From Microbispora sp. NBC_01189 (lineage in GTDB: Bacteria > Actinomycetota > Actinomycetes > Streptosporangiales > Streptosporangiaceae), in the NCBI RefSeq assembly GCF_036010665.1, contig NZ_CP108581.1, positions 4,445,501 through 4,509,500 on the forward strand: 64,000 nucleotides of DNA, written 5' to 3'. The translations under genes and the position numbers were made by a program. Positions within the stretch are counted from its first letter, which is position 1, and every line of letters starts with the position of its first letter. This document shows, in pieces, positions 1 to 64,000 of the stretch. The notes beneath the pieces were generated by a model. The model was not told the DNA's origin, made no database searches, and saw only the letters and a program-made list of their open reading frames with translations.

Positions 1-1
1 C

Positions 2-1189
2 ATCGCGATCACCAACCTCGGCGACCCGCTGTCCAACTGGAACCTGGGCTGGTCTTTCGGGGCCGGCCAGACAGTCAGCAGCGGCTGGGGCGCCACGTTC
101 GCGCAGAGCGGCTCCGGTGTCACCGCGGCGAACCTCTCCTACAACGGATCGATCGGCACCGGTGGCAGCACCTCGATCGGCTTCCAGGGGACCTCGGGCT
201 CGTCCAACCCCGTGCCCACCGCGTTCACCCTTAATGGAGTGTCCTGCACCGGCGGGGTCACCGGATCGCCGTCCGGCCAGCCCTCCCCGTCGCGTACCCC
301 GTCGCCCAGTCCGTCGCCCAGTCCGTCCCAGACCCCGGGCGGCACCGCCACCGGCCTGGTCGGCTGGGCCACCCAGAACGGCGGAACCACCGGCGGCGGG
401 AACGCGGGCACGGTCACGGTCAGCAGCACCTCGGCCCTGACGAGCGCGATCCAGGGGACCACTGCCTCCGTGGTCCGAGTGTCCGGCACGATCTCATGCT
501 CGGGCATGCTCAAGGTGGGGTCGAACAAGACGATCGTCGGCGCCTCCGGGGCCACGATCGTCGGCTGCGGCCTGAACGTGTCGCAGGCCAAGAACGTGAT
601 CATCCGGAACCTGGTCTTCCGGGACTGGGACGATGACGCGATCAACGTGCAGTACTCGACCAACGTGTGGATCGACCACAACACGCTGTCGCACGGCTAC
701 GACGGCGCCATCGACGTCAAGCGGGCCAGCGACTTCGTGACCGTGTCGTGGAACCGCCTCTTCAACCACGACAAGACCATGCTGCTCGGCCACAGCGACG
801 ACAACGGCGCGGAGGACCGGGGGCACCTTCGGGTGACCTACCACCACAACTGGTTCGACGGGACCACCCAGCGGCATCCGCGCGTGCGTTTCGGCAACCC
901 GGTGCATGTCTTCAACAACTACTACAACCGCAACAGCGGGTACGGCGTCGCCTCCACCGAGGAGGCGGGTGTGCTGGTCGAGGGCAACTACTTCGAGAAC
1001 GTGAAGGATCCCTACCACCGCGGTGAGGGGTCGTCGGACCCGGGCAACCTCGTGGCGCGCAACAACTACCTGGTCGGCTCGGGAAGCGGGGACGCCGGCG
1101 GCAGCGTGGCCTCCATCCCCTACTCCTACTCCCTCGACACCCCGTCGAGCGTCAAGTCCGTCGTCACGGCCGGCGCCGGCGCGCGCTGA
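2..1189 (+). CDS. Secreted pectate lyase (PL1) with CBM2, 5' truncated
   Basis: The gene enters the window already in frame, so its signal peptide and first residues are missing. About 75 residues of a CBM2-type cellulose-binding module come first (N-W-N-L-G-W-S-F, then W-G-A and a final C of the module). A Pro-Ser-rich linker follows (about residues 90-106), then a roughly 280-residue right-handed beta-helix of the pectate lyase 1 family. Family landmarks are visible: VWIDHNTLSHGYDG, then DKTMLLGHSDD with calcium-type acidic residues, and RHPRVRFG, which carries the catalytic arginine. The product should cleave polygalacturonate by beta-elimination outside the cell while anchored to plant-wall cellulose. 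It ends in a stop followed 12 bases later by a strong hairpin. Family assignment is secure; fine substrate preference is inferred. Confidence 0.93.
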   Translation: MAITNLGDPLSNWNLGWSFGAGQTVSSGWGATFAQSGSGVTAANLSYNGSIGTGGSTSIGFQGTSGSSNPVPTAFTLNGVSCTGGVTGSPSGQPSPSRTPSPSPSPSPSQTPGGTATGLVGWATQNGGTTGGGNAGTVTVSSTSALTSAIQGTTASVVRVSGTISCSGMLKVGSNKTIVGASGATIVGCGLNVSQAKNVIIRNLVFRDWDDDAINVQYSTNVWIDHNTLSHGYDGAIDVKRASDFVTVSWNRLFNHDKTMLLGHSDDNGAEDRGHLRVTYHHNWFDGTTQRHPRVRFGNPVHVFNNYYNRNSGYGVASTEEAGVLVEGNYFENVKDPYHRGEGSSDPGNLVARNNYLVGSGSGDAGGSVASIPYSYSLDTPSSVKSVVTAGAGAR

Positions 1190-1201
1190 GCCCTTTCACA
1201 C

Positions 1202-1235
1202 ACCGGCCGCCGTCGTGTCCGCGACGGTGGCCGGT
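1202..1235. terminator. Hairpin between pectate lyase and M20 peptidase genes
   Basis: Two 14-base arms (ACCGGCCGCCGTCG and its complement with one G-U pair) enclose a 6-base loop. The hairpin lies 12 bases after the lyase stop and 57 bases beyond the end of the opposing M20 gene, so it can serve both converging transcripts. No U-tract is present, as is usual in actinomycetes. Confidence 0.75.
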
Positions 1236-1291
1236 GGTCGTTGCGGGGCTGCGCCCGCCGGGAGCGTCACGCCTGAGCTACGGACCGTCCG

Positions 1292-2644
1292 TCAGGAAGC
1301 GCCGTGCCAGCCGCCGTAGTCGGCGAGGAAGAGGGCCTCGGTGGTGATGGTCCGCCGCAGCTCCTCCAGCACCAGCCGCTCGTTCGGAGCGTGGATCGAG
1401 GCGCCGTCGTCCTCCGCGCCGTACAGCAAGATCTCGGCCTGGGGGAACTGCCGGGCGAGGGCCGCGACCAGCGGGATCGACCCACCCTGGCCGACCTGCC
1501 GCGGCGGGCGGCCGAACGCCCGCTCCAGCGCCCGCTCGGCGGCGTTCATGGCCGGGCCGCCCGGTTCGATCTGGAACCCGGAGCCGGTGACGAAGTCGCC
1601 GAAGGAGACCTTGACCCCCCAGGGCGCGACCTTCTCCAGGAAGGCCGTCACGTCGTCCAGCGCCTGCCTGGCGCTTCCGCTCGCCGGGATGCGGAGCGTG
1701 ACGCGGGCCCGGGCGACGGCCTGGACCGCGTTGATCGCGCCGCTCACGGTCGGCACGTCAAGCCCGGTCACCGTGATCGCGTACGACGCCCACAGGCGGT
1801 CGGCGAGTGAGCCGTCGCCGACGAGCGAGACGCCGTCGAGCACGCCGGCGAGGCCGCGGAACTCCTCTTCCGCCAGCGTCTCGCCGGGGAAGACGCCGGG
1901 CTCCAGGCCCGGCACGCGGACGACGCCGGTGTCGTCGTGCATCGCGCTCAGCATGCGCATGAGCGCGGCCAGCGCGTCGGGGGCGGCGCCGCCGAAGGCG
2001 CCGCTGTGCAGGGCTTCGGCGAGCGTGCGGACCTCGATCGTGAACGCGGCCATGCCCCGCAGCGAGGTCGTGAGGGCGGGCTCGCCCACCTCGGGGTTGC
2101 CGACGTCGGCGATGACCATGGCGTCCGCGCGCAGCAGCTCGGGGTTGGCCGCGACGAAGTCCTCAAGCCGCTCCCCGGCGTACTCCTCCTGGCCCTCGAC
2201 GATGACCTTCACGCCGACTGGGAACCGGCCGCCGAAGGCGCGCAGCGCGGCGACGTGCGTGATGACGCCGCTCTTGTCGTCGGCGACGCCACGGCCGTAC
2301 ATCGCTCCGTCGACGATCGTGGGCTCGAACGGCGGGGTACGCCACAGGGCGAGGTCGCCCGAGGGCTGCACGTCGTAGTGGGCGTAGAGCAGCACGGTCG
2401 GGGCGCCGTCGGGCGCGGGCGCCTCGGCGAACACGGCGGGGAAGCTGCCCTCGACCGGAATCTGCCTGACGTGGGGGAGGCCGGCCGCGCGCAGCAGGCG
2501 CTCCACGAGCGCCGCGGCCTCCAGGACCGGGGCCTCGGCGTGGCCGGGGAACGCGACGGACGGGATGGCGGCCAGGCGCCTGAGGTCCTCGACGGTCTGC
2601 GGCATTCCTGCCTCGACGGCGCGCTCGATCTCCTCAGGTGTCAC
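1292..2644 (-). CDS. M20 family dipeptidase/metallopeptidase
   Basis: A 450-residue zinc-dependent exopeptidase of the M20 (ArgE/DapE/CPG2-like) family. Metal and catalytic motifs are present: LLYAHYDVQPSG (first His ligand and Asp), GRGVADDKSG (bridging Asp) and EGQEEYAGE (general-base Glu and ligand). A dimerisation/lid segment lies in the middle and GGSIPLV, carrying a late ligand region, near the end. I chose GTG at 2644 (V-T-P-E-E-I-E) because GGGAG stands about 8 bases before it. An upstream in-frame extension lacks family similarity. It probably acts in the cytoplasm on dipeptides or acylated amino acids; the exact substrate cannot be read. It is divergent from the aminotransferase gene, with a 248-base shared upstream region. 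Confidence 0.9.
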   Translation of the reverse strand: MTPEEIERAVEAGMPQTVEDLRRLAAIPSVAFPGHAEAPVLEAAALVERLLRAAGLPHVRQIPVEGSFPAVFAEAPAPDGAPTVLLYAHYDVQPSGDLALWRTPPFEPTIVDGAMYGRGVADDKSGVITHVAALRAFGGRFPVGVKVIVEGQEEYAGERLEDFVAANPELLRADAMVIADVGNPEVGEPALTTSLRGMAAFTIEVRTLAEALHSGAFGGAAPDALAALMRMLSAMHDDTGVVRVPGLEPGVFPGETLAEEEFRGLAGVLDGVSLVGDGSLADRLWASYAITVTGLDVPTVSGAINAVQAVARARVTLRIPASGSARQALDDVTAFLEKVAPWGVKVSFGDFVTGSGFQIEPGGPAMNAAERALERAFGRPPRQVGQGGSIPLVAALARQFPQAEILLYGAEDDGASIHAPNERLVLEELRRTITTEALFLADYGGWHGAS

Positions 2645-2892
2645 GGCGTTCTCCCGATGTGCGTGGTTTCGGTCGTTACGGCCGACCGATTGACCCCATT
2701 TGACCACAGCGTCCGTCGGCCCTCCGCCGACGTCTCGGCGACCTCAATCTACCTTGACGGATTTCGTTGCCGTTACAACACGATGTCGCGGAATCCGAAC
2801 TTCTTGCATAGTGAAGCCACGCAATCACTTGGCAAAACGCAGAAGCGGCGTGCACACTGTGGGCAGTACGGATCACTTCAGGGAAGGTTGCG

Positions 2893-4275
2893 ATGACGCG
2901 CCCCGACGTTCTCAAGGCCGCACAGGACAATCTGTGGATGCACTTCACGCGCCACTCCTCCTACGAAGGAGGGGAGGTGCCCATGATCGTGCGGGGCGAG
3001 GGGGCCTACGTCTACGACATCCACGGCAAGCGCTACCTCGACGGCCTGGCCGGGCTGTTCGTGGTCCAGGTCGGGCACGGCCGCGCCGAACTCGCCGAGG
3101 CCGCCGCACGGCAGGCCAAGGAGCTGGCGTTCTTCCCGCTGTGGTCGTACGCGCATCCGCAGGCCGCCGAGCTCGCCGCCCGGCTCGCCGAACTCACCCC
3201 CGGCGACCTCAACCGCGTCTTCTTCACCACCGGCGGCGGAGAGGCCGTCGAGTCGGCCTGGAAGCTGGCGAAGCAGTACTTCAAGATCAAGGGCAAGCCG
3301 CTGAAGACCAAGGTCGTCAGCCGGTCCATCGCCTACCACGGCACCCCGCAGGGCGCGTTGTCGATCACCGGCATCCCGGCGCTCAAGCAGATCTTCGAGC
3401 CGCTGGTCCCCGGCGCGATCAAGGCCCCCAACACGAACCTCTACCGCGCCGACGAGATCTCCGGCTTCCCCGGCCTGGAGAAGGACCCCGAGGCGTTCGG
3501 CCGCTGGGCCGCCGACCAGATCGGCAAGGCCATCGAGATGGAGGGCCCGGACACCGTGGCCGCCGTCTTCGTCGAGCCGGTGCAGAACGCCGGCGGCTGC
3601 TTCCCGCCGCCCCCCGGATACTTCCGGCGCCTGCGCGAGATCTGCGACGCCCACGACGTGCTGCTCGTCTCGGACGAGGTCATCTGCGCCTTCGGCCGGC
3701 TGGGCACGATGTTCGGCGGCCAGAAGTTCGACTACGTGCCGGACATCATCACCTGCGCAAAGGGTCTGACCAGCGGTTACTCGCCCATCGGGGCGATGAT
3801 CGTCTCGGAGCGTCTGTTCGAGCCGTTCAAGCACGGCGACGAGACCTTCGCGCACGGCTACACCTTCGGCGGTCACCCGGTGTCGGCCGCCGTCGCCCTG
3901 GCCAACCTCGACATCTTCGAGCGGGACGGCCTTCTTGATCACGTCACGGCCAACGAGCCGGTGTTCAGGGCCACTCTCGACCGGCTGCGGGACCTGCCGA
4001 TCGTCGGCGACGTCCGCGGCTCCGGCTTCTTCTACGGGATCGAGCTGGTCAAGGACAAGTCCACCAAGCAGACCTTCAACGTCGAGGAGTCGGAGCGCCT
4101 GCTGCGCGGCTTCCTCTCGAAGGCGCTCTTCGACGCCGGTCTGTACTGCCGGGCCGACGACCGTGGGGACCCGGTCGTGCAGCTCGCCCCGCCGCTGATC
4201 TGCGGCCCCAAGGAGTTCGACGAGATCGAGTCGATCCTCCGTTCGGTGCTCACCGAGGCGTGGGCCCGCCTTTAG
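2893..4275 (+). CDS. Class III PLP-dependent aminotransferase
   Basis: A 460-residue fold-type I transaminase of the beta-alanine:pyruvate/omega-amino acid type. It has the GGGEAVESAWKLAKQY cofactor-phosphate region, VFVEPVQNAGGC, the DEVICAFGR aspartate motif that pairs with the pyridine nitrogen, and ITCAKGLTSGYSPIG, whose Lys forms the Schiff base. AGGGAAGG lies 7 bases before the ATG. The alanine dehydrogenase gene follows 67 bases later on the same strand, which suggests the pair moves amino groups through pyruvate/alanine: the transaminase makes alanine from an omega-amino acid, and the dehydrogenase releases the ammonium. A hairpin stands between the two genes, so they may be partly uncoupled. 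The substrate is inferred from family and neighbour only. Confidence 0.9.
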   Translation: MTRPDVLKAAQDNLWMHFTRHSSYEGGEVPMIVRGEGAYVYDIHGKRYLDGLAGLFVVQVGHGRAELAEAAARQAKELAFFPLWSYAHPQAAELAARLAELTPGDLNRVFFTTGGGEAVESAWKLAKQYFKIKGKPLKTKVVSRSIAYHGTPQGALSITGIPALKQIFEPLVPGAIKAPNTNLYRADEISGFPGLEKDPEAFGRWAADQIGKAIEMEGPDTVAAVFVEPVQNAGGCFPPPPGYFRRLREICDAHDVLLVSDEVICAFGRLGTMFGGQKFDYVPDIITCAKGLTSGYSPIGAMIVSERLFEPFKHGDETFAHGYTFGGHPVSAAVALANLDIFERDGLLDHVTANEPVFRATLDRLRDLPIVGDVRGSGFFYGIELVKDKSTKQTFNVEESERLLRGFLSKALFDAGLYCRADDRGDPVVQLAPPLICGPKEFDEIESILRSVLTEAWARL

Positions 4276-4279
4276 ACCA

Positions 4280-4314
4280 TCACGCTCGTACGGCCGGGTA
4301 GGGGGCGAGCGTGA
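4280..4314 (+). terminator. Hairpin between aminotransferase and ald
   Basis: Nine-base perfect arms (TCACGCTCG and complement) enclose a 17-base loop, starting 5 bases after the aminotransferase stop and ending 28 bases before ald. It could be a partial terminator or an mRNA-processing/stability hairpin. Confidence 0.5.
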
Positions 4315-4342
4315 CGATTGACCGCCTGGAAGGACGTATCCC

Positions 4343-5458
4343 ATGAAGATCGGCGTGCCCGCCGAGGTCAAGAACCACGAATACCGCGTCGCCGCCACCC
4401 CGGCCGGCGTCCACGAGCTCGTCCGTCACGGACACGAGGTCAGCGTCCAGCGCGGCGCCGGTCTCGGTTCCCACATCACCGACGAGGAGTACCTGTCGGC
4501 CGGCGCCAAGCTCGTCGAGAGCGCCGACGAGGTGTGGGCCGAGTCGGAGATGATCCTCAAGGTCAAGGAGCCCGTCGAGGAGGAGTACCACCGGCTCCGC
4601 GCGGACCAGATCCTGTTCACCTACCTGCATCTGGCCGCCTCCCGGCCCTGCACCGACGCGCTGCTCGCGGCCGGCACCACCGCCGTCGCGTACGAGACGG
4701 TCCAGGCCGGCCACACGCTGCCGCTGCTGGCCCCGATGTCGGAGGTCGCCGGGCGGCTCGCCCCGCAGGTCGGCGCGTACAACCTGATGCGCTTCAACGG
4801 CGGGCGCGGTGTGCTCCCCGGCGGCGTGCCCGGCGTGGCCCCGGCCAAGGTCGTCGTGATCGGCGGCGGTGTCTCGGGCCTCAACGCGGCGCAGATCGCC
4901 GTCGGCATGGGCGCGGACGTGACGATCCTCGACATCAACATCGACCGCCTCCGCTTCATCGACGCCATCTACCAGGGCCGGCTGAAGACGCTGGTCTCCA
5001 CGCAGTACGCCGTCGAGCGGGCCGTGCTGGAGGCCGACCTGGTCATCGGCGCGGTGCTCATCCCGGGCGCGAAGGCCCCGACGCTCGTGCCCAACGAGCT
5101 CGTCTCCCGCATGAGGCCGGGCTCCGTGCTCGTCGACATCGCGATCGACCAGGGCGGGTGCTTCGAGGACTCCCGGCCGACCACCCACGACGACCCGACG
5201 TTCCGCGTGCACGAGTCGGTCTTCTACTGCGTCGCGAACATGCCGGGCTCGGTGGCCAACACGTCCACCTTCGCGCTGACCAACGCGACCCTGCCCTACG
5301 TCGTGAGGCTCGCCGACAAGGGCTGGCGGGAAGCGCTGCGCGGCGACGAGGCGCTCGCGCTGGGCCTGAACACCCACGCCGGGGTGCTGACCAACGAGCC
5401 GGTCGCGGTCGCCCACGGCCTGTCGTACACGCCGGTCACGGACATCATCGCCGCCTGA
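4343..5458 (+). CDS. ald: Alanine dehydrogenase
   Basis: Full-length for the family at 371 residues. It catalyses NAD-dependent interconversion of L-alanine with pyruvate and ammonium in the cytoplasm. The N-terminal catalytic half begins [17 protein letters not shown] and contains LKVKEP (substrate Lys region) and FTYLHLAAS (catalytic His). The central Rossmann segment [20 protein letters not shown] binds NAD, and [11 protein letters not shown] and [14 protein letters not shown] complete the signature. A GGAAGGA site precedes the ATG. With the upstream transaminase it forms an amino-acid catabolic unit. No Lrp/AsnC regulator is visible beside it. Confidence 0.96.
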
Positions 5459-5487
5459 CCGGCGGGCCGGGCGGCCGGGAGGAGAGG

Positions 5488-6939
5488 TCAGCGCAGCCCG
5501 AAGTGGCTGCGCAGGTCTCGCGCGGTGCCGAGGACGTGCTCGACCTCGGCGGGAGTGGGCCAGGGGGCCGTGCCGGGCCGGAGCAGTGTGGCGCGCACCA
5601 GGCCGAGATGCTCGATGGCGGCCAGGTGCAGCCCGCTCGTCCGGGCCAGCAACTCCACCATGCCGCCGACCGCGCCGCCGACCATGCCACCGGCCGGGAC
5701 GTCCGGCAGGCCGCGGCTGAGCGACTCGCGGGCGACCAGATCCCAGGTGCCGAGGATCTCGACCAGTGCGGCGGGCTCGGCCGCGGCGTCGCCGCGCCTG
5801 CGCGCCGCCGCCACCGCCAGCTCAGCGCGCGCCGCCTGCTCCGGCTCGGCAGGGCGGGTCCAGTACGGCGGGGGCGGGTCCAGCAGGCAGCCCTCGGTCT
5901 CCACACAGCCGCCGGTGAGGGGCAGCACCTTCCGCAGCTCCGCCTGGGCGGCCTGGTGCCCGCGTTCGGCCGCCCGCCGGAACCAGTGCCGCGCGCCCTT
6001 CAGGTCGTTGTGCTCGGAGACGAGCAGCGACCCGAACCGGTACGCCGCCTCGGGGTCGTCCGCCGCGGACCGCCCGAACCAGTGCGCCGCCGAGAGGCGG
6101 TCGTCCAGCCGCAGGCAGATCAGGCCGGCCATCCGGGACGCCTCCTGGCTGCCCGTGTGCGCGGCCCGCTCGAAGCAGGCGAGCGCCGTACGCAGGTCGC
6201 CGCGCGTGAGCGCGAGGTCGCCCAGCCGGAAGGCGGCGCCGGGGTGGTCGGCCCGGGCGGCGAGCCGGTAGAACCCCTCCGCGCCCTTGGCGTCGCGGGC
6301 CGTGTGCAGGAGCAGGGCCAGGTGATAGGCGGCCTCCGCGTGGCCGCCGCGCGCCGCGTACTCCCACCAGTGCGACGCCTCGGCCTCGTCACCCGCGGTG
6401 TAACCGAGGAAGCCGAGGTCGTGGGCGGACCGCAGGTCGCCGTCGAGGGCCGCCCTGAAGTGCCAGCGCCGGGCGCCCATGCCGTCGCCCTGGTCCTCGC
6501 AGAGCAGGGCCAGCCGGCGGGACGCGTGCCGCGAACCGTTCTCGGCCGCCCGCTCGAACCACAGCCGTGCCCCGGCCGCGTCGCCGCGCCGCTCCAGCAG
6601 CAACGAGGCGAGGTTGGTCGCGGCGTCCGTGTCTCCGGTGGCGGCCGCGGCCTCGAACCAGCCGACGGCCTCCTCGGTCGTGCCGTGCATCCGGTGCCAG
6701 AGCCCCAGGTTGTAGGCGCTGTCGACGTTGCCCGCCTGTGCCGCCCGCTCCCACCAGTGCCGGGCGCCCAGACGGTCGTCGCGCTCCGCGCACAGCCGGC
6801 CCAGCCGGTGCGCCGCCTCGCGGTCGCCGTCACGGGCTCTGCCGAGCAGATCGGCCTCGTCCGGTTCCAGGGGTCCGGGGATGCGCGAGACCGGTATCCC
6901 GATCCACGCGGCCGTCTCCGCTGCTCCCACTAGTGTCAT
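5488..6939 (-). CDS. Sel1/TPR repeat protein
   Basis: About 483 residues. The bulk (roughly residues 25-360) is a run of 36-residue Sel1-like alpha/alpha repeats of the form A-A-x-x-G-x-x-x-A-x-x-x-L-G, often ending A-R-x-W-F/W-E-R-A-A. Such solenoids are protein-protein scaffolds. The C-terminal 120 residues are a separate, unrecognised helical domain. There is no signal peptide or membrane segment. The ATG at 6939 gives MTLVGAAETAAWIGIPV, but no convincing ribosome-binding site precedes it, so the start is uncertain. It ends 30 bases from ald, converging with it, and sits 39 bases downstream of the TauE/SafE-type gene on the same strand. The partner protein is unknown. Confidence 0.85.
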   Translation of the reverse strand: MTLVGAAETAAWIGIPVSRIPGPLEPDEADLLGRARDGDREAAHRLGRLCAERDDRLGARHWWERAAQAGNVDSAYNLGLWHRMHGTTEEAVGWFEAAAATGDTDAATNLASLLLERRGDAAGARLWFERAAENGSRHASRRLALLCEDQGDGMGARRWHFRAALDGDLRSAHDLGFLGYTAGDEAEASHWWEYAARGGHAEAAYHLALLLHTARDAKGAEGFYRLAARADHPGAAFRLGDLALTRGDLRTALACFERAAHTGSQEASRMAGLICLRLDDRLSAAHWFGRSAADDPEAAYRFGSLLVSEHNDLKGARHWFRRAAERGHQAAQAELRKVLPLTGGCVETEGCLLDPPPPYWTRPAEPEQAARAELAVAAARRRGDAAAEPAALVEILGTWDLVARESLSRGLPDVPAGGMVGGAVGGMVELLARTSGLHLAAIEHLGLVRATLLRPGTAPWPTPAEVEHVLGTARDLRSHFGLR

Positions 6940-6978
6940 GCCAGACAGGGTGACACGTAACCGGGGCGTCACGGAGCG

Positions 6979-8106
6979 TTATCGGGAAGACGCCGGGGTC
7001 AAGGGGCGCTCGAACTCGATGAAGCCCACGTACATCCCCATTCCGCAGGCGTAGCGGAGCCGTCCCTCCGGCCGGGCGGGCAGGCGCACCGTACGTGCGC
7101 CCGTCACGGGGAGCGCGACGTCGCGGCCGTCGACGGCGACGGAGCGGGTGCAGCCGCGGTTGCCCGAGGTCCTGAAGACGATCTCGACGGGCCGTCCGGC
7201 CGTCGCGACGGCGACACCCGGCCGGAAACCCCGGTCGGTGGCCCAGATCGTGAGCCGCTCGACCCCGTCCGCGCCGACGGCCGCGCGGGCGGCCGCGGCG
7301 GCCGGCGAGCCGATCTCCGGCAGCCAGCCACCGAGCCGCAGCCCCGACCCGGCGGTGAACAGCCCGGCGGCCAGGGCCGCGACGCCGCCGAGGACGGCGA
7401 GCCGGGTCGTGGCGAGCCCACGCAGCAGCAGTCCGAGCGCGGCGAGGGCCGGAGAGGTGCCGAGAGCGAGCCCGGCGAGCACGGCGGCGCCGCCCGGCGC
7501 GGAGCCCGCCGAGACGGCCACGACCTCCAGGCTCACCGTGACGCCACAGGGCATCAGGATCGTGGCCAGGCCGAGCCCGGCCGCCCGCGCCGTCCCCCGC
7601 CGCCCCGTGCTTGTTCGTGCAGTGTCTTCTCGGGCCGTGTCCTGCGCGTCTCCGTGCCTGTCCGCGTGTGCGCAGCCGAGGTGGCCGGGCGGTGTGTCCG
7701 GCGTGGCGGCGCATCCGGCCCGGCCGCGCCGGGCGAGCATCCGTACGGCGAGGGCTGCCACCGTGATCCCCGCGGCGACCAGGAGGGCCGCCCGGGTGTG
7801 CGGGCCGAGCCGCACGGCCGAGCCGGCCAGGCCGAGCAGCGCCCCCAGGGCGGTGTGGGCGGCGAGCCGCCCGGTAAGGAACGCGACCACCGCGGGCAGC
7901 GCGTCCCGCAGGTCCCGGGCGGTGTGGGTGGCGCGGGTGGCAGGGCCGGCTCCGGCGGCGCCCATGGCTCGGGGAGAGCCCGGAGAGCGGGGGGAGCCGG
8001 GGGAGACGAGGCCGATGAGGAGGCCGCCCTGGACCGCGGCGCACGACGCCGTACCCGCGGCGAGACCGGCGACGAGGCCCCCGGCGAACAGGGCGGCCGG
8101 GTTCAT
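6979..8106 (-). CDS. TauE/SafE-like membrane protein with C-terminal cupredoxin domain
   Basis: 375 residues. The first ~265 contain six or so hydrophobic segments of the sulfite exporter TauE/SafE (UreH/DsbD-like) type, interrupted by a His/Thr-rich loop (around the GHLGCAHADRHGDAQD segment) that may bind metal. The last ~95 residues form a cupredoxin-like domain, with a GCTRSVAV Cys and a YACGMGMYVGFIEF ending in which Cys, Met and neighbouring residues look like a copper site. The family arrangement is known from copper handling in actinobacteria, so a role in copper export, delivery or sensing is plausible but not proven. Its start lies 3 bases after the stop of the small Cys-rich gene, so the two are co-transcribed. 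Confidence 0.85.
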   Translation of the reverse strand: MNPAALFAGGLVAGLAAGTASCAAVQGGLLIGLVSPGSPRSPGSPRAMGAAGAGPATRATHTARDLRDALPAVVAFLTGRLAAHTALGALLGLAGSAVRLGPHTRAALLVAAGITVAALAVRMLARRGRAGCAATPDTPPGHLGCAHADRHGDAQDTAREDTARTSTGRRGTARAAGLGLATILMPCGVTVSLEVVAVSAGSAPGGAAVLAGLALGTSPALAALGLLLRGLATTRLAVLGGVAALAAGLFTAGSGLRLGGWLPEIGSPAAAAARAAVGADGVERLTIWATDRGFRPGVAVATAGRPVEIVFRTSGNRGCTRSVAVDGRDVALPVTGARTVRLPARPEGRLRYACGMGMYVGFIEFERPLTPASSR

Positions 8107-8108
8107 GG

Positions 8109-8309
8109 TCAGCCGGTGAGCGCCAGGTCGTCCAGCACTCCGGTCTTCGCGGCCTCGACGATCGAGCCGAACTGGTCGAGACTCATCTCCACCCGCTGGC
8201 CGAAGTCGTCGGTGATCACGACACGGCGCTCGGCCGGCGCGGACACGTCCACGAACAGCTCGGGGCAGCCGCAGCTGCAGCTGCCACAGAATCGGGCGAT
8301 GGACTTCAC
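8109..8309 (-). CDS. Small Cys-rich protein upstream of TauE/cupredoxin gene
   Basis: A 66-residue protein starting at GTG 8309 behind a perfect AGGAGG eight bases away. Its first 15 residues contain CGSCSCGCPELF, four cysteines as C-x-x-C-x-C-x-C, a likely metal or Fe-S ligand set. The rest is a small beta/alpha segment (RRVVITDDFGQRVEMSLDQF). I do not recognise a named family. The TauE/SafE-cupredoxin gene starts three bases after its stop, so it is first in a two-gene operon. A copper chaperone or metal sensor role is the obvious guess, but this is inference from cysteines and context. Confidence 0.8.
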   Translation of the reverse strand: MKSIARFCGSCSCGCPELFVDVSAPAERRVVITDDFGQRVEMSLDQFGSIVEAAKTGVLDDLALTG

Positions 8310-8475
8310 GTGTCCTCCTCGTACGGCGGGGCCTTTGCTCGCAACGTAATGTGATCGACTGGACTCGGCCAGTAATATTTCGCTGACCCCGCGGAGACAG
8401 GGGCAAGACAACAGCGCCACCGCCGGGCCAGATGTGCGGGCCAGATGTGCGGGCGGGCCGGACGGGCGGGAGGGC

Positions 8476-9378
8476 TCAGGCCGTGCGGGCGCGGCGGTGG
8501 GCGTCGCCGAGGTAGTCGTCGAGCGCGACACGGGTCGCGCGAAGGGCGGCGTCCGAGGCGTCGAAGGTGCTCTGGGCGACCCCGACGAAGAGACAGTCGA
8601 CGATGAGCAGCTGGCTGATCCTGCTGGCGAGCGCACCCGGGCGGAACGCCGACTCGCGCCCGGCCGAGATCAGGACGTGTCCGGCGAGCCCGGCCAGGGA
8701 CGACCGCGGGTTGTTGGTGATCGCCACCACGGTCGCGCCGGCCCCGCGGGCGGCCCGCACCGGGCCCAGCACGTCAGGGGTCTCGCCGGTGCAGCTCACC
8801 CCGACGGCGACGTCGCCCTCGCGCAGCAGCGCGGCGCTGGTGAGCGCGAGATGCGCGTCGGTGAAGTGGTTGCCGGGCAGTCCTATGCGCAGCAGCTTCT
8901 GCACCATGTCCGCGGCGACGAGGCCGGAGGCGCCGACCCCGTAGACGTCCACGCGGCGGGCGGCGGCGACGGCGTCCACCACCGCCGCGAGGGCGTCGGG
9001 GTCGAGCTGGGCCGCCGTGTCGGCGAGCGCCTGCGCCTCGGCCCGCGCGACCTTCGCGATCACATCGGTCAGCGGGTCGTCCGGGGCGAGGTCACCGGGG
9101 ACGAGCCGTTCGGGGGTGTCCCTGGCCACGGCCGCCGCCAGGGCGAACCGCAGCTGGGAGTAGCCGGCGAAGCCGAGCGACCGCGCGGTCCGCACGATCG
9201 TCGCCTCGCTGATCCCCGAGATCGCGCTGACCTCCGTGATCGTGCTGTGGGCCACCGAGGCGGGGTCGTCGAGGATGAGGCGCGCGATGGTCTGGGCGGC
9301 GGGGGTGAGCGAGGGCAGCACCGCACGCACCGTCGCGATGGGATTGGCCGGCGCGGCGCCCTCGTTCTCGTTCGTCAC
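8476..9378 (-). CDS. MurR/RpiR-family transcriptional regulator (SIS domain)
   Basis: 300 residues. An N-terminal HTH_6 domain (AQTIARLILDDP ... SGISEATIVRTARSLGFAGYSQLRFAL) is followed by a C-terminal SIS sugar-phosphate isomerase-like domain (VDVYGVGASGLVAADMVQKL; GVSCTGETPDV) that binds a phosphosugar effector. GTG at 9378 follows GGAGAGG. It is transcribed away from anmK across a 240-base gap. Since AnmK makes MurNAc-6-phosphate and E. coli MurR senses that same compound, this protein likely controls anmK and itself in response to a peptidoglycan-derived sugar phosphate. The effector is inferred from context. Confidence 0.9.
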   Translation of the reverse strand: MTNENEGAAPANPIATVRAVLPSLTPAAQTIARLILDDPASVAHSTITEVSAISGISEATIVRTARSLGFAGYSQLRFALAAAVARDTPERLVPGDLAPDDPLTDVIAKVARAEAQALADTAAQLDPDALAAVVDAVAAARRVDVYGVGASGLVAADMVQKLLRIGLPGNHFTDAHLALTSAALLREGDVAVGVSCTGETPDVLGPVRAARGAGATVVAITNNPRSSLAGLAGHVLISAGRESAFRPGALASRISQLLIVDCLFVGVAQSTFDASDAALRATRVALDDYLGDAHRRARTA

Positions 9379-9618
9379 GTCAGAGCCTCTCCTGTGCGCG
9401 ATCAGCTTGGAACCCGCGGACACCTATCCAGGCGTGACAACGGGCACCGGAAGCCAACATTTCGAGACAAGTCCGCCGTGACCGGCACGGGCGACGCGTC
9501 CGTGTGAAGACCTCCTGGGGCAGATTACACGCCCATGACGCTTTCTTTTATCGCGGCTGGTGCGGGAGGAAGTTTCCGCCATGCTCAGGCCGGTACGAGA
9601 TGTGCTGGAGGTGGGCAG

Positions 9619-10845
9619 GTGCGCGTGCTCGGGCTGATCTCCGGGACCTCTCACGACGGGATCGACACCGCGCTCGTCGACTGGGTCGCGGAGGGGGTGG
9701 TGGAGGGGGTCGTGGAGCACACCGGCACGACGCCGTACGCGCCGGAGTCGCGCGCCGCGATCCTGGCCGCACTGCCGCCGAACACCACGGACATGGGCGC
9801 GGTCTGCCGGCTCGACACACTGGTGGGCCGGGCGTTCGCCGAGGCGGCGGCGGGCTGCCCGCCGGCCGACCTCGTCTGCTCGCACGGGCAGACGCTTTAC
9901 CACTGGGTGGAGGACGGCCGGGCGCGCGGCACGTTGCAGCTCGGCGAGGCCGCCTGGATCGCCGAACGGCTCGGCGTGCCGGTCGTGTCGAACCTGCGGG
10001 CCCGTGACGTGGCCGCGGGCGGGCAGGGCGCCCCGCTCGTGTCCGCCTTCGACCTGCCGCTGCTCGCCGGGCTGGCCCAGTCACCCGAGCCACCCGGACC
10101 GGTGGGGCGGCCCGGCGCGCTGAACCTCGGCGGCATCGCCAACCTCACCGTGGCGCCCGGCGCGAGCCGGTACGACCACGCCGAGAACCACGCCGGGTGC
10201 GCGGCGCCGCTCGCCTACGACACGGGACCGGCCTCGGCGCTCATGGACGCGGCCGTGTTCGCCGCCACCGGCAGGCCGTACGACGAGGACGGCCGGCTGG
10301 CGGCGGCGGGGCGGGTCCACGACGGCCTGCTGGCCGAGTTGCTCGCCGAGCCCTACTACCATCGCCCGCCGCCCAGGACGACGGGCAAGGAGCTGTTCCA
10401 TGGGGGATACCTCGACCGGGTGGCCGGGCCGTACGGGCTCGGCCTGCCCGACCTGGTGGCGACGCTGGCCGCGCTCACCGCCGAGACCGTCGCGGCGGAG
10501 ATCCGGCGGCACCGGCTCGGCACGGTGGTGGTCTCCGGCGGCGGGCTGCGCAACCCGGTCCTGATGCGGGAGCTGCGCGAGCGGTCCGGCAGCGGCGTGC
10601 GGATGCTGACAAGCGATCACCTCGGCGTGCCGCCGGACGCCAAGGAGGCCGTCGCGTTCTCCTATCTCGGCTGGCTGACCGCGCACGGCCTGCCGGGCAC
10701 CGTCCCCGCGTGCACGGGCGCGTCGGGGCCGCGGGTGCTGGGCTCACTCACTCCCGGCCGCGGCCCCCTCCGCCTGCCCGCGCCGCTCGCCGCGCCGCCC
10801 CGGGTCATCCGCATGCGGGTAGCTGAGGGCCGCCCCGCACGCTGA
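9619..10845 (+). CDS. anmK: Anhydro-N-acetylmuramic acid kinase
   Basis: 408 residues. It hydrolyses the 1,6-anhydro bond of anhMurNAc while phosphorylating it to MurNAc-6-P, a cytoplasmic step of cell-wall recycling. Diagnostic motifs: [18 protein letters not shown] (nucleotide binding), [34 protein letters not shown] and [16 protein letters not shown] at 9619 was chosen because GGAG lies about 8 bases upstream and the start falls just before [11 protein letters not shown], where family members begin; the frame stays open for a further 28 codons upstream. A divergent SIS-domain regulator supports control by recycled sugars. No murQ etherase is present in the window. Confidence 0.93.
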
Positions 10846-10877
10846 GGACGTCCCGGCGCGGCCCCGCTCAGCGTGCG
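10836..10877. terminator. Bidirectional terminator made from both gene ends
   Basis: Perfect 11-base arms (CGCACGCTGAG and complement) enclose 20 bases. Each arm contains the last sense codons and the TGA of one of the two converging genes (anmK and the MerR gene), both ending in Ala-Arg-stop. The terminator stem is therefore built out of coding sequence. Confidence 0.75.
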
Positions 10878-11776
10878 GCGCGCAGCGCCGCGATGAACCA
10901 CTCGAACGCCGGCACCGAGGGCGGGAACGGCGGCCGGTCGTTGAGCACGCCGAGCAGCTGCCAGTAACGCTCCACCCGGCGGTCGGTGAACCGCTCCAGC
11001 GCGTCGGCGAGCCGCGCGCGCTCGCCGGCGGGCAGGCCCGGGCCGACCAGCCGGTCCACGATCTGCCCGCCCTCCGCCGACTCGGGGCCGATCCCCTGGT
11101 CCAGGGCCCGCCCGGCCTCGGTCAGGACCGCCTGCGGGTCGTGCGGCACCGGCGGCGGTTCGGCCTGGCCGGTCGCCATCTGGCGCACCCGCTCACGGAA
11201 CCCGGGGTCGGCGACCAGCCCGGCGAGCTCGATCCAGGCCTCCACCTGTTCGACCGTGGGCTCGTCCGGCAGCTCTTCGGGCAGCCCGCGCATCGACTGC
11301 GCGATCCCCGCGCCGGGCGCGGCGGGGTCGGTGCCGGCGAACGTCTCGTCGACGAACTCGTCGATGATCCGCCGCCGCTCACGCGCGGACAGCCGGGACA
11401 GTTCGTGCATCAGTCTCATCTCCTCAGCGGTGCAGTGGCCTTCCGCGACCGACCGCATGACGGCACGCCGGGCCTGGAGGACGCGGATCTCCGCGTCGAG
11501 CACGGCGACGTGCGTCCGCGCCACCTCCGTCAGGCCCGTCCGCCTGGTCACGACCCGCTCCACGGTGGGCAGGTCGAGTCCGAGGTCGCGCAGCGTGCGC
11601 ACCAGGTGCAGCCGGGCCACGGCCTCCGCGTCGTAGAGCCGGTAGCCGCCCGCCGACCGGCCCGCCGCCGGGAGCACCCCGGCGTCGGACCAGAACCGGA
11701 TCGTGCGCACCGGCACGCCGGTCAGGCGTGCCAGCTCTCCGATCGTGAGCGGGCTCGGCTCGCCGCGGTCGTTCAC
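10868..11776 (-). CDS. MerR-family transcriptional regulator
   Basis: About 302 residues. The N-terminal winged helix is typical (TIGELARLTGVPVRTIRFWSDAGVLP, then GGYRLYDAEAVARL), followed by a coiled-coil dimerisation helix and a C-terminal ~190-residue helical domain without an obvious effector-binding signature or metal cysteines. It is not a metal-sensing type. No ribosome-binding site precedes it. Instead a promoter with the -10 box ending 7 bases before GTG 11776 points to a leaderless message starting M-N-D-R-G. The regulator sits just downstream of the NarL-type response regulator on the same strand but has its own operator-promoter. Its target, apart from itself, is not visible. Confidence 0.9.
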   Translation of the reverse strand: MNDRGEPSPLTIGELARLTGVPVRTIRFWSDAGVLPAAGRSAGGYRLYDAEAVARLHLVRTLRDLGLDLPTVERVVTRRTGLTEVARTHVAVLDAEIRVLQARRAVMRSVAEGHCTAEEMRLMHELSRLSARERRRIIDEFVDETFAGTDPAAPGAGIAQSMRGLPEELPDEPTVEQVEAWIELAGLVADPGFRERVRQMATGQAEPPPVPHDPQAVLTEAGRALDQGIGPESAEGGQIVDRLVGPGLPAGERARLADALERFTDRRVERYWQLLGVLNDRPPFPPSVPAFEWFIAALRAAR

Positions 11777-11782
11777 ATCCAC

Positions 11783-11813
11783 AGCGTGGACCCTCCAGCC
11801 GGTGGAGACTCAA
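11783..11813 (-). promoter_or_regulatory. MerR-type promoter with 19-base spacer and dyad
   Basis: Reading the minus strand: TTGAGT (-35), a spacer of exactly 19 bases holding the dyad CTCCA-CCGGC-TGGAG, then CACGCT (-10). Over-long 19-base spacers with a dyad between the boxes are the hallmark of promoters that MerR proteins untwist. The predicted first base is the GTG start codon at 11776, so the gene is probably autoregulated and leaderless. Confidence 0.75.
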
Positions 11814-11819
11814 GCCCTT

Positions 11820-12485
11820 TCACGCCAGCCAGCCGGGCTTCACCAGACCCGACTCGTACGCGATGACGACGAGCTGTGCGCGGTCGCGGGCGGGAAGTTT
11901 GGTCATCATGCGGCTGACGTGCGTCTTCGCCGTCGCGGGCGACATGAAGAGACGGGTGGCGATCTCGTCGTTCGTCATGCCGGCGCCCACGAGGGCGAGC
12001 ACCTCCCGCTCCCGCTCGGTCAGCGGGGCGAGGCCGGTGGTGACGCCCGGTTCCTTGGCCCGGGCGGCGTACTCGGCGATGAGGCGGCGCGTCACGCCGG
12101 GGGACAGCAGCGCGTCGCCGCCGGCCACCACCCTGACCGCCTGGATGAGCTCGGCCGGCTCGGTGTCCTTGACCAGGAAGCCGCTCGCCCCGCCGCGCAG
12201 CGCCTCGAAGACGTACTCGTCCAGCTCGAAGGTGGTGAGCATGATGATCTTCACGTCGGCGAGGGCGGGGTCGCCGGCGATGCGGCGGGTGGCGGTCAGG
12301 CCGTCCGTGCCGGGCATCCTGATGTCCATCAGCACCACGTCGGGGCGCAGGTCCCGGGTCAGCAGGACGGCCTGCTCGCCGTCGCCCGCCTCGCCCACGA
12401 CGGTCATGCCCACCTGCGCGTCGAGCAAGGCCCGGAACCCGGCCCGCACCAGGGCCTGGTCGTCGGCGAGCAGCACGCGGATCAC
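11820..12485 (-). CDS. NarL/LuxR-type response regulator
   Basis: 221 residues. The receiver domain begins VIRVLLADDQALVRAGFRALL, with the phospho-acceptor Asp in PDVVLMDIRMPG and the conserved switch Thr and Lys in MLTTFE and FLVKD. A LuxR-type helix-turn-helix closes the protein (LTEREREVLALVGAGMTNDE ... TAKTHVSRMM). GTG at 12485 lies 7 bases after GGAGGA and overlaps the kinase stop by four bases (GTGA), so translation is coupled. The pair is a NarX/NarL-like two-component system; the signal is unknown. Confidence 0.95.
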   Translation of the reverse strand: MIRVLLADDQALVRAGFRALLDAQVGMTVVGEAGDGEQAVLLTRDLRPDVVLMDIRMPGTDGLTATRRIAGDPALADVKIIMLTTFELDEYVFEALRGGASGFLVKDTEPAELIQAVRVVAGGDALLSPGVTRRLIAEYAARAKEPGVTTGLAPLTEREREVLALVGAGMTNDEIATRLFMSPATAKTHVSRMMTKLPARDRAQLVVIAYESGLVKPGWLA

Positions 12486-13678
12486 TTCGGTTCCTCCGGT
12501 TCCGTGGACGGGGGTACGGGTGTCTGGGGCACTGGTGGAAGCGGTGCCGGCGGCAGGGGGAGGCGGGCCGCCACGCGGAAGCCGCCGCCCGGCCGGGGAC
12601 CGGCCGTGAGCGATCCGCCGAGCGCCGCCGCCCGCTCGCGCATGCCGGGCACGCCGTTGCCGCCCCCCAGCCCCGCCACCGCCCGCGCCGCTCCCGCGCC
12701 GTCGTCCTCGATCACCAGGCCCAGCTCCTCGGGGGCGTACGCGACACTGATCGTCACGCGGGAGCCCGGCGCGTGCCGGGAGACGTTGGTGAGCGACTCC
12801 TGGACGATCCGGTATCCGGCCCGGTCGATGCCGGGGGGCAGCGGGCACGGATCCCCGGCGACCTCCACGGTCACGGGCAGGCCGCTGCCCGCGGCGAGGC
12901 CGGCGAGGTGGGCCATCCCGGCCGTGGGAGACCGCGGCGCGCCGTCCTTCAGCAGGCTGAGCACCCCGCGCATCTCGGTGAGCACGTCTCTCGACGCCTG
13001 CTTGATCGCGGTCAGCGCGGTGCGGGCCTGCTCCGGATGGTCGTCCAGCAGGTGCAGCGCGGTGGACGCCTGCACGTGGATCAGCGAGATGTTGTGGGCG
13101 AGCACGTCGTGCAGCTCCTGGGCCATGGTCAGCCGTTCCTCGCTGGCCTGCCGTCTGGCCTCCTCGCGTTCCACCCGCCGGCGCTCGGCCAGGCGCTCGC
13201 GGCGCACCCGGTGCCACTCGGCGACGGTCAGCGTGAGCAGCAGGTACGCCGCGACCGCGGTGTGGTGGAAGAGCCCCGCCCGGTGCGGGATGAACCAGGT
13301 CGCGTAGACCACCACGAACAGGAAGAACGCCCCCGACGCCGACCACGCCGCCCGGCGGTGCCCGTTCCCCACCGCGCTGAAGATCACAATGACCGGGCTG
13401 AGGAAAACCGGCCCGTACGCGAAGTCGAACAGCATGTAGACCGAGGTCGCGGTGAGCGTGACGACCAGCGCGGCGACCGGGGCACGGCGGCGCAGCGCGA
13501 TGGCGCCCGGCCCGACCAGCAGCAACGCGCAGCCCCACCAGGTCAGCGGCACCCGCCCGAGGTCCGGGTTGCGCAGCTGCCAGGACTGGGCGCCGAACGT
13601 CAGGAACACCTGGGCGATCCCGACGACGACCGGCAGAACGGGATCGACGCGGTGATACAAGTCGGAACGGGAGCGCAC
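12482..13678 (-). CDS. Sensor histidine kinase (HisKA_3 type)
   Basis: 398 residues. Five or so membrane helices occupy residues ~8-145, followed by a coiled-coil with many Arg/Glu (AERRRVEREEARRQASEE). The dimerisation/phospho-acceptor helix is QELHDVLAHNISLIHVQAS, and the HATPase_c domain has ESLTNVSRHAPGS and EDDGAGA. The C-terminus is Pro-rich. GTG at 13678 has no ribosome-binding site but a TAGCGT box 6 bases upstream, so the operon is probably leaderless. It precedes and overlaps the cognate response regulator. There is no extracytoplasmic sensor domain, so it likely senses within or near the membrane, as in DesK-like kinases. Confidence 0.93.
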   Translation of the reverse strand: MRSRSDLYHRVDPVLPVVVGIAQVFLTFGAQSWQLRNPDLGRVPLTWWGCALLLVGPGAIALRRRAPVAALVVTLTATSVYMLFDFAYGPVFLSPVIVIFSAVGNGHRRAAWSASGAFFLFVVVYATWFIPHRAGLFHHTAVAAYLLLTLTVAEWHRVRRERLAERRRVEREEARRQASEERLTMAQELHDVLAHNISLIHVQASTALHLLDDHPEQARTALTAIKQASRDVLTEMRGVLSLLKDGAPRSPTAGMAHLAGLAAGSGLPVTVEVAGDPCPLPPGIDRAGYRIVQESLTNVSRHAPGSRVTISVAYAPEELGLVIEDDGAGAARAVAGLGGGNGVPGMRERAAALGGSLTAGPRPGGGFRVAARLPLPPAPLPPVPQTPVPPSTEPEEPK

Positions 13679-13848
13679 ATCCGCACGCTAGGCCCTTCCC
13701 GCCGATGGTCGCATCCGACCGGGGCCGCATGGCCGCGTACGTCCGGGGGAGTAGCCGGGCGGGCGTCCAAAAGTGGACATTCCCGTTTCGATCTGACTCC
13801 GGTGAGTCATGCTGGAGTGATCGCTCACGTGGTGGAGGTGCCGCACGC

Positions 13849-15642
13849 ATGAGGAGTGTCGTCGTCACGTCGCTGGGAGTGCTCACGCTGGCGGGCCTGC
13901 TCGCCCCGCCCGCCGAGGCGGCTCCGGCCGTACACACGCCACCTCCCAAGGAGGTCAAACGGCCGGTCGCGGAGGGGTACGGCGGGGCGGTGGCCACCGT
14001 GGACCTCGATGCCAGCAAGGCCGCGCTCACGGTGCTGCGCCAGGGCGGCAACGCCATGGACGCGGCGGTGGCGGGGGCGGCCGCGCTCGGCGTGACCGAG
14101 CCCTACTCGGCCGGTCTCGCGGGCGGCGGCTTCCTCGTCTACTACGACGCGCGCCACCGGAAGGTGACCACGATCGACGGCCGTGAGACCGCCCCCCGGG
14201 CGATGAACTCGACGGCTCTGGAGGGCATCCCGTTCGCCGAGGCCGTCAGCAGCGGCCTGTCGGTGGGCGTGCCGGGCAGCGTCGCGCAGTGGGACCTGGC
14301 GCTGCGGAAGTACGGCACGATGTCGCTGCGGCAGGCGCTGCGCCCCGCGATCGAGATCGCCGACGGGGGCTTCGTCGTCGACCAGACGTTTTACGACCAG
14401 ACCCAGCAGAACGCCGACCGGTTCGCCGACTTCACCCCGACCGCGGCGCTCTATCTGCCGGGCGGGCAGCCGCCGCCGGTCGGGTCGGTCCTCCGCAACC
14501 CCGACCTCGCACGCACCTACCGTGAGCTGGGCATCCGCGGCCCCGCCTGGCTGTACGGCGGCGACCTCGGCCGGGAGATCGTCAACACGGTGAAGAAGCC
14601 GCCGGTGCGCGCGGGCGCCACCCGGAACGTCCGGCCCGGGCTCATGGAGGTGAGCGACCTCAGGGCCTACCGCGCGCTCGAACGGCCGCCGGCGAAGGTC
14701 ACGTACAAGGGCCTGGACGTGTACGGCATGGCGCCGCCGTCCTCGGGCGGATCGACGGTGGGCGAGGCGCTCAAGATCCTGGAGGCGCTGCCGAAGATCG
14801 GCCCGCACGAGTATCTGGAGGCCTCCCGGCTCGCCTTCGCCGACCGCAACGCCTACGTCGGCGACCCCGCCTACACGCGGGTGCCGCTCGGGGACCTGCT
14901 GTCGGACGGGTTCGCCAAGGAGCGCGCCTGCCTGATCGGCCCGCGGGCGATGCCGCACCCCGCCGCGCCCGGATCGCCCGACGGCTCCTACTCCGCCTGC
15001 GCCTCCCCGGCAACCCCTGCCGCCCCGGCGGCCACGGCGCCGGAGGAGAAGAAGGAGGGCCCGGAGACCACCCACCTCGTCGTGACCGACCGCTGGGGCG
15101 ACGTGGCGGCGTACAACATCACGATCGAGCAGACCGGCGGCAGCGGAATGGTGGTGCCGGGCCGCGGCATCCTGCTCAACAACGAGCTGACCGACTTCAC
15201 CTTCGGCCCGGCGCCCGGTGACCCCAACCTGCCCGCCCCCGGCAAGCGCCCGCGGTCGTCCATGGCCCCCACGATCGTGCTCAAGGACGGCAGGCCGCTG
15301 CTCGCCGTGGGTTCGCCCGGCGGTGCCACGATCATCACGACCGTGCTGCAGATCTTGGTCAACCGGCTCGACTTCGGCATGTCCCTGCCCGACGCCGTGG
15401 CCGCGCCGCGCGCCTCGCAGCGCAACACCGCCGCCACCCAGGCCGAGCCCGCGTTCACCCAGCGGTACGGCGCGGAGCTGACGGCGCTCGGTCACACGCT
15501 GACGGACGTCCCCGGTCCGCCGGCGGGGGAGATCGGCGCGGCGACCGGCCTGGAGTTCCTCCGCGACGGCAAGGTCCAGGCCGTCGCCGAGCCCGCACGC
15601 CGAGGCGGAGGCAGCGCCCTCGTGGTCGGCACCCACCGCTGA
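13849..15642 (+). CDS. ggt: Gamma-glutamyltranspeptidase precursor
   Basis: 597 residues. A cleavable signal peptide (MRSVVVTSLGVLTLAGLLAPPAEA) sends it outside the membrane. The proenzyme self-cleaves before the catalytic threonine, Thr407 in E-T-T-H-L-V-V-T-D. The small subunit then carries the glycine-rich substrate loop (RPRSSMAPTIVLKDG and SPGGATIITTV). N-terminal motifs include GGNAMDAAVAGAAALGVTEP and SAGLAGGGFLVYY. It cleaves gamma-glutamyl bonds, releasing glutamate or transferring it to peptides. An Ala/Pro-rich insert just before the cleavage site is longer than usual. ATG 13849 follows GGTGGAGG. It converges with a 57-residue membrane protein gene. Confidence 0.95.
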   Translation: MRSVVVTSLGVLTLAGLLAPPAEAAPAVHTPPPKEVKRPVAEGYGGAVATVDLDASKAALTVLRQGGNAMDAAVAGAAALGVTEPYSAGLAGGGFLVYYDARHRKVTTIDGRETAPRAMNSTALEGIPFAEAVSSGLSVGVPGSVAQWDLALRKYGTMSLRQALRPAIEIADGGFVVDQTFYDQTQQNADRFADFTPTAALYLPGGQPPPVGSVLRNPDLARTYRELGIRGPAWLYGGDLGREIVNTVKKPPVRAGATRNVRPGLMEVSDLRAYRALERPPAKVTYKGLDVYGMAPPSSGGSTVGEALKILEALPKIGPHEYLEASRLAFADRNAYVGDPAYTRVPLGDLLSDGFAKERACLIGPRAMPHPAAPGSPDGSYSACASPATPAAPAATAPEEKKEGPETTHLVVTDRWGDVAAYNITIEQTGGSGMVVPGRGILLNNELTDFTFGPAPGDPNLPAPGKRPRSSMAPTIVLKDGRPLLAVGSPGGATIITTVLQILVNRLDFGMSLPDAVAAPRASQRNTAATQAEPAFTQRYGAELTALGHTLTDVPGPPAGEIGAATGLEFLRDGKVQAVAEPARRGGGSALVVGTHR

Positions 15643-15649
15643 ACCGGCG

Positions 15650-15719
15650 GACGACCGCGCCCGAGAGGTCCAGGCCCGATTGTCCAGGCATGGTGAAGCC
15701 GCCGACGGGCGCGGTCGTC
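15650..15719. terminator. Long-loop inverted repeat between convergent genes
   Basis: Perfect 14-base arms (GACGACCGCGCCCG and complement) stand 42 bases apart, between the ggt stop and the end of the small membrane-protein gene. The position suggests a two-way terminator, although the loop is longer than usual. Confidence 0.55.
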
Positions 15720-15738
15720 GGCGGCTGGTACAGGTATG

Positions 15739-15912
15739 TCAGCGAACCAGGAGGTACGCCACCACGGCGAGGACGACGACGAGCGCCACGCCGATGGCGA
15801 TCCACATCGGCAGGCGGGACGGCCGCTCCTGGGAGATCTCCGCGTCCTGCTGCTGAGCGAACACCCGGAAAGCCTGCGTGTTTCCGGCCGGGTCGATCTG
15901 AGGGTCGGACAT
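15739..15912 (-). CDS. 57-residue single-span membrane protein
   Basis: A short frame starting ATG 15912 that reads MSDPQIDPAGNTQAFRVFAQ, then a charged stretch, then one hydrophobic helix (MWIAIGVALVVVLAVVAYLL) ending in Arg and stop. The hydrophilic N-terminus and C-terminal anchor suggest a tail-anchored protein with its front in the cytoplasm. Codon use matches neighbouring genes. I do not recognise a function. It is divergent from the SURF1 gene and converges on ggt. Confidence 0.7.
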   Translation of the reverse strand: MSDPQIDPAGNTQAFRVFAQQQDAEISQERPSRLPMWIAIGVALVVVLAVVAYLLVR

Positions 15913-16025
15913 GGGCACGACTCTAGCGACAGACGAGGCCCCCTGGCCGCGATTTGTCGGATTTCGAGCTCGACAACCACGGCGCGGGTGCGGGACCGCC
16001 GCGACCGGCGGATAGCGTGGTAACC

Positions 16026-16838
16026 ATGCTCCGCACCCTCCTGTCTCCCCGGCTGGTGGCCCTGCACCTGCTGGTCATCGGGGTGCTCGTGTCGTTCACG
16101 TTCCTCGGCCGCTGGCAGCTCGGCGTCTTCGAGTCGTCGGGCGCGCCGCGTCGGGCCCCCGATCCCGCTCCGGTGGCCGTCGCGCAACTGACCCAGGTCG
16201 GGCGGTACGTCGCCGTGGACGCCGTGGGCCGCAGGGTGACCGCGACCGGCGCCTACGACGCGGCGGGCCAGCTTCTGGTGGCCGACCGGGTCGCCGACGT
16301 CGCCGCGCCCGGTGGACGGGCCGCCCGGGGAGACGGATTCTGGCTGCTCACCCCGCTGCGGCTCGCGGACGGCACGGTCGTCCCGGTCGTACGCGGCTGG
16401 GTCCGCTCGCCCGGGGATCCCGCGACCGCCGTGCCGGAGGGGCCGGTCACGGTGAGCGGACGGCTGCGGCCCGCGGAGCAGACCGACGACGTGCAGCGGA
16501 CCGGGCTGCTCCCGCGCGGCCAGGTGGCGACCGTGTCGACGGCGGAGCTGATCAACATGTGGCCGGACGCGCGGGTGCGGGACGGGTTCGTCGTCGCCGC
16601 CGCCCAGGAGCCGCCCTCACACGCCACGCCCGTGGCCGTGCCCGCCCCGGCCATCGGCGGCGGCCTGACCTGGCGGAACCTCGCCTACGCGCTCCAGTGG
16701 TGGGTCTTCGCGTTGTTCGCGGTGTACATGTGGTTCCACTTCGTCCGCGACACCCTGCGCGGACGGCGGCAGGAGCCCTCAGGACCGGAGTCGAAGGGGC
16801 CGGAGTCGGCGGGGCCGGCCGCGCCCGCGGAGGCCTGA
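16026..16838 (+). CDS. SURF1 family protein
   Basis: 270 residues with the classic SURF1 topology: one membrane helix near the N-terminus (LVALHLLVIGVLVSFTFLGR followed by W-Q-L), a ~180-residue outer domain, and a second helix near the C-terminus (WWVFALFAVYMWFHF). Motifs GRWQLGVFESS, GFWLLTPLRLADG, VVRGWVRSP and NLAYALQWWVF match the family, which assists cytochrome c oxidase assembly, probably haem a insertion. The start has no ribosome-binding site, but TAGCGT stands 7 bases before ATG 16026, which suggests a leaderless message. A Pro/Glu-rich tail follows the last helix. Confidence 0.93.
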   Translation: MLRTLLSPRLVALHLLVIGVLVSFTFLGRWQLGVFESSGAPRRAPDPAPVAVAQLTQVGRYVAVDAVGRRVTATGAYDAAGQLLVADRVADVAAPGGRAARGDGFWLLTPLRLADGTVVPVVRGWVRSPGDPATAVPEGPVTVSGRLRPAEQTDDVQRTGLLPRGQVATVSTAELINMWPDARVRDGFVVAAAQEPPSHATPVAVPAPAIGGGLTWRNLAYALQWWVFALFAVYMWFHFVRDTLRGRRQEPSGPESKGPESAGPAAPAEA

Positions 16839-16929
16839 CCGCGACCCGCTGCCGGGCCCTGGAACCGGAACCGGCGGCCGGCACGGATATCGTGTGGTGA
16901 CCGTTTCCCCAGCAGAGGTGTTGATCGAC

Positions 16930-17241
16930 GTGGAGTCCGCGCTCAACTTCTACCGCGTCATGGCGTACGTCGTCGGCGTCATGCTGCTCGTGCTCTGTGT
17001 CGGCATGGTCGTCAAGTACGGCTTCGACAACGGCACGATGGTCGCGGTGGTCGGGCCGATCCACGGCTTCCTCTACATGGTCTACCTGGTGGCCGCGATC
17101 AACCTGGGCCTGATCAAGGCGCGCTGGTCGCTCGGCTACATGCTGCTCGTGCTCGTGTCGGGCACGATCCCGTTCCTGTCCTTCGTGCTGGAGCGGAGCG
17201 TCACCGAGCGGACCCGCAGGACGATCGCCGCCACCTCGTGA
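16930..17241 (+). CDS. DUF3817 integral membrane protein
   Basis: About 103 residues with three hydrophobic segments (FYRVMAYVVGVMLLVLCVG; PIHGFLYMVYLVAAINLGL; LGYMLLVLVSGTIPFLSFVL) and the GPIHGFLYM signature of DUF3817 proteins, small actinobacterial membrane proteins of unknown role often found near cytochrome-oxidase assembly genes. GTG at 16930 was chosen because GAGG lies about 10 bases upstream; GTG at 16894 or 16897 would add 12 residues. It follows the SURF1 gene on the same strand by 91 bases. Confidence 0.82.
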   Translation: MESALNFYRVMAYVVGVMLLVLCVGMVVKYGFDNGTMVAVVGPIHGFLYMVYLVAAINLGLIKARWSLGYMLLVLVSGTIPFLSFVLERSVTERTRRTIAATS

Positions 17242-17313
17242 GTGAGGGCATGCCGGATCCCGACCGCGCGGCCCGTGGGGGCGGCGGCCAGGACCCTCCG
17301 GCGCCGGTGCTCC

Positions 17314-17358
17314 AGCCGGTTCTAGCCGGTTCTAGCCGGTTCTAGCCGGTTCTAGCCG
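17314..17358. repeat. Tandem 10-base repeat, 4.5 copies
   Basis: AGCCGGTTCT is repeated four times without error plus a five-base partial copy. The last copy contains the TAG stop of the small gene that ends at 17352, so each unit would supply a TAG in turn as phase shifts. It lies between convergent genes. Confidence 0.95.
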
Positions 17359-17546
17359 CCGATCTGGCGGCGCCGGATGCGCTTGAGGCGTGTCCGCTGC
17401 GACTCGTCGAGCATGAAGTAGGCGACGACCGGGGCGCCCAGCACGCCGAGCGTGATCAGCCAGGCCAGGAGCGCCGGCACCGGCAGGATGAACACCAGCA
17501 CGGCCACCACCGCCGCGCCCACGTAGTACTTGCCCAGTGGCGACAT
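17352..17546 (-). CDS. Small two-helix membrane protein
   Basis: 64 residues starting at ATG 17546 behind AAAGG. Two hydrophobic helices (YYVGAAVVAVLVFILPVPAL and LITLGVLGAPVVAYFML) are followed by a strongly basic tail (RTRLKRIRRRQIGG). It is unrecognised; PspC- or DUF-type small membrane proteins look similar. Its stop codon falls in the 10-base tandem repeat. Confidence 0.7.
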   Translation of the reverse strand: MSPLGKYYVGAAVVAVLVFILPVPALLAWLITLGVLGAPVVAYFMLDESQRTRLKRIRRRQIGG

Positions 17547-17643
17547 CGTCAGGCCTTTCGTGTGGATCCCCGATGGGGGGATCGTCCGCGTCGCCTGGAC
17601 AACGCCCGGGGCGGGCGGCGAGTTCCGCACGCGCGGCCCGCGC

Positions 17644-18237
17644 TCAGCCCTCGCCGGACTCGGGCTTGCCCATCGCCTTGCGAATCAGGTCGCGGGCACG
17701 ATCCATGATCGCCAGCGGGGGGCCCATCAGGATGTTCTCGGCCGGCGAGGTGACCCCCGGATGCGGGTGCGTGGGCGCGACGGCCTCCGCGGCCCTGACC
17801 CCCACGGCCATCGCCCTGCGCTGGCCCTCGGACGTACACGCCTTCAACTCGGAGAACTCGTAGCGCTCCTCGGCGGCGGCGTGCGCGAACACGGCGGCCC
17901 TGAGCCGCTCCAGCTCCTGGGTGAACCCCGGCGCCGTCGCGTCCATCTCGTCGAGACAGCAGAGCAGTTCCTTCGCCTCTTCCTCCTCCTGCAGCCGGTT
18001 GTCCACGATCGCGTCCCCGCCGACCAGCTTGCGCCGGGCGTAGGGATGAACGATCTCCTCCTCGGCCGTCTCGTGCACGGCGAGCATGCGGGCGAGGCGG
18101 CTGAAGGCCTCCTTGCGCTCCTTCCCGCGGCATCTGTCCACCTCGTCGAACAGCTCCCGGATGAGGGCGTGCTGCTGGATCAGGAGATCGATCACGTCGT
18201 TCTCCCGCATGGTCTCCGGCCTTGTCTGGCGGTCCAT
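17644..18237 (-). CDS. Hemerythrin-domain protein
   Basis: 197 residues. The N-terminal ~140 form a four-helix hemerythrin HHE domain with His and acidic ligands for a di-iron site: DLLIQQHALIRELFDEVD, ARMLAVHETAEEEIVHPYAR and FAHAAAEERYEF. The C-terminal ~55 residues are a basic, Pro-rich tail ending GKPESGEG. ATG 18237 follows AGGAGG. Such proteins bind oxygen or nitric oxide, or act in iron/oxidative stress, in the cytoplasm; which applies here cannot be read. Confidence 0.9.
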   Translation of the reverse strand: MDRQTRPETMRENDVIDLLIQQHALIRELFDEVDRCRGKERKEAFSRLARMLAVHETAEEEIVHPYARRKLVGGDAIVDNRLQEEEEAKELLCCLDEMDATAPGFTQELERLRAAVFAHAAAEERYEFSELKACTSEGQRRAMAVGVRAAEAVAPTHPHPGVTSPAENILMGPPLAIMDRARDLIRKAMGKPESGEG

Positions 18238-18327
18238 AGCGCCTCCTTCCTGGTCATATCCGGGCTACCCGGAACATGGACCCGAAACCACGACCGGCGG
18301 AATCGGCGCGGATGCCGCCGCAGGTCA

Positions 18328-18407
18328 CACGGGATCGCGCTGTGCCGCACGGGATCGCGCTGTGCCGCACGGGATCCGCGGTGGTGCGCTGCACGGGATC
18401 TGCACAG
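18328..18407. repeat. Imperfect 20-base tandem repeat upstream of response regulator
   Basis: CACGGGATCGCGCTGTGCCG occurs twice in perfect tandem (18328, 18348). Decayed copies beginning CACGGGATC follow at 18368 and 18392. The array lies in the 213-base region between the hemerythrin gene and the OmpR-type regulator, about 45-125 bases before the regulator start, so it could be a binding-site array. Confidence 0.85.
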
Positions 18408-18450
18408 CCAGGGACGGCGCTTCTGCACAGGCGGGTCCTACGCTTCGTGC

Positions 18451-19140
18451 ATGGCCTTCCCCCAGCAACGTCGTGTGCTCGTGGTCGAGGACGACCAGAC
18501 CATCGCGAACGCCGTACGCCTCAGGCTCCTCGCGGAGGGGTTCGACGTGCGGGTGGCGGGCGACGGCGAGGCGGCGCTCGCGGCCTACGCGAAGGCCGAG
18601 CCCGACCTGGTGGTCCTCGACCGGCTGCTGCCCGGCCTGGACGGCCTGGAGGTCTGCCGGAGGATGCAGGCGGCCCGTCCGGTGCCGGTGCTCATGCTGA
18701 CCGCGCTCGGCGAGGAGACCGACGTGCTGGTCGGCCTCGGCGTGGGCGCCGACGACTACATCACCAAGCCCTTCAGCATGCGGGAACTCGTCGCCCGCAT
18801 CCACGCGCTGCTGCGGCGGGTGGAGCGGGCCGGCCTGCTGGCCCAGGAGGAGACGGTGATCCGGATCGGCGAGGTCGAGATCAACACGGCCGAGCGCCGC
18901 GTGTTCGTCCGGGGCACCGAGGCGCAGCTCACCCGTACCGAGTTCGATCTGCTGCGGCGCCTCGCCGAGCGCCCCGGCCAGGTCTTCGAGCGGGAGCGCC
19001 TGCTCTCGGACATCTGGGGCTTCTCCGAGGCCGCCGCGACCCGGACCGTGGACAGCCACATCCGCGCCCTGCGCCGCAAGCTCGGGCCGGAGGTCGTCCG
19101 GACCGTCCACGGCGTCGGCTACGCGCTCGTCCGCCCGTGA
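18451..19140 (+). CDS. OmpR/PhoB-type response regulator
   Basis: 229 residues. The receiver begins RRVLVVEDDQTIANAV, with phospho-acceptor Asp in DLVVLDRLLPGLDG and switch residues in LMLTALG and YITKPFS. The C-terminal winged helix has LTRTEFDLLRRLAERPGQVF, TVDSHIRALRRKLG and VRTVHGVGYALV. ATG 18451 has no ribosome-binding site; TACGCT stands 6 bases before it, so the message is probably leaderless. The kinase gene follows 28 bases later. Upstream lies a direct-repeat array that may be its own target. Confidence 0.95.
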   Translation: MAFPQQRRVLVVEDDQTIANAVRLRLLAEGFDVRVAGDGEAALAAYAKAEPDLVVLDRLLPGLDGLEVCRRMQAARPVPVLMLTALGEETDVLVGLGVGADDYITKPFSMRELVARIHALLRRVERAGLLAQEETVIRIGEVEINTAERRVFVRGTEAQLTRTEFDLLRRLAERPGQVFERERLLSDIWGFSEAAATRTVDSHIRALRRKLGPEVVRTVHGVGYALVRP

Positions 19141-19168
19141 CGCGCGCCGCGAAAGAAAGAGCCACCCG

Positions 19169-22100
19169 ATGAGGCCGCTCGACTTCCTCGGCCGGATCAA
19201 GGTCAAGCTCGGGATCGTGATCGTGCTCGCCGTGGTCGCGGCGTTCGTCGTCAACGAGGTGGGCATCAACTCCGGCCTGACCCGCGACCTGAGGATCGCG
19301 ATCGCCGTCGCCCTCGCGATGGTCATGGTGCAGTTCCTCGCCCGGGGCATGATCCGGCCGCTGCGCGAGATGGCCGCCGCCGCGCAGACGATCGCCAAGG
19401 GCCGGTACGGCCTGCGGGTGACGGCGACCTCCCGCGACGAGGTGGGCGAACTGGCCCGCGCCTTCAACGCGATGGCGGCCGACCTCGCGGAGGTCGACCG
19501 GCAGCGGCGCGACCTGGTGGCCAACGTCAGCCATGAGCTGCGCACCCCCATCGCCGGTCTGCAGGCGGTGCTGGAGAACGTCGCCGACGGCGTGTCACCG
19601 CCCGACCTCGACACCCTGGGCACGGCCCTCGCCCAGACGCAGCGGCTGGGCCGTCTCGTGGCCCAGCTTCTCGACCTGTCGCGGCTCGACTCGGGGGCGC
19701 GCCTGATCGAACCGGAGAACCTCGACCTCGCGTCGCTGTGCCGTCAGGCGGTCTCGGAGGCGTCGATCGCGCGTGACGACGTGACCGTGGAAAGCGCGGT
19801 GCCGCCGGGGACCGTCCTCGCCGCCGACCCGGCCCTGCTCGCGCAGGTGCTGGCCAACCTGCTCGACAACGCCGTACGGCACAGCCCGCCGGGCGGGCGG
19901 GTCCGGGTGGAGACGCGGGCCGCCGGGCCGGCCCTGGAGATCAGCGTGGTCGACGACGGCCCCGGCATCCCGCCGGGGGAGCGGGCCCGGGTGTTCGAGC
20001 GCTTCTCCCGGCTCGACGCCGGGCGGGCCGCCGACGCGGGCGGCGCGGGGCTCGGTCTCGCGATCGCCAAGGAGATCGCCGAGTTGCACGGAGGGACGAT
20101 CACCGTGGCCGACCCGCCGCCGGCGGCCGTGAACGGTCACCGACCGGCCGGGGGCTGCCGGATGGTCGTCGCGTTGCCACGGCACAGAGACCCGGCGACC
20201 GGGGAGGGCCCGGACGCGCCCCTCCACGCCGGTGAGCGAAGGGGAACCATGAACGCCAAGCAGGCCGGCGGGGGCCGTCCCGGAGACGAGCACGAGGAAG
20301 CCGCTCTGCCGGCTCCCCCCGCCGAGGCGCTGAGGATGCCCGGTGTCCCCGCAACACCCCCGGACACCGGGCTTCCGGAGCCTGGGCGTGTGGACGTGCT
20401 CACGGATGGGGGGGTGGAGCGCGGGACGACCGTGACCGGTCACGCGGAGCGGCACGGCGTGGTCCCGGCCGTGCCCACGGAGCACGGGCCCGCGGATCCG
20501 CCTGCCGACTCGGCTACCGGTCCGCCTACCGGTCCGCCTGCCGACTCGGCTACCGGTCCGCCTGCCGGCTCGGATGTCGGCCCGCGGGCCGATCCGCCGG
20601 GGGCCTGGCCGTACGCCGCGCTCGCCCAGGTCCGGCACGGGCGGTCCGCACGGGCCGCTCTCGGCGCGGGCCTCGGCATGGTGGGAGGGTTCCTCGCCGG
20701 GCTGATCGCGGCGGCCGTCCTCGGGGTGTACGGCGAGGGGCTGCTGGGCGCCGCCGCGATCCTGCTGTTCACCGTCGGCGGCGCGGCGGCGGGCGCCGCT
20801 TTCGGCTCGTCCCCGGTCCACCGGTACGCCGGGGCACCGCAGAGGACGCCGGGGGAGACGCAGCAGGAGGAGACGCAGCGGGAGGAGGCACCGTGGAGCG
20901 AGGCGCCCGCGTACGTGCCACCCCCACTCTTCCCCAGGCCGGATCTGCCGGACGCGCCCCGGTGGCTGTTGCCGGCCGGAGCGGCGGCCGGCCTGGTCGC
21001 GGCCATCGCCCTGCCGTACGCGTCGGCCGGGCTCGGTTCCGTGCTGACGGCGGTGGCGCTGGGGGCGGCGGCCTTCCCGGCGGTGCTGCCGCGGCGGCGC
21101 GGCCGGCTCACCCCGTGGACGGTGGCCCTCGGCCTCCTGGCGTACGCGCTGGTCGCCGTGGCCCTTTTCCGCGACGCGGAATGGCTGGTCGCGCCGGTGC
21201 TGCTGGCGGCGTTCGCCGTGGGGTCGCTCGCGCTGTCCGGCGGCGGGCGGGGCTGGCTCGGGGTGATCAGGGGAGGGATCTCGGTCGTCTTCGCGATGCT
21301 GCCGGTGCCGTGGTTCCTGGCCGGGCCGGTCCGGGATCTGGCCCGGCGTAGCCGCGTGCTGCCCACCCTGGCCGGCGCCGCCGTCACCGTCGTGCTCCTG
21401 GCCGTCTTCGGCCTGCTGTTCGCCTCGGCCGACGCCGTCTTCTCGGCGTTCGTGGGCGACCTGCTGCGGACGCCCGACTGGGCCTGGGACCTGCCGTACC
21501 GGATCTTCGTGTTCTGCGTGTTCGCGGTGCTGACCGTGGCGGCGGCGCTGGTGGGACTGCGTCCGGTGGCCGAGCCCGCCCCGCCCGACCTGCGGATCTC
21601 CCTCGGCCGTCAGGTGTGGATGATCCCGCTGATCGGGCTGAACCTGCTGTTCGCGGCGTTCGTGGCCGTGCAGATCACGGTGTTGTTCGGCGGAAGCCGC
21701 AGGGTGCTGTCGACGGCGGGCCTCACCTACGCGGAGTATGCCAGGTCAGGCTTCTTCGAACTCGTCACGGTCAGCGTCTTCGTGCTCGGCGTCGTCGCGG
21801 GCACGGTCGCGCTGCTGCGCCGGCAGAGCCGGGCCGACCGCCGGCTGCTCGCCGCGCTGCTCGGCCTGCTGTGCGCGTTCACGCTCGTCGTCCTCGCGTC
21901 TGCGCTGCACCGCCTCGGCCTCTACACCGACGCGTACGGCCTGTCGCGGCTGCGGGCCTCGGTGGAGGCGACGATCTGGTGGCTCGGCGCGGTGTTCGTG
22001 CTGGTGCCGGCGGCCGGGGTGGTCCGCCTGGCCGGCGGCGGCGCCGGGTGGTTCTTCCGCGGGCTGGTGCTGCTCACCGGGGTGTCGCTGCTGGCGTTCG

Positions 22101-22402
22101 CGGTCTGGGACCCCGACGCGCGGGTGGCCGAGACCCAGCTCACGATCCGGGGAGTGGCGCGGCTCGACCACGGCTACCTGGGTGACCTTGGCGCGGAGGC
22201 CGTGCCGATCCTGGACCGGCTGCCCGAGCCCGACCGCAGTTGCGTGCTGCGGGACGTCGTGGCGGCCAACCGGCTCGACCGGCCGGACTCCTGGAACGAC
22301 TGGAACCTCGCCCGCGCCCGCGCCCGCGAGGTGCTGGCGAAGCGGCCGGTGCTGCCGGGCGGCGACTGCCCGGTCTCCGACCGCGGATACGCCTACGACT
22401 GA
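19169..22402 (+). CDS. Histidine kinase fused to DUF4153/DUF4173 membrane domain
   Basis: 1,077 residues in one uninterrupted frame. Residues ~14-60 hold two membrane helices, ~60-113 a HAMP domain, and ~116-180 the phospho-acceptor helix with His122 in ANVSHELRTPIAGLQ. The HATPase domain runs to ~337 (N-box LLDNAVRHSPPGG, G-box VDDGPGIPPGERARVF, GAGLGLAIAKEIAELHGG). A disordered linker (~340-480) carries a repeated Thr-Gly-Pro-Pro/Pro-Ala-Asp-Ser-Ala segment. The remaining ~600 residues have about a dozen membrane helices and the DUF4173 ending (LTIRGVARLDHGYLGDLG). Kinase and DUF4153-type proteins are normally separate. An ATG at 20249 (residue 361) with GAAGGGG before it could start a second, shorter product. 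It pairs with the preceding response regulator. Confidence 0.88.
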   Translation: MRPLDFLGRIKVKLGIVIVLAVVAAFVVNEVGINSGLTRDLRIAIAVALAMVMVQFLARGMIRPLREMAAAAQTIAKGRYGLRVTATSRDEVGELARAFNAMAADLAEVDRQRRDLVANVSHELRTPIAGLQAVLENVADGVSPPDLDTLGTALAQTQRLGRLVAQLLDLSRLDSGARLIEPENLDLASLCRQAVSEASIARDDVTVESAVPPGTVLAADPALLAQVLANLLDNAVRHSPPGGRVRVETRAAGPALEISVVDDGPGIPPGERARVFERFSRLDAGRAADAGGAGLGLAIAKEIAELHGGTITVADPPPAAVNGHRPAGGCRMVVALPRHRDPATGEGPDAPLHAGERRGTMNAKQAGGGRPGDEHEEAALPAPPAEALRMPGVPATPPDTGLPEPGRVDVLTDGGVERGTTVTGHAERHGVVPAVPTEHGPADPPADSATGPPTGPPADSATGPPAGSDVGPRADPPGAWPYAALAQVRHGRSARAALGAGLGMVGGFLAGLIAAAVLGVYGEGLLGAAAILLFTVGGAAAGAAFGSSPVHRYAGAPQRTPGETQQEETQREEAPWSEAPAYVPPPLFPRPDLPDAPRWLLPAGAAAGLVAAIALPYASAGLGSVLTAVALGAAAFPAVLPRRRGRLTPWTVALGLLAYALVAVALFRDAEWLVAPVLLAAFAVGSLALSGGGRGWLGVIRGGISVVFAMLPVPWFLAGPVRDLARRSRVLPTLAGAAVTVVLLAVFGLLFASADAVFSAFVGDLLRTPDWAWDLPYRIFVFCVFAVLTVAAALVGLRPVAEPAPPDLRISLGRQVWMIPLIGLNLLFAAFVAVQITVLFGGSRRVLSTAGLTYAEYARSGFFELVTVSVFVLGVVAGTVALLRRQSRADRRLLAALLGLLCAFTLVVLASALHRLGLYTDAYGLSRLRASVEATIWWLGAVFVLVPAAGVVRLAGGGAGWFFRGLVLLTGVSLLAFAVWDPDARVAETQLTIRGVARLDHGYLGDLGAEAVPILDRLPEPDRSCVLRDVVAANRLDRPDSWNDWNLARARAREVLAKRPVLPGGDCPVSDRGYAYD

Positions 22403-22440
22403 CCCCGATATGACCGGCACCGATATGACCGGCCCGAGGT

Positions 22441-23319
22441 TCAGCCGGTGAGGACCTGGCGCAGTGTGACGGCGAAGTTGTCCGGGTCGCCCGGCGCGCC
22501 GAACGTGTCGTCGAGGAACCCGCCGTGGTTGCCGGGGAACGTCACGGGTTCGGTGCCGAGCCGCTCGGCCACCGCCACGCCCGCGCGGTACGCCAGCTGC
22601 CCCGCCGACTCGACGCCGACACCGAGGACGACGCGGGTGCCGGCCGCGCGCAGCGCCTCGAAGTCGGGCTCGTAGTGGGTGCAGGTCACGAGGTTCTGCG
22701 CGAACAACGCGTCGTCGCGGGTGCCGTCGTCCTCGGCCGGCAGCCCGAACTCGGCCGGGCTCGGCCTGGGCTGGTCGGCGAAGTCCGCCGGGATCTCGCC
22801 CTGGTGGCCGACGACCGCGAAGAACTTCACCATCGCCGGGCCGAAGCCCTCCTTGTCGTACGTCTGCCGGATGTCGGCGACGGCGGCGAGCGCCCGCTCC
22901 CGGTCGGGCAGCACCTGGGCGGCGGGGGGCTCGTGCGCCACGAGCGTGCGCACCTGCTCCGGATGCCGGGCCACGAGCGCGAGCCCGTTGACCGCGCCGC
23001 CGCTGCTGGCGAAGACGTCCACCGGCCCGCCGCCGAGCGCGTCGATCAGCCGGTGCAGGTCGTCGGCGTGCAGCTCGGGCGTCGACTCGGCGGCGCCGTC
23101 GGTCCGGGTGCTCCGCCCGATCCCGCGGGGGTCGTAGGTCACCACCGTGCGATCCCCGAAGTGCCCGGCCAGGGCGGTGAACCCCCGCGCGTCCATCGGC
23201 GACCCGATCATCAGCAGGATCGGCGCGTCGCTCTCCCCGGCCTCGCGCATGTCGTCATGCACGTCGTAATGCAGAGTGCCGCCGGGCACCTCAAGGGTGT
23301 GGGTTGTGGGCTCTGTCAC
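22441..23319 (-). CDS. Alpha/beta hydrolase
   Basis: 292 residues starting at GTG 23319 behind GAGGAG. The fold is evident from the oxyanion region LLMIGSPMDARGF, the strand VVTYDPRGIGRS, the nucleophile elbow DVFASSGGAVNGL (Ser), and a late His in FPGNHGGFLDD. Substrate is unknown. It converges on the kinase-fusion gene (38 bases apart) and is divergent from the 398-residue unknown gene. Two near-identical 14-base copies (CCGATATGACCGGC) sit in the short gap after the kinase-fusion stop. Confidence 0.88.
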   Translation of the reverse strand: MTEPTTHTLEVPGGTLHYDVHDDMREAGESDAPILLMIGSPMDARGFTALAGHFGDRTVVTYDPRGIGRSTRTDGAAESTPELHADDLHRLIDALGGGPVDVFASSGGAVNGLALVARHPEQVRTLVAHEPPAAQVLPDRERALAAVADIRQTYDKEGFGPAMVKFFAVVGHQGEIPADFADQPRPSPAEFGLPAEDDGTRDDALFAQNLVTCTHYEPDFEALRAAGTRVVLGVGVESAGQLAYRAGVAVAERLGTEPVTFPGNHGGFLDDTFGAPGDPDNFAVTLRQVLTG

Positions 23320-23530
23320 GTGCTCGCTCCTCTTCGGCGTACGGAATCGGACCGGCGGAAGCGAGAGCTCCCCGTCACGGTCAGTCACATCCTATATCGA
23401 ACACTCCATCGAATGGAACCCGGCCGGTGGCGCCTTGATCATCGGTGCGAGGGCGCGAGTCCACTCCCGGGGCCGTGTCCAGTACGATCCACCGAGGTGG
23501 TCGGGAGAGGGCGAGGGGGGCCGCTGATCG

Positions 23531-24727
23531 ATGGACAGCGCTCTGTACGTCTTCGTCGAGGACCTGCGCGCCGAGGGCGTGCGCGGGCTGCTCGACCGGG
23601 CCTCCACATACGGCGTACGCGGCGTCGCGGTGGCCGCGGCCTACCACCGGGCCAGGGACGTCACCCCGCACGGCGCCACGCGGCTGACGCTGCGCGGTGA
23701 CGGCGTCCACTTCCCTCCGCCGGAGGACCTGTTCGGCGGGCTGCGCCTGGCTCCGCCCGTACAGCCGGGAGCGGAGGACCGGCCGGTCGGGGAACTGCGC
23801 GCGGCCTGCGCCGAACGGGGGATGCGGCTGCACGGCTGGACGGTCTTCCTGCGCAACGCCGCGATCGGCCTGGCCTGCCCCGACGTGACGGTGGAGAACT
23901 GCTTCGGCGACCGCGGCGCTCCGGCGGACCTGTGTCCCGCGCACCCCGACGTGCGGGCGTACGCGGTGGCGCTGGCCCGGGCCGTCGCCCGGCAGGGGGT
24001 GGACACGGTCGTGGCCGAGGCGCTGCACTTCGCGCCCTTCGGCTATGAGCGGTGCTCGGTGCCGCTCGGCCCGATGGACGCCTTCCTGTTCGGCCTGTGC
24101 TTCTGCCCCCACTGCATGAGCCGGGCCGCCGACCTCGGGGTGAACGCCGAGACGGCGAGGCAGGAGTGCGCGAGGATCGTCGGGGGCGTGCTGGACGGCG
24201 ATTCCCCGGCGGAGGGCGAGGTCACGCGGGCGGCGCTGACGGCCTACGCCGGCCCGGAGGCGGTGGCGTACGCGCGGGCCCGCTCCGAGAGCGTCACCTC
24301 GCTGGTGGGCGAGGTCGCGGCCGCCGTCACGGCGGAGGGCGCGCGGCTGACGTTCACGGACGCGACGGGAGGGGCGAAGGGCTACGCCCAGGGGCTCCCC
24401 TCGGCCGGCCTGGCCGCGCACGACTCCTGGCAGCTCGGGATCGACCTGGTGGCGCTCGGCGACATCGTCCCGTCGTTCGCGGTCCTCGGCTACGCCCGGG
24501 ACCCCGCCCGGATCGCCGACGACGTCGCCGCCTACCGCCGTTCGATCGGCAAGAACCCCGAACTGCGTGTCGTGCTGCGACCGGGCGCCCCCGACACCGA
24601 TTCGGCCGACCGGCTCGCGGCCAAGGTCCGCGCCGCCCGTACGGCCGGGGCCGGCGCCGCCGACTTCCACGCGTACGGCCTGGCCTCCTTCGACGCGCTC
24701 GCCCGTATCGCCGGCGCGCTCGCCTGA
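23531..24727 (+). CDS. Unrecognised 398-residue protein, possible TIM-barrel hydrolase fold
   Basis: I do not recognise the family with confidence. The protein alternates hydrophobic strands and helices as in a TIM barrel: GVRGVAVAAAYH, MRLHGWTVFLRN, VDTVVAEALHFAPFG, PSFAVLGYARDP, GAADFHAYGLAS. It carries a Cys-x-Cys-x-x-Cys stretch (FGLCFCPHCMSRAADLG), as seen in some glycoside-hydrolase-like bacterial proteins, and conserved-looking acidic residues in TVVAEALHF. No signal peptide or membrane helix is present. GGGGGG-rich sequence precedes ATG 23531. It converges on the SARP gene. A carbohydrate-active role is a guess. Confidence 0.8.
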   Translation: MDSALYVFVEDLRAEGVRGLLDRASTYGVRGVAVAAAYHRARDVTPHGATRLTLRGDGVHFPPPEDLFGGLRLAPPVQPGAEDRPVGELRAACAERGMRLHGWTVFLRNAAIGLACPDVTVENCFGDRGAPADLCPAHPDVRAYAVALARAVARQGVDTVVAEALHFAPFGYERCSVPLGPMDAFLFGLCFCPHCMSRAADLGVNAETARQECARIVGGVLDGDSPAEGEVTRAALTAYAGPEAVAYARARSESVTSLVGEVAAAVTAEGARLTFTDATGGAKGYAQGLPSAGLAAHDSWQLGIDLVALGDIVPSFAVLGYARDPARIADDVAAYRRSIGKNPELRVVLRPGAPDTDSADRLAAKVRAARTAGAGAADFHAYGLASFDALARIAGALA

Positions 24728-24862
24728 AGCCCGCCGCTCGCCGCGCGGCCATCACCCTGTTTCGGGACACGGTAAACGGGCTTCGCGTCGTGACCGGCGG
24801 GCATGCGGTTATGTCATTCGGCGTCGCAGGAAAAGCGGCGCACATATTGTTCAGTTTCGACA

Positions 24863-27229
24863 TTATTTCACGATGACGTCACCCTGCGTTTCGTGCGTCG
24901 CGGCGAATTCGGGCGCGAGTTCCCGGTACCGGGTGCGGATTTCGGCCGCGGCGGCGGGGGCGCCGAGATCGGCGAAGGCGACGCCCGCGGTCCGCAGCGC
25001 GCCGAGGCACTCGTCGCGGCGCCCGTCGCCGTGGTGCGCCTCGGCCAGCCCGCGCAGCATCACGGCCTCGCCGAGGGCGTCTCCGGCCCGGCGGCAGGCC
25101 GCCAGTGCGAACCGGTGCGTCCGCTCCACGTCGGCCCACCGCGCGCGTACGGCCGAGACGTTCGGAAGCGTGGCGGCCAGTTCCCAGGCCAGGTCGGTCA
25201 GACCCAGGGCGCCCGCTTGGAAGACGGCGGCGACAAGGCCGGCCAGCTCGCTCTCGAACCAGCCGAGAGGGTCGGCGAGCACTCCCGCGCGGACCTCGGC
25301 CGGAGGCGGCCAGCGGGGCGCTCTGCCGCGCACCGGGGCGTACCGGGGTGGCGGGAGGCGCTCGTCGGCCTCCTGCGCGAGGGCCAGGAGAGTGGCGAGG
25401 GTACGAGTGATCCTGACGTGTACGGCGCTGTCGATCTCGGCCGCGGCGGCCTGCTCACGAGCGAAGCGGCGGACCAGCTCATGGAACCGGTAGCGGGTCC
25501 GCCCGGTGCCGTCCGGCCGCGCGACCTCCAGCAGTCGGGCGTCGGCCAGGGCGTCGGCGATCTCTTCGGCCGACTCCGGCGACGTCTCCAGCATCATCGC
25601 GATGGTCCAGACCGGGAACGACGGAAGATCGAGGAGCCCGAGCAGGCGTAAGGTGCGCTGCGCGGTCTCGCTCACCCGGCGGTAGCCGGCGGCGACGCAT
25701 CGCCTGACGTCCAGGTCTCCCAGGGCGAGCTCGTCCAGCCCTTCCCCGGCGAGCCGCCCGGCGACCCGGGCGAGGGCCCAGTGCGGACGGGCGGTGAGGC
25801 GTGTCCCGGCGGCGCGGAGCGCCAGCGGCAGGCCGCAGCACAGCCGGACGATCTCGGCCGCGTTCTCGGGCTCCGCGTCGACGCGCTCACGCCCGAGCAT
25901 CTCGGCCAGCATGTCGTGCGACTGCTGGAACGAGAGCGTGCCGAGGTCGAACGACGCGGCGCCCGGCCAGCCGGACAACCGCGAGCGGCTGGTGACGAGG
26001 ACCGCGCAGGTACACGAGCCCGGCAGCAGTGGCCGGACCTGCGCGTAGCCGTCGACGTCGTCCAGGACGACGAGGATGCGGCGTCCCGCCAGCTGGCTGC
26101 GGTACAGGTCGACGCTCTCCTCCAGATCTCTGGGCAGGGCCGCTTCGTGGACGCCGAGCGCGCGGAGGAACCGCGCGAGCACCCGTGCGGGGTCCGCCGG
26201 CCGCTCGCCGGTGCCACGCAGGTCGGCGTAGAGCTGGCCGTCCGGGAAGGCGTCGCCCAACTGGTGCGCCACGTGCACGGCCAGGGCCGTCTTGCCCACG
26301 CCGCCCTGCCCGCTGATGACCGCCACGGCGACCGGGCCGGGCCCGCGGCCCGCCAGCGCGCCACGGATCCGGCTCGCCTGCTTCTCCCGGCCGAAGAAGC
26401 CGGCGATGTCGGGGGGCAGCAGAGACGGCCGGAGCGTTCCCGCGGAAGCCGGCCGGTCAAAGGGAGAGGACGGCGCGGCGTCCTGCCGCAGCACCCGCAG
26501 GTGCGCCCCCCGCAGCTGGGGGCCGGGGTCGATGCCGAGCTCGTCCGCCAGCCTGGTGCGGATGGACTCGTACTCCGCCAGCGCCTCGGCCTGCGCCCCG
26601 GCCGCGGCGAGGGCGAGCACGAGCCAGGAGTGCACGACCTCGCTCAGCGGCTCGGCCGCGGCGACGGCCCGCAGCTGGGGGAGGACCTCGGCCGGCATGC
26701 CGAGATCAAGGGCCGTCTTCGCGCATTCCAGCAGGACGTTCATGCGTTCCCGGTCGATCGCGTGGACCCAGGGGTGACCCTTGAGCACGTGGTCCAGGTC
26801 CGCCAGGCAGGGGCCCTGCCACATCTCCAGCGCCCTCAGCAGCGGCCCCAGGGACTCGCGCGGCGAGCCGGCCGACCTGGCCTCGGCCACGAGCGCGCGG
26901 AAGCGGACGAGGTCCGAGTCGCAGCGGTCCGGCCGGATCGCGTAGGCCGTGCCGAGCCCGGTGAGCAAGGAGGAGCGGGAGCGGGCGACGTGGCCCGGCT
27001 CGAGACGGCGGCGAAGCCGGCCCACGTAGGTCTGCACGAGGTTGACCGCCGAGCCGGGCGCGTCGTCGCCCCAGACGGCGTCGATGATCTCCTGCCGCCG
27101 GACGGGCGTTCCGGCTTTGAGGAGCAGGAGCGCGAGGACGGCCTTTTGCCTGTCCGAGCTCAGCGTTATTTCGGTCTCATCGTGCCATATCCGTAACGGG
27201 CCCAGCAGGTGGAACCGTAACACGGGCAT
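24863..27229 (-). CDS. SARP-type regulator with NB-ARC and TPR domains (AfsR/DnrI-like)
   Basis: 788 residues. An N-terminal OmpR-like winged helix (FHLLGPLRIWHDETEI, SDRQKAVLALLLLKAG, VWGDDAPGSAVNLVQTYVGR) is followed by the bacterial transcriptional activation domain (~100-245). The NB-ARC ATPase has P-loop ISGQGGVGKTALAVHVA and Walker B RRILVVLDDVDGY, and a C-terminal ~200 residues of helical TPR-like repeats close the protein. ATG 27229 follows AGGAGGG. Members activate secondary-metabolite or peptide genes. This one faces the 26-codon peptide operon across a 293-base AT-richer gap and is the likely cluster-situated activator. Confidence 0.92.
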   Translation of the reverse strand: MPVLRFHLLGPLRIWHDETEITLSSDRQKAVLALLLLKAGTPVRRQEIIDAVWGDDAPGSAVNLVQTYVGRLRRRLEPGHVARSRSSLLTGLGTAYAIRPDRCDSDLVRFRALVAEARSAGSPRESLGPLLRALEMWQGPCLADLDHVLKGHPWVHAIDRERMNVLLECAKTALDLGMPAEVLPQLRAVAAAEPLSEVVHSWLVLALAAAGAQAEALAEYESIRTRLADELGIDPGPQLRGAHLRVLRQDAAPSSPFDRPASAGTLRPSLLPPDIAGFFGREKQASRIRGALAGRGPGPVAVAVISGQGGVGKTALAVHVAHQLGDAFPDGQLYADLRGTGERPADPARVLARFLRALGVHEAALPRDLEESVDLYRSQLAGRRILVVLDDVDGYAQVRPLLPGSCTCAVLVTSRSRLSGWPGAASFDLGTLSFQQSHDMLAEMLGRERVDAEPENAAEIVRLCCGLPLALRAAGTRLTARPHWALARVAGRLAGEGLDELALGDLDVRRCVAAGYRRVSETAQRTLRLLGLLDLPSFPVWTIAMMLETSPESAEEIADALADARLLEVARPDGTGRTRYRFHELVRRFAREQAAAAEIDSAVHVRITRTLATLLALAQEADERLPPPRYAPVRGRAPRWPPPAEVRAGVLADPLGWFESELAGLVAAVFQAGALGLTDLAWELAATLPNVSAVRARWADVERTHRFALAACRRAGDALGEAVMLRGLAEAHHGDGRRDECLGALRTAGVAFADLGAPAAAAEIRTRYRELAPEFAATHETQGDVIVK

Positions 27230-27522
27230 TTCCCTCCTGTGGAATCGGGAGTCAATTCCGGAAATCTGGAGAATCATACGATTCGACGGAATAGTGATCG
27301 AGATTGCGGTGTGTCCAGTAACGGCCAATCCTTTCCGGTGGCCGATCACCCCGCCCGGCACGCTCCGTCCCGCCCGCCGCCCGCCGCCCGCCGCTGACAC
27401 TCCACTGGCGGTCGGCTGGACGCTCCCGCGCCCGGTACGGCCCCGCGTTCAGTACGGCGCCGACGCCGATCCAGTCCCGGCGGTCATGGTGGGCGTAGAC
27501 CAACTGCGGGAGGAGGTGCGAG
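27230..27522. promoter_or_regulatory. Divergent control region of SARP gene and peptide operon
   Basis: The first 80 bases are markedly AT-richer than the rest of the window. On the minus strand a perfect TATGAT (27273-27278) fits a -10 box for the SARP gene. It is overlapped by the dyad GAATC-ATAC-GATTC (27271-27284), and further GGAAT/ATTCC half-sites lie at 27241, 27255 and 27288. These could be operator sites. I could not place a convincing -35 or -10 box for the peptide gene, nor the spaced heptamers that classic SARP proteins bind. Confidence 0.5.
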
Positions 27523-27603
27523 ATGAAGAAGATCAAGATTCGCAAGGCCGGTCCGGTCCGCCTGACGGCCGCGGCCTGCTCCATCTACAAGAACCCGAAC
27601 TAA
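27523..27603 (+). CDS. 26-residue candidate RiPP/secreted-signal peptide precursor
   Basis: A short frame with a near-perfect ribosome-binding site (GGGAGGAGG, 6 bases before ATG). The first eight residues are strongly basic (five Lys/Arg), the middle is Ala/Gly/Pro/Val/Leu, and the end is TAAACSIYKNPN with one Cys, one Ser, one Tyr and one Thr that could be modified. Codons are GC-rich except the Lys/Ile start. A hairpin follows 15 bases after the stop, then the PqqD-like/M50 protease gene. Size, strong translation signal, hairpin and the presence of a peptide-binding-type domain next door argue that this is a peptide precursor. The mature product and any modification are unknown. Confidence 0.72.
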   Translation: MKKIKIRKAGPVRLTAAACSIYKNPN

Positions 27604-27618
27604 CGGGTTCCGGGCGGT

Positions 27619-27648
27619 GCGCCGGGTACGGGATGCCGCACCCGGCGC
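27619..27648 (+). terminator. Attenuating hairpin after peptide gene
   Basis: Perfect 9-base arms (GCGCCGGGT and complement) enclose a 12-base loop. The hairpin stands 15 bases after the peptide stop and 100 bases before the protease start. In RiPP operons such a hairpin lets precursor mRNA exceed enzyme mRNA; that role is inferred. Confidence 0.65.
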
Positions 27649-27748
27649 TCCGTTCACCCCACCGCGCCGTCCACTGGGCCGTCCACTGGACCGGCCGCCA
27701 CCGGCCCGGATGCTCCGCGCACCCCCGAGATCGCAGGAGGACCGTCCC

Positions 27749-29062
27749 TTGACCGATGCGGAGGCCGTGCACGACGAGCCGGCGATCCGGTACGACCTCG
27801 ACCGGTCGCTCCCGCTGCACCCGCTCGTCTACCTGGAGGAGGGCGAGGAGGTCACGGTCGGCAGGCCGGACACCGACTCCTACGGCATCTTCCCGCCCGA
27901 CGGCGCCGAGGTGCTGCGCAGGCTGGAGGAAGGGATGCCGCCGCGCGAGGCGGCCGTCTGGTACGAGGCCCGCTACCGGGAGAGCCTGGACATCGACGAT
28001 CTCGTCGCCGCGCTCGACGAGCTCGGTTTCGTCCGGAACCCCGGCGCGGCGGGCGCGGCGGGCGCGGATGGCGCTGATCGCACGGGTGACGCGGGCACGA
28101 ACGACACGGGCGCGAATCACCCGGGCATGGGGGACACCCCCGTGCGCTGGCGGCGGCTGGGCGCGGCGCTCTTCTCCGCCCCCGCCTGGGTCTGCTACGG
28201 GCTGCTCGTCGCGTGGGCGCTGGTCCTGATGATCCGGCGGCCCGACCTGGCGCCCCGCTACCACAACGTCTTCTTCACCGACTACTACACCCTGATCCAG
28301 GCGTCGCTGTTCGTGGCGGCGGTCCCGCAGCTTCTGCTGCACGAGGGCTTCCACGCGCTCGCCGGGCGGCGGCTGGGCCTCCGCTCCCGGCTGCGCATCT
28401 CCCGGAGGCTCTACTTCGTGGTGCTGGAGACGTCGCTGGACGGTCTGGTCGCCGTGCCCCGGCGGAAGAGATACCTGCCGATCGTGGCCGGGATGCTGGC
28501 GGACGTGGTCGTGATGGCCGTTCTCACCATCGTCGCCGACCTCCTCCGTGACCCGGGCGGCGGGCTGTCCTTCTGGGGCCGGTTCTGCCTGGCGTTCGCC
28601 TTCGCCGTCCTGCTCCGGATCCTGTGGCAGTTCTCCCTGTACCTGCGCACGGACCTGTACGTCCTCGTCTCCACCGCGCTCGGCTGTGTCGACCTGCACG
28701 GGACGGCCGTGCGGGTGTTGCGCAACCGGGTGAACCGGCTGCTCGGCCGCCGGGACCGGCTGGTCGACGAGTCGGACCGGCACCCGGTGGACCGGCGCGT
28801 CGCCCGCTGGTACTCCTGGTTGATCGTCGCCGGTTACACGGTGAGCCTCACCACCTTCCTCGTCGCGATCGCCCCGATCGTCTACGGGATGTTCGCCGGA
28901 GTGATCGGCCGGTTCACCGGTCGCGGCGCCTCCTGGTCCGAGCTGCTGGACTCGCTGATCTTCTGCGGGTTCGTCGCCGGGCAGCTCGTCGTCCTCGCGT
29001 GGGTGACCGTCCGTGACCGGCGCCGCGGCCGGGCACGGCGGCTCGACCACGTCATCGCCTGA
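27749..29062 (+). CDS. PqqD-like domain fused to M50-type membrane metalloprotease
   Basis: 437 residues, starting at TTG 27749 with AGGAGG 8 bases upstream. Residues ~10-95 resemble a PqqD/RRE peptide-binding domain (YLEEGEEV ... SYGIFPPDGAEVLRRLEEG ... LDIDDLVAALDELGF). An Ala/Gly/Asn/Thr linker follows. The remaining 300 residues have about six membrane helices and the zinc motif H198-E-G-F-H202 in LLHEGFHALAGRRLGL, as in site-2 protease-like M50 enzymes; an Asp in the later GMLADVVVM helix could be the third ligand. Known RRE domains hold leader peptides, so this protein plausibly binds the 26-residue precursor and cleaves or exports it at the membrane. It is 11 bases from the TPR gene. 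Confidence 0.85.
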   Translation: MTDAEAVHDEPAIRYDLDRSLPLHPLVYLEEGEEVTVGRPDTDSYGIFPPDGAEVLRRLEEGMPPREAAVWYEARYRESLDIDDLVAALDELGFVRNPGAAGAAGADGADRTGDAGTNDTGANHPGMGDTPVRWRRLGAALFSAPAWVCYGLLVAWALVLMIRRPDLAPRYHNVFFTDYYTLIQASLFVAAVPQLLLHEGFHALAGRRLGLRSRLRISRRLYFVVLETSLDGLVAVPRRKRYLPIVAGMLADVVVMAVLTIVADLLRDPGGGLSFWGRFCLAFAFAVLLRILWQFSLYLRTDLYVLVSTALGCVDLHGTAVRVLRNRVNRLLGRRDRLVDESDRHPVDRRVARWYSWLIVAGYTVSLTTFLVAIAPIVYGMFAGVIGRFTGRGASWSELLDSLIFCGFVAGQLVVLAWVTVRDRRRGRARRLDHVIA

Positions 29063-29073
29063 GAAGGAGCACC

Positions 29074-31215
29074 ATGGCCACCCATCACTGGATCAGGGCC
29101 GCCCGGCGCCGCGACCGCGAGCTGTACCGGAGCCGCCTCGACCTCCCGCCGGTCCTGGCCGTGCTCGACGCCCACCGCCGGCTGCGCGGGCCGTACACCG
29201 CCGCGGGCACGCTGGTGCGGTCACTCGTGCCGGACGCGCTGGAGCGCAGGCCGGAGTGGGGCCCCGCCCACAACATCGAGATCATCACCAGCGCTCCGGA
29301 GCTCGCCCCCCTGGTGCCTCCCATATGGACGTCGCTGGAGTGGACCGCGCACGAGGGGGAACGCACCAGGTTCTACTCCCGGCTGCACACGCTGAACATC
29401 GCCAACGGCCTCGCCGAACTGCTGCGCGACCACCTGCGGGAGGCGGGCGGCGAGCCGCGGACACTCGTCTTCGAGAACGTGCACCAGGCGGACCCGACGG
29501 ACCAGGAGTTCGTCGCCGTCCTGCTCCGCCGCGGTGACCTCGGCGGGCTGACCGTCGTGGTCGGCACCGGGACCGAGCCGATCGCCGACCCCCCGGGTGA
29601 GATCGCCGTCTCCCTCGCCCGCGTGCTGGAACGCCACGCCGTACGCGCCGACGCGCCGGAAGGCACCGACCCCGGCCCGGCCTCCGGCACGGGCACTGGC
29701 ACTGGCACCGGCCCGGTGGCCGCCGCGCGGGCGTACGTGAACGGCGACGGGACGAGCGACGACCCCCGGCTGCTCGACGCGTACGAGCGGCTGGACGGTG
29801 CGGAGCGGGCGCGGTTGCACGACGAGCGGGCGGCGGAGCTCGCGGCCCGCGGCGAGTTCTCCCTGACGCTGGGCGCGATCCCCTTCCACGCCGAGCACGG
29901 CGGAGACCCGGCCGGCGCCGGCCTGGCCGCTCTGCGGCAGGCGCTGGACCACTGCCGCGGCGTCGGCCTCTACCAGGCGGCGGCGGACCTCGGCCTGCGC
30001 GGCAGGGCCATCGTGGACCGGTCCGTCCAGGAAGAGCTGTGGTGGCACTTCACGAACGCGACCAGCACCACGCTCGCCTCACTCGGGCGGGCGGACGAGG
30101 CCCTGGCCGTCTACGACGAGGCCCGCGCCGTCACCGCCGACCCCGTCGTCCACATGGAGCTCGGCTACAGCACCGCCATGCTGTACGCCCGGCACTTCCC
30201 CGAGCCGCGACGGGACTACCAGCGGGCACGGGCCTGGATCAATCTGTCGATCGCCATCGCCTCCCTGATGGAGGATCCCAAGAAGCGCGCCTTCCACACG
30301 GTCTTCGGGCACAACGGCCTCGCCCTGGTGGAGGTGCGGGAGAGGCGGGCCGACGAGGCGCTGCGCATGCTGGAGGAGGGCATGGCCAGGCTGGACCGGG
30401 AGCTCGGCCCGGGCGAGCACGCCCTGCACCGGGCGGTGCTGCGGTACAACCGCGCCCAGGTGCTCGGCCAGATGGGCCGGCTGGAGGAGGCGCTCCGCGA
30501 CTACCTGGCCGTCGTCGAGCTGGACCCCGACTTTCCCGAGCACCACTTCAACATCGCCAACATCCTGCGCCGGCTCGGCCGTGACGAGGAGGCGATCGTC
30601 TCCTACGAGGAGGCGCTGCGCCTGTCGCCGCCGTTCCCCGAGGCCTACTACAACCTCGGCGACACCCGGCTCGAACTCGGGGACGTGGGCGGGGCGCTGT
30701 CCGACTTCGGCTACACGCTCGAACTGGACCCGGCGCATCTGGACGCCCGGATCAACCGGGCCGGGCTGCTGTGCGAGCTGGGCCGGGCCGACGACGCGTG
30801 GGCGGACGTCACCGCGGGGCTGGAGCTCGCCCCGGCCAACCCGCACCTCCTGTGCCTCAAAGGACGGCTGCTCGCCGAGCGGGAGGACCACGACGGCGCC
30901 CGTGCGGCGCTGTCGGCGGCGATCGGCCACGACGGGCGGCTGGCCGAGGCGTGGGCGCTGCGGGGCGAGATCGCCTACGCCGCGGGTGACCTCACCGAGG
31001 CCGCACGCGACCTCGACCGGGCGGTCGAGCTGGGGGAGACTCCCGAGATCCGGTTCAACCGGGCTGTCGTTCGCCAGGAGTCGGGCCGCTACGGCGACGC
31101 CGCCGCGGACTTCGAGGCCGTCCTGGCCGCCACCGGCGACGAGGAGAGCCGGGAACGGCTGGATCTCTGCCTGGCGGCGCTGCGCGGCCAGTCGTCCACC
31201 GGCGTGCCGGCCTGA
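29074..31215 (+). CDS. TPR protein with degenerate STAND-like ATPase front
   Basis: 713 residues, start ATG 29074 after GAAGGAG. The front ~200 residues look like the AAA/STAND ATPase that opens LuxR-family LAL proteins. The Walker B-like LVFENVHQADPTDQEFVAVLLRR has Asn where catalytic Asp normally stands, and the P-loop position reads GPYTAAGT, lacking the lysine of G-x-x-x-x-G-K-T, so nucleotide binding is doubtful. A Gly-Thr repeat linker follows. Residues ~330-700 form ten or so tetratricopeptide repeats (e.g. ALRDYLAVVELDPDFPEHHF). It has no DNA-binding domain. It probably scaffolds the peptide-processing machinery. It lies between the protease and oxidoreductase genes with 11 and 18-base gaps. 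Confidence 0.85.
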   Translation: MATHHWIRAARRRDRELYRSRLDLPPVLAVLDAHRRLRGPYTAAGTLVRSLVPDALERRPEWGPAHNIEIITSAPELAPLVPPIWTSLEWTAHEGERTRFYSRLHTLNIANGLAELLRDHLREAGGEPRTLVFENVHQADPTDQEFVAVLLRRGDLGGLTVVVGTGTEPIADPPGEIAVSLARVLERHAVRADAPEGTDPGPASGTGTGTGTGPVAAARAYVNGDGTSDDPRLLDAYERLDGAERARLHDERAAELAARGEFSLTLGAIPFHAEHGGDPAGAGLAALRQALDHCRGVGLYQAAADLGLRGRAIVDRSVQEELWWHFTNATSTTLASLGRADEALAVYDEARAVTADPVVHMELGYSTAMLYARHFPEPRRDYQRARAWINLSIAIASLMEDPKKRAFHTVFGHNGLALVEVRERRADEALRMLEEGMARLDRELGPGEHALHRAVLRYNRAQVLGQMGRLEEALRDYLAVVELDPDFPEHHFNIANILRRLGRDEEAIVSYEEALRLSPPFPEAYYNLGDTRLELGDVGGALSDFGYTLELDPAHLDARINRAGLLCELGRADDAWADVTAGLELAPANPHLLCLKGRLLAEREDHDGARAALSAAIGHDGRLAEAWALRGEIAYAAGDLTEAARDLDRAVELGETPEIRFNRAVVRQESGRYGDAAADFEAVLAATGDEESRERLDLCLAALRGQSSTGVPA

Positions 31216-31233
31216 CCGAGGAGGGACGCCGCG

Positions 31234-32355
31234 ATGCCCGACCTGTTCGAGCCCGATCTGTTCGAGACCGGCCTGTTCGAGACCGTCCGGCTGGGGCGCC
31301 TCCGGCTGCCCAACCGGCTGGTGATGGCGCCGATGACCCGCAGCCGTGCCGACCGCCGGGGGGTGCCCACGCCGGAGACGGCCCGTTACTACGCGCAGCG
31401 GGCGAGCGCGGGGCTGATCGTCACCGAGGGCGCCCAGCCGAGCCTGGCCGGCCAGGGGTACCCCGGCACTCCCGGCCTGCACACCGACGCGCAGGTCACG
31501 GGCTGGCGGCCGGTGACGGACGCGGTGCACGCGGCCGGCGGCCGGATCTTCGCCCAGCTCATGCACGCCGGCCGGATCGGCCACCCGAGCCTCAGCGGGC
31601 TCCGGCCGGTGGCGCCGTCGCCCGTGCGGGCCGCCGGGCGGATCCACACGCCTGCCGGTCATCGCGACCTTCCCGTGCCCCGCGAGCTCACCACCGCCGA
31701 GGTGCGGGCGACGATCGCCGACTTCGCGCGTGCCGCCCGGCGTGCCGCCGACGCCGGCTTCGACGGTGTCGAACTGCACGGCGGCAACGGCTACCTCGTC
31801 CACCAGTTCCTCTCCCCGGCCACCAACCGGCGAGGCGATCCGTACGGGCGCGACCGCATCCGTTTCGCCGCCGAACTGTGCGCGGCCGTGGCGGAGGCGG
31901 TCGGCGGCGACCGGGTGGGGCTGCGTGTCACGCCGGGCAACCCGTGCAACGACATGGCGGAGGACGACGTCGAGGAGGTCTATCCGGCTCTGGCCGCGGC
32001 CCTCGCCCCGCTCGGCCTCGGATATCTCCACCTCGCCGGCGTCCAGGCCGCCGCGCCCCTCGCCGTGCGGATCCGCGCCGCCTGGCCCGGCGTCCTCGTG
32101 GCGGCGCCGAGCACGGGAGGCGCGTTCCCCGCCGACGGCGGCAGGGCCGAGGGTGAGCGCTGGCTACGCCACGGCGCCGACCTCGTCGCCTTCGGCCGCG
32201 CCTTTCTCGCCAACCCGGACCTGGTGGAGCGAATGCGGGCCGGCGCGCCGCTGAACCGTCCCGATCCCACGACCTACTACGGCGGCGGTGAGCAGGGCTA
32301 CACCGACTACGCGCCTTCCTCCGCCGTCACGGTGTCCGCTCGGCCGGGCTCGTAG
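31234..32355 (+). CDS. Old Yellow Enzyme family FMN oxidoreductase
   Basis: 373 residues, an (alpha/beta)8 NAD(P)H:flavin oxidoreductase (OYE/NemA type). Motifs: RLPNRLVMAPMTRSRA (FMN loop), ASAGLIVTEGAQPS, FAQLMHAGRI, GFDGVELHGGNGYLVHQFLSP (substrate/FMN signature, with G-G in place of the usual A-A/H-A) and VAFGRAFLANPDLV (phosphate-binding end). It reduces activated C=C bonds with NAD(P)H. The N-terminus carries a curious triple repeat of DLFE/GLFE units (DLFEPDLFETGLFETV). GAGGAGG precedes ATG 31234, 18 bases after the TPR stop, so it is in the peptide operon, where it might reduce a dehydro-residue; equally it may be a general detoxifier. Confidence 0.93.
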   Translation: MPDLFEPDLFETGLFETVRLGRLRLPNRLVMAPMTRSRADRRGVPTPETARYYAQRASAGLIVTEGAQPSLAGQGYPGTPGLHTDAQVTGWRPVTDAVHAAGGRIFAQLMHAGRIGHPSLSGLRPVAPSPVRAAGRIHTPAGHRDLPVPRELTTAEVRATIADFARAARRAADAGFDGVELHGGNGYLVHQFLSPATNRRGDPYGRDRIRFAAELCAAVAEAVGGDRVGLRVTPGNPCNDMAEDDVEEVYPALAAALAPLGLGYLHLAGVQAAAPLAVRIRAAWPGVLVAAPSTGGAFPADGGRAEGERWLRHGADLVAFGRAFLANPDLVERMRAGAPLNRPDPTTYYGGGEQGYTDYAPSSAVTVSARPGS

Positions 32356-32395
32356 GAGTTCCGGTCGGTGGGGTCCCGGTCAGGCGGGGTCCCGG

Positions 32396-33391
32396 TCAGG
32401 CGGAGTCGCGGACGACGAGCTCGGTGGGGAGGACCACGGAGGCGGCCGGGCCGCCTCGCAGGAGGCCGAGCAGCAGCCGGACCATCGCGGCGGCCTGCTC
32501 GCTGACCGGGTGCCTGATCGTGGTGAGCGGCGGCTCGGTGTAGCGGGCCGCCTCGATGTCGTCGAAGCCGACGACCGCCACGTCGTCCGGCACCCGGCGG
32601 CCCGCCTGGCGCAGGGCCTGCAGCGCCCCGATCGCCATGAGGTCGTTGGCCACGAACACGGCGTCGAGGTGCGGGTCGTCCTGGAGCAGGTGGCGCATGG
32701 CGACGGCGCCGGACTGCCGGGTGAAGTCGCCGACGGCGACGATCGAGCGGCGGTCGGAGTCGCGCAGCGCGTCGCGGTAGCCCGTGAGCCGGTCCTGGCC
32801 GCCGATCATGTCCTGCGGGCCGGCGATCGTGGCGATGCGCCGCCGGCCGCGGTCCAGCAGGTGGCGCACCGCCTTCTCCGCGCCGCCCACGTTGTCGTTG
32901 TCCACGTACGGCAGGGGCACGGGGACGGCCGGCCTGCCGTACGAGACGACGGGGACGCCCATCCGCGCGAGGGCGGCGGGCAGCGGGTCGGCGCCGTGCA
33001 TGGAGATCAGCATGACCCCGTCGACGTGGCCGCCGGCGACGTAGCGCTCGATCCTCGCGTGGCTCTTGGGAGAGCCGGCGAGCATCAGCACGACCTGCCT
33101 GTCGGCGGCCTCCAGTTCGAGGCTGGCCGACCGGATGACGGTGGAGAACATCGGGTCCTCGGAGAAGACCCGGGTCGGCGGCTCCGACACGACCAGCGCG
33201 ACCGAGTCCGTCCGCTGGGTGACGAGGCTGCGCGCCGCCGAGTTGGGCACGTATCCCATCTCGTCGACGGCGCGCATGACGGCATCCCTGATCTGCGGGG
33301 TCACCGTCAGCTGCCCGTTGACGACCCGGGAGACGGTCGCGCGGGACACTCCCGCCCGCGCCGCGACCGCCTCCAGCGTGGGTCGTTTCAT
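32396..33391 (-). CDS. LacI-family repressor of beta-glucan genes
   Basis: 331 residues. The headpiece is textbook (TLEAVAARAGVSRATVSRVVNGQ, then the hinge YVPNSAARSLVTQRT), followed by a periplasmic-binding-protein-like sugar domain (SVALVVSEP; FVANDLMAIGALQALR; VAVVGFDDIEAARYTEPPLT). AGGGTGA stands before ATG 33391. It starts 24 bases after the GH1 stop on the same strand, so it is probably the second gene of a GH1-lacI operon. The shared palindrome GAGAGCGCTCTC upstream of the GH1, GH81 and GH16 genes resembles operators of LacI/CebR-type repressors, making this protein the likely glucan-responsive controller. Confidence 0.93.
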   Translation of the reverse strand: MKRPTLEAVAARAGVSRATVSRVVNGQLTVTPQIRDAVMRAVDEMGYVPNSAARSLVTQRTDSVALVVSEPPTRVFSEDPMFSTVIRSASLELEAADRQVVLMLAGSPKSHARIERYVAGGHVDGVMLISMHGADPLPAALARMGVPVVSYGRPAVPVPLPYVDNDNVGGAEKAVRHLLDRGRRRIATIAGPQDMIGGQDRLTGYRDALRDSDRRSIVAVGDFTRQSGAVAMRHLLQDDPHLDAVFVANDLMAIGALQALRQAGRRVPDDVAVVGFDDIEAARYTEPPLTTIRHPVSEQAAAMVRLLLGLLRGGPAASVVLPTELVVRDSA

Positions 33392-33415
33392 GCGTCACCC
33401 TGTTTCATCGGTCCT

Positions 33416-34816
<1,401 letters not shown>

Positions 34817-34852
34817 CCCTGCACAGCTCCCTGCACGATTCCTCCAACAGAA

Positions 34853-34864
34853 GAGAGCGCTCTC
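34853..34864. promoter_or_regulatory. LacI-type operator upstream of GH1 gene
   Basis: A perfect palindrome, GAGAGCGCTCTC, 36 bases before the GH1 start. The identical sequence occurs before the GH16 gene, and a variant before GH81. Confidence 0.75.
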
Positions 34865-34892
34865 GCACTCGCCATGAAACTTTCTTCACGCG

Positions 34893-34943
34893 TTGACAGC
34901 CTATTTCAGCACGCCTAGCGTCAGCCACGCTGAGAGCGCTTCC
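34893..34943 (+). promoter_or_regulatory. GH81 promoter with downstream operator
   Basis: TTGACA (34893-34898), a 17-base spacer and TAGCGT (34916-34921) form the best -35/-10 pair in the window. The expected start is near 34928. GAGAGCGCTTCC (34932-34943), a variant of the operator palindrome, sits just past it, where a bound repressor would block elongation. Confidence 0.75.
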
Positions 34944-35019
34944 AGAAGCGCCGCCGGGTCGCGCCGCCGGATCCCGGAACGCCTCCCGAAGTCGCTGAAC
35001 CCCCCAGCGGAGGTCGCCC

Positions 35020-37812
35020 ATGCCATCTCGTCCCCTCAGAACCCTCCCCCTTAGAACCCTCGGCCTCGCGGTCCTGACCGCCCTCACCCTGTCTCTGCCC
35101 ATCCTCCCGGCCGCGCCCGCCGGCGCCGCCACCGTCCCCGTCGGGGCGGGCGGCTACACCACCGACCTGCCCGCCGGGGCGAGCGGGCCCGCCAACTCCG
35201 ACGGCGCCCCGGTCACGCCCAAGGTCACCTCGAACGTCACCCGCAAGGTGCCCACCAACGACTGGTGGTCGTCGCTCGCCTTCCAGCGGTACGCCGGAAA
35301 CCCGTACTCCGAGAACATGTACGGCCACCCGCTGGCCTTCCACGCGGTGGCCGGCGGGCTGGAGGTCAGCTATCCCACCACCCCGCTGATCAGCTCCGAC
35401 GGGCGGCAGTACGAGTTCCCGCACGCCCGCGACCTCACGCTGGGCGTCACCGGCCTCAACTCGCCCGACACAAAGGTGGACGACTGGTCCGACTGGACCG
35501 TCACGCCGTACTGGTCGGACGGCGCGCGCTCGCTCAGGGCCACCATCGGGCACGGCCTGCCGTACGTCTACGCGACCCCGAACGGCGGCGACGCCCGGGT
35601 CGCGTTCGTGGCGACGCCGGCGGTCTGGGCTGACCGGGGCAACGTCCTCGGCGTCACCGTCAACGGCCACCACTACGGGATCTTCGGGCCGTCCGGCACC
35701 GACTGGAGCGTCAGCGGCACGGTCGCGACCGACGCGCTCGGCGGGCGGAACTACTTCTCGGTCGCCGTGCTGCCCGACGCCTCCGCCGCGACGCTCGACC
35801 TGTTCGCCAAATACGCGTTCAGCTTCGTCACGGGGACGAAGGTGACCTGGTCGTACGACGAACCGTCGGCGCGGCTCACCACCACCTACACGGCGACCAC
35901 CACGGCCAGGGAGGGCAGCCAGACCGGCACGCTGCTGGCGCTCTACCGCCACCAGTGGCTGGCCACGAGCAGCCCGCTGACGTCGTACACGTACGTCTCG
36001 CCGCGCGGCACGATGAAGCTGCGCGAGGGCACGTCGTTCACCACGGCCGAGACGTTCCACGGCGTGCTGCCGTCGCTGCCCGACCTCGGCGCGTACGACA
36101 GGACGAGGCTCGGGACGTACGTCAGGCAGGAGGCGAACGCCGCCGACCCGTGGAAGGGCGCGACCGACACCTACTGGACCGGCAAGGCGCTCGGCCGCCT
36201 CGCCCAGCTCGTGCCGATCGCCGACCAGCTCGGCGACACGACCTCCCGCGACAGGCTGCTCGGCCTGCTCAAGGGCGAGCTGGAGAGCTGGTTCACCGCC
36301 GGGGGCGCCGAGCAGTTCCGGTACGACTCCACCTGGGGCGTGCTCACCGGCTACCCGGCCTCGTACGGCAGTGACACCGAGGTCAACGACCACCACTTCC
36401 ACTACGGCTACTATCTGATGGCCGCCGCGACCGTGGCGAGGTACGACGCGGCCTGGGCGGCGAGCTGGGCGCCGATGGCCAGGTTGCTGGCCGCCGACGC
36501 GAACAACTGGGACAGGTCGGAGACCCGGTTCCCGTTCCTGCGCAACTTCGACCCGTACGCCGGCAACGGCTGGGCGTCTGGGCACCAGGGCTTCGCGGCG
36601 GGCAACAACGAGGAGTCGTCGTCGGAGGCGATGAACTTCGCGGCCGGGGCGATCCTGCTCGGCGCGGCGACGGGCGACACGGCCCTGCGCGACCTCGGCG
36701 TCTACCTCCACACGACCCAGACGTCGGCCATCGCGCAGTACTGGTTCGACAAGGACGACGCGGTCTTCCCGGCCGCGTTCCGGCACCACACGGCGGGCAT
36801 GCTCTGGGGCTCCGGCGCGGCCTACTCCACCTGGTGGACCGCCAACCCTGAGGAGATCCACGGGATCAACGTGCTGCCGGTCACCGGCGGGTCGCTCTAC
36901 CACGGGCTGTACCAGGCCGACGTGAAGCAGAACCTGTCGGAGATGGAGGCGAACAACGGCGGCCCGGCGGTCGAGTGGAAGGACGTCATCTGGGAGTTCC
37001 GGGCGCTCGCCGACCCGGCCGCGGCCAGGAGCGCGTGGGACGCCGGATACACGACCCTGACGCCCGAATCGGGGGAGTCGCTCGCGCACGTCTACCACTG
37101 GATCTACAACCTTGCCAGGATGGGGGTGATCGACCCCGGCGTGACCGCCGACAGCCCGACCGCCGCCGTGTTCGTGAACGGCTCGGCGCGGACGTACGTC
37201 GCGCACAACTTCGGCTCGTCGGCGAGGGTCGTCACGTTCTCGGACGGCAGGACGCTGACCGTCCCGGCCCGGTCCACCGCGACCAGCGCGGGCACGTCGT
37301 CCTCCCCGTCACCGTCACCGTCACCCTCGCCTTCCCCGTCCCCGTCACGTTCGCCGTCTCCGTCACCCTCTCCATCGCCCTCTCCGTCTACCGGTGGGGT
37401 GGACGCGCGCTCGACCATCCAGGCCGAGGCGTACCAGGCGCAGAGCGGCACGCAGGTGGAGACGACGCAGGACACCGGTGGCGGGCAGAACGTCGCCTAC
37501 ATCGGCAACGGCGACTGGCTGCGGTACGACAACGTCGACTTCGGCTCGACGGCGGCGCGGCAGTTCAGGGCGCGGGTCGCCTCCGGCGCGGCGGGCGGGG
37601 CGAGCGGCCTGATTCAGGTGCGGCTCGACAGCCTCACCGCCGCCCCGATCGGCGACCTCGCGGTCGGCAACACGGGCGGGTGGCAGGCCTGGCAGACGAT
37701 TCCCGCGAACATCACGGGCGTCACCGGCAGGCACACGGTCTACCTGACCTTCAGCAGCGGCCAGCCGGCCGACTTCGTCAACCTCAACTGGTTCACGTTC
37801 GCCACGTCCTGA
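35020..37812 (+). CDS. Secreted GH81 endo-beta-1,3-glucanase with CBM6
   Basis: 930 residues. The signal peptide (to about A36, ...APAGAA) is followed by a ~730-residue GH81 catalytic module: VPTNDWWSSLAFQRY, MYGHPLAFHA, the catalytic-region DTEVNDHHFHYGYYLMAAA, and NNEESSSEAMNFAAG with the essential glutamates. A Ser-Pro linker of about 30 residues and a C-terminal CBM6 (TIQAEAYQAQSGT ... VNLNWFTFATS) follow. It should cleave long beta-1,3-glucans (laminarin, curdlan, fungal wall glucan, callose) outside the cell. The promoter and operator are clear, and a terminator hairpin follows. The CBM6 DNA is nearly the same as that of the GH16 gene. Confidence 0.95.
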   Translation: MPSRPLRTLPLRTLGLAVLTALTLSLPILPAAPAGAATVPVGAGGYTTDLPAGASGPANSDGAPVTPKVTSNVTRKVPTNDWWSSLAFQRYAGNPYSENMYGHPLAFHAVAGGLEVSYPTTPLISSDGRQYEFPHARDLTLGVTGLNSPDTKVDDWSDWTVTPYWSDGARSLRATIGHGLPYVYATPNGGDARVAFVATPAVWADRGNVLGVTVNGHHYGIFGPSGTDWSVSGTVATDALGGRNYFSVAVLPDASAATLDLFAKYAFSFVTGTKVTWSYDEPSARLTTTYTATTTAREGSQTGTLLALYRHQWLATSSPLTSYTYVSPRGTMKLREGTSFTTAETFHGVLPSLPDLGAYDRTRLGTYVRQEANAADPWKGATDTYWTGKALGRLAQLVPIADQLGDTTSRDRLLGLLKGELESWFTAGGAEQFRYDSTWGVLTGYPASYGSDTEVNDHHFHYGYYLMAAATVARYDAAWAASWAPMARLLAADANNWDRSETRFPFLRNFDPYAGNGWASGHQGFAAGNNEESSSEAMNFAAGAILLGAATGDTALRDLGVYLHTTQTSAIAQYWFDKDDAVFPAAFRHHTAGMLWGSGAAYSTWWTANPEEIHGINVLPVTGGSLYHGLYQADVKQNLSEMEANNGGPAVEWKDVIWEFRALADPAAARSAWDAGYTTLTPESGESLAHVYHWIYNLARMGVIDPGVTADSPTAAVFVNGSARTYVAHNFGSSARVVTFSDGRTLTVPARSTATSAGTSSSPSPSPSPSPSPSPSRSPSPSPSPSPSPSTGGVDARSTIQAEAYQAQSGTQVETTQDTGGGQNVAYIGNGDWLRYDNVDFGSTAARQFRARVASGAAGGASGLIQVRLDSLTAAPIGDLAVGNTGGWQAWQTIPANITGVTGRHTVYLTFSSGQPADFVNLNWFTFATS
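37399..37812 (+). repeat. CBM6 direct repeat, copy 1 (GH81)
   Basis: A 414-base segment encoding the CBM6 and stop of the GH81 gene. It matches 41873-42286 base for base over long runs, including the whole last ~70 bases and the stop codon, with scattered substitutions and no gaps. Confidence 0.9.
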
Positions 37813-37840
37813 CGAACGGCCCGCCTGACGAACGGCCCGC

Positions 37841-37876
37841 GGTGGGCGGCACGTCCCGAGCGTCGTGCCGCCCACC
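37841..37876. terminator. Terminator between GH81 and AraC-type genes
   Basis: Perfect 13-base arms (GGTGGGCGGCACG and complement) enclose a 10-base loop, 28 bases after the GH81 stop and 9 bases from the end of the converging AraC-type gene. A 17-base direct duplication (CCTGACGAACGGCCCGC type) lies between the stop and the hairpin. Confidence 0.85.
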
Positions 37877-37884
37877 CAGGCCTG

Positions 37885-38832
37885 TCAACCGGCGGAGGGG
37901 CGCAGGCTCTCCCGGTATCGCTGGGGGCTCACGCCGTGTTCCCGCTTGAAGGCCGTGCTCAGCGCGAAGGCGGTGCCGTACCCCACCTGCCGGGCGACGG
38001 TCTCCAGCGTCGCGTCCGTCTCACGCAGCAGGTCGGCCGCCAGTGCCAGCCGCAGCCCGGTCAGGTAGGTCATCGGCGGCTCGCCGACCAGCCTGCCGAA
38101 CCGCTGCGCGAGCGTGGCGCGGGAGACTCCCGCCCGGCCGGCCAGCTCGGCGACCGTCCAGGAGCGGGCCGGCTCGGCGTGCAGCATCCGCAGCGCGGGC
38201 CCCACCACCGGGTCGCCGTGCGCGCGGTACCACCCCGGGGGCGCCGCGTCCGGCCGGGAGAACCAGGCGCGCAGCACGCCGATCAGCAGCAGGTCGAGCA
38301 GGCGGTCGAGCACCACCTCCTGACCCGGTTCGTCCCTGCCGATCTCGCGGCCGAGCAGCGCGACGAGGGAGCCGTCCCAGGAGTCGCCGGGCAGCACCAG
38401 CAGTGTGGGCAGCGCCGCCAGCAGCCGGCCGGTGACCGCGCCGCGCGTCTGGTAGGCGCCGACGAGCAGCACGGCCGAGCCGCCGGCGTCGTTGCCCCAG
38501 CCGCGTGTGCCGAGGTCCATCTCCGCCGACAGGCCGCGGCCGTCCGGCGTGGTGCAGACCTGCCCGGGATGGATCACGATCTGCGGCGGCGTCGCCGGGT
38601 CGTCGGCGACCGTGTAGTGACCCGGCCCGCGCACGACCGCCACGTCGCCGGGCGAGACCCGTACGGCCCGGTCCCCGTCCGGGGTGATCCACGCCTGGTC
38701 GCGGAGCATCGCCACCAGGCACAGCGGCGCCTCGTCCCGGATCCGTACGGACCAGGGCGGGCGCAGCGTCGCCCGCAGCAGGAAGGCCCCGCGCGCCCGG
38801 GGCCCGTCGAGGAGGTCGGCGAGCGCGTCCAC
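37885..38832 (-). CDS. AraC-family regulator (cupin_6/RCS-type), promoter displaced by IS
   Basis: 315 residues. An N-terminal AraC_binding_2/cupin-like effector domain (PLCLVAMLRDQAWITPDG, GDVAVVRGPGHYTVADD) precedes the C-terminal double helix-turn-helix (WTVAELAGRAGVSRATLAQRFGRLVGEPPMTYLTGLRLALAADLL split over the two helices; VGYGTAFALSTAFKREHGVSP). GTG 38832 (V-D-A-L-A-D-L-L-D-G-P) is where homologues begin, but no ribosome-binding site precedes it: the hairpin end of an IS200/IS605-type element starts about 20 bases upstream. The gene may therefore be silent or driven from the element. It converges on the GH81 gene. Confidence 0.85.
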   Translation of the reverse strand: MDALADLLDGPRARGAFLLRATLRPPWSVRIRDEAPLCLVAMLRDQAWITPDGDRAVRVSPGDVAVVRGPGHYTVADDPATPPQIVIHPGQVCTTPDGRGLSAEMDLGTRGWGNDAGGSAVLLVGAYQTRGAVTGRLLAALPTLLVLPGDSWDGSLVALLGREIGRDEPGQEVVLDRLLDLLLIGVLRAWFSRPDAAPPGWYRAHGDPVVGPALRMLHAEPARSWTVAELAGRAGVSRATLAQRFGRLVGEPPMTYLTGLRLALAADLLRETDATLETVARQVGYGTAFALSTAFKREHGVSPQRYRESLRPSAG

Positions 38833-38891
38833 AGCCAGATCTTGAACTCCTCCCCGGCCTGAAGGCCGGAGATTCTCCCGTCGCGTCGCGG

Positions 38892-39521
38892 TCAAGAGGC
38901 GCGCGGGGGTTGACGCTTCGCGGACCGGGCAGCCCCGAGGTCTCCACGTCCTGACACCACAGTTCCTGCGGCGTTGCGTATGTTGATCGCGGCGTTGGTG
39001 TCGGCGTGCCCGGCCCACCCGCACGCGGGATTGGCGCACGAGAACCGGGTGCCGTCCCGGGAGGCCGGGTCGCGGTGGCCGCACCGGTGGCAGGTCTGCA
39101 CCCGCCCGACCTTGGGCCAGCTGACCGCACCCCACCGCCGGTTCAGCCGCGTGATGTTCAGGTCCCGCCCCTGGGGGACATCCACGGCCGGCCGGGTCCG
39201 GGACCGGGCCTTGAACGTGGGCCGTTTGGCGGGGTGGCCGGGGTCGAAGAAGTTCGCCCACGCCTGCCGGTAGGTTTTCAGCACCGCTTGGGCCGCCTGG
39301 GCGGGCAGCCGCCCCATCCAGTCGATCTCATGGCGGGCCTGCCGGATCGCGGTGTCGCACTCCTTCACCGTCGGAAACCGGCCCTGCCGGAAGGTGACGT
39401 ACTCGTGCAGCAGGTTCCACAGCGCGCGGGCGGTGTGCGCCTGACCGTCCAGCACCGCCACCTGGGCCGTGCTCAGGTCGAGTCGCGCCACGTGCGCACG
39501 AGCCTGCCTGGTCACCTCCAC
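38892..39521 (-). pseudogene. tnpB: tnpB with in-frame internal deletion
   Basis: 209 residues instead of ~400. The first 141 residues match the front of actinobacterial TnpB (LDLSTAQVAVLDGQAHTARA, ALWNLLHEYV, VPQGRDLNITRLNRRWGAV). After VSWPKVGRV the frame jumps straight to the zinc-ribbon (QTCHRCGHRDP ... CANPACGW) and the last RuvC Asp (GHADTNAA). About 190-200 residues with the first two RuvC acidic residues are missing, so nuclease activity is lost, yet the frame stays open. The junction is near 39098. Confidence 0.88.
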
Positions 39522-39570
39522 GCCCTGATCGTATCCCTCTGGTTTATGTCATCGTGATGGAATCCACACC

Positions 39571-39996
39571 CTGAGTGACCCCGATGTACGCATCGAACGC
39601 CATGGTGTCCACACCCTCCACGCCCACGTGGTGTGCGTGACGAAGTACCGGCGTGGGGCCTTCAGCGGCCCGATGCCGGCCCGATGCCGACCCGATGCGA
39701 GGAACTCATGCGCGAGGTGCACGCCGACTTCGAGGTCGAACGTCGGGAGTTCAACGGCGAACACGACCACGTCCACCCACTGATCCACCACCCGCCGAAG
39801 GTCGCCCTGTCCACGCTCGTCAACCCACTGAAGGGCGTCTCGGCGCGGATACTCCGCAAGGAACACAGCGCGCATGTCCGCAAGTACCTGAGGGGTGGAC
39901 ACTTCTGGTCCGAAGTCCTACTTCGCCGGATCAGTCGGCGGTGCACCGCTCACGGTACTCAAGCAGTACATCGAGCAGCGGCAACGCCCACCGTGA
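39571..39996 (+). pseudogene. tnpA: tnpA (IS200-type Y1 transposase) with frameshifts
   Basis: Homology runs through two frame changes. The first part reads HTLHAHVVCVTKYRRGAFSG; an 11-base tandem duplication near 39668-39700 (GCCCGATGCCG type) shifts the frame. The middle reads FEVERREFNGEHDHVHPLIH (the usual H-x-H metal pair is H-V-H) and KVALSTLVNPLKGVSARILR. A one-base change near 39912 shifts again to YFAGSVGGAPLTVLKQYIEQ and a stop at 39994. There is no proper start codon. It is inactive. Confidence 0.88.
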
Positions 39997-40160
39997 CCTG
40001 CGGGTGAAGGCACGTTCGCGCCCTAGCGGGCACTCCCGCGCGGGCCTTCACCCCCGGCCTGAAGGCCGGAGCACTGGCCCGCATTCCGGTAGACGGCCGC
40101 GTATGGGGTCGAGATCGTCGGCGATGTCGCCCGGTGTCCTCCGCCGGTTGACTGAGCATC

Positions 40161-40664
40161 ATGATCTCCCTTCCGGCCGCCGCCTCCGCCGCCCTCTCCA
40201 TGCTCATGACCGCCGGGATGGCGGGCACCTTCTTCGGGTTCTCGGCCGGCGTCATGCCGGGCCTGAACGCGGTCCCGGCCTCCTCGGCGATCGACGCGAT
40301 GAACGCCGTCAACGCCAGGATCCAGAACCCGGTGTTCCTGGCGGCGTTCGTCCTCGCCCCGGTCGCCGCCGCCGGGACCGGGGCCCTGCTGCTGACCCGC
40401 TCCGGCCCGGGCGCGGCGTGGCCCTTCTTCGCGGCCGCCGGGGTGTACGCCGTCGGTGTGATCCTGCCGACGGCCGCGGTGAACGTGCCGATGAACGACG
40501 CCCTCGCCGCCGTGGCGGTCCACGGCGACCCGGCGGAGGCGGCCAGGATCTGGTCGGACTACGCGGCCCGGTGGACCACCTGGAACACCTGGCGGGCCGC
40601 GGCCGGCGCGGTCAGCCTGCTGTTGATGGGGTACGGCGTCCACCGCTGGGGCCGGGGCTCCTGA
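40161..40664 (+). CDS. DUF1772 (anthrone oxygenase-like) membrane protein
   Basis: 167 residues with four hydrophobic helices (SAALSMLMTAGMAGTFFGFS; PVFLAAFVLAPVAAAGTGAL; WPFFAAAGVYAVGVILPTAA; a last helix at WRAAAGAVSLLLMGYGV) and the DUF1772 pattern with AxVNVPMNDAL and W-x-x-W-N-T-W-R-A. Family members include small anthrone oxygenases and uncharacterised membrane proteins. It lies just after the dead IS element; nothing links it to glucan use. Confidence 0.88.
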   Translation: MISLPAAASAALSMLMTAGMAGTFFGFSAGVMPGLNAVPASSAIDAMNAVNARIQNPVFLAAFVLAPVAAAGTGALLLTRSGPGAAWPFFAAAGVYAVGVILPTAAVNVPMNDALAAVAVHGDPAEAARIWSDYAARWTTWNTWRAAAGAVSLLLMGYGVHRWGRGS

Positions 40665-40706
40665 CAGGGCGCGCTCCCGTTCGTCGCAGCGCCGCTCGAG
40701 TCGACA

Positions 40707-40762
40707 GAGAGCGCTCTCGCCCAACGCCGTTATGTGAGCCTTAAAGGGAAGAGAACGCTCTC
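40707..40762. promoter_or_regulatory. Two LacI-type operators upstream of GH16 gene
   Basis: GAGAGCGCTCTC (40707-40718) is identical to the operator before the GH1 gene. GAGAACGCTCTC (40751-40762) differs at one base. Their centres are 44 bases apart, close to four helical turns, so a tetrameric repressor could bind both on one face. The -35/-10 boxes could not be placed with confidence. Confidence 0.75.
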
Positions 40763-40885
40763 TCGGATTTCACAGATCCTCTTGACGCGAGTGAGATTCC
40801 GGGGGGAAAGTGGCGCTCAAGTGGTCCGCGGTCGCACCCCCCCCATCCCCTCGCCGCGACGACCGGACCAAGGAGAGAGGTACTC

Positions 40886-42286
40886 ATGCGTGTGCTCCAC
40901 TCCCCATGGCGGCGCTCGATGGTGGCGCTGCTCGCCGCCACCGCCGCGGTCGCGGCCCTCGCCGTACGGCCCGCCGACGCGTCGGTGCCCGCGACGCCGT
41001 CCGGCTGGTCGCTCGTCTGGTCCGACGACTTCGACGGTTCGTCGGGATCGCCGCCGTCGTCCAGTAACTGGATCATCGACACCGGCCACGCGTACCCCGG
41101 AGGCCCGGGCAACTGGGGAACAGGTGAAATCCAGAACTACACGGCCGACCCGGCGAACCTCAGCCTGGACGGCGGCGGCAACCTGCGCATCACCCCGATC
41201 GGCAGCGGCCAGAACTGGACCTCCGCCCGCATCGAGACGCGCCGCTCGGACTTCAAGCCCGCCGACGGGCGCGTCCTGCGCATCGAGGGCCGCATCCAGA
41301 TGCCGAACGTCACCGGCAACGCCGCCCTGGGCTACTGGCCGGCGTTCTGGGCGCTGGGCTCGCCATACCGCGGCAACTACCAGAACTGGCCGTCCATCGG
41401 CGAGCTCGACATCATGGAGAACGTCAACGGCGTCAACTCCGTCTGGGGCACCCTCCACTGCGGCGTGAACCCCGGCGGGCCGTGCAACGAGACCAACGGC
41501 CTCGGCACGAGCCGGGCGTGCCCGGGCTCGTCCTGCCAGTCGGCGTTCCACACCTACCGCTTCGAGTGGGACCGCAGCGTCAGCCCCAACCAGCTGCGGT
41601 GGTACGTCGACGGCCAGCAGTTCCTCAGCGTGAGCCAGAGCCAGCTCGACGCCACCACCTGGTCGAACATGACGTCCCACGCGGGTTACTTCCTGCTGCT
41701 GAACGTGGCCGTCGGTGGCGGGTTCCCCAACGGGGTCGCCGGGTTCTCCACGCCGACCTCGGCCACCGTCTCCGGGCGGCCGATGCTGGTCGACTACGTC
41801 GCGGTCTGGCAGAGCGGTGGCGGGAGCAACCCGTCGCCGTCGGCCACTCCGAGCAACCCGCCGTCGGGCGGCGTGGACGCGCGCTCGACCATCCAGGCCG
41901 AGGCGTACCAGGCGCAGAGCGGTACGCAGCTTGAGACGACGCAGGACGCCGGCGGCGGACAGAACGTCGCCTACATCGGCAACGGCGACTGGCTGCGGTA
42001 CGACAAGGTGAACTTCGGCTCGACGGCGGCGCGGCAGTTCAGGGCGCGGGTCGCCTCCGGTGCGGCGGCCGGCGTGAGCGGGCTGATTCAGGTGCGGCTC
42101 GACAGCCCGACGGCCACCCCGATCGGCGACTTCGCCGTCGGCAACACCGGCGGGTGGCAGAGCTGGCAGACCATCCCGGCGAACATCACCGGCGTCACCG
42201 GCACGCACACGGTCTACCTGACCTTCAGCAGCGGCCAGCCGGCCGACTTCGTCAACCTCAACTGGTTCACGTTCGCCACGTCCTGA
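40886..42286 (+). CDS. Secreted GH16 beta-1,3-glucanase with CBM6
   Basis: 466 residues. Signal peptide MRVLHSPWRRSMVALLAATA...RPADA is followed by a ~270-residue GH16 jelly-roll with the catalytic signature IGELDIMENV (E-x-D-x-x-E, nucleophile and acid/base) and WPAFWALGSPYRG, QNYTADPANLSLDGGGNLRI and FHTYRFEWDRSV. A short Ser-Pro linker and a C-terminal CBM6 follow. It cuts laminarin-like beta-1,3(4)-glucan outside the cell, complementing the GH81 enzyme. GGAGAG stands 8 bases before ATG 40886. Two operators lie 120-180 bases upstream. Confidence 0.95.
   Translation: MRVLHSPWRRSMVALLAATAAVAALAVRPADASVPATPSGWSLVWSDDFDGSSGSPPSSSNWIIDTGHAYPGGPGNWGTGEIQNYTADPANLSLDGGGNLRITPIGSGQNWTSARIETRRSDFKPADGRVLRIEGRIQMPNVTGNAALGYWPAFWALGSPYRGNYQNWPSIGELDIMENVNGVNSVWGTLHCGVNPGGPCNETNGLGTSRACPGSSCQSAFHTYRFEWDRSVSPNQLRWYVDGQQFLSVSQSQLDATTWSNMTSHAGYFLLLNVAVGGGFPNGVAGFSTPTSATVSGRPMLVDYVAVWQSGGGSNPSPSATPSNPPSGGVDARSTIQAEAYQAQSGTQLETTQDAGGGQNVAYIGNGDWLRYDKVNFGSTAARQFRARVASGAAAGVSGLIQVRLDSPTATPIGDFAVGNTGGWQSWQTIPANITGVTGTHTVYLTFSSGQPADFVNLNWFTFATS
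41873..42286 (+). repeat. CBM6 direct repeat, copy 2 (GH16)
   Basis: The second copy of the 414-base CBM6 segment (see 37399-37812), same orientation, about 4.5 kb downstream. Recombination between the copies would delete the AraC-type gene, the IS element and the DUF1772 gene and create a GH81/GH16-CBM6 junction. Confidence 0.9.
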
Positions 42287-42292
42287 CCGGTG

Positions 42293-42323
42293 CGGGCGGG
42301 GATCCTGCGCGGGTCCCCGCCCG
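42293..42323 (+). terminator. Terminator after GH16 gene
   Basis: Ten-base arms (CGGGCGGGGA and complement) enclose an 11-base loop, 6 bases after the GH16 stop. A 16-base direct repeat (GCCTCGTCAGCCGGTC, twice) follows before the converging gene. Confidence 0.8.
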
Positions 42324-42350
42324 TGCTCGCCTCGTCAGCCGGTCGCCTCG

Positions 42351-43034
42351 TCAGCCGGTCGGCTCGACGGTCTCGCTGGGTGTGGCGGGAGCGGAGCCGC
42401 CGGGCGACTGCTCCGGCGCCCCGCCCGGAGCACCGGGAGCACCGGGCGGGGACGGCGCTCCCGGGCCACCTCCGGCATGACCCGGCAGCGGCGGCCGGCT
42501 GGCGTCCGCGATCAGGACCGCACGCGGACTGTCCCCGGGCGTGCCGATCACCCAGACCTGGTCGCCCTGCTGGATGCCCGGTAATCCCTTGGAGCCGGCG
42601 ACGACCCGGGTCGACTCGTCCACGGCGTAGGCCCGTCCGCCGACCGAGATGGAGTCGCTCTGCACCGAGTCCACCGCACCCGTCTGGCTGGTGAAGGTCT
42701 GGTAGTCGTCCTGCCCGGGCCGGCCGGGCCGCCCGGGCTGCGGCTGCCCCTGCTGGAGCCGGGCGAGCTCCGTCAGCCCGAACTGGGTCGGACTGAACCT
42801 GATCGGGCCGGATGGCGCCTGCTCAGCGTGCTCCGCCTGGCCGGCCTGACCGGCCTGACCGGCTTGTATGGCGCGGGACGGCGCGGGGTCGCCCGGAGCG
42901 TTGGCCGCGGCGAGGCCGGCGCCGGTGGCGAGCGTGAGCGCCGCGGCGACACCGAGGAGAAGACGAGGCCGTTTTCCTCGCGGTGGTGTCGGTGGCTTCT
43001 CCTCCGCGTTCCCGCGGAATTCGGGACTGGTCAT
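42351..43034 (-). CDS. Secreted/membrane-anchored protein with DUF5666-like domain
   Basis: 227 residues, ATG 43034 after GGGAGCAG. A basic cytoplasmic start (RGKRPRLLLG) leads into one hydrophobic segment (VAAALTLATGAGLAAANA), a Gln/Ala/Gly repeat (QAGQAGQAGQAEHAEQA), and an OB-fold-like domain (TGAVDSVQSDSISVGGRAYA, GIQQGDQVWVIGTPG) like DUF5666. A Gly-Pro-Ala-Ser-rich disordered tail ends the protein. Function unknown. It is probably exported. Confidence 0.75.
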   Translation of the reverse strand: MTSPEFRGNAEEKPPTPPRGKRPRLLLGVAAALTLATGAGLAAANAPGDPAPSRAIQAGQAGQAGQAEHAEQAPSGPIRFSPTQFGLTELARLQQGQPQPGRPGRPGQDDYQTFTSQTGAVDSVQSDSISVGGRAYAVDESTRVVAGSKGLPGIQQGDQVWVIGTPGDSPRAVLIADASRPPLPGHAGGGPGAPSPPGAPGAPGGAPEQSPGGSAPATPSETVEPTG

Positions 43035-43294
43035 CGGAACTGCTCCCTCTGCTCGGCCATCAGGAGCCGCGGGCCACGCGCGTACGGGCGCGGCGCGGGT
43101 ATGAGGTGGCCAGCGTGGCGTTGATGTGCGCGGACATGGGCGGTTGCGCCCGTGGTGAAAGGCCGGCGTGATGAAAGGCGGGCGTGGCCGGCGTCCCGGC
43201 GCGTGTGTGCGGCGCCTGCCCCATCGCACGGCGCACGAGGTTCAACCGAAGGGCCGCCCGGCACACCTGGCCGGGCCGCCCGCGATCCGTCCGG

Positions 43295-43888
43295 TCAGCC
43301 GCCGGTCTGCGCCGGTCGGCCCGCCCTCGGATCCCCTCGCCGCCCTACCCCGTCGAGTACGGCGGTCACCGCGTGATCGGTAAAGCCCTCGTCCAGAGGC
43401 AATTGCCGGAATACGACCCGCAACCAGACGGCCCCGGCGAGCATGTCCACGATCAGCATCGGGTCGGCGGACTCGTCCAACTCGCCGCGCTCGCGGGCCC
43501 GTTCGAACATCGGGCGTTCACGGGCGAAGCGGTCGGCGAAGAAGCCCTTGACCGCGGCGGCGAGATCCGGGTTGCCGGCGGCGGCGCCCAGCGCCGCGAC
43601 GGCGATGTCCGCCGCCGGGGGAGTGGTCAGCAGACGTGCCAGGCCGCGCAGCAGGGCGCTGAGATCACCCCGGAGGCTGCCGGTGTCGGGCACCTCGAAG
43701 TCGAGTGCCCGCGCCTCCACCAGCGCGGTGCCGAGCAGGGCGGCCTTGGACGGCCACCACCGGTAGATCGTCGTCTTGTTGACCCCCGACCGTTCGGCCA
43801 CACCCTCGATGGTCAGGCCTTCGTAGCCCCTCTCCGCCAGCAGTCGAAGCGCGGCGTTCAGGATCTCGTCCTTCTTGCGTGGGGCCAC
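43295..43888 (-). CDS. TetR-family repressor
   Basis: 197 residues. N-terminal HTH: ILNAALRLLAERGYEGLTIEG then VAERSGVNKTTIYRWWPSKA. The C-terminal ligand domain is of the TetR_C_16/AcrR-like type (DPMLIVDMLAGAVWLRVVF). GTG 43888 lacks a ribosome-binding site; TAGGCT ends 6 bases before it (43895-43900), which indicates a leaderless transcript. It is divergent from an alpha/beta hydrolase gene across an 87-base region with two inverted repeats that are its likely operators. Confidence 0.93.
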   Translation of the reverse strand: MAPRKKDEILNAALRLLAERGYEGLTIEGVAERSGVNKTTIYRWWPSKAALLGTALVEARALDFEVPDTGSLRGDLSALLRGLARLLTTPPAADIAVAALGAAAGNPDLAAAVKGFFADRFARERPMFERARERGELDESADPMLIVDMLAGAVWLRVVFRQLPLDEGFTDHAVTAVLDGVGRRGDPRAGRPAQTGG

Positions 43889-43903
43889 CCCGGAAGCCTA
43901 CTG

Positions 43904-43958
43904 CAACGCACCGTTGTGTTTTGATAGCTGTCGCAACGCAACGTCGCGTTGCGTTGCG
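43904..43958. promoter_or_regulatory. TetR operators between repressor and hydrolase
   Basis: The main site is a perfect 12-base inverted repeat, CGCAACGCAACG and complement, around a 3-base centre (43932-43958). A second site, CAACG-CAC-CGTTG (43904-43916), has the same core and spacing and falls between the boxes of the repressor promoter. The hydrolase start lies 18 bases past the main site, so both genes should be repressed. Confidence 0.85.
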
Positions 43959-43975
43959 TTGTATGGAGGTGCGTC

Positions 43976-44683
43976 GTGACTCTGCCGGTCGTCTTCGTCC
44001 ACGGAATTCGCCTCAGCGGCACCATGTGGTCGCCCGTGCGGGCGCTGTTACGGGTGCCGTCCGCCGCTCCCGACCTGCCGGGACACGGCGTTCGCCGCGG
44101 CCTGCCGTGCGACATGGAGGGCGCGTGCGACGTCGTGGCGGAGGCGATCGCCGGCCTGGGCGGCCGGGCGCTGGTGGTGGGGCTGTCCCTCGGCGGCTAC
44201 GTCGGCATCGCCACCGCCGCGCGGCATCCGGAACTCGTCGCGGGGCTGGTCGCGATGGGCTGTACGGCGCGGCCTGGCGGGGCCTGGGCGCAGGTCTACC
44301 GGGTCGCCGGACGCCTGGCCGCCCGAGATCCGGAGTTCGCGAACCGGGTGAGCCGCCTCGCGCTGCGCCGCATGCTGCCGGGGCCTACGGGCGAGGCCAT
44401 GGTCGAGGGCGGGCTGAGCTGCGAGGTCGTGCCGGCCGTCGTGGAGGCGGTCACGAAGGAGGATCCGATCGCCGCGCTGGCGGGCTATCCCGGGCGGGTC
44501 TGGCTGGTCAACGGCGCCCGGGACCCCTTCCGGGCAGGCGAACGGGAGTTCCTCCGGGCCTGCGCCGACGGCAGCCTCACGCACGTACGGGGTCGCGGGC
44601 ACCTGACCGTGCTCGCCGATCCGGGCCGGGTGGCCCGCTTCGTCGAGGAGGCGGCCCGGCAGGCGTCCCCGAGCCCGGCCTGA
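43976..44683 (+). CDS. Alpha/beta hydrolase under TetR control
   Basis: 235 residues, GTG 43976 after GGAGG. Catalytic triad candidates: Ser in LVVGLSLGGYVGIA, Asp in VNGARDPFRAG and His in VRGRGHLTVL. The lid region is short. No signal peptide is present. Pimeloyl-ester/chloroperoxidase-like hydrolases look similar. The substrate may be the molecule the TetR protein senses, but this is inference. Confidence 0.9.
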   Translation: MTLPVVFVHGIRLSGTMWSPVRALLRVPSAAPDLPGHGVRRGLPCDMEGACDVVAEAIAGLGGRALVVGLSLGGYVGIATAARHPELVAGLVAMGCTARPGGAWAQVYRVAGRLAARDPEFANRVSRLALRRMLPGPTGEAMVEGGLSCEVVPAVVEAVTKEDPIAALAGYPGRVWLVNGARDPFRAGEREFLRACADGSLTHVRGRGHLTVLADPGRVARFVEEAARQASPSPA

Positions 44684-44712
44684 TCAGCTCCGCGCCGTAC
44701 GTCCCGCCCGGG

Positions 44713-45102
44713 TCAGAGCGGCCTGGGGCTTCCGGCGAGGTCCCGTACGGTCTGGATCAGCTCGGCGGGGTCGAAGGGCTTGGTGAGATAGGCGTGCACG
44801 CCGATGTCGTACCCCCGCCTGCGGTCGTCCTCCTGGGCGCGGGCCGTGATCAACATGACCTTGATGTGCTGGGTGCCCGGATCCTGGCGGAGCCTGGTCG
44901 CCGTCTCCCAGCCGTCCATGCGCGGCATCATCACGTCGAGCGTGACGACGTCAGGAGCGACCTCGCGCACCCGGTCCAGGCAGTTCTGCCCGTCGTACGC
45001 GGTCTCGACCTCGAACCCCTCAAGGGTCAGGTTGACCGTAATGAGCTGCCGGATGACCTCGTCGTCATCCACCACCAGCACGCGTCCCAGAAGCTCACCC
45101 AC
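44713..45102 (-). CDS. Single-domain response regulator
   Basis: About 129 residues: a CheY-like receiver only (GRVLVVDDDEVIRQLITVNL; phospho-acceptor Asp in PDVVTLDVMMPRMDG; MLITARAQ; YLTKPFDP). GTG 45102 was chosen because family members begin V-G-E-L-L-G-R-V-L and TAACTT lies 7 bases upstream, suggesting a leaderless start; TTG 45120 would add six residues. It has no output domain and no kinase beside it. It is divergent from the tRNA-Arg gene, an arrangement I recall as common in actinobacteria. Confidence 0.88.
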   Translation of the reverse strand: MGELLGRVLVVDDDEVIRQLITVNLTLEGFEVETAYDGQNCLDRVREVAPDVVTLDVMMPRMDGWETATRLRQDPGTQHIKVMLITARAQEDDRRRGYDIGVHAYLTKPFDPAELIQTVRDLAGSPRPL

Positions 45103-45229
45103 GGGCGCCAAGTTAGCCAATGAGGAGGGGTCGGCGTGCGGTTTTCGCTGATCCGCCCGTCCGAATCTCCGGCGGCCGTAATGATGTCACGAACCGCATC
45201 GGAGTACTGGTAGCCTTATCAGCGGTTGA

Positions 45230-45304
45230 GCCCCCTTAGCTCAGGGGATAGAGCACCGGCCTCCGGAGCCGGGTGCGTAGGTTCGAATCCTACAGGGGGC
45301 ACCA
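45230..45304 (+). tRNA. tRNA-Arg (anticodon CCG)
   Basis: 75 bases with a complete cloverleaf: acceptor GCCCCCT pairing with AGGGGGC, D-arm AGCTCAGGGGATAGAGC, anticodon stem CCGGC/GCCGG around loop CTCCGGA (anticodon CCG, reading CGG), T-arm with GTTCGAATCC, and an encoded CCA end. CGG is a frequent Arg codon in this GC-rich DNA. Confidence 0.97.
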
Positions 45305-45313
45305 AACCGTGAC

Positions 45314-45331
45314 CAGCGGATCAAGCCGCTG
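45314..45331 (+). terminator. Possible tRNA terminator hairpin
   Basis: CAGCGG-ATCAAG-CCGCTG, 10 bases after the CCA end. The 200 bases beyond it, up to the end of the next gene, hold no gene I can support; no integrase or tRNA-end duplication is visible. Confidence 0.5.
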
Positions 45332-45533
45332 AGCAGGGCGAACGACAGATCATCGGGCGGATCTCCAGTCTCACGGAGTCCCGCCCGCTCTCACTGTCGC
45401 TCGCGGATGCGAACCTGGTGTCGTGGCGGACGCGGGTGTGGGTGCCGACGTCGCGGCTGGGGGCGGGCAGATACCAGTCCGATCGTGGTGCCAACCGGGT
45501 CGACGAGTCTTCCGCTCTGCCCTCCCGCCTACT

Positions 45534-46505
45534 TCACTGGATCGGGATGGTCACTATGTTGGACCAGAGCTCGCCGGTCAGGTCGGCCTTGTTCGGCCGG
45601 CCGTCCGTCGCGGAGAAGCTGATCTTGTGGTACGTCAGGGCCGAGAACGGCAGGGAGTAGTCGATCTTCCCATCCTGGTTGGATCGGGTGAAGAAGTTCT
45701 CCGTGACCAGGCAGTCGATGCTCGCCGTGATAACGCAGCGGTCCTTCACCACCTTGATCCTGATGTTCGTGTTCGCGAGGAACTGCGACCCGGTGATCCT
45801 GAACTTGGCGTTGGAGGCGGGTCCGGTGTACGCGACCGCGATCTTCGGAGCGGGGGACGGGTAGGGGGCGGGAGGCGGCGCACCCGTGTACCTCAGGTTC
45901 ACGGGGTTGGTCCAGCCCTGCCGGCACTGCAATGAGCCGAACGGGAGCGGCTTGTCGCATCCCTCGACGATGAACTCGTAGTTGCCGGTCCCGGGCAGCC
46001 TGAACGAGGCGGTCCCTCCCCGGCGGCCGGGCTTGTTGCCCTGTGGCTCTCCGGGCTTGTTGACCTGTGCGATGTGCCTGCCGTCGCGGCTCCATCTGAC
46101 CAGGAACGTGTAGTAGTGGAACGGGTCGGTCGAACCCCACTTCAGGTATGCCACCCCGCCCTGCTGGTAGACGGACACCAGCATGTCCCTCCCCTGGTTG
46201 GGAGACCAGGAGATCATCCCGTTCTTGAACTCCCGCCAGGCCCCGTTACGGTTCGGGTATTTGTGCTCGTCGGAGGTCGGGCAGCCGTAGACGCTGTTGG
46301 CGCCGCCCACCGACCTCCAGTAGTCGCCGATCAGCCCGTACGGTTGGATTGCGCAGCTGGTGGTCGCGGCGTTTGCGGGTGTGACCGTCATGGCGGTGGT
46401 CGTCGCTGTCAGGCCGAGAGCGGTGACGCCGAGGCCGAGAGCGGCGACACGGCGCACGGCGACACGGCGCACGGCGAGGCGATGGGCGGATCCGATTGGG
46501 CGCAT
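45534..46505 (-). CDS. Secreted LGFP-like repeat protein
   Basis: 323 residues, ATG 46505 after GGGGGGAG. The N-terminus is basic with a short repeat (AVRRVAVRRVAALG, encoded by a DNA repeat) and then a hydrophobic signal ending TPANAATTS. Residues ~45-130 resemble LGFP repeats (YGLIGDYWRSVGGANSVYGCP, WREFKNGMISWSPNQGRDML), modules that attach to actinobacterial cell envelopes. The C-terminal half is a beta-rich region with paired cysteines (EGCDKPLPFGSLQC; DRCVITASIDCLV). Function unknown; probably extracellular. Confidence 0.78.
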   Translation of the reverse strand: MRPIGSAHRLAVRRVAVRRVAALGLGVTALGLTATTTAMTVTPANAATTSCAIQPYGLIGDYWRSVGGANSVYGCPTSDEHKYPNRNGAWREFKNGMISWSPNQGRDMLVSVYQQGGVAYLKWGSTDPFHYYTFLVRWSRDGRHIAQVNKPGEPQGNKPGRRGGTASFRLPGTGNYEFIVEGCDKPLPFGSLQCRQGWTNPVNLRYTGAPPPAPYPSPAPKIAVAYTGPASNAKFRITGSQFLANTNIRIKVVKDRCVITASIDCLVTENFFTRSNQDGKIDYSLPFSALTYHKISFSATDGRPNKADLTGELWSNIVTIPIQ

Positions 46506-46636
46506 GACTCCCCCCTGTGGGGATCGCGGGGACGGGAAGGTGTCACATCCTGGGACCGCTCGTGCGTGGGTAGGGACGTGAACACCTGGGATCAACGTAA
46601 GCGGCGGTGTCGATCTCGGACAAGGCGGCGGTCCGA

Positions 46637-46756
46637 TCAGCGGACCGCGGCCGGGGGCATGCTCCTGAGCGGCTTGCCGATCGCCAGAGCGACCCGCCGC
46701 GCCATGTCCTTGAGCCGTTTTTCAGCGGCACGGCGACCCGTGGTGATCACGAAGAA
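46637..46756 (-). other. Possible short coding remnant
   Basis: A frame reading RRAAEKRLKDMARRVALAIG then KPLRSMPPAAVR and a stop looks protein-like (regular Ala/Arg/Lys helix) but has no start or recognisable family. It may be the end of another decayed gene next to the AbiE-like remnant. Sequence between it and 46505 shows nothing else. Confidence 0.25.
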
Positions 46757-47065
46757 TGAGCGTGCCAGAACACTCCCAAGTCGACCTTGCAAGTATGACC
46801 ATCGCTGTCCGTGACCGTCATCTGGACCAGATCGGGCGTACGTCTGATCACCTCGACGGTCAGTCCCTCTGCCCGGTAGGTGGCGACCAGGTCGGCTTCG
46901 GCTTCAGCCGGGGTTGCCTCGACGGGAGCTGAACAGATCGGTGTCCTCCGAGGGACGGGCCCCCATCCCGTGGAGCTGCACGGCATGTCCGCCGCCCAGG
47001 ACGAAGCCGTAGGCGGAGGCGACCTTGAGCCCGACGCGGGCCAGCCGGGATTCGAGGTCGTCCAT
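46747..47065 (-). pseudogene. AbiEii-type nucleotidyltransferase remnant
   Basis: The front part (MDDLESRLARVGLKVASAYG, FVLGGGHAVQLHGMGARPSE, DTDLF) is the nucleotidyltransferase fold with the G-G-x-A-x-x-x-H and D-x-D-type motif of AbiEii/AbiGii toxins. After SSRRGNPG the frame changes by one base, continuing TPAEAEADLVATYRAEGLTV and VTDSDGHTCKVDLGVFW, then stops at about half the normal length. Frameshift plus truncation make it non-functional. Confidence 0.75.
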
Positions 47066-47260
47066 CAAGCGGCGTGGCGCAGACCGGGGAAGCGCTGTTC
47101 CCAACGGGCGCGGACCTGGCGTGCGGGCCGGAGATCGGGCCAGTGCCGCCGTAGCAGCTCTTTGTTGAGGAAGCGACGGAGATCCTGCCGCCCGCCCTCC
47201 TCTCTGATCGCGGGATGTGACGGGTAGGGGTCAGCCGGAAAGATCGACGCTCGCGGAGAC
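47065..47260 (-). pseudogene. 3' remnant of gene upstream of the AbiEii-like toxin
   Basis: A coding tail ADPYPSHPAIREEGGRQDLR followed by FLNKELLRRHWPDLRPARQV and ending FPGLRHAA, with the stop overlapping the toxin start as in an intact antitoxin-toxin operon. No start or N-terminal region remains; upstream is the S4-protein promoter on the other strand. It is likely the C-terminus of the partner (antitoxin-side) gene. Confidence 0.6.
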
Positions 47261-47292
47261 TTCCGGCTTCCCGTTCTCAGTACAGTGGCGGG

Positions 47293-47706
47293 GTGCCGGG
47301 TGAGCAGGTGAGTGCGCGGGTGGACATCTGGATCTGGTCGGTACGGCTGACCAGGACTCGTTCGATCGCGTCCGACGCCTGCCGGGGCGGTCACGTCCGG
47401 GTCAACGGGGTGCGGGTCAAGCCCGCGCACGTCGTCCGGGTCTGCGACGAGGTCCGGCTGCGGCACGAGGGGCGCGAACGCATCGTGGTCGTTTCCCGCG
47501 TCATCACCAAGCGCGCCGGCGCCGCTGTGGCCGCCGAATGCTACGTCGACAAGAGCCCTCCGCCTCCTCCACGCGAGGAGGCGGTGACGGTGGCCGTCCG
47601 GGCCCGTGGCGCGGGACGCCCCACCAAACGCGAGCGCCGCAGCATCGACAAGCTGCTCGGGCGCCCGGTGGTGGAGGGCCGGGACCGCCAGGCTCACCCG
47701 GAGTGA
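47293..47706 (+). CDS. S4-domain RNA-binding protein (Hsp15-like)
   Basis: 137 residues. An S4 domain occupies the first ~70 (RVDIWIWSVRLTRTRSIASD, ACRGGHVRVNGVRVKPAHVV), as in the ribosome-associated heat-shock protein Hsp15, which recycles 50S subunits with trapped nascent chains. A basic tail has GRPTKRERRSIDKLLGR. TACAGT (47281-47286) ends 6 bases before GTG 47293, so the transcript is probably leaderless. Confidence 0.93.
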   Translation: MPGEQVSARVDIWIWSVRLTRTRSIASDACRGGHVRVNGVRVKPAHVVRVCDEVRLRHEGRERIVVVSRVITKRAGAAVAAECYVDKSPPPPPREEAVTVAVRARGAGRPTKRERRSIDKLLGRPVVEGRDRQAHPE

Positions 47707-47813
47707 ACGTTCGGTGATCGCTGCGCTGCGGGCGCAGGGGGACACGGTCACCTCCGGCCTGGCCGCGGAGAGCTCGCGGGGGAGTGCGGCGGAGCGCGGC
47801 CGGGTCCCTCGTG

Positions 47814-50705
47814 TCAGACGGTGACGACCTGCCATTCCTGGTTGACGCCGCCGTTGGCGGCCCATTGGATGACCCGGGCGCCGTCGGCTGTGGAGCCCCC
47901 TTCGACGTCCGCGCACAGTCCGTTGCCGACGTTGACGAGCCGGTGGTAGCCGCTCGTGGTGGCGGGGACGAGTTTCCACCGCTGGTTCGCGCCGTTGGTG
48001 TCGGTCGTCTGGACGAGGGCGGTGCCCTGGTTGGCGTTCGGGCTGGTGAGGGCCTTGCCGCTGCCGAGACTGACCAGCCGGAACGAGCCGTCGGAGTTCT
48101 GCGTCATCCGCCACTGCTGGTTGGCCCCGCCCTTCCAGGGCCACTGGACGACGGTCGCGCCGTCGGCGGTGGAGCCGCCGTAGACGTCCAGCACCTTGCC
48201 GCTGTTGCGGTTGACCAGGCGGACGACGCTGGAAGCCGGGCCGCCGGCGCCCAGCTCGACGGTGATCTGGGTCGTCGTGCCCGCGGTGAGTGACACCCGC
48301 CGGGCATGGTTGCCCAACGGCGAGTCGGCGACGCCTGCACTGGTGGTCACGGAGGCGATCCCGCGCCGGCAGATGAGCGTCACGGTCTGGGTGATGTCGG
48401 AGACGACGGTGGCGGTGACGGTCCGGGCGCCGACGTCCCAGGTGAGCGAATCGATCCGGATGCGGTTACGGCCGCGTACGCCGGTGATCGCGCCCTTGGC
48501 GAACTGGTCGGGCAGCGCGGGCAGCAATTCCAGGACGCCGGGCCTGGAGTAGACCAACGCCTCGGCGACGATCGCGGGCAGCGAGTTGGCGGCGTCGGCG
48601 TTGTAGATCGACAGGTTCGGGTTGTGCGAGGTCATCAACGACCGGAAGACCATGTTGTTGCCCAGGATCTTCCGCAGGTTGCCGTACACACCGGCGCCGT
48701 CCTTGAGCCGGGCCCGGGCGAGGCTGCGGTGGATGGCCCCGTGGGCCTCCCCTCCCTCGTCCCCCCGCAGATCCAGGGCGCGGCTGGCGTACCGGATCAG
48801 GTCGGGCTTGTCCTCGGGGTTGATCTCGTGCAGCGGCCAGACCGGATACATGTGCTGTACGTGCCGGTGGTTGTACCGGTCGGACAGGCTGGGCCACGAC
48901 CATTCCGCGAGCGCCCCGTCGCCGTTGATCCGATAGTCGGGCAGTTTGGCCAGCAGGGCGGTCCAGCGTTGTACGCCCTGGCCTTGGCCCTGCTCGGTGC
49001 CGAGGAAGTTGGCGGCGTCGACGGCGGCCTGCAGCGCGTGCCGGCCCGCGGCGATCTCGCCGGTCGCGTTGATCGACAGTTGCCTGCCCGTGTTGCCCGG
49101 GCTGTTCTCCATGGAGAAGCACGGCACGAAGACGACCTTGCCGCCCGCGTCGGTGCGGGTGAGGAAGTCCTCGTAGAACAACGCGAGCTCGATCAGGACC
49201 GGGGCGAGCTTGGTGCGGTAGAAGGTGGTGTCACCGCTGACCTGGTAGTACTCGAGCAGGGGATAGAGGAGCCAGTCGGCGCCGCCGATCCAGGTGTGGC
49301 CGGGGAACCCGCCGTCGAAGTGCAGCATCTTGCCGTACTCGCCGTCCGTACGGGAGGGAGCGAGCAGGCCGCGGGTGCCGTAGAGGTTTCTCGCGTTGGT
49401 GCGCCAGTCGTTGATCTGGCCGAGGATCAGGGTGAAGTAGCCGTCCATGGCCTCGGTGAGGGACAGGATGTTGCCGCCGGCGACCTGGAAGTTGACGTTG
49501 GCGTCGGTGGTGAAGTCGCCGGCCCACGCCGCGTCCCAGGCGCCCGTCCACAGGCCGGTGAGCCGCGGCGGCAGGACGCCGCTGGAACTGAGGAACAGGT
49601 AACGGCCGGAGTCGTACATCCGCTCCAGCAACGCGAGGTCGACGACGTTGCGGTTGGAGTTCTGCCGGCCGATGAGCTCACCGGTCGGCAGTTGCCGTTC
49701 GGCGGCGCTGACGTTCAGGTCGAGGCGTGAACGGTCGTACAGCGGGGTGTGCAGGGCGGTGTGCCGCGCGAGCAGCGCCGTGTAGTCGGCGCTCAGCGCG
49801 GCCAGCGCCGTGTGCAGGGGTTTGGCGTCCCACGCGGTGGATGATTCGTAGCGGTCGAGTTTGGTCAGCAGCACGAGCCTGGTCGCCCCGGCCACGACGA
49901 TGGTCGACCCGCTCACCCGTACCGAGCCGCCGGTCGCGACCACCCGGGTGACGCCCTCGTAGCCGAACGCCCCCTGCCCGGCGGGGTAGGTGCCCCGCAG
50001 GTTCAGGTAGCCGTCACCGTTGCCGACCGTGGCCAGGGTGGTGAAGCCGACGGACCCCGGCACGCCGCTCAGGGCCGTGTTGACGCTCAGCGTGGTGTCG
50101 ATCGTCCGGCCCGGCGCTGCCGTGAGTTCGTGGACGATGACCCGGTCGGCCCGGGAGGCGAAGGCCCGGCGCGTCCACGCGCCGTAGCTGTCGGTCCAGG
50201 TGGAGGTGACCTCACCGGTCCGGAAATCGGTGATCCGGGCGTAGTCGGCGGCCGTCGTCATCCCCGGGGTGCTGATCCGCAGCTCGTAGCCCGGATGGAA
50301 GGTCTGAGTCCAGCGCAGTGACCAGCCGGAGGTGAAGTCGCCGGTGGCACCGTTGAAGTCGCCGGCGAGCGCCTTGTCCCTGACTCCCGCCAACCGATTC
50401 GACAGCACCGGCGGAGTCACATTCCGGGTGCCGTTGGGCAGCACGAACCGATGATGCGTGAAGACGACCTTCTCCAGGGTGGGCGCGCCGTAGAGCATGG
50501 CCCCGTACTCGCCGTTGCCGGTCAGGAAGGCATCGGTCCAGTTGGCGGCGGCGGCCGTATCGTAGATGCCGCGTTGCGGCAGCGTCACCTGCGGCGGCAC
50601 GGCGGCGGCCGCCCGGCCAGAGAAGATCGTCGAAGGAAGCGCGGCGGCGCCGACGGTCGCCGCCGTGGTGGCGATGAAGCGTCGACGGTTCAGCGGCATG
50701 TTCAT
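47814..50705 (-). CDS. Secreted GH95-like glycosidase with ricin-type lectin domain
   Basis: 963 residues, ATG 50705 after AGGAG. A twin-arginine signal (LNRRRFIATTAATVGAAALP) exports it folded. The catalytic region resembles GH95 (NWTDAFLTGNGEYGAMLYG near the front; GLWTGAWDAAWAGDFTTDAN and VNFQVAGGN; LLEYYQVSGDTTFYRTKLAP; RHVQHMYPVWPLHEI), a family of 1,2-alpha-L-fucosidases and alpha-L-galactosidases. The last ~135 residues are a beta-trefoil ricin B lectin with three N-Q-x-W ends (NQQW, NQRW, NQEW). It likely trims fucosyl/galactosyl side groups of plant polysaccharide. It is divergently placed from nothing close and converges on the S4 gene. Confidence 0.9.
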   Translation of the reverse strand: MNMPLNRRRFIATTAATVGAAALPSTIFSGRAAAAVPPQVTLPQRGIYDTAAAANWTDAFLTGNGEYGAMLYGAPTLEKVVFTHHRFVLPNGTRNVTPPVLSNRLAGVRDKALAGDFNGATGDFTSGWSLRWTQTFHPGYELRISTPGMTTAADYARITDFRTGEVTSTWTDSYGAWTRRAFASRADRVIVHELTAAPGRTIDTTLSVNTALSGVPGSVGFTTLATVGNGDGYLNLRGTYPAGQGAFGYEGVTRVVATGGSVRVSGSTIVVAGATRLVLLTKLDRYESSTAWDAKPLHTALAALSADYTALLARHTALHTPLYDRSRLDLNVSAAERQLPTGELIGRQNSNRNVVDLALLERMYDSGRYLFLSSSGVLPPRLTGLWTGAWDAAWAGDFTTDANVNFQVAGGNILSLTEAMDGYFTLILGQINDWRTNARNLYGTRGLLAPSRTDGEYGKMLHFDGGFPGHTWIGGADWLLYPLLEYYQVSGDTTFYRTKLAPVLIELALFYEDFLTRTDAGGKVVFVPCFSMENSPGNTGRQLSINATGEIAAGRHALQAAVDAANFLGTEQGQGQGVQRWTALLAKLPDYRINGDGALAEWSWPSLSDRYNHRHVQHMYPVWPLHEINPEDKPDLIRYASRALDLRGDEGGEAHGAIHRSLARARLKDGAGVYGNLRKILGNNMVFRSLMTSHNPNLSIYNADAANSLPAIVAEALVYSRPGVLELLPALPDQFAKGAITGVRGRNRIRIDSLTWDVGARTVTATVVSDITQTVTLICRRGIASVTTSAGVADSPLGNHARRVSLTAGTTTQITVELGAGGPASSVVRLVNRNSGKVLDVYGGSTADGATVVQWPWKGGANQQWRMTQNSDGSFRLVSLGSGKALTSPNANQGTALVQTTDTNGANQRWKLVPATTSGYHRLVNVGNGLCADVEGGSTADGARVIQWAANGGVNQEWQVVTV

Positions 50706-51022
50706 CGAAGCTCCTGGTGGCGAGCCGAGGGATGGTCGCGGCCGAGCACCGCCTGTGCCGCCAGACATCCCATGAATATGACGTGCCGGCGCAACGTATG
50801 ACGTCCTATGTCTTGCGTCAAGGAATGCCGTGGACGCCGCGTCATCTCGGTCCCCGTTCCAGGGCGGTCATCAACTGTGGCCAGGAGCTCGGTGAAAATT
50901 TCAGCGGCAGGAAGGCCGGGGGCCGGGACCGTGACCACGAGGTGCGCGCCTGCCGCCGGTTGCCTCCTTCGCCCTTCCGAGGGTGCCGGGCCGCCGGGAG
51001 ACATCCCACCTCAGAAAGAGGC
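50706..51022. other. 317-base region between GH95 and gap remnant
   Basis: It holds the GH95 promoter and its direct repeats (see 50777-50821) and, nearer the gap remnant, no gene, no clear hairpin and no RNA that I can recognise. Confidence 0.6.
50777..50821 (-). promoter_or_regulatory. GH95 promoter with paired direct repeats
   Basis: On the minus strand: TTGACG (50816-50821), 17-base spacer, TACGTT (50793-50798). On the plus strand TATGACGT occurs at 50777-50784 and 50797-50804, exactly 20 bases (two turns) apart, one copy over the -10 region and one just past the start. They look like sites for a dimeric repressor that is not encoded nearby. Confidence 0.6.
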
Positions 51023-51925
51023 TCAGTCGCGTGCGAGCAGCTCCAGCGTGTCGACGACCCGGTTCGAGAAGCCCCACTCGTTGTCGTACCAGGCCACCAC
51101 CTTGACGTGCCTGCCGTGGACGCGGGTGAGGGCGGCGTCGAAGATCGACGACGCCGGCTGGCCGGTGATGTCGCTGGAGACCAGCGGCTCGTCGGCGTAG
51201 TCGAGGATGCCCCTGAGCCTGCCGTCGGCGGCGGCGCGGTAGGCCGCGAGCACCTCGTCGCGGGTCACCTCGCGTGAGACGGAGGTGTTCAGCTCCACGA
51301 GCGAACCCACCGGGACCGGCACGCGGATCGAGTCGCCCGACAGCCTGCCGTCGAGGTTCGGCAGCACCTGGCCGATGGCCTTGGCGGCTCCCGTGGTGGT
51401 CGGCACGATGTTCACGCCGGCCGCGCGGGCGCGGCGCAGGTCGCGGTGCGGGCCGTCCTGCAGGTTCTGCTCCTGGGTGTAGGCGTGCACCGTGGTCATG
51501 AAGCCGTGCTCGATGCCGGCCAGGTCGTCGAGCACGGACGCCAGCGGAGCCAGCGCGTTCGTGGTGCACGAGGCGTTCGAGACGATCACGTGCCTGGCGG
51601 GGTCGTACGCCTCGGTGTTCACGCCGTAGGCGAGCGTGACGTCGGCGCCGTCGGAGGGGGCGCTGACCAGCACGCGCCTGGCCCCCGCGTCGATGTGCGC
51701 GCGGGCGGCACGCGCCGCGGTGAAGCGGCCGGTGGACTCGAGCACGATCCCGACGCCGAGCTCGGCCCAGGGCAGCTTGGCAGGCTCGCGTTCGGCGAGC
51801 ACCTGGATGCGGCGGCCGCCGACCACGAGCTCGGCGCCGTCGACCTCGACGGGAAGGCCGAGGCGGCCGAGCGCGCTGTCGTACCTGAGCAGGTGCGCGA
51901 GGGTCTCCGGGGCGGTGAGGTCGTT
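51023..51925 (-). pseudogene. gap: Glyceraldehyde-3-phosphate dehydrogenase lacking its N-terminus
   Basis: 300 residues of GAPDH remain, including the catalytic Cys in IVSNASCTTNALAPL, the His-bearing TTVHAYTQEQNLQDGPH, NIVPTTTGAAKAIGQVLP and the C-terminal WYDNEWGFSNRVVDTLELL. The frame begins at N-D-L-T-A-P-E-T-L-A-H-L-L. The first ~35 residues, with the GINGFGRIGR NAD-binding motif, the start codon and the promoter, are absent. The break coincides with the left edge of a TnpB element. The missing piece is not on the far side of the element, so DNA was deleted or rearranged. Coding quality is otherwise intact, so the event looks recent. Confidence 0.9.
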
Positions 51926-51932
51926 GTTCGAT

Positions 51933-53090
51933 GTGAGGCTGGTGGTGCAGGTGAAACTCCTGCCGACGCCCGAGCAGGCGGCGGCGCTGGAGGCAACCCT
52001 GCACGCGGCAAACCGGGCCGCCGATCTGGTATCGCGGATCGCGTTCACCCAGCGCTGCTTCCGCAACTACGATCTGCGCAAGCACACCTACGATCGGATC
52101 AAGGCCGAGTTCGGGCTGGCCGCCCAGGCCGCCCAGCATGTGATCAAAAAGGTTGCCGACGCCTACCGCGCCCTGCACGCCAACCTGGCCGCCGCAAACG
52201 CGGGCGCCGCGAACCTGGGCAAGCAGGGATCAGCGCGGCGGCCAAAGGCCGGGAGCAAACCGATCACCTTCCGCATCGGCGCGGCCCAGCCCTACGATGA
52301 CCGATGCCTGTCCTGGCAGCTGCAGACTCGCACAGTGTCGATCTGGACCGTGGCGGGGCGGCTGCGCGGGATCGCCTTCACCGGCTCGGCCGTCCAGGTG
52401 GCGATGCTGGCCGCCCATCGGCGTGGTGAGTCGGACCTGGTCTGCCGCGACGGCTGCTGGTACCTGATCGCCACCTGCGTGCTGCCCGACGTCCCGGTCA
52501 CCGCCCCGGATGCCTTCCTGGGGGTGGACCTGGGCATCGTCAACATCGCCACCACCAGCGACGGCGACCGGCACAGCGGCAAGGGCCTGAACGCGGTCCG
52601 CCACCGGCATCGCCGGTTGCGCCGCCGGTTGCAGGCCAAGCAGACTACGTCCGCCAAGCGGCTCCTCAAGCGCCGGGCCCGTAAAGAGGCCCGGTTCGCC
52701 GCGAATGTCAACCACGTGATCGCCAAGCAGATCGTGACCGAGGCAGAACGCACCTGTCGTGGCATCGCCCTGGAAGACCTCCAAGGCATCCGCGAGAGGG
52801 TACGGCTTCGCAAGCCCCAGCGGGTCATGCTGCACGCGTGGAGCTTCCACCAGCTGGGAGGCTTCATCGCCTACAAGGCGGCTCGCCGGGGAGTCGCCGT
52901 GATCCATGTGGATCCGGCCTACAGCTCCCAGCAGTGCTCGGCCTGCGGGCACGTGGACAAGAAGAACCGGCCAGACCGGGAAACGTTCTCCTGTACGTCG
53001 TGCGGCTTCGCTGAGCACGCCGACGTCAACGCAGCCCGCAACATCGCCTCACGCGGTGTCGCGGGCTGGGCAGTGAGTCACGCTGCCTGA
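51933..53090 (+). CDS. tnpB: TnpB RNA-guided nuclease, intact
   Basis: 385 residues, full length. An N-terminal helix-turn-helix/WED region (VRLVVQVKLLPTPEQAAALE) is followed by a RuvC nuclease with all three acidic residues: Asp in FLGVDLGIVNIATTSDGD, Glu in CRGIALEDLQGIRERV and Asp in EHADVNAARNIA. The zinc ribbon C-x-x-C...C-x-x-C is seen in SSQQCSACGHVDKKNRPDRE and FSCTSCGFAEHAD. TnpB proteins, ancestors of Cas12, cut DNA guided by an RNA transcribed from the element's right end. GTG 51933 is the likely start; no clear ribosome-binding site is seen. Confidence 0.92.
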   Translation: MRLVVQVKLLPTPEQAAALEATLHAANRAADLVSRIAFTQRCFRNYDLRKHTYDRIKAEFGLAAQAAQHVIKKVADAYRALHANLAAANAGAANLGKQGSARRPKAGSKPITFRIGAAQPYDDRCLSWQLQTRTVSIWTVAGRLRGIAFTGSAVQVAMLAAHRRGESDLVCRDGCWYLIATCVLPDVPVTAPDAFLGVDLGIVNIATTSDGDRHSGKGLNAVRHRHRRLRRRLQAKQTTSAKRLLKRRARKEARFAANVNHVIAKQIVTEAERTCRGIALEDLQGIRERVRLRKPQRVMLHAWSFHQLGGFIAYKAARRGVAVIHVDPAYSSQQCSACGHVDKKNRPDRETFSCTSCGFAEHADVNAARNIASRGVAGWAVSHAA

Positions 53091-53160
53091 CGCGGACCAG
53101 ACCGTCGAGGCCATCGACGGCGAGGAGCTGCAAGCTCGGTCGTTTACGGCCGAGAAGCTG
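53000..53160 (+). ncRNA. Candidate omega-RNA scaffold of TnpB element
   Basis: By analogy with characterised tnpB elements, the RNA scaffold spans the end of tnpB and the right-end sequence including the hairpin at 53135-53154, and the guide is the flanking DNA just past the right end (from about 53161, inside the GlxA-like gene). Exact ends are not determinable by eye. Confidence 0.45.
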
Positions 53161-54106
53161 ACGCCGAGAAGGTGTGGCGGTATTCGGTCGGGGAGGTGCC
53201 GAGAATGCGCTGGAAGTGCAGGCGCAGGTTGGCGCCGGTGCCGAGCCCGACCCGGTCGGCGATCTGCTCCACGCCCAGGTCGGTGCGTTCGAGCAGTTCG
53301 CGGGCCAGGTCCACGCGCGCCCGGAGCACCCACTGCATCGGCGTGTGGCCGGTGTCCTCGACGAACCGCCGGGAGAAGGTGCGCGCCGACACCCGCGCGT
53401 GGCGGGCGAGGGTGTCGAGGGTCAGCCGTTCAGACAGGTGCGCCAGGGCCCACTCCCGCGTGTTCGCGAACACGTCGCCGAGCGGCTCGGGCACGCTGCG
53501 GGGAACGTACTGCGCCTGACCGCCGCTGCGGTAGGGCGCCGCCACCAGTCGTCTCGCCACGTGGTTGGACAGCCCGACGCCGTGGTCGCGCCGCACCAGG
53601 TGCAGGCACAGGTCGATGCCGGACGCCGCGCCCGCCGACGTCAGCACGTCGCCCTCGTCCACGAACAATACGTTCTCGTCCACCCGTACGAGCGGATGCT
53701 TGCCGGCGAGGGCCTTCGTGTAGTGCCAGTGGGTCGTCGCCCGCTTGCCGTCGAGCAGGCCGGCCGCCGCCAGCGCGAACGCCCCTGTCGAGATGGCCGC
53801 GAGCCGGGTTCCGCGCTCGTGGGCGGCCATGAGCGCGCCGAGGACCGCGGCCGGCGGCTCCGTGGTCGCGGGCTCCCGATAGCCGGGGATGAAGACCGTG
53901 TCGGCCTGCTCGAAGGCGTCGAGGCCCTCGGCCACGTGATAGGAGAGGCCGTCGCCGCCGGTCACCAGTCCGGGCGCGGCGCCGCACACCCGCACCTCGT
54001 ACGGCATGCTCGGCCGGCTGGAGAACACCTGCGCGGGGATGCCGACGTCGAGCGGCTTCGCGCCCTCCAGCACGAGCACGGCGACGCGATGGCTCCTCCG
54101 GCTCAT
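53144..54106 (-). CDS. GlxA-like AraC-family regulator (DJ-1/PfpI domain)
   Basis: 320 residues. The N-terminal ~180 are a DJ-1/PfpI-like domain (HRVAVLVLEGAKPLDVGIPA, DTVFIPGYREP, AISTGAFALAAAGLLDGKRA) without the usual nucleophilic Cys in that elbow (Thr-Gly instead). The C-terminal AraC HTH follows (LTLDTLARHARVSARTFSRR, GVEQIADRVGLGTGANLRLH). ATG 54106 follows GGAGGAGG. The last codons and the TAA stop (53144-53146) fall within the right-end hairpin of the TnpB element, so the final residues S-A-S-R-P are encoded by the insertion and the native C-terminus is lost. Confidence 0.9.
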   Translation of the reverse strand: MSRRSHRVAVLVLEGAKPLDVGIPAQVFSSRPSMPYEVRVCGAAPGLVTGGDGLSYHVAEGLDAFEQADTVFIPGYREPATTEPPAAVLGALMAAHERGTRLAAISTGAFALAAAGLLDGKRATTHWHYTKALAGKHPLVRVDENVLFVDEGDVLTSAGAASGIDLCLHLVRRDHGVGLSNHVARRLVAAPYRSGGQAQYVPRSVPEPLGDVFANTREWALAHLSERLTLDTLARHARVSARTFSRRFVEDTGHTPMQWVLRARVDLARELLERTDLGVEQIADRVGLGTGANLRLHFQRILGTSPTEYRHTFSASASRP

Positions 54107-54209
54107 CGGCCTCCTCCGGCTCTCCCGCGGTCCGGTGCGCGTCCTGTCGCACCCTGACCGTCATGACCCCTCCCGCAAGCATCCTGCCATCCACCCGCCC
54201 CGGCGCGGG

Positions 54210-55181
54210 TCACCGGTAGAGGGCGGCCAGGGCGGCGGCGGTGTCCGCCAGCCTGCGCCGCAGCTCGGCGGGCTCCAGGACCTCCACCTCGGCCCCGAGC
54301 CTGAGGAACTCGGAATGGGCGTGCGTCAGCGACTCGATCGGCACGGTGGCCCTGATCCAGCCCTCCGCGTCCGGCTCCTCGGCCGTGTCGTCCACGGCGG
54401 TCACCACGGCCGAGCTCATCGTCTCCCGCAGCCGCTCACACCCGTCCGGCGAGAGCCGGATCACCGCGTGCCCCTGGAACAGCCGCGAGCGGAAGCCCGC
54501 CAGGTGCTCGCGCCAGTGCCCGGCCAGGTCGAAGCCCTCGGGGCGCTCGAACGTGTCGTCCGTGACCCGCAGCCGCAGGATCTGGGTGACCCGGTAGGTC
54601 CGCAGGGCGCCGTCGCAGCGGGCCACGAGATACCACTTCCCGCTCTTCAGCACCAGCCCGTACGGCTCCAGCCGGCGTTCGACCTCGGTGGGGGCGGCCC
54701 ACCGCCGGTAGAGCACATCGATGACGCGGCCGTTCCACAGGGCCTCGGCGACGTCGGGCAGGTGCGGCACGTGGTCGCCGTCGTGGTACCAGCCGGGCGC
54801 GTCGAGGAGGAAGTGGGCCCGCATCCGCCTGGCGGCGTCCCGCAGGGTGGCGGGCAGCGCGGCCTCGATCTTGAGCTCGGCCGCCGCCGCGAGGGCGCCG
54901 AGCCCGAGCTCGGCGGCCGGTCCCGGCAGCGGGGCCAGGAACAGCGCCTCCGCCTCCCGCGGGGTCAGGCCGGTGAGCCGGGTGCGGAAGCCGTCCATCA
55001 GCCGGTATCCGCCCTCGTGCCCGGCCTCGCCGTACAACGGGATGCCGGCGGCGTGCAGCGACTCGACGTCGCGGTAGATCGTGCGGACACTCACCTCCAG
55101 CTCCTCGGCGAGCCGGCGGGCCGTCAGGCGCTCCCGCGACTGGAGCAGCAGAAGGATGGACAACAGCCGGGATGCGCGCAC
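54210..55181 (-). CDS. WYL-domain transcriptional regulator
   Basis: About 323 residues. The N-terminal winged helix ([40 protein letters not shown]) is followed by a WYL ligand-sensing domain ([19 protein letters not shown], the W-Y-L core) and a WCX-like C-terminal domain. GTG 55181 (V-R-A-S-R-L-L) is where family members usually begin; TATTGT stands 8 bases upstream, and GTG 55187 or TTG 55193 are alternatives. A perfect inverted repeat lies across the divergent promoter region shared with the small gene at 55228. Confidence 0.92.
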
Positions 55182-55183
55182 AT

Positions 55184-55206
55184 CCACTGACAATAGATGT
55201 CAGTGG
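55184..55206. promoter_or_regulatory. Operator between WYL regulator and divergent gene
   Basis: A perfect 9-base inverted repeat, CCACTGACA and complement, with a 5-base centre. It covers the regulator's -10 region and the -35 region of the opposite gene, whose TACGGT box (55215-55220) ends 7 bases before its ATG. It is likely bound by the WYL protein. Confidence 0.8.
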
Positions 55207-55227
55207 AGGGGTCGTACGGTCCTGGGC

Positions 55228-55683
55228 ATGGCAAACGACTTCGACTTCCTCGTCGGCAGGTGGGACATGGCCAACCGGAGGCTCCTCAAGCGGGGTGTCG
55301 GCAGCGACGAGTGGGAGGAGTTCCCCGGCCACTGCGTCGCGTACGGCTTCTTCGACGGTGCGGGCAGCTTCGACACGCTCACGCTGCCCACCAAGGACTT
55401 CGACGGCGCGACGGTCCGGACGTACGACGCCGAGCGGGACGAGTGGTCCATCCACTGGATCAACAGCAGGCGCGGCCTGGATCCGGTCCCGGTCGTCGGC
55501 CGCTTCGTCGACGGGGTCGGCACGTTCTACGCCGACGACACCGACGACGGCCGCCCGATCCGCGTCCGGTTCACCTGGTCGGAGAGCACGCGTGACTCGT
55601 GCCACTGGGCGCAGGCCTTCTCCTACGACGGCGGCGAGACCTGGGAGACCAACTGGATCATGGACTTCACCCGCGTCGGGTGA
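55228..55683 (+). CDS. Small DUF1579-like protein under WYL control
   Basis: 151 residues, predominantly beta (FDFLVGRWDMANRRL, YGFFDGAGSFDTLTLP, EWSIHWINSRRGLDPVPVVG, RVRFTWSESTRDSCHWAQAF, NWIMDFTRV), like DUF1579/lipocalin-type small proteins. ATG 55228 has no ribosome-binding site but a TACGGT box 7 bases upstream, so leaderless. The enzymatic role is unknown. It is divergent from and probably regulated by the WYL protein. The 230 bases after it hold no supportable gene. Confidence 0.82.
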   Translation: MANDFDFLVGRWDMANRRLLKRGVGSDEWEEFPGHCVAYGFFDGAGSFDTLTLPTKDFDGATVRTYDAERDEWSIHWINSRRGLDPVPVVGRFVDGVGTFYADDTDDGRPIRVRFTWSESTRDSCHWAQAFSYDGGETWETNWIMDFTRVG

Positions 55684-55914
55684 TGCCGCCCCGCGCACGC
55701 GGCGACGATCTCCTCTACCCAGCCTCGGGTTCGGCGGCCATCCCGCCGGACCCGAGGCGGGCGGTCAGCATCACCACGATGCCGGTGAGTAGCGGTTCCG
55801 CCGTCAACATCGTCCATCTCTACTACTGAGGCCGTTCGTACGTCCGTCTCGGACGGCGGCCGGCCGTGGTGAGGCGTTCCGCAGGGGGCGCTCGCCTCGC
55901 TAGGGTCCGGTGCC

Positions 55915-57516
55915 ATGGTCACCCCTCTGGAGCCCGGCGATCCGCGCGTACTGGGCGAGTTCACACTGAGCGGACGGCTCGGCGAGGGCGGGCAGGGGGT
56001 GGTGTTCCTCGGCCGGTCGCCCCGAGGTGAACCGGTCGCGGTGAAGGTACTCAAGTCGGGGCTCGACGCGTCGGTGAAGGAGCGGCTGGTCCGCGAGCTC
56101 GACGCGATGCGCGGAGTCGCGCCCTTCTGCACCGCCCGTGTGCTGACCGCGGTGGTCGACGGGCGGATGCCGTACGTGGTGAGCGAGTTCATCGACGGTC
56201 CGTCCCTGCAGCAGCGGGTCGCTTCCGGCGGTCCGCTGCGGGGCGGCGAGCTGGAACGCCTCGCGGTCGGCACGGCCACGGCGCTCGCGGCCGTGCACGC
56301 GGCCGGGATCGTGCACCGGGACTTCAAGCCGGCGAACGTGCTGCTGGGGCCGGACGGCCCCCGGGTGGTGGACTTCGGCATCGCCAGGCAGGGCGCGAGC
56401 GACACGATCACGGCGGGTCCGGTCGGCACTCCGGCCTACCTCGCGCCCGAGCAGATCGCCGGGGAACCGGCCACGCCCGCCTCCGACGTGTTCGCCTGGG
56501 GAGCCACGATCGTCTTCGCCGCCACGGGCCGCCCGGCCTTCGGCGCCGCCACCGTCCCCGCCGTCATGCACCGGATCCTGACCGCCGAGGCCGACGCCTC
56601 GGCGCTGCCCCGGCCGCTGCGCGGGGTGGTCGAACGGTGCCTGGCCAAGGATCCCGCGCGCCGGCCGGCCTCCCGCGACCTGCTGCTGGAGCTCGTCGGG
56701 GCCGCCCCCGACCCGCTTCGGGCGGGCGCGGCCGCGGCGGCCACCAGGCCGGAGGGCGTACGGCAGGGCGGCACGACCGCGATCCTCCCCACCTTCCCGG
56801 CCTCCGATCCGGCCGGGACGAATCCGCCCGCGTCGCGGACCACTGTGACGGGCGACCGCCGGCAGGCCTCCCGTACCGGGATCGTCGCCGGGGTGGTGGC
56901 CGCCGTGGCCGCGCTGTCGGTCACCGCCGCGCTGCTGGGGCCGCGCCTGCTTTCCGGCCGCGCGGCCGGCACTTCGCCGCACACTGGCATCTCGCCGCAC
57001 ACCGGCGCGACGACGACCGTCTCGGGCACCACCGTCTCGGGCACCGCCGGCTCAGCGGCGCCACCCGCCGGCGCCACGCCGGGGGACACGGTCACGGACG
57101 ACGGCTCGACCGAGGACGACGGCGCGGCGACGGATGACGCTGTGACGACGGACGACGCCACGGCGACTCCGAAGGGCACCGCGGCGCCGTCGACCACGCC
57201 GGGCGGGACGGTTCCGGCCGCGTTCGCCGGCACCTGGGGAGGCCATGTCGTGCCCGACGAACTCGTGGGAACCAGCGAGGCCGACGTCCAGATCGTGCTG
57301 GCAGCGGGCGGGCGCACCGGAAGCTGGAAGGACACCGACAGCTCGTGCCGGGGGAGTCTGACGCTGACGCGCGGCTCCGGCACCGCACTCGTCTTCCGGC
57401 TGGACAGGTGCGCCGCGGGCAGGATCACCCTGACCCAGACGAGTGAAGGGCTCGCCTACCGCCGGGACGGCGGCGAGGACGGTGTCACCTACCAGGGCCT
57501 CCTGATCCGGGACTGA
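55915..57516 (+). CDS. Membrane Ser/Thr protein kinase (Hanks type)
   Basis: 533 residues. The kinase domain (~15-270) has the Gly-rich loop RLGEGGQGVVFLG, invariant Lys in VAVKVLKSG, catalytic loop VHRDFKPANVLL, DFGIAR and the APEQ motif. A juxtamembrane stretch of low complexity leads to one membrane helix (GIVAGVVAAVAALSVTAALL). Outside the cell lie a Thr/Gly/Ala/Asp-rich stalk with short repeats and a ~95-residue C-terminal beta domain with two Cys (TDSSCRGSLTL; LDRCAAGRITL) that probably form a disulfide. No PASTA repeats are present, so it is not PknB-like. The ligand is unknown. TAGGGT stands 8 bases before ATG. Confidence 0.94.
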   Translation: MVTPLEPGDPRVLGEFTLSGRLGEGGQGVVFLGRSPRGEPVAVKVLKSGLDASVKERLVRELDAMRGVAPFCTARVLTAVVDGRMPYVVSEFIDGPSLQQRVASGGPLRGGELERLAVGTATALAAVHAAGIVHRDFKPANVLLGPDGPRVVDFGIARQGASDTITAGPVGTPAYLAPEQIAGEPATPASDVFAWGATIVFAATGRPAFGAATVPAVMHRILTAEADASALPRPLRGVVERCLAKDPARRPASRDLLLELVGAAPDPLRAGAAAAATRPEGVRQGGTTAILPTFPASDPAGTNPPASRTTVTGDRRQASRTGIVAGVVAAVAALSVTAALLGPRLLSGRAAGTSPHTGISPHTGATTTVSGTTVSGTAGSAAPPAGATPGDTVTDDGSTEDDGAATDDAVTTDDATATPKGTAAPSTTPGGTVPAAFAGTWGGHVVPDELVGTSEADVQIVLAAGGRTGSWKDTDSSCRGSLTLTRGSGTALVFRLDRCAAGRITLTQTSEGLAYRRDGGEDGVTYQGLLIRD

Positions 57517-57593
57517 CCACTCCGCATGGGCATCGGAGATCCCGAAGCCACGTGCCGGCCACCGGGCGCCGGTACCGGACGGAAAGAAGACGA

Positions 57594-57627
57594 CCCCGGC
57601 AGGAGGGCGGTGCCCAGCCTGCCGGGG
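57594..57627. terminator. Terminator between kinase and beta-propeller genes
   Basis: Perfect 10-base arms (CCCCGGCAGG and complement) enclose a 14-base loop, 77 bases after the kinase stop and 11 bases past the converging gene's stop. Confidence 0.8.
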
Positions 57628-57638
57628 CCGAATCGGGG

Positions 57639-59267
57639 CTAGTTTCCGTTCAGGCTGAACGCATAGAACTTGTTGTTCCCGGTGAATCCGGGGATCTGGC
57701 TGTAACCAGAACCCCAGAAAACCTTGTTCCGTGCGATCGTGGCCCCGGCGATCACCGATCCGCCGGAGGGGAATTTCCAGAGGATTCCGCCGGTGGCGGC
57801 GTTGAGCGCGAACATGTTGTCGCCGGTGCCGGCCATCGAGGGTGCGTAGACGACGCCGTTGGCGACGGCCAGAGGACCTTGGTCCGTGGCGCCCCCGGGG
57901 TCTGGGGTCTGCCAGAGAACAGCCCCGGTCGCCGGGTCCAGCGCGCTCCACGAGCCGTGGCTGGTGCTGACGCCGGATGGCCGGAGCACATACGGTTCGC
58001 TGCTGGAGTTGGAGATGGCGACGTAGATTCGGGTGCCATCGGTGGCGGAGCCCCACTGGATTCCACCGAGTGGCCCTCCCGGCCCGACTTGGGTGGCCCA
58101 GCGGAGTGCGCCGTTGAGGTCGGGGTCGAAAGCGGCGTAGATGCCGCTCTTCTGCCCGGCGCCGAGCAGGGTTTTCGATCCCCGATTCGTTCTGATGGTG
58201 AACAGGTTGATGCCGCTGCCGAAGTCGTAGTCTTCACCGGCCGGCGCCGGGCAGTTCCCTCCGGGGGTGCCGAACAGGCACGCGAGGTTCCAGTCGTCTC
58301 CGTCGGACATCCGTTGCGCCCAGGCGACGGAACCGTTCGTCATGCGCAGCGCGAGCACCGTGTCGAAATGGTTGTCCGGGGACTGACACGATTCCTGCGT
58401 ACCGCCATTGCTGACGCAGGCCGTGTAGGCGGGGTCGGTCGGCGTGTTGTAGTTGTTGCCAGTGGTGGTGTACACGACGCCTCTGACCGGGTCCGGGACG
58501 ACGGTGCTGCTCCAGATCGCGCCACCGGAGTATCCCGTCGGCACCGTGAAGGTCTTCCACTTCAGGGCTCCGGTTTTCGCGTTGAGCGCGACCACGCTGC
58601 CACGGAAGCTGCAACACGGGTAGCCGGGATCGCCGGCCGCGGTCTCCTCGTTGGAGGACACCCCGACGTAGAGCACGCCCTGACTGACGATCGGCGAGCC
58701 GGTGTCGATCGCGTACGGGTGGCTGTCCAACTGGGTTTTCCACTTCAGGGCACCGGTGGTGGCGTCGATGGCGAGGAGCCAGGCCCCCTGCTGTGTGCCG
58801 ATGTACATCGTGTTGGTGGACGAATCCACGTACGGCGTGGTGCGGGAGACCACCTTGGCCGGCGGATTGGGGAAAACGCCCTGCAGATAATCTCTCAGGA
58901 TGTCGCGCGACCACTTGAGGCGGCCGTTGCCCGCCTTGAGCGCGTACAGGTGCCCCGACCAGTCGGGAAAATAGACGAGGTTGCCGACCACGGCGGCACG
59001 GGCGGACACGTCACCGCCGGTCGTGAACGTCCACTTCGGTGCGAGACGGCCGACATGGGCTGGCGTGAGCCGCCCGGTCCGCTCGGCCGGGCCGTTGGCC
59101 GTGTTGTTCGGATTCTGGCCGAACATCGGCCAGTCCGGTCCCTGGGCGGCAGCAGTGCCCGCGTCCGCGGCGAGGTTCACGCTCATCACCGCGAACAGGG
59201 CCACCACCGCGAGGAGGATTCCGGTCCAGCGATGCCGCCACTGCCGTTGTTGCCTGTCTCTTGCCAA
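57639..59267 (-). CDS. Exported PQQ-type beta-propeller protein
   Basis: 542 residues, TTG 59267 after AAAGGAAA. A signal sequence (GILLAVVALFAVMSVNLAAD) is followed by eight-bladed propeller repeats with W-motifs such as GHLYALKAGNGRLKWSRDI, LAIDATTGALKWKTQLDS, VALNAKTGALKWKTFTV and FALNAATGGILWKFPSGG. This pattern is shared by PQQ-dependent and polyvinyl-alcohol dehydrogenase-like proteins. CCSF (Cys-Cys) and C-N-G-G-T-Q-E-S-C segments may give the disulfides known in this family. No separate haem C-x-x-C-H is present. Cofactor use and substrate are unknown; a pure binding propeller is possible. Confidence 0.87.
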   Translation of the reverse strand: MARDRQQRQWRHRWTGILLAVVALFAVMSVNLAADAGTAAAQGPDWPMFGQNPNNTANGPAERTGRLTPAHVGRLAPKWTFTTGGDVSARAAVVGNLVYFPDWSGHLYALKAGNGRLKWSRDILRDYLQGVFPNPPAKVVSRTTPYVDSSTNTMYIGTQQGAWLLAIDATTGALKWKTQLDSHPYAIDTGSPIVSQGVLYVGVSSNEETAAGDPGYPCCSFRGSVVALNAKTGALKWKTFTVPTGYSGGAIWSSTVVPDPVRGVVYTTTGNNYNTPTDPAYTACVSNGGTQESCQSPDNHFDTVLALRMTNGSVAWAQRMSDGDDWNLACLFGTPGGNCPAPAGEDYDFGSGINLFTIRTNRGSKTLLGAGQKSGIYAAFDPDLNGALRWATQVGPGGPLGGIQWGSATDGTRIYVAISNSSSEPYVLRPSGVSTSHGSWSALDPATGAVLWQTPDPGGATDQGPLAVANGVVYAPSMAGTGDNMFALNAATGGILWKFPSGGSVIAGATIARNKVFWGSGYSQIPGFTGNNKFYAFSLNGN

Positions 59268-59422
59268 TGTATTTCCTTTTGCATGTTCGCCCGCGGATCG
59301 TTGGGTCTTTCAGGGGAGGCGGACCCATCATCGATATGGGGTCGCGCGGGCTGTTTCGAGGGTTTTCCGTGGTTCGAGTCGCGGTGCCGCTCCCCGTGAA
59401 TCGCGTGGAACGATCCCGCGGC

Positions 59423-59463
59423 GGCTCCGTTGTTCTTCCGGCTCCGTTGTTCTTCCGGCTCCG
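59423..59463. repeat. 17-base tandem repeat beside terminator
   Basis: GGCTCCGTTGTTCTTCC occurs twice in tandem, and a third start (GGCTCCG) forms the beginning of the terminator arm at 59457. It lies in the 300-base stretch between the propeller and SDR genes, which holds no gene. Confidence 0.9.
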
Positions 59464-59504
59464 GGGGCGGACTCGATCGGACTTGGGAGTCCGCCCCCGG
59501 AGCC
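59457..59504 (-). terminator. Strong terminator after SDR gene
   Basis: Perfect 18-base arms (GGCTCCGGGGGCGGACTC and complement) enclose a 12-base loop, about 64 bases beyond the SDR stop. This is the longest perfect hairpin in the window. It also insulates the propeller gene's promoter. Confidence 0.88.
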
Positions 59505-59567
59505 GGCCGTGATCTGTGCTACGTCCTGGGGGTGGTGGTCAGGGGGCTACGGGCGCCGCCGTCCCGC

Positions 59568-60293
59568 TCACGACGCGGGGGGCCCTCCCTGCACGAGCTG
59601 CGCGAACTGGCGCTCCAGGATCTTGTCGGGGCTGCCGTTCCAGAGTCCCCCCAGGGGCGCGGACGCGGGGTCGGGGAAGATGTCCTCCTCGCCCTTCTCC
59701 ACCGCGTCGAAGATGGCCCGGGCGGCGGATTCGGGAGACGCCTTGGGCACGTCGAGCTCGCGCGTCATGTCGGTGTCGATTGGGCCGGCCAGGACCGCGT
59801 GGAACCTGACCCCCTGCCCGGCGTGGAGCGCGCGCAGCGTCTGGGTCAGGGAGAACGCGGCCGCCTTCGAGATCGAGTAGGACGGGAAGGGCGGCAGGGG
59901 AGCCAACGCGATCACCGACAGGATGTTGATGACGACCCCGCGGGAGCGGATCAGTGCGGGCAGGAAGGCCTGGGTCACGGCATTGGTGCCGTAGAGGTTG
60001 ACGGCCAGGTGCCGTTCGAGCACGTCCGGGTCGAACGGGAGGTCGGGCAGCATGATGCCGGCGTTGTTGATCAGGACGTCCAGCGACTCGACCTGGTCGG
60101 CGGCCGCCTTGATCTGCTCGGGATCGGTGACGTCCAGCGTCACGGGGGTGACCCGCGCGTCGGCGTGGGTCAGCGGGCGGCGAGTGCCGGCATAGACCTG
60201 CTTGGCGTCCCTGGCCAGGGCCTCGGCGGCCAGTGCCTGCCCGATGCCGCGGTTGGCCCCGGTCACCAGCACGGTCGTGTTCTCGAATGTCAT
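59568..60293 (-). CDS. Short-chain dehydrogenase/reductase
   Basis: 241 residues, a classical SDR: TVLVTGANRGIGQALA (cofactor loop), LDVTDPE (Asp), LINNAGIM, and the catalytic set Ser (NILSVIAL) with Y-S-I-S-K (Tyr-x-x-x-Lys). Arg residues after the first strand (AGTRRPLTH) suggest NADPH. ATG 60293 is preceded by AGGAGCAGCAAA. It is the last gene of the minus-strand HxlR-linked group. An AT-rich region upstream contains ATCATCGAA twice. Substrate is unknown. Confidence 0.93.
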   Translation of the reverse strand: MTFENTTVLVTGANRGIGQALAAEALARDAKQVYAGTRRPLTHADARVTPVTLDVTDPEQIKAAADQVESLDVLINNAGIMLPDLPFDPDVLERHLAVNLYGTNAVTQAFLPALIRSRGVVINILSVIALAPLPPFPSYSISKAAAFSLTQTLRALHAGQGVRFHAVLAGPIDTDMTRELDVPKASPESAARAIFDAVEKGEEDIFPDPASAPLGGLWNGSPDKILERQFAQLVQGGPPAS

Positions 60294-60511
60294 TTTGCTG
60301 CTCCTGTTTGGTGAATGATCGGCGGGATGAGCCGGGCCGGATTCGGCGACACCGGAGAAGAGCTGGCGGCGATCATCGAAAAATCATCGAACAATCTGTG
60401 GCCGGCCCTTCGTCGCCCCTCGGGGCCACGTCCTGTCGGATTCCGCCGCGCCGGACGGGCATTTCCGGAGATAAAGTCGTCCATCTCGTTCCGTCAGGGC
60501 GCACAGGCGAT

Positions 60512-60544
60512 GTGCCCCGCCCTGCGGGGGCCAGGGCGGGGCAC
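60512..60544 (-). terminator. Terminator after SnoaL-like gene
   Basis: Perfect 12-base arms (GTGCCCCGCCCT and complement) enclose a 9-base loop, 19 bases past the stop of the gene ending at 60564. Confidence 0.9.
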
Positions 60545-60563
60545 GGTCACGTCGGTCCGCTGA

Positions 60564-60980
60564 CTACCGCGGGCCGGGGCCGACCGTGGGGCTGTTGCAG
60601 TAGGCGGCGAGCTTCCAGTGGCCGTCCTGCTTCACGAGAACCCAGGTCGCGTACGCCGTGCGCTCGGGCGGGGCCACGCTCTCTCCGGGGATCAGCACGC
60701 CGGTCTCGGTGATGACCACGGCCGTCTCGTCGCTGGGGAACCGGACATCCCGCACCTTCTGGGAGGCGCTCGTGCCCTTCATCGGCCCGTTGAACAGGAA
60801 CGTCATCGAGCCGTGGATCTGCTCGCGCGACTCCATGAAGGAGCCGGGCACGGTCGCGGTCGCGTTCTCGAGGTAGTCGGCGACGAAGACGTCGGCGTCG
60901 TTCTTGCTCCAGGCCTCGTGGACGCCGTTGACGACGTCGAGGACGGCGGTCTCTTCGTTCTTCTGGTCCTGCGCAGCCAT
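60564..60980 (-). CDS. SgcJ/EcaC-type NTF2-like (DUF4440) protein
   Basis: 138 residues. The cone-shaped NTF2/SnoaL fold is suggested by the opening helices (VLDVVNGVHEAWSKNDADVF), DYLENATATVPGSFMESREQ (typical pocket entrance) and the strands AYATWVLVKQDGHWKLAAYC. Members include SgcJ-like proteins of enediyne clusters and uncharacterised isomerase-like proteins. No catalytic residues can be assigned. It has its own terminator and is followed by the SDR gene on the same strand. Confidence 0.9.
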   Translation of the reverse strand: MAAQDQKNEETAVLDVVNGVHEAWSKNDADVFVADYLENATATVPGSFMESREQIHGSMTFLFNGPMKGTSASQKVRDVRFPSDETAVVITETGVLIPGESVAPPERTAYATWVLVKQDGHWKLAAYCNSPTVGPGPR

Positions 60981-61176
60981 ATCGTGACCTCATTTCGCTC
61001 ATACGCCCGGATCGCCGCGGTCGACCGCCGAGCCGGAGCCGTCACGGCGACGTTCATGCTCAAGCGGTTGACGGAACGGAATTCCTGGCGCCGGGAGTGG
61101 GAATCTCTGGCGGTTGCTATCGGAAAGTACGGGCCGGCCTCACCTCCTCTCTGGGCAGCCGATCATCCGTGGACGT

Positions 61177-62610
61177 CTACCAGGCGGATGACTCCGACAG
61201 CCGGTGCGCCTCGTGCTGCGCCTGGAGAGCGCGATGCCTCGGGTACGTCAGCGACACGAGGGCGCCGACCGCCGAGAGGGCCGCGCACAGCCAGAGGGCA
61301 TGGCTGAAGCTGGTGATGAAGATCGAGGGGGACGTGTAGTTGTCCGGGTGGGCGAAGACGCTCGCGGCGAGCGCGACCCCGAACACGCCCCCCAGTTCGC
61401 GCAGCGTCGCGCTGGTACCCGAGGCGATTCCGGTCTGGTCGGGCCCCACCGAGGTCATCACCCCGTTCGCGACGGTCGGGAAGGCGATGCCGATGCCCAC
61501 TCCCGCGACGAGCAGCGGACCGATGAGCCCGCCGAAGCCGATGCCGGGCTGGACGGCCGTCGCCACCCAGCCGAATCCGATCGCCTGCAGAGCTATGCCC
61601 AGGGCCATGAATGAGCGGTTGCCGTACTTGTCGGCCAAGGGGCCGACGACCGGGCCGATGAACATGGACACGCCGGTCCAGGCGAGTAGATGCAGGCCGG
61701 CCATCAGCGGGGTGTCGCCGAGCCCGACCTGGAAGAGCTGGGCCATCAGGAACAGCGCGCCGAACAGCGGGGCGTACATGAAGAAGTTGACCCAGCTCGC
61801 CGCGTTGAAGGCCCTGTTCCGAAACAGCTCCAGGCGCACCATCGGCTCGGGCCTGCGGCTCTCGACCAGCAGGAACACCACCACGACGACCGCTCCGGCG
61901 ATCAGCGAGGCGACGACCTCGGGACTTGCCCAGCCGACGCTGCTGACCCGCACCAGCCCCCAGGCCAGGAGAAACGCCCCGGCGCAGGCCAGGGCGAGCC
62001 CGTACAGGTCGATCGAGTGGCGCGGTCCGTAGCTTTCGGTCAGCCGCGACCTCGACAGGAGCGCGGCCACCAGCCCGATGGGCACGTTGATCCAGAAGAT
62101 CCAGTGCCAGTTGAGCCCGTTGACGACCACGCCGCCGACGACCGGACCGACCGCGACCGCGAGCCCCGAGACCGCGCCCCACGTCCCGATCGCCGTGCCC
62201 CGTTTCTCGACCGGGAAGGCGTCGCTGATCAGGGTGAGCGAGACGGGCATGAGGATGGCGCAGGCCAGTCCCTGGCCGGCGCGGGCCGCGATCAGCACGC
62301 CGATGTCCGGGGAGAGCGCCGCGACCGCCGACGTCACCGTGAAGATCAGCAACCCGATCGTGTACACCCGCCGGCGCCCGAAGCGGTCGGCCAGCGCGGC
62401 CAGGGACAGCATGACGCAGGCGAAGGTGAGGATGTAGGCGTTGATCGTCCACTCGAGGTCGCTGAGGCTCGCGCCGAAGTCGGCGCGCAGTTTCGGCAGG
62501 GCGGTGGTGACGACGAGGGCGTCCAGGGCCGTCATGAAGACGCCCACTGAGCCGAGGGCCAATGTCCAGCCCTTATGGGGTGTCGCTACCCCGACTTCGG
62601 CGGATGCCAT
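61177..62610 (-). CDS. MFS drug exporter (DHA2, 14-helix type)
   Basis: 477 residues; ATG 62610 (MASAEVGVATPHKG) follows GGAGTGAGGG. About 14 membrane helices. DHA2 signatures: VFMTALDALVVTTALPKL (motif D1), LADRFGRRRVY (motif A) and GPVVGGVVVNGLNWHWIFWINVPIG (split: motif C GPVVGG followed by W-H-W-I-F-W-I-N-V-P). It is a proton-driven exporter of the EmrB/QacA kind. The HxlR gene lies upstream on the same strand with a candidate operator between, suggesting inducible export. Confidence 0.95.
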   Translation of the reverse strand: MASAEVGVATPHKGWTLALGSVGVFMTALDALVVTTALPKLRADFGASLSDLEWTINAYILTFACVMLSLAALADRFGRRRVYTIGLLIFTVTSAVAALSPDIGVLIAARAGQGLACAILMPVSLTLISDAFPVEKRGTAIGTWGAVSGLAVAVGPVVGGVVVNGLNWHWIFWINVPIGLVAALLSRSRLTESYGPRHSIDLYGLALACAGAFLLAWGLVRVSSVGWASPEVVASLIAGAVVVVVFLLVESRRPEPMVRLELFRNRAFNAASWVNFFMYAPLFGALFLMAQLFQVGLGDTPLMAGLHLLAWTGVSMFIGPVVGPLADKYGNRSFMALGIALQAIGFGWVATAVQPGIGFGGLIGPLLVAGVGIGIAFPTVANGVMTSVGPDQTGIASGTSATLRELGGVFGVALAASVFAHPDNYTSPSIFITSFSHALWLCAALSAVGALVSLTYPRHRALQAQHEAHRLSESSAW

Positions 62611-62661
62611 GGTGCCCTCACTCCTTCGGGAGGCTCTGCGGTCCCGCGACGATGGTTGATT

Positions 62662-62691
62662 CGAAAATAAAACCATCTGCTTCAATTTTCG
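62662..62691. promoter_or_regulatory. Candidate HxlR operator before MFS gene
   Basis: CGAAAAT (62662-62668) and ATTTTCG (62685-62691) form an inverted repeat with a 16-base centre in a conspicuously AT-rich island 52 bases before the exporter start. Confidence 0.55.
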
Positions 62692-62782
62692 CACTGCGAG
62701 CCTACAGAGCCCCCGTGAGCCCGTGCAACAGAGTCAGGCTAAATGGATGACCTGCACCGGGTGGCCGGAAGGTAAAACCTGG

Positions 62783-63421
62783 CTACTTGATCACACACCT
62801 GATCAGCCGCTCGTCGCCGTCGAGCGTCGCGCGCCCCGCCGCGATGGCGTCGTCCAGCGTTTCGTCACGGTTGACCAGCGCTTTCAGGGTGCGGGCGTCC
62901 AACCGTACGACGGCATCGGCCTGGTGGGCGGCGGTGCGGGCGATGGTCAGTCCGGCATCGCCGAAGCGCATGGTGAACCGCTCTTCCCCGATCCGCATGT
63001 CGCAGGTGCCGGTGACGGGCATGCCGCCGGGGAAGAACAGCTCGGCCTGCGAGCGCAGCGACAGGAGAAGCGAATCGACGGTCGAAGGGGCCTGCCTGTC
63101 CCAGAAAGGCGACATCACCCCCCAGTTGCCCAGCGCGAAGAGAACCGGCTCCAGGGACCGCCCCCAGTCGGTGAGTTCGTACACGTTCGTGCTCACCGGA
63201 ATGCCCGCGCGCTGCTTGCGCAGCACACCACTCTCCTCAAGATCGCGAAGTCGCCTCGTCAGGATGTTGGAGCTGACTCCGCACAGGCCGTCCCGGAGGT
63301 CGCTGAAGCGCTTCGGCCCGAGCATCAGCTCGCGGACGACCAGGAGCGCCCAACGCTCCCCCACGAGATCCAGCGCATGGGAGACCGGGCATCCTTCGTT
63401 GTAGCTGCGCTTCTTGACCAT
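62783..63421 (-). CDS. HxlR-family transcriptional regulator
   Basis: 212 residues, longer than the usual ~110. The HxlR winged helix is clear (CPVSHALDLVGERWALLVVR, ELMLGPKRFSDLRDGLCGVS, SNILTRRLRDLEESGVLRKQ, VYELTDWGRSLEPVLFALG). The Cys in E-G-C-P-V-S is the redox/electrophile-sensing cysteine position of HypR/QorR-type members. The extra ~90 residues resemble an SCP2-like sterol/lipid-binding domain (VVRLDARTLKALVNRDETLD) and could be a ligand pocket. It likely controls the downstream exporter and perhaps the SDR and monooxygenase genes. Confidence 0.93.
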   Translation of the reverse strand: MVKKRSYNEGCPVSHALDLVGERWALLVVRELMLGPKRFSDLRDGLCGVSSNILTRRLRDLEESGVLRKQRAGIPVSTNVYELTDWGRSLEPVLFALGNWGVMSPFWDRQAPSTVDSLLLSLRSQAELFFPGGMPVTGTCDMRIGEERFTMRFGDAGLTIARTAAHQADAVVRLDARTLKALVNRDETLDDAIAAGRATLDGDERLIRCVIK

Positions 63422-63524
63422 GTCGCCAGCCTACTCCGCCGTAATATCACCGCCCGGGGCGCCAACGCGTCGCCGTGCGACGTCCATGCAGGTCACAGCG
63501 CCCGCTCCCGGCCCGTTACAGATC

Positions 63525-64000
63525 TCAGCGGGCCGATCCGGCAGCGGCTCCGACGACCTCGGCGAGGTAGGCGGCGGCCTTGTCGGAATCCATGAACCAC
63601 TCGGCGAAGTCGTTCGGGTCGTCGAAACCCTCGATGTAGCGGTTGGCGATCGCGGTGTACTGGCCCGCCGCTCCCAGGAGTTCGACCACGTGCGGAGGCG
63701 GCGGCGACAGCGCCATGTTGGTCCACTCGGTGGTCGCGCGCCCGTGCTGCGTCCAGAACGTCTCGAAGGCGCGCTCCATGAAAGCACCGTCGAAGGGCCG
63801 GTCCCCGTGCTCCAGGATGCTGTCCAGGTAGGTCGCCGCACACTTGGCGGCCATGTTCGACCCCTGACCCGTGATGGGGTCGTTGGTCACGACGACGTCC
63901 CCCATGCCCAGCGCCCGGCCGCCCGAGGGCAGTGTCGCGACCGGCCGCCGGACGATCGGCGTGAACCCGCCGCGCAGCGTGCCGCCCGGGTCGGTGAGCT
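63525..64000 (-). CDS. Styrene monooxygenase (StyA)-like FAD protein, 3' part only
   Basis: The gene enters from beyond the right edge; 158 C-terminal residues are visible. FTPIVRRPVATLPSGGRALG leads into MGDVVVTNDPITGQGSNMAA, the G-D and N-D-P-x-T-G-Q-G-x-N signature of the flavin-binding C-terminal part of StyA/IndA-type monooxygenases, followed by a helical substrate domain (TFWTQHGRATTEWTNMALSP). These two-component enzymes epoxidise styrene or indole using FADH2 from a separate reductase. The stop is 103 bases from the HxlR gene on the same strand. Confidence 0.85.
   Translation of the reverse strand, partial: LTDPGGTLRGGFTPIVRRPVATLPSGGRALGMGDVVVTNDPITGQGSNMAAKCAATYLDSILEHGDRPFDGAFMERAFETFWTQHGRATTEWTNMALSPPPPHVVELLGAAGQYTAIANRYIEGFDDPNDFAEWFMDSDKAAAYLAEVVGAAAGSAR

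Follow-up and report, generated by a model that had tools for sequence, protein, structure and literature searches.

The window, a stretch of 64,000 nucleotides from Microbispora sp. NBC_01189, contains a very short peptide gene, which is followed on the same strand by a tight operon and preceded by a divergent regulator gene. The locus comprises the following features:

24863..27229, minus strand, divergent: SARP regulator (BTAD and NB-ARC domains), an optional part
27508..27518, plus strand: ribosome-binding site GGGAGGAGGTG of the peptide gene, with similar sites in relatives
27523..27603, plus strand: 26-residue peptide gene MKKIKIRKAGPVRLTAAACSIYKNPN, with leader-like KKIKIRKAGPVRLT and core-like AAACSIYKNPN containing Cys19 and Tyr22
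27615..27652, plus strand: hairpin in the gap between peptide gene and operon, from computed folding energy
27749..29062, plus strand: RRE-fused membrane metalloprotease of the site-2 (M50) type, with the motif HEGFH (residues 198-202) and Asp252, which is invariant
27803..28045, plus strand: RRE domain of the protease (about residues 19-99), predicted fold
29074..31215, plus strand: TPR protein with a degenerate STAND-like N-terminal part and no Walker A motif, constant partner of the peptide
31234..32355, plus strand: Old Yellow Enzyme (OYE, FMN ene-reductase; Oxidored_FMN), an optional part

According to a Pfam scan, the operon consists of the M50, TPR and OYE genes only, with the SARP gene adjoining; beyond these, the family scan took in two outlying genes. 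Judged by eye, neighbour genes were named smc, ftsY, purU, XRE-type, LacI and MFS. No classical RiPP enzyme was found among the operon's four scanned proteins, as an earlier preliminary description of this DNA had stated, and at Rfam gathering thresholds the window showed one tRNA and no other known RNA element. A defence system was also considered, and a PADLOC search with the M50, TPR, OYE and SARP proteins returned nothing at E ≤ 0.001.

For comparison, 40 protease loci (L045-L084) were fetched from among the matches listed, and the examination of TPR and peptide genes covered this set; weaker protease matches, about 30% identical, lie outside it. The 40 protease-free TPR loci comprised L115-L134, chosen before the peptide search, and L199-L218, which were not fully blind because at least 7 of these 20 had a prior peptide match. 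Genes in fetched loci were called with a home-made codon-usage caller, so that gene starts there are approximate, and L055 was called too long. As a control for the peptide score, 400 random 900-nt stretches of L115-L134 gave a 95% point of 36 and a background top of 38; eleven higher values (60 and 92-121) match the range of true peptides, which random stretches can hit. Most peptide search matches at E above about 0.005 include frames within long ORFs and may be due to chance.

The peptide gene is genuine, though it carries no annotation. Ribosome-binding site and peptide recur in similar form in relatives, and a conserved short ORF was present upstream in all 27 protease-linked loci. The preliminary description had staked its proposal on such a conserved frame, on codon conservation within it and on a PqqD-like fold of the protease N-terminus, and it withstood all three comparisons. 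Pairwise codon differences among type A peptides, a protease-free type, were 1185 synonymous versus 1085 nonsynonymous, as compared to 185 and 2052 in the +1 reading frame; codon conservation there is therefore moderate. Across 67 peptides the leader is conserved, with low entropy at positions 2-4, 6-8, 10 and 14, and among protease-linked peptides the C-terminal ends vary and the cores differ strongly in sequence and length. A conserved leader joined to a more variable core is the pattern of RRE-dependent RiPPs.

The core composition follows the presence of the protease. Cys and Tyr both occur in the core of 28/28 protease-linked peptides, and in 31 of the 32 peptides for which linkage extends to both a protease and a TPR gene, whereas all 39 protease-free peptides contain His and no core Cys. 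This contrast was absent from the preliminary description. A peptide with Cys and Tyr is also encoded on a 4.2 kb contig (L084) together with a partial TPR match; it stands outside the 28 because no gene was called there. Ends are almost fixed in the protease-free types (HKG in 20/39), and core types track the TPR clades.

A stable hairpin lies 3′ of the stop codon in 27/28 protease-linked peptide genes. At our locus, the region 27604-27665 folds with −41.3 kcal/mol (z −3.7 versus 200 shuffles), in agreement with the hairpin proposed before. Upstream of the peptide, a search of 27200-27760 for direct repeats of the SARP type gave nothing, and neither a sigma-70-like promoter nor an intrinsic terminator was detected within 27200-27800.

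The M50 protein has the features of a site-2 metalloprotease, namely a membrane domain with the HExxH motif, already noticed as HEGFH in the preliminary description, and with an Asp far from this motif. Its likeliest start codon is TTG, which is preferred because of the start positions in relatives. The PqqD/RRE-like N-terminal domain claimed earlier is supported by predicted fold and was not shown by sequence: this domain gave no Pfam match at E ≤ 1, and the first 104 residues alone gave no match in a sequence search of the PDB, while the model of residues 19-99 adopts an RRE fold whose best structural matches in the PDB are RREs. A predicted RRE is encoded beside a short precursor, as in RRE-dependent RiPP pathways.

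The TPR protein shows many TPR matches and a partial AAA_16 match of 18.2 bits, below the Pfam cut-off of 32.6. A Walker A motif is present in 0/53 rows of the TPR family compared to 35/35 rows of the SARP cluster, both sets counting up to six loci twice, and the earlier term pseudo-ATPase is therefore a fair description. When three TPR proteins were scanned with sequence profiles, neither a DNA-binding domain nor an HTH family was recognised. An RRE hidden in the TPR N-terminal part was rejected, since profile comparison gave a probability of 0.1% and a PDB sequence search with this part returned two matches at E 1.4.

Gene linkage marks the TPR protein as the peptide's constant partner. A tiny peptide gene lies upstream of the TPR gene or operon in 66/67 loci: 27/27 protease-linked ones and, even without a protease, 39/40 (L127 being the sole exception). 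In the scored protease-free set, the L213 peptide ends 571 nt before the TPR match and the others within 175 nt. TPR family matches occur in 159/342 genomes, and the host's own genome contains three peptide-TPR pairs. Furthermore, 11 type A and 4 type B loci show protease-free pairs recurring in common neighbourhoods, and in 7/11 type A loci the stop codon of the peptide gene and the called start of the TPR gene overlap.

Neither OYE nor SARP is an obligatory part. The ene-reductase assignment was borne out (Oxidored_FMN, E 4e-66); its gene directly follows the TPR gene on the same strand in 10/27 loci, and in others a PF01613-type flavin reductase takes its place. The divergent SARP-type regulator, likewise recognised earlier, accompanies 15/27 protease-linked loci.

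The fusion of RRE and M50 domains is by itself not new. The daptide protease MpaP/DapP is an RRE-fused intramembrane peptidase (PMC10036551), and daptide loci likewise combine an RRE N-terminal to a site-2 protease with adjoining short precursor ORFs in Actinomycetota. The leader here (KKIxVRKxGxVRLT) differs from ELExMEAP, and the window operon has a TPR protein and a flavoenzyme instead of an aminotransferase, methyltransferase, Fe-dependent alcohol dehydrogenase and MpaB-like gene. Neither ELExMEAP nor the invariant C-terminal Thr of daptides occurs in any of the 28 protease-linked peptides. Of the gene set proposed before, peptide, protease and operon stand, while the fusion is known and OYE and SARP are optional. 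In L050 the same-strand genes upstream include a PF00202 aminotransferase and an MTS-type methyltransferase, and shared gene clusters place the same two upstream in L062; they are putative locus members.

Epipeptides require a radical SAM epimerase. EpeP (epipeptide) and TglG/TmoG (pearlin) are M50 proteases of the membrane whose substrates are ribosomal precursor peptides, which the present locus resembles, a pearlin being a single modified residue assembled on a scaffold peptide (PMC10885120). Neither a radical SAM epimerase nor pearlin-type scaffold building is seen at our locus. Pantocin A and GRC are ThiF-like adenylyltransferase RiPPs (PMC12250964). Distant relatives of our locus similarly combine this protease type with ThiF and a peptide whose leader is related, but the window operon lacks ThiF. 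An RRE in these ThiF relatives was considered, for which profile comparison with hhalign gave weak support (probability 21.5%, E 0.001). In the open-licence literature searched, we recognised no description of the peptide-protease-TPR set.

We consider it about evenly probable (roughly 0.5) that this locus serves the RiPP-like maturation of a micropeptide. The strong ribosome-binding site and the hairpin after the stop suggest that the peptide would be made in excess of the enzymes. Because of the RRE fold and the leader conservation, the N-terminal half (KKIxIRKxGxVRLT) probably acts as leader, pairing as a beta-strand with the RRE of the protease. The C-terminal part would be the core, in which Cys and Tyr both appear to be required; the likeliest reason is that the two are modified or joined, and where OYE or the flavin reductase is present, this FMN-type enzyme may take part. 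The S2P-type domain would cut the peptide at the membrane and release the core. Gene linkage suggests that the TPR protein binds the peptide as a dedicated carrier, scaffold or receptor, and SARP, in the subset having it, probably turns the operon on. A modified peptide would be the product.

By analogy with RRNPP pairs, the protease could instead release an unmodified C-terminal pheromone for which the TPR protein is the intracellular receptor, the output being SARP or, in type A loci, the regulator-like TPR protein itself. With RRNPP pairs and leaderless communication peptides, too, the gene of the TPR protein has a very short peptide gene next to it, and one genome can contain several such pairs. 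RRNPP receptors bind the neighbouring peptide by a C-terminal TPR domain; TPR repeats and an adjacent peptide gene are present here, and the TPR protein may bind the peptide likewise. The near-constant peptide-TPR linkage, the tracking of TPR clades by core types and the frequent SARP neighbour fit such signalling. We regard it as rather unlikely: no DNA-binding domain was recognised in the TPR proteins scanned, no secretion signal or importer happened to stand out, a plain pheromone would not need the RRE, which is a RiPP feature, and the Cys and Tyr pattern is left without explanation. Rgg, NprR and PlcR carry an N-terminal HTH, and Rap-type RRNPP members do not; our TPR proteins are from Actinomycetota, have a degenerate STAND-like part (sub-threshold AAA_16 only) in place of an HTH, and are paired with a peptide with RRE-type leader.

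A permanent small TPR subunit without released product, its turnover controlled by the protease, would suit the protease-free pairs with their shared neighbourhoods, overlapping genes and nearly fixed ends. Nevertheless, protease-linked cores vary so strongly that a product suits them better, and the RRE-protease fusion suggests processing, which makes a subunit improbable. Control of the downstream gene by ribosome stalling, with no function of the peptide itself, appears most improbable. An upstream ORF of 24-30 codons, the type A overlap and the hairpin would be compatible with it, but one peptide family precedes M50, TPR or ThiF genes with or without overlap or hairpin, an RRE is encoded next door, and both the end and the N-terminal half are conserved.

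Overall the earlier interpretation is partly supported; a tight operon with a conserved precursor-like peptide and an RRE-fused protease is among its supported elements. A RiPP-style leader-binding protease is joined here to a TPR protein with an upstream tiny peptide gene, and the gene set points to a RiPP-like pathway without recognised modifying enzyme. Tentatively, and with less than even confidence, we propose an undescribed class of ribosomal micropeptides, mostly of 24-30 residues with the leader MKKIxV[RH]KxGxVxLT, paired with the degenerate STAND-like TPR family in the actinomycete order of the host. One branch would have a nearly fixed, His-bearing peptide and no protease, the other an RRE-site-2 protease and Cys and Tyr joined or modified by novel chemistry. 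The Cys/Tyr versus His rule is a directly testable prediction of the residues changed. Peptide genes beside TPR genes in many related bacteria point to a so far undescribed system for making peptides or for signalling with them; should these serve as signals or be modified products, one to several unnoticed peptide systems would be present in many genomes of the order.

The locus is part of a 7.37 Mb chromosome. The placement of regulator, peptide, hairpin, protease, TPR protein and Old Yellow Enzyme (OYE) in the preliminary description was borne out at all positions:

24863-27229, minus strand: SARP regulator
27523-27603: peptide gene
27615-27652: hairpin
27749-29062: membrane protease with fused RRE domain
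29074-31215: TPR protein
31234-32355: OYE

A 398-residue protein adjoining the SARP gene (23531-24727) showed no match in Pfam or NCBIfam at E<=1.

With the protease as query, a homologue was found in 115 of 345 genomes of the order. Among the matches listed, the close type (at least 44% identity) occurs in 25 genomes and 26 loci. The named records with a close protease relative (6 loci altogether) are Streptosporangium, Sphaerimonospora, Sphaerisporangium (MAG) and Planobispora. A phylum search added one locus from another family (genome G204), resulting in 27 loci with protease and TPR genes. A conserved short frame had been proposed upstream of protease homologues, and indeed a same-family peptide is encoded 11-314 nt 5′ of the called protease start in 27/27 loci, the minimum stemming from locus L055, where this start is called too far upstream. 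As L060 carries two, 28 peptides were available. The postulated codon conservation was also confirmed: comparison of codons 1-23 with 13 close relatives revealed 3-7 synonymous versus 0-3 nonsynonymous changes, with most of the differences in the third base of the codon. The peptide ORF of the window is a real gene.

Peptide, protease and TPR protein form the core of the operon. According to gene calls, which are approximate in fetched loci, protease and TPR genes are separated by 1-25 nt in 22 of the 27 loci. OYE is encoded downstream on the same strand in ten loci and a flavin-reductase-like protein in seven (3 further loci have it on the opposite strand; PF01613 was confirmed for L050, the remaining ones being assigned via clustering), while 7/27 contain neither. 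A divergent SARP gene adjoins the peptide in 15/27. L050 (811-8978) and the matching region of L062 contain, 5′ of the protease locus, a same-strand run of formyltransferase-like, class-III aminotransferase, HAD, BFD-like ferredoxin, PmbA/TldD-like, methyltransferase-like and periplasmic-binding genes, perhaps another biosynthetic cluster.

Relatives of the TPR N-terminal part are present in 159/342 genomes of the order and 15/15 of the genus. The own genome has three by profile (4 matching stretches in the order-wide count) and three peptide-TPR pairs. Some match was detected in 40/296 genomes of a phylum sample, extending over almost the full profile length in just two, the own genome and G204; G163 showed a partial match, and the others were shorter stretches, mainly of the AAA-like part. 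A peptide-profile search gave weak matches immediately 5′ of several other TPR genes. A 24-25-residue peptide precedes the TPR gene in 19 of 20 loci fetched before this search (none was found in L127) and in 20/20 of a second set. Thus, the constant element of the pairing is the TPR protein, while protease, OYE and SARP are gained or lost. The protease-free loci fall into three types:

type A: peptide ending HKG; same-strand run of regulator-like TPR protein, GNAT, peptide and TPR protein
type B: located behind smc and ftsY (gene names by eye)
type D: other gene contexts

The type A run recurs in L116 (7842-12162) and its relatives L117, L121-L126, L128, L129 and L134, with a 24-residue peptide; the GNAT, an acetyltransferase, might act on the peptide.

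The 60 bases 3′ of the stop codon form more stable folds than shuffled versions (z<-2) for 27/28 protease-linked peptides, L066 being the sole exception (window hairpin: z -3.7), and for 10/19 protease-free peptides of types B and D and 1/20 of type A. A cis-acting leader function of the short ORF is unlikely, because members of one peptide family are encoded ahead of different genes, in some cases overlapping them and in others not.

With Met of MKK taken as residue 1, all 39 protease-free peptides (39/39) carry His at position 22, while Tyr occupies position 22 or 23 in 28/28 protease-linked ones; Cys follows the LT motif in 28/28 versus 0/39, although locus counts are non-independent because of shared descent. 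Cys plus Tyr was predicted in advance for new protease-TPR loci, and 364 genomes of the class were then searched. Two of five new loci fetched, from two other families, encode TPR protein and protease, and both peptides (..TSAAIYATPLCWPV and ..AMACYCYGCCCCGGRAAI) contain Cys and Tyr. Two others carry ThiF, and in the remaining one, which lacks both TPR and ThiF, the peptide contains Cys but no Tyr. Altogether the rule holds for 31/32 protease-TPR peptides, including that of L084 (a 4.2 kb contig without gene call); the exception is ..SAPFSHQPAIVPV from a Streptomyces NBC_01450 plasmid. The core of the protease-linked peptide in L236 (G646:C29) is extremely Cys-rich (ACYCYGCCCCGG). A tree of 47 TPR proteins places those linked to a protease together on one side of a single branch (support 97/96); the His/Tyr contrast may thus go back to a single event. 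The shifting position of the Cys, before or after Tyr at differing distances, is the better sign of function.

In 11 fetched loci with proteases of ~30-35% identity, a ThiF protein replaces the TPR protein (PF00899 confirmed for one). A short ORF with ends such as ..KIEVRKVEAVKATQFMT precedes ThiF in 8/11, the pattern used detecting none in L072, L076 and L083. Leader type KIxVRK is thus tied to RRE-bearing partners a second time. In the 20 kb loci L070, L071, L074, L075 and L077-L080, SARP and a tiny peptide (..KIEVRKVEAVKATQFMT) occur together with a ThiF-type adenylyltransferase and a protease of this type (e.g. L070:10669-11772 and upstream), suggesting a RiPP-like locus in its own right whose core is very short. 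L083 (G000:C1:3542002-3543129) is the own genome's second RRE-protease-like gene (30% identity), with a ThiF gene nearby.

Most of this evidence is common to a signal-receptor function and to peptide maturation, and both could hold simultaneously. The literature used comprises PMC10036551, PMC10885120, PMC12710340, PMC7470986 and PMC12250964. The best reading is RRE-guided maturation of a Cys/Tyr core: the RRE would guide the process, the intramembrane protease would cleave at a putative site, the TPR protein would bind the peptide as its partner, and the product would presumably be modified and exported.
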